Shown piece after piece: positions 1-20,423 of a DNA stretch of 20,423 nt. The notes below the pieces were generated by a model. It saw only the letters and a list, made by a program, of their open reading frames with translations, was not told the origin of the DNA and made no database searches. The DNA lies in the IMG/VR virus record IMGVR_UViG_3300022926_000156, positions 1-20,423 of that record. One strand, written 5' to 3'. The translations under genes and the position numbers were made by a program. Source of the DNA: a virus. Within the stretch, counting starts at the first letter, position 1; every line of letters begins with the position of its first letter.

Positions 1-264
1 TAGTGGTTCTTTAGTTTTTAGATGAAAATGATAGATAGCCTTCTGCTGTTCAGGCTCTAGTGAATGAATGACAGCGTGTAATACTTCTACTTTCTTTATC
101 TCTCCTGCATGAAACATATCCTCAAACACATCATTGGTAGATTCACCGCCAGTTGCTAGAAATGCAGACTTTTTAGGATAACCTAGCTCTGCTATCTCAG
201 CCTTATCACTTCTCATATAGCGTACCCACAACTCCAACAAATGCTTTAGCTCATCTAGTTTCAA
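1..264 (-). CDS. Partial phage regulator-like protein (antitermination Q/late-activator-like)
   Basis: The frame is open from a TTG at 264 to the window edge, giving 88 residues with the C-terminus missing. The TTG start is chosen because GGAGG lies 7 bases upstream and the start overlaps the stop of the preceding gene (TTGA). Visible features are an N-terminal helix ending LWVRYMRSD, a GLY-type LGYPKKSAF segment, and near the end the phrase HSLEPEQQKAIYHFHL. This arrangement (W-x-R-x-M-R, LGYP, then LxPxQQxAIxxxHL) recalls small phage DNA-binding proteins annotated as antitermination Q or RinA-like late regulators. Its place at the end of the early operon suits such a role. The assignment rests on pattern memory only, and the missing C-terminus limits it. 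Confidence 0.5.
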   Translation of the reverse strand, partial: MKLDELKHLLELWVRYMRSDKAEIAELGYPKKSAFLATGGESTNDVFEDMFHAGEIKKVEVLHAVIHSLEPEQQKAIYHFHLKTKEPL

Positions 265-575
265 GATAAATCCTCCACTTTAACTTCCCATTTTCTACCT
301 TCTTTGTAAAACCCCCACAACTCTATTCGTATTCCAGCTTCACGAACCTTACCTACATTTTCATGCTCGGTAATCTTTTTACGTCTACTACTCATATTGC
401 TTTTAGATGTGACCTGGACTGCTAATACTTCATCTCGTCTAATAGCAAGGAAATCTATAAATCCCCACAAGTCATTTTTCTTACGACTAAATGTATTATA
501 CTTCTCTACATTCTCGACCAAGTAACCTAAGTCAGTCAGTCTTTTTCTTGTCGGTATGTTTAGATTTGTTGGCAT
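261..575 (-). CDS. PD-(D/E)XK-like nuclease (Holliday junction resolvase/VRR-NUC type)
   Basis: A 104-residue basic protein. ATG at 575 is preferred over a TTG at 599 because an AAGAGA ribosome binding site sits just upstream. The pattern GFIDFLAI, a short loop, then VLAVQVTSK fits the core of a PD-(D/E)XK nuclease: an Asp ending one strand, followed by a Q/E-x-T/K strand. A basic stretch (SSRRKKI) and ELWGF-x-KEGRKWEV follow, as in small phage resolvase-like proteins. The likely role is cutting branched DNA during phage replication or recombination, which suits an operon with NinB and a Ref-like nuclease. It overlaps the preceding small gene by 44 bases, and its TGA overlaps the TTG of the next gene. 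Exact substrate unknown. Confidence 0.6.
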   Translation of the reverse strand: MPTNLNIPTRKRLTDLGYLVENVEKYNTFSRKKNDLWGFIDFLAIRRDEVLAVQVTSKSNMSSRRKKITEHENVGKVREAGIRIELWGFYKEGRKWEVKVEDLS

Positions 576-675
576 CTTTTTCTCTTTGTTTTTTAGCAAA
601 TGTTGTATTTTCCCAAAATGGATTAGATTCTATTTTTTCAGTATCTTCAACTCTTCTACTGCTTCCCTTTCCCAT
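532..675 (-). CDS. Small basic/charged phage protein, unknown function
   Basis: 47 residues starting MGKGSSRRVEDTEK and ending in a Lys/Asp-rich tail (KHTDKKKTD). ATG at 675 is chosen because AAAGGA lies upstream (AGAAAGGAAATTGATAATG) and the start overlaps the previous gene's end by 20 bases. A longer open frame reaches 789 but would run through the preceding gene. Short proteins beginning MGKGSS-R occur widely in phages without a known role. There is no catalytic motif. The high charge suggests a disordered, nucleic-acid- or protein-binding peptide, which is inference. Confidence 0.6.
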   Translation of the reverse strand: MGKGSSRRVEDTEKIESNPFWENTTFAKKQREKDANKSKHTDKKKTD

Positions 676-859
676 TATCAATTTCCTTTCTAACAAAACC
701 TGCTGGCATATAAATATAATCTTCATGCAAACAACTTGTGTATTCTGCTTCTTCACAATGTGTTTGACACCATTGCGTAGCATCTGCACAGCTTTTAAAG
801 TTACCTATGTATTCTGGTGTCTGCATTGTCCAATAAACTACAAGCACATATTCAAACAT
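656..859 (-). CDS. Small cysteine-containing phage protein, unknown function
   Basis: 67 residues beginning MFEYVLVVYWTMQTPEYIGN. The start at 859 is chosen over upstream starts at 919 and 880 because AAAGGAGAACC lies just before it and the ATG overlaps the stop of the nuclease gene upstream (TAATG). It has a hydrophobic N-terminal strand (YVLVVYW), then a segment with four cysteines (SCADATQWCQTHCEE, TSCLHED) and an acidic/Lys tail. It resembles small early phage proteins with no assigned function. The hydrophobic stretch is too short for a confident membrane helix. Confidence 0.65.
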   Translation of the reverse strand: MFEYVLVVYWTMQTPEYIGNFKSCADATQWCQTHCEEAEYTSCLHEDYIYMPAGFVRKEIDNGKGKQ

Positions 860-1137
860 TAAAGGTTCTCCTTTAACCATTCTAGAAGTTCCATTTCTGT
901 ACCAAAATTTTCTTCCCACGCTTTTTGACCTGCATGGAGGGCAACTTTATACCCTCCTGTTTGGTGATGCGCTCCACATAGTGGGAGTACCATGTCATTA
1001 GAATTTCTCATTCCCATTCCCATTCCATGACGTATGTGGTGCATTGCAGGCTCGGTGTAAACTCCTAGGTGTTTTCGACATACAACACATCCAAAATCAT
1101 GGAGACGTTGTAGATATTCTTTCTCGCTCTTTTTCAA
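859..1137 (-). CDS. Ref-like HNH nuclease
   Basis: 92 residues. The fold is shown by a CVVC pair (C17, C20), AMHHI (H33, H34), an LPLCGAHH block (C54, H57, H58) and VALHAGQ (H68), ending WEENFGTE. This is the signature of the Ref family (P1 Ref, a RecA-dependent nuclease) and related HNH phage recombination nucleases: structural zinc from Cys/His plus an HNH active site. The start is TTG at 1137 with AGGA 7 bases upstream, overlapping the NinB gene by 41 bases. Pairing with NinB mirrors the recombination (nin-type) regions of lambdoid phages. The likely role is DNA cleavage at recombination intermediates; dependence on host RecA is inferred from the family. Confidence 0.8.
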   Translation of the reverse strand: MKKSEKEYLQRLHDFGCVVCRKHLGVYTEPAMHHIRHGMGMGMRNSNDMVLPLCGAHHQTGGYKVALHAGQKAWEENFGTEMELLEWLKENL

Positions 1138-1477
1138 ACCCTATTCCTAAAGACTTAGACCAGTTAATAATCTTATCAATGTACTCATTAAACTCAGTCT
1201 TGGTTAATCCTGCGGTTGACTTTAATTCACCATCGTCTTCAGTCAGCCATTTCATGCGACATATGTCATGCACTTCATCTATCGTATATCCGGTTGTATC
1301 TGATATGCCTTTATAGATAACACCCCATAACAAGCTATTTTGGTCATGGCTTCTTGCGTAATCTTTATCCATAATTATCATATCATACACCCCTTCATCT
1401 AAAGATGAAACCACAGCAATGGCGGTTTGTAAGTAGTTACCTTTATCAGTCACATGTAGTGTTTTTTTTATTTTCAT
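1097..1477 (-). CDS. ninB: NinB-like recombination protein
   Basis: 126 residues. The order of a strand-rich N-terminus, a basic ARSHDQNSLLWGVIYKGIS segment, VHDICRMKWL and a C-terminal LTKTEFNEYIDKIINW helix matches the NinB (Orf) family. NinB binds single-stranded DNA and helps load recombinase or promote annealing in lambda-type recombination, partly replacing RecFOR. The ATG at 1477 follows GGAGGTGAAGT. The gene overlaps both neighbours: the small gene upstream by 32 bases and the Ref-like nuclease downstream by 41 bases. With the annealase and exonuclease on the other strand (4005-5110) it makes a fairly complete phage recombination set. Confidence 0.75.
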   Translation of the reverse strand: MKIKKTLHVTDKGNYLQTAIAVVSSLDEGVYDMIIMDKDYARSHDQNSLLWGVIYKGISDTTGYTIDEVHDICRMKWLTEDDGELKSTAGLTKTEFNEYIDKIINWSKSLGIGFEKERERISTTSP

Positions 1478-1595
1478 ACTTCACCTCCGTACCATTCTTA
1501 ACAAATTTAATTACTGTTCCGTTTTTATCCTTAATGCGATATGTGTCTGCATTAAACTCTTTGATTAATTTTTCTACTACGTCATTTAAATTCAT
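1446..1595 (-). CDS. Small hypothetical early protein
   Basis: 49 residues starting MNLNDVVEKLIKEFNADTYR and ending NTTCD. The ATG at 1595 overlaps the helicase stop codon (ATGA), with AGGAGAG upstream (TAAGGAGAGACC). It is rich in Lys/Asn/Val and probably a short alpha/beta peptide; I recognise no family. It overlaps NinB by 32 bases. Translational coupling and a plausible ribosome binding site support it as a real gene, but function cannot be said. Confidence 0.6.
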   Translation of the reverse strand: MNLNDVVEKLIKEFNADTYRIKDKNGTVIKFVKNGTEVKYENKKNTTCD

Positions 1596-2506
1596 GGTCT
1601 CTCCTTATAAGTTAATGATTTTTCTTCAAACCACAAACCAAATGTTCCTTCAAATGTATGGTTACGTTGTTTCTGTACACTCAAATAAGCAGTTGGTTCG
1701 TTCTCTCTCTCAGGTGGTAAGTTACCAGAAAACTTTAAATCTTCTATCTCACGATTGCGCCAACACAAAAGAATATTGTCAGCAAGGTTTCTGATATGGC
1801 TACTACCTAAAATGTTCGTTGCATCTGGTCTTTGATATTCGTCTGACATCTTACGAGTATGGCAAACTAAAAAGACATGGATGTTAATGTCTCTACAATA
1901 TGCAGCTAATTTATCTACAAACTTTTTTTGGCTGTTGTAATCGTCTTCATTAATGTTTCCTATCTTCATTAATGAGTCGATACAAAATACATTAACACCT
2001 AGTATTTCTTTTCCATACAACAATGTCGCAAACATATCATCTTCAGTTGTGACACCTTGTTGGTCGTAAATAAATAGTTTGTCGTTATAGTCTTTACAGA
2101 ATTGTCTGATGTAATTTTGTGTGGGTTGATTGCTACCTAGCTTTTGGGTAATCATTCTATCTAGTGTTAATACCGGCTTCATTTCCATAGATGCTATCAA
2201 GACTTTAGTGTAGTGCATCAAGTAAAGAAATACTTGAGATAACATCATTGACTTACCATGACCAGATACACCTTGCAATATCGTTAGCTCACCTAGCCTG
2301 ACTGCAAAATGTCCATCAGTCTTTGCCCAGGGTAAACTATAGCCTGCACCTTTTTCTGATGCGTAATACTTTTGTAATTGGTCGTAATAACCTTGTGCTG
2401 ATTTAATCTTAAAGTCTTGAGGAATAATCTTACCTGTTGCTTCATCGACTTGTTCTTTAGTGACAATCAACTGCTCTAATACTTCACCTGCTGTCATCTC
2501 ACTCAT
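1592..2506 (-). CDS. Replicative helicase-like ATPase (DnaB/RepA, RecA fold)
   Basis: 304 residues. A RecA-fold core is visible: Walker A GVSGHGKS (residues 79-86) after LGELTILQ, Walker B VNVFCID (D177), VFLVCHTRK at 211-219 as the sensor strand with its His, and VQKQRN near 277-282 as the likely arginine-finger/motif 4 region, followed by a terminal LWFEEKS strand. This is the layout of ring helicases of the DnaB/T7 gp4/RepA type, without a primase domain. It should unwind DNA at the phage fork. It follows an initiator-like gene with a 4-base overlap. Primase is not in this window, so it may be supplied elsewhere or by the host. Confidence 0.8.
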   Translation of the reverse strand: MSEMTAGEVLEQLIVTKEQVDEATGKIIPQDFKIKSAQGYYDQLQKYYASEKGAGYSLPWAKTDGHFAVRLGELTILQGVSGHGKSMMLSQVFLYLMHYTKVLIASMEMKPVLTLDRMITQKLGSNQPTQNYIRQFCKDYNDKLFIYDQQGVTTEDDMFATLLYGKEILGVNVFCIDSLMKIGNINEDDYNSQKKFVDKLAAYCRDINIHVFLVCHTRKMSDEYQRPDATNILGSSHIRNLADNILLCWRNREIEDLKFSGNLPPERENEPTAYLSVQKQRNHTFEGTFGLWFEEKSLTYKERP

Positions 2507-3087
2507 AATACTCTCCCTCTTGTTGTAGGTTTAGTAACACCATCTTCCCACCTACGTTGATTAATAATGACTTCAGGCGATGGATTAAATCCTTCTTTCC
2601 ATTCCTTAGTCATATTCATTTGTTTTAACCATGACAGTATATTATCAGCTTCAGTATCTAGGTTATGACTTTTCCATTTTTCTATACAACCTTTTCTATT
2701 GACTCTACGTTTAGGTAGTAATGAATTCCAAAACTCATCAAAACGAACATATGTCTTCTCTTCTCTTTCTCTACTCTTCTCTAGGGAAACATCTTGTTCA
2801 CAAGTTGTTATCAAGTTGTTATCATCTTGTAACCAATGTGATAACAGACTGATTTGCTTGTTAATGAAATCCTCTGTCTTCCTTAATCTAAAGGCTATCT
2901 TGTGGACTTCAGGTAGTTGCCCATTGTTTTCAGATGCTAATAATAGCAGCTCTAATAATGTTGCTTTACTGTCTGAAGACAAATTATGCCACTCATAATC
3001 TTCTAGTATCTGTCTATATATTTTTATCCATATAACATTTCTATCTTTCATAGGCGGTTGAAATTTACTCCAATTTCTGATTCTCAA
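2503..3087 (-). CDS. Phage replication initiator/helicase-loader-like protein
   Basis: 194 residues starting from TTG at 3087, with GAGGAG 8 bases upstream; the TTGA overlap couples it to the small gene before it. The N-terminus (RIRNWSKFQPPMKDRNVIWIKIYRQIL) followed by a helical Leu-rich segment looks like the winged-helix region of phage replication proteins. The C-terminal half (FDEFWNSLLPKRRVNRKG, WLKQMNMTKEWKEG, FNPSPEVIINQRRWEDG) is the recurring tail of lambda-O/DnaT/DnaD-like replication proteins. The role is probably origin binding and helicase recruitment, fitting the adjacent helicase. Origin repeats inside the gene were not evident to me. Confidence 0.65.
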   Translation of the reverse strand: MRIRNWSKFQPPMKDRNVIWIKIYRQILEDYEWHNLSSDSKATLLELLLLASENNGQLPEVHKIAFRLRKTEDFINKQISLLSHWLQDDNNLITTCEQDVSLEKSREREEKTYVRFDEFWNSLLPKRRVNRKGCIEKWKSHNLDTEADNILSWLKQMNMTKEWKEGFNPSPEVIINQRRWEDGVTKPTTRGRVL

Positions 3088-3260
3088 AATTTACACTCCT
3101 CAAAATCATCTAAGTTAATCTTAATTTTCTTTACCATATATTCAGGCTTGTCTCTTACAAACCATTTTGCATCTTGATAACTACAAAACTTACGCAATGA
3201 AAATCCCTCTTTATCAATCACAATGTGACTAAATCTGTTTATTGCTAATGTAGTGTTCAA
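3084..3260 (-). CDS. Small hypothetical early protein
   Basis: 58 residues from a TTG at 3260. The start is uncertain: a GTG at 3221 would give 45 residues, and neither has a strong ribosome binding site. Visible sequence: FSHIVIDKEGFSLRKF, then CSYQDAKWFVRDKPEY and a basic-to-acidic tail. The strand-turn-helix pattern with 'YQDAKWFVRDKPEY' is common in short phage proteins of unknown role. It overlaps the end of the Cro-like gene by 32 bases and its stop overlaps the TTG of the initiator-like gene. Confidence 0.5.
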   Translation of the reverse strand: MNTTLAINRFSHIVIDKEGFSLRKFCSYQDAKWFVRDKPEYMVKKIKINLDDFEECKF

Positions 3261-3396
3261 TTTGTAATACTCTATAGTTAGGTAAATCTTTCTCTGGTTT
3301 CTTACTATATAAACTAATAGCTTGGCGTGTAACGCCTAGTGCTTCAGCCATTTCACGTCTATTCTTAAATAATTTTATTGCTTCATTAAATGTCAT
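3229..3396 (-). CDS. Cro-like helix-turn-helix repressor
   Basis: 55 residues. After MTFNEAIKLFKNRREM comes a helix-turn-helix, AEALGVTRQAISLYSKK (residues about 17-33), then LPNYRVLQIEHYI. This is the compact Cro form: helix 2 AEALGV, recognition helix TRQAISLY and a short dimer strand. The ATG at 3396 follows a near-perfect ribosome binding site (AAGGAGG). It is first in the leftward early operon, directly behind a promoter with consensus-like boxes. It probably binds the GTCAA-N5-TTGAC palindrome between the two divergent promoters and controls both early operons. No CI-like partner or integrase is in the window, so a lysogeny switch is not shown. Confidence 0.85.
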   Translation of the reverse strand: MTFNEAIKLFKNRREMAEALGVTRQAISLYSKKPEKDLPNYRVLQIEHYISNKQI

Positions 3397-3416
3397 AATT
3401 GACCTCCTTATGCAAC

Positions 3417-3445
3417 ACTATAATTTATTAAAATATTTATGTCAA
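3417..3445 (-). promoter_or_regulatory. Leftward early promoter
   Basis: On the minus strand TTGACA (3445-3440), a 17-base spacer and TATAGT (3422-3417) form a near-consensus sigma70 promoter about 20 bases upstream of the Cro-like start at 3396. Its -35 box lies inside the shared palindrome. Confidence 0.8.
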
Positions 3446-3455
3446 TATGCTTGAC
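3441..3455. promoter_or_regulatory. Shared operator palindrome between divergent promoters
   Basis: GTCAA-TATGC-TTGAC is a perfect 5-base inverted repeat with a 5-base spacer. It covers five of the six bases of each opposed -35 box, so one bound dimer would block both promoters. The Cro-like protein encoded at 3229-3396 is the obvious candidate ligand (inference). A further TTGAC half-site lies at 3399-3403, next to the ribosome binding site of the Cro-like gene. Confidence 0.65.
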
Positions 3456-3478
3456 TTAATATTTTTTATGTATACAAT
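3451..3478 (+). promoter_or_regulatory. Rightward early promoter
   Basis: TTGACT (3451-3456), a 16-base spacer and TACAAT (3473-3478) form a good sigma70-type promoter 32 bases upstream of the first rightward gene at 3511. It is placed back-to-back with the leftward promoter. Confidence 0.7.
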
Positions 3479-3496
3479 AGATATTGTAGTAATTAA

Positions 3497-3706
3497 TTAA
3501 GGAGAGAAGTATGGCAACATTAACACAGAAACAAAAAGAACTTTTAGCTTATATTAAAAGAACTAATAAAAAAGTGTCTTTTGCAAATCAAGCAAATGAG
3601 GATATACAATATTGGACTAGAGTTGGTGTTACAACACCAGAAGAATTAGAAAAATTCTGGTCTGATACATATGATAGAGTAAATAATATTTAAGGAGAGA
3701 AGTATG
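3497..3706 (+). repeat. Repeated 17-base leader with ribosome binding site
   Basis: TTAAGGAGAGAAGTATG occurs at 3497-3513 and 3690-3706, at the starts of the first two rightward genes. A close variant (TTAAGGAGAGCGAAGATG) precedes the exported small protein at 6536. It may mark a shared, high-efficiency translation start. Confidence 0.6.
3511..3693 (+). CDS. Small early protein, unknown function
   Basis: 60 residues, first gene of the rightward operon. ATG at 3511 follows AAGGAGAG. It is Lys-rich at the N-terminus (TLTQKQKELLAYIKRTNKK) and then aromatic/acidic (IQYWTRVGVTTPEELEKFWSDTYDRV), with a TPEEL helix cap. It is mostly helical by composition. I recognise no family. Position just behind the early promoter suggests a takeover or regulatory role, which is inference. 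Confidence 0.7.
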   Translation: MATLTQKQKELLAYIKRTNKKVSFANQANEDIQYWTRVGVTTPEELEKFWSDTYDRVNNI

Positions 3707-3895
3707 TTTAGAAGTTACGATAGTTGGTTGACAGATTACGATGGTTATTTAGAATCACAGCCTCGTGCAGAATATAAAATAGAACATGACCAGGATGAAG
3801 ATGTTTATATGGTCTTTGAAAACAATCTGTATCAAGAGTCATTTAAGAAGCATGAAGATGCAGAATCATACATTGATTATTTATTAGGAGTATAA
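3704..3895 (+). CDS. Small acidic early protein, unknown function
   Basis: 63 residues, Asp/Glu/Tyr-rich (SYDSWLTDYDGYLESQ, EHDQDEDVYMVFEN). ATG at 3704 follows the same leader, TTAAGGAGAGAAGT, as the gene before it. The middle (YKIEHDQDEDVYMVFENN followed by a DAESYIDYLL helix) has the strand-strand-helix look of small phage proteins with a 'DAE-x-YI' ending. No function can be given. Strong acidity could suit a DNA-mimic, but nothing else supports that. Confidence 0.65.
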   Translation: MFRSYDSWLTDYDGYLESQPRAEYKIEHDQDEDVYMVFENNLYQESFKKHEDAESYIDYLLGV

Positions 3896-3897
3896 CT

Positions 3898-4017
3898 ATG
3901 AGAGAATTTAATCACTGGTCAGAACATATCAAAGAAAACAAACGTAAGGATAAATTAGATACTGTAATATTTTTCTTACTTATATTTGCAGGAGTATTAG
4001 TCACATGGATAATCTAA
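3898..4017 (+). CDS. Small single-pass membrane protein
   Basis: 39 residues starting MREFNHWSEHIKENKRKDK, a charged N-terminal half, followed by a membrane helix (VIFFLLIFAGVLVTWII) that runs to the C-terminus. It starts with ATG at 3898, two bases after the preceding stop, with TTAGGAG upstream at 3882-3890. It overlaps the next gene's start (4005). It is expected to be a tail-anchored inner-membrane peptide. Such small membrane proteins are usual in phage early operons; the role is unknown. Confidence 0.65.
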   Translation: MREFNHWSEHIKENKRKDKLDTVIFFLLIFAGVLVTWII

Positions 4018-4496
4018 TTAATACAATTCAAGACATAACAGATGATTTGCGTGCAGACAATGACGCAGCTCTAGCAGAATTACAACAAGAGGAAGAACAA
4101 CAGATGAAAGAAAATAAAGTTAAAACTGTTACACCTAAGCTGAATAGCATAAAAATTGGCAAAAGTAATAAAGAGTATGTAGAAGTTCATGAGCGAATTA
4201 GAGGATTTAGAGAAATGTATCCTAATGGCTCTATTATGACTGAAATATTAACTCATCAAGATGGCGTAGTTGTATTTAAAGCAGTTGTTGTAGTTGATGG
4301 TCAAATTGTAGCAACTGGTCATGCGTATGAAAAAGAAGGAAGTTCATTTATAAATAAAACAAGTTATATTGAAAATGCAGAAACATCAGCAGTTGGTCGT
4401 GCATTAGGCATTTTAGGTATTGGTATAGATACATCAGTGGCTAGTGTAGAAGAAGTAGCCAATGCTATTAAACAACAAGGTGGAGACCCATTCTAA
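4005..4496 (+). CDS. Single-strand annealing-like recombination protein
   Basis: 163 residues. An acidic Gln/Glu-rich leader (about 1-35) precedes a compact domain: YVEVHERIRGFREMYPNGSI, paired strands (VVVFKAVVVVDGQIVATGHAY), then SYIENAETSAVGRALGILGIG. The last block, with 'E-x-AETSAVGRALG', recurs in phage annealase-like proteins of the ERF/Rad52-like group encoded next to YqaJ exonucleases. With the exonuclease one base downstream (TAATG overlap) it would form a Red-like pair that resects and anneals DNA ends. It is shorter than classical ERF proteins, so the exact family is uncertain. It sits behind GGAG (3990-3994) and overlaps the upstream small membrane gene. Confidence 0.6.
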   Translation: MDNLINTIQDITDDLRADNDAALAELQQEEEQQMKENKVKTVTPKLNSIKIGKSNKEYVEVHERIRGFREMYPNGSIMTEILTHQDGVVVFKAVVVVDGQIVATGHAYEKEGSSFINKTSYIENAETSAVGRALGILGIGIDTSVASVEEVANAIKQQGGDPF

Positions 4497-5110
4497 TGGA
4501 ACAACGCACAGACGAATGGTTTAAAGCACGTTTAGGTAAGGTTACTGCAAGTAAAGTATCTGACGTGCTTGCCAAAATAAAATCAGGGGAAGCTGCTGTT
4601 CGTAGAAATTACAAGATGCAGTTAGCTACAGAACGATTAACTAATCAGAAAACAGATACCTATATCAACCAAGCTATGCAAGATGGTATTGATAGAGAAG
4701 ATACAGCTCGTGAAATATACGAGATTGTTCGTGATATAAAAGTAGAACAGGTCGGCTTTATAGACCACCCTACAATTAAAATGGCAGGTGCTAGTCCTGA
4801 TGGATTATTACCTGACAATGGTGTGCTTGAGATTAAATGTCCAATCGAAACCACCCATACAACTAATTTGTTAGAACGTAAGTTGCCTAGTCGATATATA
4901 AGCCAGGTGCAGTGGCAGATTGCTTGCACAGGCGCAGAGTATGCTAACTTCGTTTCTTACAATCCAAACTTTGAGCCTAAACTACAACTCATGTTTATCG
5001 AAGTAGAACGTGATAATGAGTATATAGAAATGCTTGAAGAAGAAGTGTCTACCTTTTTATTAGAGGTAGATGAAGTCGTTAAAACATTAAGAGAATTAAA
5101 TAAGGAATAA
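4496..5110 (+). CDS. YqaJ/lambda-exonuclease-type recombination nuclease
   Basis: 204 residues. The N-terminus QRTDEWFKARLGKVTASK is the hallmark of the YqaJ family (E7, R12, G14, T17-A-S-K). The catalytic PD-(D/E)XK core is GASPDGLL (D102) and VLEIKCP (E112, K114), followed by YISQVQWQI (Q137, Q141), the trailing Gln motif. It is expected to be an ATP-independent 5'-3' exonuclease that produces single-stranded overhangs for the annealase upstream. Length is normal for the family and no motif is missing. Confidence 0.88.
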   Translation: MEQRTDEWFKARLGKVTASKVSDVLAKIKSGEAAVRRNYKMQLATERLTNQKTDTYINQAMQDGIDREDTAREIYEIVRDIKVEQVGFIDHPTIKMAGASPDGLLPDNGVLEIKCPIETTHTTNLLERKLPSRYISQVQWQIACTGAEYANFVSYNPNFEPKLQLMFIEVERDNEYIEMLEEEVSTFLLEVDEVVKTLRELNKE

Positions 5111-5113
5111 TAT

Positions 5114-5407
5114 ATGGCACAAAATCCACAATATCCAAACAGTATCGCAATCTTTAAACAAGATGATACTAGTAACAACAAACCACAATATACTGGCACT
5201 ATTACGCTATCTAATGAAATATTAGCTGACCTAAAGAAGTATGATGTATTAGAGTTAGATGTATCTCTGTGGGTTAATGAAAGTAAGAAAGGTACTAAAT
5301 ATCAAGGAGGTTCTATTGATATACCTTACAAAGTTAGACAAGGTGATGCTGCTCCTAAACAAGCACCAGCTCCGGCTTTAGAGGGTGAAGATGACATCCC
5401 CTGGTAA
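5114..5407 (+). CDS. Putative ssDNA-binding accessory protein with SSB-like acidic tail
   Basis: 97 residues. The body (about 7-75) looks beta-rich: SIAIFKQDD, YTGTITLSNEIL, LELDVSLWVNESKKGTKYQGGSIDIPYK. It is followed by a Pro/Ala linker (APKQAPAPALEG) and the terminus GEDDIPW. Bacterial SSB proteins end in DDDIPF, the peptide that docks SSB partners. A compact beta domain, disordered linker and DDIP-aromatic tip is the SSB architecture. The protein sits directly after the annealase/exonuclease pair, where phage SSBs are often found. The body is shorter than a typical OB-fold SSB, so I call the role likely but not certain. Confidence 0.55.
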   Translation: MAQNPQYPNSIAIFKQDDTSNNKPQYTGTITLSNEILADLKKYDVLELDVSLWVNESKKGTKYQGGSIDIPYKVRQGDAAPKQAPAPALEGEDDIPW

Positions 5408-5573
5408 ATTTATTTATCGATATGTTCCACAAGAAAATCTAAAGTATTTGCCTAGCAATGCTGTTCCTTTAGGTGGAGTAAGAGGAAGGAAAGGTATTGT
5501 TAGAGTTAGATTTGATTATGATTGGGTAAAGCGGTCTAATAATAAAATGAAGGTGTTATTCAGGGGGATGTAA
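5391..5573 (+). CDS. Small basic protein, unknown function
   Basis: 60 residues, strongly basic (GGVRGRKGIVRVRFDYDW, RSNNKMKVLFRGM). ATG at 5391 is chosen over GTG at 5385 because GAGG lies 6 bases upstream. It overlaps the preceding gene by 17 bases. It is probably a beta-rich nucleic-acid-binding peptide judging by charge (inference). Its stop codon lies in the loop of the hairpin at 5563-5580. Confidence 0.55.
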   Translation: MTSPGKFIYRYVPQENLKYLPSNAVPLGGVRGRKGIVRVRFDYDWVKRSNNKMKVLFRGM

Positions 5574-5580
5574 GTCCCCC
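5563..5580. terminator. GC hairpin between convergent genes
   Basis: GGGGGA-TGTAAG-TCCCCC forms a 6-base-pair stem with a 6-base loop, very GC-rich against an AT-rich background. It lies where the rightward operon ends and 15 bases past the pqqA stop on the other strand, so it could close both transcripts. No clear T-run follows on either strand, so it may instead be an mRNA-stabilising hairpin. A 10-base imperfect direct repeat (ATGAATTAGT/ATGAATTACT) follows at 5581-5600. Confidence 0.5.
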
Positions 5581-5595
5581 ATGAATTAGTATGAA

Positions 5596-5667
5596 TTACT
5601 TATTGCATACATACATTGTTACTTCAAAGCCGAAGCGCATTTCTGTTGCTGATGGTGTTGTCCACAT
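5596..5667 (-). CDS. pqqA: PqqA, pyrroloquinoline quinone precursor peptide
   Basis: A 23-residue peptide: MWTTPSATEMR, then FGFEVTMY, then VCNK. PqqA is the ribosomally made substrate for PQQ. The radical-SAM enzyme PqqE, with chaperone PqqD, joins Glu and Tyr of the E-x3-Y motif, here E15 and Y19; proteases and PqqB/PqqC finish the cofactor. The N-terminal MWT-P, the RFGFEVTMY core and the N-K ending match the 23-residue betaproteobacterial type, and the length is exactly normal. ATG at 5667 has AAGGAG 7 bases upstream, and a TATAAT box lies at 5704-5699. It stands alone on the minus strand between two plus-strand gene groups, and no pqqB-E is in the window, so it must depend on host enzymes. 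A methylotroph host using PQQ-dependent methanol dehydrogenase is inferred. Confidence 0.92.
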   Translation of the reverse strand: MWTTPSATEMRFGFEVTMYVCNK

Positions 5668-5698
5668 AGCCAATCTCCTTTCTTCTAGATTTAATGTA

Positions 5699-5704
5699 AT
5701 TATA
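5699..5704 (-). promoter_or_regulatory. -10 box of the pqqA promoter
   Basis: A perfect TATAAT on the minus strand, giving a leader of about 25 bases before the pqqA ATG at 5667. No good -35 hexamer is present at 16-18 bases; TTGTCT occurs only at a 20-base spacing. The promoter may therefore be activator-dependent. Confidence 0.5.
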
Positions 5705-5706
5705 CT

Positions 5707-5726
5707 CTGTATTGCAAGTATTACAG
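5707..5726. promoter_or_regulatory. Near-palindrome upstream of pqqA
   Basis: CTGTA-N10-TACAG, an inverted repeat with 5-base arms lying in the region between the pqqA -10 and its expected -35, and also just upstream of the rightward gene at 5745. It could be an operator for one or both divergent genes. Function is inferred from position only. Confidence 0.3.
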
Positions 5727-5744
5727 ACAAGGTAGGATTAGTTT

Positions 5745-5972
5745 ATGGTAAGTAAAATCTTGAGTTATTTTGTGCTAGTAATTATGATATTGTTAATTAT
5801 TGGTATAGTATTACAGTATTATGTGTCTCTACCACAAGAGCCACAAAAGTTAGTCTGCCATAAAGGTAGATTATTGGCACAGGTTGAAGGTGAAGGAACT
5901 GTTTATACACGCATCAAAAAGTTCTCCTGTGAATATGATAAAAATATGTTAATTATAGAGGAACAATTATGA
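5745..5972 (+). CDS. Small membrane-anchored protein
   Basis: 75 residues. A strongly hydrophobic N-terminal helix (ILSYFVLVIMILLIIGIVLQYYV, about 5-27) is followed by a polar domain with two cysteines (LVCHKGRLLAQVEGEG, KKFSCEYDK). It is probably anchored in the inner membrane with the C-terminal part outside, where the cysteines could pair. Phages often carry short 'CHKG-x-L' proteins of this form, with no known role. ATG at 5745 has AGGA 7 bases upstream. It overlaps the next gene by 4 bases. Confidence 0.65.
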   Translation: MVSKILSYFVLVIMILLIIGIVLQYYVSLPQEPQKLVCHKGRLLAQVEGEGTVYTRIKKFSCEYDKNMLIIEEQL

Positions 5973-6280
5973 TTGATACATTAGCAACACAAGTTGGCGG
6001 TGACCACTATTTAAAGCTAGAGATTCAGCCTTGGGAAGTTATGAGAGCATGGTGTACACCAGAAGAATATCGTGGATATCAAAAGTGTGTCATTATTGCT
6101 TATCTTGCCAGAGAGGGTCTGAAAAATGGCGATGAAGATATTTTAAAAGCTGGTGACCATATGCAAGAGTTAGTTAATTTTATTCAATCTCAACAGAAAG
6201 AAGCAGAAGAAAAGGCAGCAAAAGCATCACCAGTAACACCAGATGAATGGATAGACGACCCATTGCATGACGAAGATTAA
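5969..6280 (+). CDS. DUF3310 protein
   Basis: 103 residues. VGGDHYLKLEIQPWEVMRAW, then YRGYQKCVIIAYLAREGLKNGDEDILKAGDHMQELV, is the defining DUF3310 sequence, a small helical domain frequent in phages, alone or fused to nucleotide kinases. A Glu/Ala/Lys-rich linker and an acidic tail (DEWIDDPLHDED) follow. It is usually annotated as nucleotide kinase-like, but the domain itself has no shown activity. It starts within the upstream gene (4-base overlap) and is followed by the zinc-ribbon-like gene, which begins at 6267 inside it. Confidence 0.8.
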   Translation: MIDTLATQVGGDHYLKLEIQPWEVMRAWCTPEEYRGYQKCVIIAYLAREGLKNGDEDILKAGDHMQELVNFIQSQQKEAEEKAAKASPVTPDEWIDDPLHDED

Positions 6281-6410
6281 GACTTTTGGGCAGGTGTGCC
6301 ACCAATGTAAACAACCTGCTAATACATATGACAAGAAGAAATGGTGGTGTGGTCGAGACTTGTCAGCACACGGAATATGTAAAAATGATAACAAGAAGAA
6401 TAGCGATTGA
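6267..6410 (+). CDS. Small zinc-ribbon-like protein
   Basis: 47 residues: CHQC at 11-14, then WWC at 26-28 and GIC at 36-38, making a four-cysteine treble that could hold one zinc, in a Lys-rich background. ATG at 6267 overlaps the end of the DUF3310 gene by 14 bases. A competing frame covers the same stretch from 6286, but the cysteine spacing and coupled overlap favour this one. Similar tiny CxxC proteins occur in phages as presumed nucleic-acid-binding factors. The role is unknown. Confidence 0.6.
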   Translation: MTKIKTFGQVCHQCKQPANTYDKKKWWCGRDLSAHGICKNDNKKNSD

Positions 6411-6543
6411 GGGTGAATGGTTCACTATTCAAATACATAAACACGAAGATGGAGATATAAGATTAGAGATGGTGCATGATGTAAAAGGTAAGTTTTATAA
6501 AATGTATCCTGATAATTTAATTAAGGAGAGCGAAGATGGATAA
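6385..6543 (+). CDS. Small hypothetical protein
   Basis: 52 residues from ATG at 6385: MITRRIAIEGEWFTIQIHKH, acidic turns, then DVKGKFYKMYPDNLIKESEDG. The frame continues upstream to 6286, but that part overlaps the zinc-ribbon-like gene and reads as a shadow of it. It is a mixed strand/helix peptide with no recognised family. It ends just past the start of the next gene (6536, 8-base overlap). Confidence 0.5.
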   Translation: MITRRIAIEGEWFTIQIHKHEDGDIRLEMVHDVKGKFYKMYPDNLIKESEDG

Positions 6544-6691
6544 AGAATACATATGGGTATTAGTTATATCAGCTGTAATTTATTTTATGATAGCTGATGC
6601 TTATGCAAATGATACAGTCACCATATTAGAACCAGATGGAACAATACAAATATGTAAAGTAACAGAAAGTGGTGTGATTGTATGCCTATGA
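6536..6691 (+). CDS. Small exported protein with signal peptide
   Basis: 51 residues. A short charged start (MDKEYIW) leads to a hydrophobic helix (VLVISAVIYFMI) and then ADAYA-ND, a good signal peptidase I site after residue 24. The mature part is only about 27 residues (TVTILEPDGTIQICKVTESG, ending in VCL) with two cysteines that could form one disulfide. ATG at 6536 has AAGGAG upstream. The next gene begins inside its end (10-base overlap). A periplasmic peptide of this form is recurrent in phages; the role is unknown. Confidence 0.65.
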   Translation: MDKEYIWVLVISAVIYFMIADAYANDTVTILEPDGTIQICKVTESGVIVCL

Positions 6692-7080
6692 AGAATCCTA
6701 AAGCAGAACACGTTGACTTTGGTATATTTGAAGGACTAATCCCAGAGAACCCTAAATGGTCTGCATCTAATATAGATATGTGCTATCACCGGTCTAGTAA
6801 GGATAGAATACGAGATAGTTTTTTGATTGTGGAATGGAAGCATCCAGATGAAAGAGATATGTTAGATGGGCAAAAGTATTTATTAAAGGCGCTATCTAGT
6901 TTACCTAATACAATTGTGTTGTTGGTTATTGGCTATTCAAAGCCAGGTGATGCACGAGTAGACAAAATATATAAAGTGCATAAAAATGGACTAACAGAAC
7001 AAACAATAGCGGAAGACCAAACCGGCATAGATAAGCTAAAATCGTTGCTAACCATTTGGTACGATTGGGCTTCAAAATAA
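6682..7080 (+). CDS. Putative PD-(D/E)XK-fold protein
   Basis: 132 residues. SASNIDMCYHRSS followed by SFLIVEWKHPDE resembles the D...(D/E)-x-K active-site pair (D32, E51, K53) of PD-(D/E)XK nucleases. After it come a helix (DGQKYLLKALSSL), a strand (TIVLLVIGYS) and a Trp-rich end. The helix-strand order after the E-x-K also fits. This could be a phage recombination endonuclease, but the protein is small and the match is by motif alone. Start at 6682 (ATGCCTATG); a second ATG at 6688 is possible. It is the last gene of the rightward group and abuts the convergent late operon. Confidence 0.45.
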   Translation: MPMKNPKAEHVDFGIFEGLIPENPKWSASNIDMCYHRSSKDRIRDSFLIVEWKHPDERDMLDGQKYLLKALSSLPNTIVLLVIGYSKPGDARVDKIYKVHKNGLTEQTIAEDQTGIDKLKSLLTIWYDWASK

Positions 7081-7281
7081 TTATCCTTTTCTATTATCCC
7101 ATATTAGCGTAAGCCAATACTTTAACTTCTCTACACGTTGTTCATCTTTTAGTTTGTTTAACCATGCACGTCTTTGCATAAGCGGTTTCTTGGATAGATT
7201 GAGTGCTTCGCAATATCTTTGGTACTCTTGTGAATGATTGTCGGTCTGTGTGCCGTCAGGCAGTTCAATTGTCTTCTTCAA
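7081..7281 (-). CDS. Small hypothetical protein (last gene of late operon)
   Basis: 66 residues from TTG at 7281, overlapping the previous gene by 17 bases. It is basic and Trp-rich in the C-terminal half (RRAWLNKLKDEQ, KLKYWLTLIWDNRKG), with ELPDGTQ at the N-terminus. The 'Y-x-RYCEALNL...R-x-WL' pattern recurs in short phage proteins near lysis or packaging genes, without a function. The weak ribosome binding site leaves the start uncertain. It ends one base from the convergent plus-strand gene. Confidence 0.6.
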   Translation of the reverse strand: MKKTIELPDGTQTDNHSQEYQRYCEALNLSKKPLMQRRAWLNKLKDEQRVEKLKYWLTLIWDNRKG

Positions 7282-7429
7282 GGTATATGCTGTCTACTAT
7301 AATCTCTAATGTAAATATGTTCCCATCTGGAGCTGCTAGTGTCATAATAAGTGTGTCTTCACCATAAACGATTTGGCAATCTTCTATGACGCAATCCTCA
7401 ATCTTACGAGCAATCTTATTAATATCCAT
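7265..7429 (-). CDS. Small hypothetical acidic protein
   Basis: 54 residues: MDINKIARKIEDCVIEDCQI, then alternating strands (TLIMTLAAPDGNIFTLEIIV) and an acidic end. ATG at 7429 overlaps the stop of the upstream gene (TGATG), which supports it. Its general form, an N-terminal helix then strands, resembles the adjacent protein at 7429-7617; both may be related beta-sheet modules. Function unknown. Confidence 0.6.
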   Translation of the reverse strand: MDINKIARKIEDCVIEDCQIVYGEDTLIMTLAAPDGNIFTLEIIVDSIYLEEDN

Positions 7430-7617
7430 CAGTGAAATTCCAAATCCTTAGGTAAGGCAAAATATAAATTCATACTATCACCTGTGATAACAAATGACTC
7501 TTGGTTTGTGAATGTAATTTTTAATAAGGCTTCTGATTCGTCTTCAATAAACTCAATATTGTCGACTGTTTGGTTCTTAAAAGAATTAAGAAATTCTAGG
7601 GAATCGTTTTGTTCCAT
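7429..7617 (-). CDS. Small hypothetical acidic protein
   Basis: 62 residues. It has an acidic helix (SLEFLNSFKNQTVDNIEFIED), then strands ALLKITFTNQESFVITGDS and a final LYFALPKDLEFH. ATG at 7617 lies inside the end of the metallophosphoesterase gene (22-base overlap). The 'L-x-I-x-F-T-x-x-x-S-F-x-I-x-G-D-S' two-strand pattern is typical of small phage proteins with no assigned role. Confidence 0.6.
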   Translation of the reverse strand: MEQNDSLEFLNSFKNQTVDNIEFIEDESEALLKITFTNQESFVITGDSMNLYFALPKDLEFH

Positions 7618-8297
7618 CGACCATCCTTATCTAAGACCATAGGCATTAATTTAGGCTGTCCATTAATAATCATGCCACATCCTACTATGAAGCGTGATTT
7701 AAAGTTCTTAGCATAGTCAAATGCCATAGACTTCTGATTAATTAAACAACCGACTTGCATACCCCAAATAAGTGCTTCAGGGTTACTAAAATAACCTATA
7801 CTAAACTTTGTATGGAAGTGACCTTGAACTGTATTCATCCCATACTGGGCTGCAACTTTTAAAACATCGGCGGAAATTCCATGCGTAAAGAAACAACGGC
7901 TACCATCTGATAGCGTAATCGTTAAATCATCTACCCATTTCCAACCATTACCAACGCCTAAAAACTCGTTGTAGGACTTTAAATAGTCCTTAGGAAGCCC
8001 ATATTTTAATGCTCGTCTATATACTAAAGATGAGTGATTGGAATGTACTAGGGTCATCCTAGGAAATATCTTCTCTAGTTCTCTTACATAGACTCTAGAG
8101 TTCTTAAGCTCATCACCAGCTGACATTAAATCAGGATTGTGTTCGTGCATAGAGATGGCGTGATGGTCTAACTCATCTCCAATGTTTACAATCATGTCAG
8201 GCTTATATTTCTTTTTTAATGCTTTTAGAAAGTCAAACGCATCTTGATGGTGATATGGTATATGTAAGTCAGAGATGACTAATACTGAATTATTCAT
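7596..8297 (-). CDS. Calcineurin-like metallophosphoesterase
   Basis: 233 residues. All core ligands of the binuclear metal site are present in order: SDLH (D10, H12), NIGDELD (D41), SNHSS (N87, H88), FTHG (H139) and GHFH (H160, H162). It should cleave phosphomono- or diesters; in phages such enzymes may act on nucleotides, nucleic acid ends or signalling molecules, but the substrate cannot be told here. The ATG is at 8297, two bases after the stop of the endolysin gene. Position at the end of the late operon, after lysis genes, is common for accessory enzymes. Confidence 0.85.
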   Translation of the reverse strand: MNNSVLVISDLHIPYHHQDAFDFLKALKKKYKPDMIVNIGDELDHHAISMHEHNPDLMSAGDELKNSRVYVRELEKIFPRMTLVHSNHSSLVYRRALKYGLPKDYLKSYNEFLGVGNGWKWVDDLTITLSDGSRCFFTHGISADVLKVAAQYGMNTVQGHFHTKFSIGYFSNPEALIWGMQVGCLINQKSMAFDYAKNFKSRFIVGCGMIINGQPKLMPMVLDKDGRWNKTIP

Positions 8298-8299
8298 AA

Positions 8300-8728
8300 T
8301 TAACTAAAAAGTCTTGTACCTTTTTTATCTATTATTAACGCTTCCTTGCGTGGTTTATCAGGATGAAAAGATAAATGTACCCATCTGTCATATTCTAATA
8401 TAACTTGGTCATAGTTAATATCTGCATCAACTATAGCACTAACAATACTGCGAGGGTTACCATAACTAGGACTAATGAAGTCAACCGCCAAACCTTTCGT
8501 GTGGCTAGAAGTTCGCTTGCTTCCCAAAAAATCATTAAGAGCATGACAACGGAAACCACTATTAATAAGCATAGGATGAGATAATAAAGTTCGTACATTT
8601 TCTAATTCTTTCGCTAAAAAAGTTAAGTTATCTATAATTTCAACTGTAGGTGTATTGTCTATATTTAGACGAGCAGCTGTATTAGAATGAGTGAGTTCTT
8701 CTAAACTAAAATGTGGAGATAGTTTCAT
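8300..8728 (-). CDS. Endolysin, M15 peptidase family
   Basis: 142 residues. HFSLEELTHS at the start, SGFRCHALND, SHTKGLAVDF (H76, D83) and RWVHLSF (H118) form the zinc-binding H-x6-D...H set of M15A peptidases. These cut peptide cross-links in peptidoglycan. There is no signal peptide, so release to the cell wall would need a holin, and two holin-like proteins are encoded immediately upstream (8725-9428). ATG at 8728 overlaps the preceding gene by 4 bases. This is a single-domain lysin of normal size. Confidence 0.88.
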   Translation of the reverse strand: MKLSPHFSLEELTHSNTAARLNIDNTPTVEIIDNLTFLAKELENVRTLLSHPMLINSGFRCHALNDFLGSKRTSSHTKGLAVDFISPSYGNPRSIVSAIVDADINYDQVILEYDRWVHLSFHPDKPRKEALIIDKKGTRLFS

Positions 8729-9090
8729 TTCTTCCTCGCTGATTCAAACAATCCTCCGCCAAAATAAAAACCAACAATTGCTAACATAATTTCACCTAGC
8801 CACATTTCATTAGCAAATGCCTTAGCTTCATTAACGTTATTCATATCTATAATACCATATAATGCGCCAAGAACACCGTTTAGCATGATAAATACAAAGA
8901 CTCCAGAAAACATAATAGCAAGGTATCGCTGTGCTAATTTAAATGGTGCATAAGCTGCTAACAATGCAATCTTTGCATCATTCTTTGCTTTTATTTCTTC
9001 TTCTGTAGAGGTGTGCATATCATCAATAAGTTCTAAACCTTTTTTAATCACATCACCACTACCTAGTATCTTTGCTAATATACCTATCAT
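8725..9090 (-). CDS. Holin-like membrane protein (GTA-holin/3TM type)
   Basis: 121 residues. An N-terminal amphipathic helix (LGSGDVIKKGLELIDDMHTS) and a Lys/Ala-rich coil lead to two strong membrane segments, about 56-80 (YLAIMFSGVFVFIMLNGVLGALYGII) and about 97-115 (EIMLAIVGFYFGGGLFESA), ending in RKK. This matches the layout of the 3TM holin family found in gene transfer agents and marine phages. It should form the membrane lesion that releases the endolysin. ATG at 9090 overlaps the upstream gene by 4 bases. Confidence 0.65.
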   Translation of the reverse strand: MIGILAKILGSGDVIKKGLELIDDMHTSTEEEIKAKNDAKIALLAAYAPFKLAQRYLAIMFSGVFVFIMLNGVLGALYGIIDMNNVNEAKAFANEMWLGEIMLAIVGFYFGGGLFESARKK

Positions 9091-9428
9091 TTATATCCCT
9101 TTATATGACTTAAACATATACATAATAATCCTGCACCAATACCTGTAACAATAGCTTCTGTTGTTACTCCACCAAATCCAGAAGGGTGTGCAATTAAATC
9201 TGCTACAGCAGTAAATATACCTATAACTCCTGCCATAACATATTGGTTATGTGTTAAATCTTCTTTATGTAACTTGATTAATAATATAGTTGCTAAAGAT
9301 GCAATTAATCCAACTTGTAATGCTTTTTCCCAATGACCCAAAGATATTGCTAACACATTTCCTTGTGTCATCATTACCATACATGAAGTCGTTGACTCTA
9401 AAAGTCTTTTTAAAAATACTTGTTTCAT
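9087..9428 (-). CDS. Membrane protein, possible second holin or antiholin
   Basis: 113 residues with three hydrophobic segments: about 34-52 (ALQVGLIASLATILLIKL), about 65-80 (VMAGVIGIFTAVADLIA) and about 90-108 (EAIVTGIGAGLLCICLSHI). Gly-rich, with a positive start and end. The topology and its place directly before the 3TM holin and endolysin suggest a holin/antiholin pair. No sequence family is certain. ATG at 9428; the stop overlaps the next start by 4 bases. Confidence 0.55.
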   Translation of the reverse strand: MKQVFLKRLLESTTSCMVMMTQGNVLAISLGHWEKALQVGLIASLATILLIKLHKEDLTHNQYVMAGVIGIFTAVADLIAHPSGFGGVTTEAIVTGIGAGLLCICLSHIKGYK

Positions 9429-9436
9429 GCGAATCC

Positions 9437-9775
9437 TTATATTTCGTTTTCATCAAAACCTAGTTCGTCAGCAATATGTTTGCGTAGTTCTTTAAAACGT
9501 TTATCATGACGTAAATAAGACTTACCATAATAGTGATTAGTCATATGGATAATTTCATGTAATACAGATTTGATAACGCTTGTTAAGAACCGATGTCTTT
9601 GTGGACATACACCTATGGTATCAGGGTCTGGTGTATAAGATGCCATACAATTATCGTCTATAGAAAGTAACTCAAATTCAACTTCATAAGATGGTGGCAA
9701 TCCAACATCTCTTAACACATGAGTTGAGATGAGCATATCGTATATCGATTCTATTGTTTTAATATCGAGCTTCAT
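9437..9775 (-). CDS. SprT-like zinc metalloprotein
   Basis: 112 residues. VLHEIIHMTNHYYG holds the HExxH zinc motif (H73, E74, H77), with a further His at about 90 (LRHDKRFKELRKHIADELG) as a probable third ligand, the arrangement of SprT/Spartan-like domains. Family members cut proteins cross-linked to DNA or act in maturation; here the protein sits among lysis and ejection genes, so its target is open. The ATG overlaps the small membrane gene upstream (ATGGAATGA). No C-terminal zinc ribbon is present, so it is a minimal form. Confidence 0.7.
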   Translation of the reverse strand: MKLDIKTIESIYDMLISTHVLRDVGLPPSYEVEFELLSIDDNCMASYTPDPDTIGVCPQRHRFLTSVIKSVLHEIIHMTNHYYGKSYLRHDKRFKELRKHIADELGFDENEI

Positions 9776-9924
9776 TCCATAATATTATCTAACAGTTTAT
9801 CAATACTAATAATAATTTTTTCTGTCACAGCAGTTAGTGCAAATAGGAAGTAAAAGAAAAAGAACAGTATTGGAACAATAAACAGTTTAAATAATGCAAA
9901 TATAACATCGTATATTATGCTCAA
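9772..9924 (-). CDS. Small hydrophobic membrane protein
   Basis: 50 residues from TTG at 9924, overlapping the stop of the previous gene (TTGA), and ending inside the SprT-like start (ATGA). Two-thirds is hydrophobic (IIYDVIFALFKLFIVPILFFFFYFLFAL in pieces from about 3 to 30), followed by a Lys/Ile helix (ITAV-type into KIIISIDKLLDNIME). It is expected to be a single-pass or hairpin membrane peptide. Its place near lysis genes suggests a lysis accessory, but that is inference. Confidence 0.6.
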   Translation of the reverse strand: MSIIYDVIFALFKLFIVPILFFFFYFLFALTAVTEKIIISIDKLLDNIME

Positions 9925-10127
9925 TGGTCTATCCAGCCTTTTAGTAAAAACGCTATAACACCACCAACAAAAGATGCTATAGCCATACCTACCCAGAATC
10001 CACCTTTGGATTTGTTAGCTAGAGCAAGTAGTTCTTTAATATCCTTCTCCATCTCTGCTTGAGATTGTTTTAGCTGTTGAACTTCTGCCGTCAGATGTCC
10101 TATTTCGTAGGGGTCTATGTCTTTCAT
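9921..10127 (-). CDS. Coiled-coil protein with C-terminal membrane helix
   Basis: 68 residues. A heptad-like helix (IGHLTAEVQQLKQSQAEMEK, then DIKELLALANKSK) leads into a membrane segment (WVGMAIASFVGGVIAFLLKGWI). This is the plan of XhlA/DUF-type phage membrane proteins and of some spanin or holin partners. It is likely in the inner membrane with the coil in the cytoplasm, next to the other lysis genes. ATG at 10127 follows GAGGA (CGAGGAATT). Function is not proven. Confidence 0.6.
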   Translation of the reverse strand: MKDIDPYEIGHLTAEVQQLKQSQAEMEKDIKELLALANKSKGGFWVGMAIASFVGGVIAFLLKGWIDH

Positions 10128-10185
10128 AATTCCTCGGTACGTTGTATAAGTTAATAGGGGGTAGGGTTAGATTGCGCCATATCAT
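10036..10185 (-). CDS. Possible small overlapping protein
   Basis: 49 residues. ATG at 10185 is coupled to the stop of the large upstream gene (ATGA) with AGG 9 bases before. The first 20 residues (MIWRNLTLPPINLYNVPRNY) fill the short gap, and the rest overlaps the coiled-coil gene in another frame. The N-terminal 'LPPINLYN' phrase looks like that of short phage structural or assembly peptides I have seen, which is why it is listed. The basic, low-complexity C-terminal part could be non-coding coincidence. Confidence 0.3.
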   Translation of the reverse strand: MIWRNLTLPPINLYNVPRNYERHRPLRNRTSDGRSSTAKTISSRDGEGY

Positions 10186-12230
10186 TCAGAACCTAATAAT
10201 CCTGATGTTCCTGATACATATGGAAATATGCCAGCAGGAAGTCTATTTCTTTTTGGCTTTAGCAAAGTTTCAATTTCATCTAACGTTAATTGTCTTTTTG
10301 CTGGGTCTGTTTCAAATAGCTTTCTTCTTACAGCTTCTGCTGTTCTTGGTGGATATTTTAATCTAGCACCACCTTCGCTAACTAAGCCACCTAATGCTCT
10401 ACCTATATTACCTCTAGCTGCTTCTGTTAAAACTTCTGGGGTTAATAACTCTTGGTCAGCAGTAGCTATATTTTCATAAGTTTGTGAGCCTTTAAGGACA
10501 CGTCTTTCTGTGGCAAGTTTATTAGATTGTAGTTCTAATTGTCTTACAAAGTCTTGGTAATCTTTTGTGTTATCAAACGCTCTTAATAATGCTTGCTTTT
10601 GTTTATCGCTAGCAAATATTCTTCTTTGAAAATCACCTGATTTAAACTTAGACAATTCTTCTTTTACGTTAGATAATAAACCAACTCTAAATGATTCCTT
10701 TTCAGCAGGATTTAATTTACCTACTTTGTCTGCTAGTTCACTTGTGGTGAGTTTATTGTATTTTAAACCCATCTCATAAGCATCTCTAATTCTTGCTTCA
10801 TCTGCAAATCTAGCGTTAGCTTGAGCATATGGTTTGTTGTATTGTTTAATTAAGTCATTGAATTCGTTTTTAACTGTTAAAACATCTCTGCCATAATCAT
10901 CAATTTTTCCGGTAATTTTATCTTGATGTTTATTTACTACTCTATCAAGACCAATTTTTATTTGATGTAATAATTCTGTTGGAACAAAGTCTGCATTTTG
11001 TATCTGGTCAAATGATGGTAATGTTTCTCCATATACATCTGCTTTTTTAACAGCTTCGTCATACGCATCTAAAAATACTTTTCTGTCTGCAAACTTTCTA
11101 AATGGTTCAGCAGGTATAGCTTTAGTATATGCTTCTGGATATGCTTTATTAGCAGCTGCTCTTTGATTGTTAGATAATTGTTTTACATAATCATAGCCAA
11201 ACACATCTGATTTAACTTTAGCTTTTTGTGTAAGACCTTGAACTATCTCATCTGGTAACTCTGTAGTTCTTTTTTCTAAAAATTCTTTAACTCCAGTTTT
11301 ACCTGCTCCAGGAACAACATATGACTGATAACCTAAATCTTGTAAATTTTTACCAAGGTCTGCAAGAGTAGCGTCATCTACGCCTAATTTCCTATATTCT
11401 TCAAATATATCTTTTACTTGATTTGGACTTAATTCATCAGCAGAAAGTCTGTCAGTAATAATTTCTGTTGCTCTTTTATTAACATCACCAAAACCTAATC
11501 TTTCTGTAATGTTTCTAAACGCATCGCCTGTAAGTTTTGCACCAGCTCTAATTGCTTCACCGCCTGCTACAGACAATGCTGCACCTCCTGCGCCATATCC
11601 AGCAGCGTAACTAGGCACATCTTCTAACTCAGGAGCAACGCCAGCACCAGTTATTGCGCCTGCTCCACCACCTACAGCAGCTCCTGCTTTTGCTCTTTGT
11701 GCAACAGAGCCTGAACGTAATGCTGTATCTAATGTTTTAGGTAATCTACCTGCTACACCAAGACCAAATGGCAATGCTAATGCTCCACCTAATTCTAAAC
11801 CTGTAGATAGTAATGGGTTTTCAGAAGAAAATTGAGCTTGAGATGTTCTAATTTCATCTCTAATGTCTTTATAAGGTCTAAACTCAGGAGATACTTCTTT
11901 AGTTCTTAATCCCATTTGGTCATATATATCTCCTTGCTTTGGCTCTGTAGGAATACCTGCTGCTAATCCAACTTCACCAAATCCAGGTGTTGCAGATGCA
12001 GCTGAGCGCAAACCAGCTTCTATTTCTTCTCCAAACCCAAGAGTTAATCCTTGACCCAATGCTCTAGCTGAACCTACTCCCACGTTAGATGTTGGCTGCA
12101 TAGCTGACTGTTGCGAAAACAATCTTTTTGCATTAGATATAATATCTTCTTGGCTAGCTCCTGCTGGTCCTTGTACTTTAACAATAGTTCCGTCAGGTGC
12201 TTTTACTTTGTAAATTTGCATTTCTGCCAT
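10182..12230 (-). CDS. Large internal-virion/DNA-ejection-type protein
   Basis: 682 residues. N-terminal strand module QIYKVKAPDGTIVKVQGPAG then ASQEDIISNAKRLF (about 4-39), seen at the start of several marine phage virion proteins. Next is a Gly/Ala-rich stretch (about 130-235; GGGAGAITGAG, AAGYGAGGAALSVAGG) that could insert in membranes, then a long helical, Lys/Asp/Glu-rich region (about 240-640) and a Pro/Gly tail. There is no visible lysozyme or other catalytic motif. Size, composition and position among ejection-type genes suggest an internal core or channel protein of a podovirus. Family name not recognised. Confidence 0.6.
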   Translation of the reverse strand: MAEMQIYKVKAPDGTIVKVQGPAGASQEDIISNAKRLFSQQSAMQPTSNVGVGSARALGQGLTLGFGEEIEAGLRSAASATPGFGEVGLAAGIPTEPKQGDIYDQMGLRTKEVSPEFRPYKDIRDEIRTSQAQFSSENPLLSTGLELGGALALPFGLGVAGRLPKTLDTALRSGSVAQRAKAGAAVGGGAGAITGAGVAPELEDVPSYAAGYGAGGAALSVAGGEAIRAGAKLTGDAFRNITERLGFGDVNKRATEIITDRLSADELSPNQVKDIFEEYRKLGVDDATLADLGKNLQDLGYQSYVVPGAGKTGVKEFLEKRTTELPDEIVQGLTQKAKVKSDVFGYDYVKQLSNNQRAAANKAYPEAYTKAIPAEPFRKFADRKVFLDAYDEAVKKADVYGETLPSFDQIQNADFVPTELLHQIKIGLDRVVNKHQDKITGKIDDYGRDVLTVKNEFNDLIKQYNKPYAQANARFADEARIRDAYEMGLKYNKLTTSELADKVGKLNPAEKESFRVGLLSNVKEELSKFKSGDFQRRIFASDKQKQALLRAFDNTKDYQDFVRQLELQSNKLATERRVLKGSQTYENIATADQELLTPEVLTEAARGNIGRALGGLVSEGGARLKYPPRTAEAVRRKLFETDPAKRQLTLDEIETLLKPKRNRLPAGIFPYVSGTSGLLGSE

Positions 12231-12244
12231 TTGTTATCCTTTGT

Positions 12245-13297
12245 TTAAGGGACAATAGTCCATTGACCAGAATTATCTTTAGGTTCTTCATTTGATTCCA
12301 TTGCGTTTAATGTAGCATCATAATCATTAAAGAATTGATTTGACTGATTGTATAACTTGCCTTCAAAACCTGCTAATGTTTGGTTTTGTTGTAAATACTC
12401 GTAAGCATCTTGTTTTGTTTTTGCAGCATCGTATATTTGTTTTTGCAACAATCTGACACGTTTTGCGTTTTCTGCTTGTGATTGACTTGGATTATATGCA
12501 CGTTCAATTAATCGCTTACCTTCTTCTTGTGTAAACTGCGCACCTAAAATTAAGCGTAAGTTACGCTGTACAATTTCTTCAACTTTTTCTTTAGTTGCTA
12601 CAGCTTCTCTATTCCTTATTTGCTTGTACCAATCAGGTTGTGCGCCAATTAATCTTCCAGTAATTGTTCCTTCTGGAGTAGTTTCTAATTTGTTGACTGC
12701 TTCATTTAGCTGTGTTAATGATTTTTGTGCATCAGAAAATCCACCACCAATAACAAATTCTGCTAAGTCAGGAACAGCTTTTTTATCAAATTCTTCCATA
12801 GCTTTAGTTTGAGTAAATACAGGTTGTTGTTTCATTTTTAACAAACTATAGTCTGGAGCGCCTGCTTCCCAAGACTTTTGAAATCCTTTTAAATCTGATT
12901 TTGGAACATCAACTTTACTATAATCTATTTTTTCAAATGGTGTGGATGTAGCTCCTGGTTTATTCAAAGCCATATTTCTTAATTGCTGAGTTAATCCTAA
13001 ATTATATACATTTTGTGCGCCACCAAATCCTGTTTTGTATGCCTCGCCTATGTATGGCAATGCACTTCCTGCTCTTAAATTTCTAGGTCTAGTTAGAAAA
13101 TCAACAGCAGATAAAACACCGCCTGTTTTAGTAGCTTGTTGTTGTAACGCTCTTTGCGTATCTACATCTAATAATCCTGCTTGATTTAAGTCAGGAGTCA
13201 TAAATATATTAGGTAGATTTACACCAGTTTGATTTCCTTGGGCAGGGTCATACCCACCTGCTTGAAATGGGTTTAAATAATCTAATATTCCAGCCAT
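12245..13297 (-). CDS. Internal virion/ejection-type structural protein
   Basis: 350 residues. It starts MAGILDYLNPFQAGGYDPAQ and has a Gln-rich N-terminal third (TQRALQQQATKTGG), Gly/Ala patches and then a helical, Lys/Glu/Gln-rich C-terminal half (EEGKRLIERAYNPSQSQAEN, QKQIYDAAKTKQDAYEYLQQ). It has no cysteines that I notice and no enzyme motif. Consistent with a head-core or ejection protein working with its neighbours on both sides. I do not recognise a named family. Confidence 0.55.
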   Translation of the reverse strand: MAGILDYLNPFQAGGYDPAQGNQTGVNLPNIFMTPDLNQAGLLDVDTQRALQQQATKTGGVLSAVDFLTRPRNLRAGSALPYIGEAYKTGFGGAQNVYNLGLTQQLRNMALNKPGATSTPFEKIDYSKVDVPKSDLKGFQKSWEAGAPDYSLLKMKQQPVFTQTKAMEEFDKKAVPDLAEFVIGGGFSDAQKSLTQLNEAVNKLETTPEGTITGRLIGAQPDWYKQIRNREAVATKEKVEEIVQRNLRLILGAQFTQEEGKRLIERAYNPSQSQAENAKRVRLLQKQIYDAAKTKQDAYEYLQQNQTLAGFEGKLYNQSNQFFNDYDATLNAMESNEEPKDNSGQWTIVP

Positions 13298-13306
13298 GTC
13301 TTTTCC

Positions 13307-13867
13307 TTAGTATTGTGGATAGTTTAAGTATTGTTCTCTTGGGTCACGGAACATATTTGCTCCACCAAAACCAAATGTTCTATATGGTGTTGTTGCTCCC
13401 ATTGTTGGTGCAGTTACATCTACTCTTGGTTTTTGTACTTGTGACTGTAAATGTGCAGGAACATAATTCATTTGACTTTGTTGAGATGGAATTATTTGTG
13501 GGTCAGGTGTTTGCATTTGATATGTTGGTTGTGGTTGCATTAAGTTTTGTGCCGCTACCATTCCACCCATTGTAGCTGTTGGATTGTTACGCATAAATGC
13601 TAAACCTTTATCAAATATACTAGGTGCTACTCCTTTTGCACCTTCAGTCGTTAAAACAGTTGGCAATGTGCTTGAAGCTGTTTTGCTACCTAATCCTGAA
13701 AGCAATCCACCTTGCGATAATAAGTTACCAGCCATTCCTGAACCTGTTAATGCGCCATATCCTGCACCACCAAGTCCACCTACTGCTGCGCCTTTAAGTG
13801 GGTTACCACCTCTTAATAAAGATATACCAGCTCCTACGCCAGCACCGATTGTTATTGGGTCACTCAT
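13307..13867 (-). CDS. Gly-rich probable ejection protein
   Basis: 186 residues. The first 60 are a Gly/Ala/Leu glycine-zipper-like region (GAGVGAGISLLRGG, GAAVGGLGGAGYGALTG) able to enter membranes, then a Pro/Gln-rich middle (QPQPTYQMQTPDPQIIPSQQ) and a Tyr-rich end (DPREQYLNYPQY). Podoviruses often encode two or three such proteins that form the trans-envelope channel. ATG at 13867 overlaps the preceding stop by one base. Role inferred from composition and neighbours. Confidence 0.55.
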   Translation of the reverse strand: MSDPITIGAGVGAGISLLRGGNPLKGAAVGGLGGAGYGALTGSGMAGNLLSQGGLLSGLGSKTASSTLPTVLTTEGAKGVAPSIFDKGLAFMRNNPTATMGGMVAAQNLMQPQPTYQMQTPDPQIIPSQQSQMNYVPAHLQSQVQKPRVDVTAPTMGATTPYRTFGFGGANMFRDPREQYLNYPQY

Positions 13868-15012
13868 TACTTAACTCCTTTAATTTTACCAACAAGGTAG
13901 CATAATGGTTCAAAGATGTTTCTGTATATGCGACCTAATGTATCACGTTTCTTACCTTTTGATTCTTGATAAATATCTTTTGTTCTATGTCTAACAAGAT
14001 GTTCAAGAACTGTTCTAACAGCTTTGTTATACCATTTATTACCCATTTTGTATGAGATTTTAACTAATGGTAAGAACATAGCATGGTAGCCAACTTCGTG
14101 TTCTTTTGTGAGTTTTTCTTGTGAATATTTTAACCATACTGCATTTCTAAATGAACCAAATCCATATGCTTGATTCATTGCTGTACAAATGATTTTACCG
14201 CCACTATCTGTTTCTTGTGTAGTGGTAGATTGAATAGGTACAGGAGCGCCATAAACAGCACCAAGATAAGATGATAATTTTTCGTATGGTTTTTGTTGAC
14301 CAAAGTTAAATCTTGCTACATCAGCCTCTAGCGCAGCTTGTTTATATGCCTCACCTGTTTGACCTGTTTGTAATAATTGATTAATGTCTTGGTATTCGCT
14401 TGCTGCCATTGCAGGTGCTTGAGCTGCTGCTGCTTCCTGCCTTGCACGTTCACTTGCGTAGTCTTGATAGCGTAGCTGTCCTGCTTGAGAAGCTAGTGCG
14501 TTAGCAAGGTTTTGTTCTGCTCTAGACTCTACATCTTGTTGAGCGCCACTTCCCATACGACCTGCCATTACTGCACCACTACGACCACCTTTAAGTGCAT
14601 CATAGTATCCTTGTGTAGCAATATCTCTTGCTCCTGCTAATGCTTGATTTAAATATGGGTTACTTTGACTTAAATATGTTCCACCAACTGTTCCTGCTTG
14701 TTGTGCTAAAGCTGCTTTTTGTAATGGTGAGCCTGTTCTTGCTCTTTGTTCAGCTAATTGTAATGCAGATTGAGTTTGTTGAGATGGGTCAAGATATGTT
14801 TGCCCAGGGTAATAGTCAGGACCAGCTCCTTTGTATAAACTTTTAGCCTCCTCTAATCCGAAAGTTACATAAGGCTTGAGCCATTCAGGAATGTCTTGTG
14901 TTGTTTGAGATGTACCGCCTCCATCACCACCACCACCACCAAATAGACCACCACCTCCAGCGAATGTACACATTCTAACGGATAGTGTTAATAGTTTCCA
15001 TAAATTTAACAT
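13867..15012 (-). CDS. Virion protein with conserved CTAMN C-terminal domain (probable ejection protein)
   Basis: 381 residues, modular. N-terminus: Gly-rich run (GGGGLFGGGGGDGGG), then IPEWLKPYVTFGLEEAK. Middle: Ala/Gln/Gly helix-rich segment (about 75-235). C-terminus (about 275-381): KIICTAMNQAYGFGSFRNAVWL, GYHAMFLPLV, EHLVRHRTKDI, then DTLGRIYRNIFEPLCYLVG. That last domain, 'CTAMN...YGFGSFRNAVWL', recurs at the C-terminus of phage virion proteins with otherwise unrelated middles, so it looks like a shared docking or assembly module. ATG at 15012. The Gly run is probably a flexible linker. Confidence 0.6.
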   Translation of the reverse strand: MLNLWKLLTLSVRMCTFAGGGGLFGGGGGDGGGTSQTTQDIPEWLKPYVTFGLEEAKSLYKGAGPDYYPGQTYLDPSQQTQSALQLAEQRARTGSPLQKAALAQQAGTVGGTYLSQSNPYLNQALAGARDIATQGYYDALKGGRSGAVMAGRMGSGAQQDVESRAEQNLANALASQAGQLRYQDYASERARQEAAAAQAPAMAASEYQDINQLLQTGQTGEAYKQAALEADVARFNFGQQKPYEKLSSYLGAVYGAPVPIQSTTTQETDSGGKIICTAMNQAYGFGSFRNAVWLKYSQEKLTKEHEVGYHAMFLPLVKISYKMGNKWYNKAVRTVLEHLVRHRTKDIYQESKGKKRDTLGRIYRNIFEPLCYLVGKIKGVK

Positions 15013-15015
15013 AGT

Positions 15016-15429
15016 TTACTCCAAAGGTAATTCATAATAAATAAAACGAGGGTTATAACCATCTTGCTTAAAAACTTTACCCCAACCTTTACGACCATAA
15101 GATTCTATGACTTTACAATCGAGTTCTTTAGCAAACTCTTGTAATGTCTTTAGCATATTGTCTTTCCACTTATTAAGATGTACGCCACCTGTAAAGTGCA
15201 TCATAAGTGTTTTCATTTGAGGGTATGTAACGATTTCAGTTACAACAAATCCATAGATTTGCACGTTCTTATATGCAACCCATAGTTGTTTGTTTGTAGA
15301 TAAAAGATTTTGTTTAATGTCGTCTGCATTGAAACGACCATATGTATATTTAGCTGACTTCTCTAAATAATCATGTATTGCATGAAAGCAAGGTATGTAG
15401 TCCTTTTTAGGAACAAGAGCTATGTTCAC
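15016..15429 (-). CDS. gp13-like/GNAT-fold virion assembly protein (copy 2)
   Basis: 137 residues from GTG at 15429, which overlaps the stop of its paralogue. The order VPKKDYIPCFHAIHDYLEKSAKYTYGRF, QLWVAYKNVQIYGFVVTEIV, an LQEFAKELDCKVIES helix-strand, and GWGKVFKQDGYNPRFIYYEL is a GNAT-like fold as found in T7 gp13-type internal virion proteins and related phage proteins. 'GW-KVF-x-x-GY' matches 'AWNKVAPKLGF' of the upstream copy. An acetyl-CoA loop (R/Q-x-x-G-x-A/G) is not evident, so enzyme activity is doubtful. Confidence 0.6.
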   Translation of the reverse strand: MNIALVPKKDYIPCFHAIHDYLEKSAKYTYGRFNADDIKQNLLSTNKQLWVAYKNVQIYGFVVTEIVTYPQMKTLMMHFTGGVHLNKWKDNMLKTLQEFAKELDCKVIESYGRKGWGKVFKQDGYNPRFIYYELPLE

Positions 15430-15806
15430 AAATCATATGTCCATATCTCTCTCTTAAATCCTAACTTAGGTGCTACTTTATTCCATGCTTTTCTGTATGA
15501 CTTAAATGTAATACGTTTGAGTCTGTGTGATTGCGCCAACTCTTTTACGCAATCTAGTCCTTTTTCTAGGACATCATTTTTGTCATTGTATGCTGCCCAT
15601 ATATGTAGAGCATCACCATGTCGTTGAGTAATGATATAACCGGTAAAGTAATTATCTTCTACTGTAAGGAATAAATCTGCACGTCCTTCTTTTAGTTCAC
15701 AATAAGCATCTTCGACTCTCCAGGTGTGAGCCATATTTTCAAGACTAGGTTTTATTTTGTCCCAATAAACACCTATGTCATTAACAGGTACATATTGTAA
15801 ATACAT
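15426..15806 (-). CDS. gp13-like/GNAT-fold virion assembly protein (copy 1)
   Basis: 126 residues. VPVNDIGVYWDKIKPSLENM, an acidic loop, ADLFLTVEDNYFTGYIITQR, ALHIWAAY, a helix (GLDCVKELAQSHRLKRITFKS) and RKAWNKVAPKLGFKREIW. Same fold plan as the gene downstream, pointing to tandem duplication followed by divergence. Starts with ATG at 15806, overlapping the upstream stop. Probably a structural or assembly factor near the ejection proteins, with GNAT enzymatic activity uncertain. Confidence 0.6.
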   Translation of the reverse strand: MYLQYVPVNDIGVYWDKIKPSLENMAHTWRVEDAYCELKEGRADLFLTVEDNYFTGYIITQRHGDALHIWAAYNDKNDVLEKGLDCVKELAQSHRLKRITFKSYRKAWNKVAPKLGFKREIWTYDL

Positions 15807-16612
15807 TAGCCGATTATAACATATTTGTATTCTTTTCCACTAGTGTTATTAGCGAAATGAGATACTGTAGCTTGTCCTTTTTGTTGGCTAGATACATAGA
15901 TGTTTCCATAACTACCACCTGATACCATGTTTAATGTCAATATCACAGATGGTATTGCAGGTCTTGTAAATGGGCTAGTAGATGCAGCATCATACCAAAG
16001 TTCAACTCCAACATCTGATACACCACCTGCGATTTCTATATAGTCATCTGCTTCTAGCGATAAAAATATATTCATAGCACCAATCAATTCAGATGGGTCG
16101 CCACTAGACTTTCGTGCAGGTAACCCAAATCGACTTGCTGAATCTGCTACATCTGTGCCATTTACTCTAAACCATACGTCAGCATATTGACCATCGTTGG
16201 TAGTATTAATTAACTGTAACGAATACATGATATTGTAAACGCCTGAATCTCTAACATAGATTCTAGAATCGTTTGTTCCGTCTTGATAGATACCATTGTT
16301 TTGTGTAATGTTGTCAAACTCTACAACTGCTGTTGTTCCAGTAGATGGTGCAGTTTGTCCTGTAGTAGAATTAATTTCACCATAAGGAACTGCTGATGCT
16401 TCAGCACTAGCACTATCAGGCATTAATAAAATGACTGAGTTATTACCGATACGCTCATCAAACAATGTTGTAGTTGTAGCCCAACCTGTATCTAGAGTAA
16501 CGACACCTGTGTTGTTAGATTTACCTTCAACAAGGTTATTAACCACTTCTGCTACTTCTCTAGGATTGCCACCACGCCATGGTAGCTTTCTATACATATC
16601 TGAACGTGCCAT
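15806..16612 (-). CDS. Tail-associated structural protein with C1q-like jelly roll
   Basis: 268 residues. A short helical N-terminus (MARSDMYRKLPWRGGNPREV, then AEVVNNLVEGK) probably joins the virion. The middle and end are beta-rich: FDNITQNNGIYQ, SRIYVRDSGVYNIMYSLQL, DVWFRVNGTDVADS, MNIFLSLEADDYIEIAGG. 'I-x-V-x-x-S-G-x-Y-N-I-x-Y-S-L-Q-L' with 'W-x-R-V-N-G-T-D-V' is the C1q/TNF-like trimeric jelly-roll pattern of phage tail proteins. It overlaps the hub gene by one base. Likely a tail or appendage protein that may contact the host surface. Confidence 0.65.
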   Translation of the reverse strand: MARSDMYRKLPWRGGNPREVAEVVNNLVEGKSNNTGVVTLDTGWATTTTLFDERIGNNSVILLMPDSASAEASAVPYGEINSTTGQTAPSTGTTAVVEFDNITQNNGIYQDGTNDSRIYVRDSGVYNIMYSLQLINTTNDGQYADVWFRVNGTDVADSASRFGLPARKSSGDPSELIGAMNIFLSLEADDYIEIAGGVSDVGVELWYDAASTSPFTRPAIPSVILTLNMVSGGSYGNIYVSSQQKGQATVSHFANNTSGKEYKYVIIG

Positions 16613-18435
16613 TACCTGTTCCCTGCTTGATTAACGTCTAAATCTAATCCTATGGCTAATGTCCAGTTTGCACCTGTTGGTGTGACTGATACTCTATGAT
16701 AACGACCATGACTTCTTAATCCAACACGACCTTCTGCATCTGCTGATACAGCTGATGAGAATGTAATGGTATCATTAAGTTCACGTCTTGATGCAATTTG
16801 CACATCTGCACTACCATTGTCTATAGATGGTCTAACTAAATTAACGAGTGTGTTATAACCAAACTCTAAATCATTTGTAGTTAAAGTAGCTGTTTGTCTA
16901 GCACCTGTAAATACTACAATTCTGTCATCACGAACACCACCAAATAAGAACTTACCACCTTTCCATATTCGGTCATCTAATGAGGCAGATAAAGCATCTA
17001 GTGAAGCTAATGCTGTTGTAGCTGCGGCTTGGTCAATACCAATACCTGTTCCTGTACCTACACCTGTGGCTTGGAATAATACACCGACTGTATTAGCAAC
17101 TGCACCAATCAATGTAAAGTCTGTTGTTCCTACTTCTCTGATAGTGTAATACTGACCGATAACAAATGAACCTGCTGTCACATTAAACGCATCATCTAAT
17201 CCATCTAATGAGGCACCTGTTGATGATAATGTTGATAGATAATCTACATCTGTTTCTGCTTCTGACCATTTTTGTGTTTGGTAGTTATAAATAATCAATG
17301 AACGGCTACCAGATACGTTAGCATAATCCCACATCACTACGTTACGCTCAGGGTCAATAGAAGCTGAGATAGAATCAATATCACCAATGTTAGCATTGTT
17401 AAAGAAGTAACGATTAACCTTTTCAGCACCGATACGAATCACTTGTTGTCCATCACAAGCATAAAAGCCATCAGCACCTAAGAAATAAGTCACACCTGCA
17501 TATTGGGTAACAGAGCCACCTTCAATACAACCTACACCTCTTGCAATTACGTCAAAATTAAATATATTTGGGCTACCTACAAATTGCATACGGACTATGG
17601 CATTTTCTAATAAGACAATACCAAATTCACCACCAGTAATCCCAGTTATGTCACCACCATCTTCAATGTCCTGAAAATCAGCGAGTGATGCACCTTCACT
17701 ATCCCAGTAAGCAGGGTCGTTTACGTCAGACCACTGAACTCTGTTAGGATATGTTCCTGCTTCAATATATGCACCAACGACAAAGTCACGAATGATAGTC
17801 AAATGTTTAGCAATAGGAGCAATAGAAGTTAATACACGAATATCGCCTGATGTTGTGCCTGAGTTAGTATCTGTGTAAGTAATAGTATTAGCATCAGTTA
17901 CAGAGATAACATATTCACCATCTGTGCCATCACCACTTGTAATATCTACTTCATATGTTTCACCAGCAGTTAATCCATGTGCTGTAATGGTTGCAGTGAC
18001 AGTTGTGCCACTTCTGCTGTATGTGCCTGATACAAATGTAGATGATTGATAAAATGCAGTAGAACTACCTAATGTCCATCTTTGAATACGTTGTGTTCCA
18101 TTACTAGCCAACATATTTTGACCAAATTGAACAAACTGCCAACGACCATCACCAGAATAACCACCTGCTGTTGATACATCATCTAAACTTAAATCAGTAT
18201 TATCTAGTTTAAATAATTTTGTGCCACCACCTGCAAATACAGTCACAGTTCCACCAAACTTACCTGCAAATACGTTGTTTAGGTTTTCTGATGCTTGTCC
18301 TGAATAGTTAGCAGCACTATTAATGTATGAATACCCATTTAATACAGGTACGACATTTAATGCTTCACGAACTGATTTACTGACTGATGGTTGGTCAGGA
18401 AGCCACTCGTCAAATAATATGCGTTGTGTAGCCAT
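16612..18435 (-). CDS. Tail hub/stabilisation-like structural protein with two inserted modules
   Basis: 607 residues, all-beta by pattern. Frame: FDEWLPDQPSVSKSVREALN at the start, then repeated blades (GTVTVFAGGGTKLFKLDNT, WSDVNDPAYWDSEGA, VTQYAGVTYFLGADGFYACD, NRYFFNN, IWKGGKFLFGG), recalling P22 gp10-like or other podovirus tail hub proteins. Two small beta modules look inserted: about 135-202 (SGTYSRSGTTVTATITAHGL, ending SGDIRVL) and about 416-467 (AGSFVIGQYYTIREVGTTDF, ending GTGTGI). Both types recur in unrelated phage structural proteins. The second sits between 14-base direct repeats in frame. ATG at 18435, one base from the tail fibre stop. Confidence 0.7.
   Translation of the reverse strand: MATQRILFDEWLPDQPSVSKSVREALNVVPVLNGYSYINSAANYSGQASENLNNVFAGKFGGTVTVFAGGGTKLFKLDNTDLSLDDVSTAGGYSGDGRWQFVQFGQNMLASNGTQRIQRWTLGSSTAFYQSSTFVSGTYSRSGTTVTATITAHGLTAGETYEVDITSGDGTDGEYVISVTDANTITYTDTNSGTTSGDIRVLTSIAPIAKHLTIIRDFVVGAYIEAGTYPNRVQWSDVNDPAYWDSEGASLADFQDIEDGGDITGITGGEFGIVLLENAIVRMQFVGSPNIFNFDVIARGVGCIEGGSVTQYAGVTYFLGADGFYACDGQQVIRIGAEKVNRYFFNNANIGDIDSISASIDPERNVVMWDYANVSGSRSLIIYNYQTQKWSEAETDVDYLSTLSSTGASLDGLDDAFNVTAGSFVIGQYYTIREVGTTDFTLIGAVANTVGVLFQATGVGTGTGIGIDQAAATTALASLDALSASLDDRIWKGGKFLFGGVRDDRIVVFTGARQTATLTTNDLEFGYNTLVNLVRPSIDNGSADVQIASRRELNDTITFSSAVSADAEGRVGLRSHGRYHRVSVTPTGANWTLAIGLDLDVNQAGNR
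16974..17215. repeat. 14-base direct repeats flanking an in-frame module
   Basis: CATCTAATGAGGCA occurs at 16974-16987 and 17202-17215, 228 bases apart, exactly 76 codons, both coding ASLD in the same frame of the tail hub gene. The interval holds the second inserted module. Deleting one repeat plus the interval would leave an uninterrupted protein reading TGASLDDRIWKGG. Confidence 0.75.
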
Positions 18436-18436
18436 G

Positions 18437-19243
18437 CTACCCTTTCATAATAAATGCTAGTGCATAGTAAGGAGGTAAATTAGCGTTGGTAGCAGTTGAA
18501 CCTGTTGAGTCTGTTGTAAAACTACCTGTTGCATTTCTAACATTAGTTTTAAAAGCCATACCTCGTCCGCCTCCATCATCTCGACCAACGTTATAAAGCG
18601 TTGTAAATGTCCCATCGTTAGTCATGTTTACATCTCGTATGCCTGTTACTTCTGATGGTGAGGGAGGTTGTCTTACATATCTAACTGTTTCTAAATAACG
18701 TTCTGAAACTGATGCTGTTCCTGTGTGGGTGTGTGCAGGTGTAATTAAATCTTTACTACCGCCAGATTGTGATGCTGTTCCTGTAACACTTGTTTTAGCT
18801 ACTCCACCATCATCTGCATCTGCTGCAATAACAAATTTGTTTGTTAAATCAGGAGTTCCGTTTGTGCCATCACATAAATACCAACCACTAGGGATTGTAG
18901 CAATCGTGCCAGACCACATAATAATACCACCTGTTGGGAAACCACTTCCCCATATTGGTGTGTTGCCTGAACCTTGAGAAACAATCACTTGCCCTGTTGT
19001 TCCAGATGCACCATCTAATGTTAAATTACCTGTAACAGCTAATGTACCAGATGATGTAACTGTTCCTGCATTGGTTAATGAATCACCACTAGAACCATCT
19101 TGGAAGTTTTTAAGATGGCTCATTACGGCTCTAATAGCATTGTTTATGTTACTTGGGCTACAGCCTTCCGCTATGTTAATGTTTGCTACATCAGTATTAT
19201 TCGCTGCGGTTGAGGAATATTCAGATATTTTATTTTTAGCCAT
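18437..19243 (-). CDS. Tail fibre protein with collar domain
   Basis: 268 residues. N-terminus ISEYSSTAANNTDVANINIA then EGCSPSNINNAIRAVMSHLK (about 5-47) is the virion-attachment segment shared by many podovirus tail fibres. Next are low-complexity Gly/Thr/Ser strands, then the phage collar domain: FPTGGIIMWSGTIATIPSGW, YLCDGTNGTPDLTNKFV (about 100-142). The C-terminal part is a Gly/Ser/Thr-rich, His-containing (PAHTHTG) fibre tip ending LPPYYALAFIMKG. Probable receptor-binding or short fibre protein. ATG at 19243 follows AAGGATAG. Confidence 0.8.
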   Translation of the reverse strand: MAKNKISEYSSTAANNTDVANINIAEGCSPSNINNAIRAVMSHLKNFQDGSSGDSLTNAGTVTSSGTLAVTGNLTLDGASGTTGQVIVSQGSGNTPIWGSGFPTGGIIMWSGTIATIPSGWYLCDGTNGTPDLTNKFVIAADADDGGVAKTSVTGTASQSGGSKDLITPAHTHTGTASVSERYLETVRYVRQPPSPSEVTGIRDVNMTNDGTFTTLYNVGRDDGGGRGMAFKTNVRNATGSFTTDSTGSTATNANLPPYYALAFIMKG

Positions 19244-19261
19244 TTACTATCCTTTTTGTTA

Positions 19262-19837
19262 TTAAACCCATTTACGCCCTGACATCCACCCAACAGCAGT
19301 ATATCGTTGTCCATAAAGAACAGGCGTTACTCTGTGTTCAAGGTATGATGGAAAGCATACAATAGACCCTTGTTTTAATTTTATTGTATTTTGTTCGTAC
19401 CCATAATCAGTCAGGTTTTTTATTTCTAAATCACCGCCATGAAAATCATCTCGGTTACTTAACATAGCTACTATGCTAATCTTTCTTTGAATCTCATGTG
19501 CATCTGGTGGGCAAGTGTCTATATGCCAATCATAAAAACCTTTTCTATCATATTTGCACATTTGTATTTTTTCCATGTGTGATATGTTGTAGTCCCAACC
19601 AGCTTGTTTGTTTGCTTGATAAATATAAGATTGCAAAATACATCCTATTGGAGACATTGGTGATTCCCAATTTAATTTTGTATCTCGAATAGAATTATCT
19701 GTTTGGTTTGTTTCTGTTCCTTGCATTATTGTTGCATTTTGTGCATTATCAGAATCAAAATTATTTATAATCAATTCACATAAATCTTTAGGTATTACAT
19801 TATCATGTATGTAAATTAAGTTATGTAATATATTCAT
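19262..19837 (-). CDS. 2-oxoglutarate/Fe(II) oxygenase (PKHD/P4H type)
   Basis: 191 residues. Fe(II) ligands are visible as YDWHID (H105, D107) and YLEHRV (H168), with R178 (GQRYTAVGW) for 2-oxoglutarate. GGDLEI and GSIVCFPSYLEH strands complete the double-stranded beta-helix. Such hydroxylases lie in the tail regions of many marine phages; proposed substrates are phage tail or host proteins, or nucleotides, none shown here. ATG at 19837 directly abuts the stop of the upstream tail gene. A contribution to modifying fibre proteins is inferred from the position. Confidence 0.85.
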   Translation of the reverse strand: MNILHNLIYIHDNVIPKDLCELIINNFDSDNAQNATIMQGTETNQTDNSIRDTKLNWESPMSPIGCILQSYIYQANKQAGWDYNISHMEKIQMCKYDRKGFYDWHIDTCPPDAHEIQRKISIVAMLSNRDDFHGGDLEIKNLTDYGYEQNTIKLKQGSIVCFPSYLEHRVTPVLYGQRYTAVGWMSGRKWV

Positions 19838-20423
19838 TTATCCCTTACGATACCAATTTTCATTACCAGCAGAAACTTCTGTCCATACTTCTGCACCTGC
19901 TGTAACATCTGTCCATGATTCACTTCCAAATGGTGTGTCAGTCCATTCTTCACCTAATATTGTTCCTAATGCTGTGATTGTTCCGTTAGAGTTTATAATT
20001 GCATCACCACTAAATGTAGCATTTGCTAAACATTCTGCTAATGCTGTTGCGTTTACTTGACCAACTCCATCATACTCAACACCACCAAGAGCATATACAG
20101 TTGCATTACCATCTATACTTGCACTAGAATATATTTCACTAAATCCGTTAGCAGTTACACTGACATTAGAGAAGATAGAACCACTGGCTACTGCTAAAGA
20201 GAATCCTTCTGCATCAAATAATGCGTAACCTAATATTTCACCACTATTTGTTCTGATTCGTAAGTAAGATAAAGATGCACTTGCTGTAGCGTTGACTGCA
20301 CCAGATACTGTACGCAATCTTGTAGCATCTATAGTCACTGCACTAGATGCGTTGATATTACCTACACCATTTAGGATAAGTAATCCGTCTGTAGTAATAG
20401 TCGCAGTAGATGATATATCACCA
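19838..20423 (-). CDS. Partial repeat-rich tail/fibre protein
   Basis: The frame is open to the right window edge, giving about 195 residues with the N-terminus missing; a GTG at 20338 is internal, since coding pattern continues above it. Composition is Ala/Ser/Thr/Asn/Val/Gly with repeating strand units (SGAVNATASASL, SASIDGNATVYALG, VGQVNATALAEC), as in beta-helical fibres. The end has four decapeptide-like repeats around E-x-W-T (EEWTDTPFGS, ESWTDVTAGA, EVWTEVSAGN, ENWYRKG). Probably a trimeric fibre or tail spike stem. Confidence 0.6.
   Translation of the reverse strand, partial: GDISSTATITTDGLLILNGVGNINASSAVTIDATRLRTVSGAVNATASASLSYLRIRTNSGEILGYALFDAEGFSLAVASGSIFSNVSVTANGFSEIYSSASIDGNATVYALGGVEYDGVGQVNATALAECLANATFSGDAIINSNGTITALGTILGEEWTDTPFGSESWTDVTAGAEVWTEVSAGNENWYRKG
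19841..19951. repeat. Decapeptide tandem repeats (E-x-W-T-x-V-x-A-G-x)
   Basis: Three to four 30-base units at the C-terminus of the repeat-rich tail protein, coding EEWTDTPFGS, ESWTDVTAGA, EVWTEVSAGN and a final ENWYRKG. Units differ by substitutions but keep the E-x-W spacing at 10 residues. Confidence 0.75.

Follow-up and report, generated by a model that had tools for sequence, protein, structure and literature searches.

The stretch of DNA analysed here (the window, 20,423 nt) is a phage contig that encodes PqqA, the PQQ precursor peptide. The gene, pqqA, occupies positions 5596..5667 on the minus strand and has 23 codons and a stop codon that translate to MWTTPSATEMRFGFEVTMYVCNK, in agreement with the frame and coordinates of the original prediction. 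PqqA is the substrate that becomes PQQ, the cofactor of methanol dehydrogenases. The following features lie in and around the gene:

5611..5625, minus strand: codons of E15-V-T-M-Y19, whose Glu and Tyr are the residues joined by PqqE in characterised PqqA peptides (from sequence)
5675..5680, minus strand: Shine-Dalgarno sequence AAGGAG, 7 nt before the ATG of pqqA (from sequence)
5668..5697, minus strand: 5' leader ACATTAAATCTAGAAGAAAGGAGATTGGCT, partly common to other phage pqqA leaders and to some host standalone pqqA leaders
5699..5704, minus strand: TATAAT hexamer, a possible -10 element, with no -35 at canonical spacing (from sequence)
5558..5586, minus strand: hairpin, a possible terminator lacking a U-tract (fold z-score -3.35)
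4005..5407, plus strand: recombination genes beside pqqA, namely an ERF-like gene (by position, as in MEP301), a YqaJ exonuclease gene (PF09588) and a gene for a 97-aa protein
7596..9090, minus strand: neighbouring phage genes for a metallophosphoesterase, an M15 endolysin and a 121-aa frame (holin by position, as in MEP301)

The peptide matches Pfam family PF08042 (PqqA) with an E-value of 1.4e-10 and 41.3 bits over the full length of the model (1-19/19), and the NCBIfam equivalog TIGR02107 with an E-value of 2.2e-11 and 43.3 bits, likewise at full length. These scores are about twice the curated cut-offs of 21.1 bits for PF08042 and 20 bits for TIGR02107, and membership in the PqqA family, for which a profile search had been proposed as the check, rests on full-length matches above both. 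The same profile scan found a single PqqA in the whole 20.4-kb record and no PqqA match in 14 control genomes. The peptide layout described beforehand ('MWT-P start', 'RFGFEVTMY core') is correct by sequence, as is the placement of E15 and Y19 at the positions linked by PqqE; the E-x-x-x-Y motif, whose Glu and Tyr give rise to PQQ, is therefore present. A search of the PDB found no sequence match to the peptide. We confirm that the phage PqqA at 5596-5667 on the minus strand is real and correctly identified.

The predicted AAGGAG ribosome binding site was found at 5680-5675, and a similar Shine-Dalgarno site precedes 109 of the 118 viral pqqA copies listed. The resemblance of the leader to other phage leaders and to some host pqqA leaders suggests that the gene and its ribosome binding site may have been captured together. 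The TATAAT box that had been reported is present as a hexamer, but a promoter role is not established for it, since no -35 element lies at normal spacing and a sigma-70 promoter scan predicted no promoter for pqqA and gave the hexamer no score. Two features are additional to those first described. The stable hairpin 3' of pqqA (-16 kcal/mol for the folded 56 nt) is situated in the gap toward the convergent neighbouring gene, and an antisense frame of 54 aa (5591-5755, plus strand) overlaps pqqA. Searching the window against Rfam gave no match to a known RNA.

Phage genes flank pqqA on both sides. MEP301, Venkman and ctXG6705 have a recombination neighbourhood similar to that at 4005..5407 next to their pqqA. 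On the metallophosphoesterase side of the gene in the window, there are also tail or virion genes. A second contig, 99.9% identical over 9.4 kb, carries the same pqqA. The gene is present in complete cultured phage genomes as well, and host contamination as its source was rejected on that ground. MEP301, a Methylophilales phage, has the nearest metallophosphoesterase (81.8% aa identity), and the M15 endolysin finds its closest counterparts in Venkman, P19250A and MEP301; because of these affinities, we infer that the host of the 20.4-kb contig is probably a Methylophilales bacterium. The methylotroph host originally proposed is in keeping with this, as the cultured phages with pqqA infect Methylophilales and the present contig is assigned through its relatives. 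The tail region of the window also contains a gene for a 2OG-Fe(II) oxygenase (PF13640; 19262-19837, minus strand), a type that has been reported in MEP401-like metagenomic phages (PMC10580990).

A tblastn search with the phage PqqA peptide against 50,697 phage records located pqqA in P19250A (peptide 91% identical to that of the window), Venkman, MEP301, MEP401, MEP402 and four Melnitz isolates. These carriers constitute 9/9 of the Methylophilales phage records that any search turned up in the collection, a set that leaves out MEP431-434, HIM624-A and Venkman EXVC038S, which appear in the taxonomy and for which no record turned up there. The only other credible match was the spring-water podovirus ctXG6705, whose host is unassigned. 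A match labelled Acinetobacter phage MD-2021a (CAKLQF020000010.1) was rejected as a phage pqqA; the stretch is bacterial DNA with pqqABCD and ppk, and the record is probably mislabelled. None of the ten phage records (nine Methylophilales phages and ctXG6705) annotates the gene as pqqA. It falls in an unannotated gap in five of them, and the annotation of Melnitz and ctXG6705 places a hypothetical protein across it on the opposite strand. The oversight is probably due to the length of the gene, as 72 nt escapes gene callers.

The gene is almost the only DNA common to MEP401 and otherwise unrelated Methylophilales phages, and it is among the few stretches shared by the window and five Methylophilales phages. 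IMG/VR was scanned using two degenerate DNA patterns, which together returned at least 157 contigs. Several of these have terminase-like, capsid-like or other virion-like frames around pqqA, as judged by eye, and a profile search identified the major capsid protein gp23 in three T4-like records, including Melnitz. Other PqqA types are encoded by some phage-like contigs, as with MKWETPSFEDLRFGFEVTMYINASN, which adjoins a terminase-like frame; this suggests that pqqA is also carried by phages that infect further PQQ-using bacteria. Further contigs with other PqqA types, such as one in which ribose-phosphate pyrophosphokinase-like and lipase-like frames adjoin the gene, were set aside as probably misclassified cellular DNA and have no bearing on the Methylophilales set.

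Conservation in related phages had been named as a test of the prediction, and the frame proved to be maintained by purifying selection, both in related phages and in unrelated ones. The second IMG/VR pattern constrained only the N-terminal half of the gene, leaving E15, Y19 and codons 12-23 free; E15 and Y19 were both intact in 120 of the 120 viral copies among the matches listed for it. Codons 12-23, compared over 107 distinct sequences, gave a pS of 0.64, a pN of 0.041 and a dN/dS of 0.029, and whole-gene dN/dS was 0.07. Changes outside E15 and Y19 in the viral copies are conservative. The low dN/dS and the intact reactive residues indicate that the frame is a translated and maintained PqqA, and thus a homolog of a host metabolic gene that is under selection in phages (dN/dS ~0.03-0.07).

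The enzymes that act on the precursor were sought in the same genomes. PqqB, PqqC and PqqE were not found near pqqA among the 120 viral loci listed, and PqqE did not exceed its cut-off in any of 40 records, seven of which are complete phage genomes; PQQ dehydrogenase was likewise absent from those seven. The carriage of the precursor alone, as first predicted, is borne out by the lack of PqqE in the complete genomes tested. No phage with a complete PQQ pathway (pqqB-E) was found, the window contig being partial. By likeness to its complete relatives, the phage from which this 20.4-kb fragment derives would be expected to lack pqqB-E elsewhere. A PQQ methanol dehydrogenase occurs in 1 of the 40 records, a 72-kb phage contig (IMGVR_UViG_3300025120_009955) that also encodes a phage-type ribonucleotide reductase, a head maturation protease and GroEL. 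Between 30000 and 47000 on this contig, the methanol dehydrogenase (TIGR03075, 608 bits), a formate dehydrogenase alpha subunit (TIGR01591, 885 bits), a quinoprotein-dehydrogenase-associated SoxYZ carrier (TIGR04557) and a thioredoxin-like protein are encoded around pqqA. This C1-oxidation cassette adjoins curli-like genes.

The genomes of Methylophilaceae and other methylotrophs hold 2-12 pqqA copies each, with 12 in Methylophilales bacterium LSUCC0135 (2.1 Mb) and 2-7 in the other nine methylotroph genomes, and most copies have no PqqB, PqqC or PqqE nearby. One methylotrophic PQQ producer is reported to have five pqqA genes, three of them at separate genomic sites, and expression of pqqA1 and pqqA3 clearly exceeds that of the other copies (PMC9851590). 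Since hosts themselves keep pqqA mostly away from the enzymes, a precursor supplied alone can plausibly work. OM43-type genomes have a tandem pqqA pair about 200 bp apart, with VCNR/K and VMNK endings. Exact matches between phage pqqA and the host copies sampled reach 24 nt at most, with free divergence at synonymous sites. A nucleotide tree built on 69-89 bases shows 7-8 changes between host and virus labels, although it carries too little signal and its host sample was restricted to VCN tails; for these reasons, we do not claim a number of captures.

We consider it quite probable that this is a functional phage pqqA acting as an auxiliary metabolic gene (AMG), which would supply the consumed PQQ precursor while the host PqqB-E perform the chemistry. 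The profile matches, the conservation of the gene and the Methylophilales-infecting carriers support this reading, which the original prediction had also favored. The phage would make the 23-residue precursor, host PqqD and PqqE would crosslink Glu15 and Tyr19, and host peptidases together with PqqB and PqqC would complete PQQ. PQQ synthesis would use up PqqA one-for-one, whereas the enzymes are catalytic and would persist, so that a phage may need to replace only the substrate gene. In a phage that stops or dilutes host transcription, the replaced gene could keep PQQ-dependent methanol dehydrogenase, and with it energy supply, going until lysis. The analysis establishes the family identity, phage context and conservation of the gene, its intact reactive residues and the lack of PqqE in complete relatives; we infer expression during infection, processing by the host enzymes and a benefit to the phage. 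Because the hosts already have several pqqA genes, an added phage copy may be redundant.

The same peptide could instead act against the host. PqqA binds PqqD and PqqE ahead of the reaction, and a phage copy that occupied them would lower host PQQ and either slow methanol oxidation or shut down host metabolism; the common phage tail, VMNK, does differ from the usual host VCNR/K. A decoy or inhibitor of this kind should tolerate or even favor loss of Glu15 or Tyr19, yet both are kept in every unconstrained copy listed, and the changes elsewhere are conservative. Some OM43-type hosts also have the VMNK tail on their second tandem pqqA, and one phage contig pairs pqqA with methanol dehydrogenase. 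With Glu and Tyr invariant, we regard inhibition as unlikely. A benefit directed at other phages seems less likely still: PQQ arising from infection might shield the phage that produces it against competitors, for instance if it occupied the TonB-dependent PQQ receptor PqqU needed for entry, and PQQ does block infection by an E. coli phage that enters via PqqU (PMC12124388). Nothing found ties the present phages to PqqU, however; their common factor is a PQQ-dependent host, and methanol dehydrogenase accompanies pqqA both in one phage contig and in the Baikal virus population VP_266.

The remaining explanations deny the peptide a role. A lone host-like gene that is one of the few sequences common to unrelated phages might be the remnant of an attachment site, with the phage bringing along a piece of a host gene that keeps this gene intact upon integration. 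Here, though, the gene is whole, with its own start, stop and ribosome binding site, and in other phages it lies among structural genes. No phage integrase was found in the seven complete relatives, and the divergence from sampled host copies (exact matches of at most 24 nt, with synonymous sites freely diverged) likewise disfavors such an origin, which we consider highly improbable. We give equally little credence to a recently captured passenger without benefit. The gene is very small and cheap, and its leader resembles some host leaders; nevertheless, the strong purifying selection over 107 distinct copies contradicts this idea, and pqqA is present in all cultured Methylophilales phage lineages examined.

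Phage pqqA as such is already known. The original prediction had left priority undecided, and it must be corrected in that the gene was reported once, when Coutinho et al. (2020) described pqqA and methanol dehydrogenase in VP_266 (PMC7678222). The gene set of the 72-kb contig follows the same theme. The Baikal study also described P19250A as devoid of these AMGs (PMC7678222); for pqqA this is wrong. In a phosphate context, a 2026 survey of reservoir sediment counted pqqA, pqqD and pqqE as viral AMGs (PMC13188868). Within the open-licence literature, pqqA goes unmentioned as a phage gene in the papers on Venkman, Melnitz, MEP301 and MEP401/402, and reports elsewhere are possible. What is new is its generality, its precursor-only form and its overlooked status. 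It is likely that nearly all phages infecting PQQ-dependent methylotrophs are characterised by a precursor-only pqqA, which unrelated podo-, sipho- and myovirus lineages would have acquired on more than one occasion and which has been overlooked. If so, pqqA could mark methylotroph phages in metagenomes. Very small genes can cause AMG surveys to miss a shared gene, and one paper called such genes absent from a phage that bears pqqA. Methanol oxidation of the OM43/LD28 type is a link in the aquatic one-carbon cycle, and if the PQQ precursor is general among the phages of these bacteria, viruses may give methanol oxidation direct support during infection. Phage-host systems already exist for such work: Venkman or Melnitz with H5P1, MEP301 with FZCC2181 and MEP401 with FZCC0133.

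The phage peptide shares its sequence family (TIGR02107, PF08042) and Glu/Tyr positions with the PqqA of Klebsiella and Methylorubrum, whose genes, unlike phage pqqA, sit in bacterial operons with pqq enzyme genes. Phage pqqA also resembles the standalone pqqA of Methylophilaceae and Methylophaga (such as beta proteobacterium KB13, LSUCC0665 and LSUCC0135), which encodes 23 aa, is often away from pqqB-E and has a similar leader, with up to 62/69 bases identical. Those copies are chromosomal and mostly end in VCNR or VCNK, whereas phage copies mostly end in VMNK, a comparison for which host sampling required a VCN tail. VP_266 resembles the window phage in that a predicted Methylophilaceae phage encodes PqqA and is proposed to support methanol oxidation; however, it is T4-like and also has methanol dehydrogenase, while the window phage belongs to a different lineage with no dehydrogenase in its 20.4 kb, and the small complete relatives of the latter carry the precursor only. 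In cyanophages, psbA provides a fast-turnover component of a host energy pathway, and phage pqqA would similarly be a phage-supplied part of such a pathway. The psbA product, D1, is a protein subunit, whereas PqqA is a RiPP precursor consumed for a cofactor, and to replace nothing but the substrate peptide that a cofactor pathway uses up would be an unusually economical strategy.
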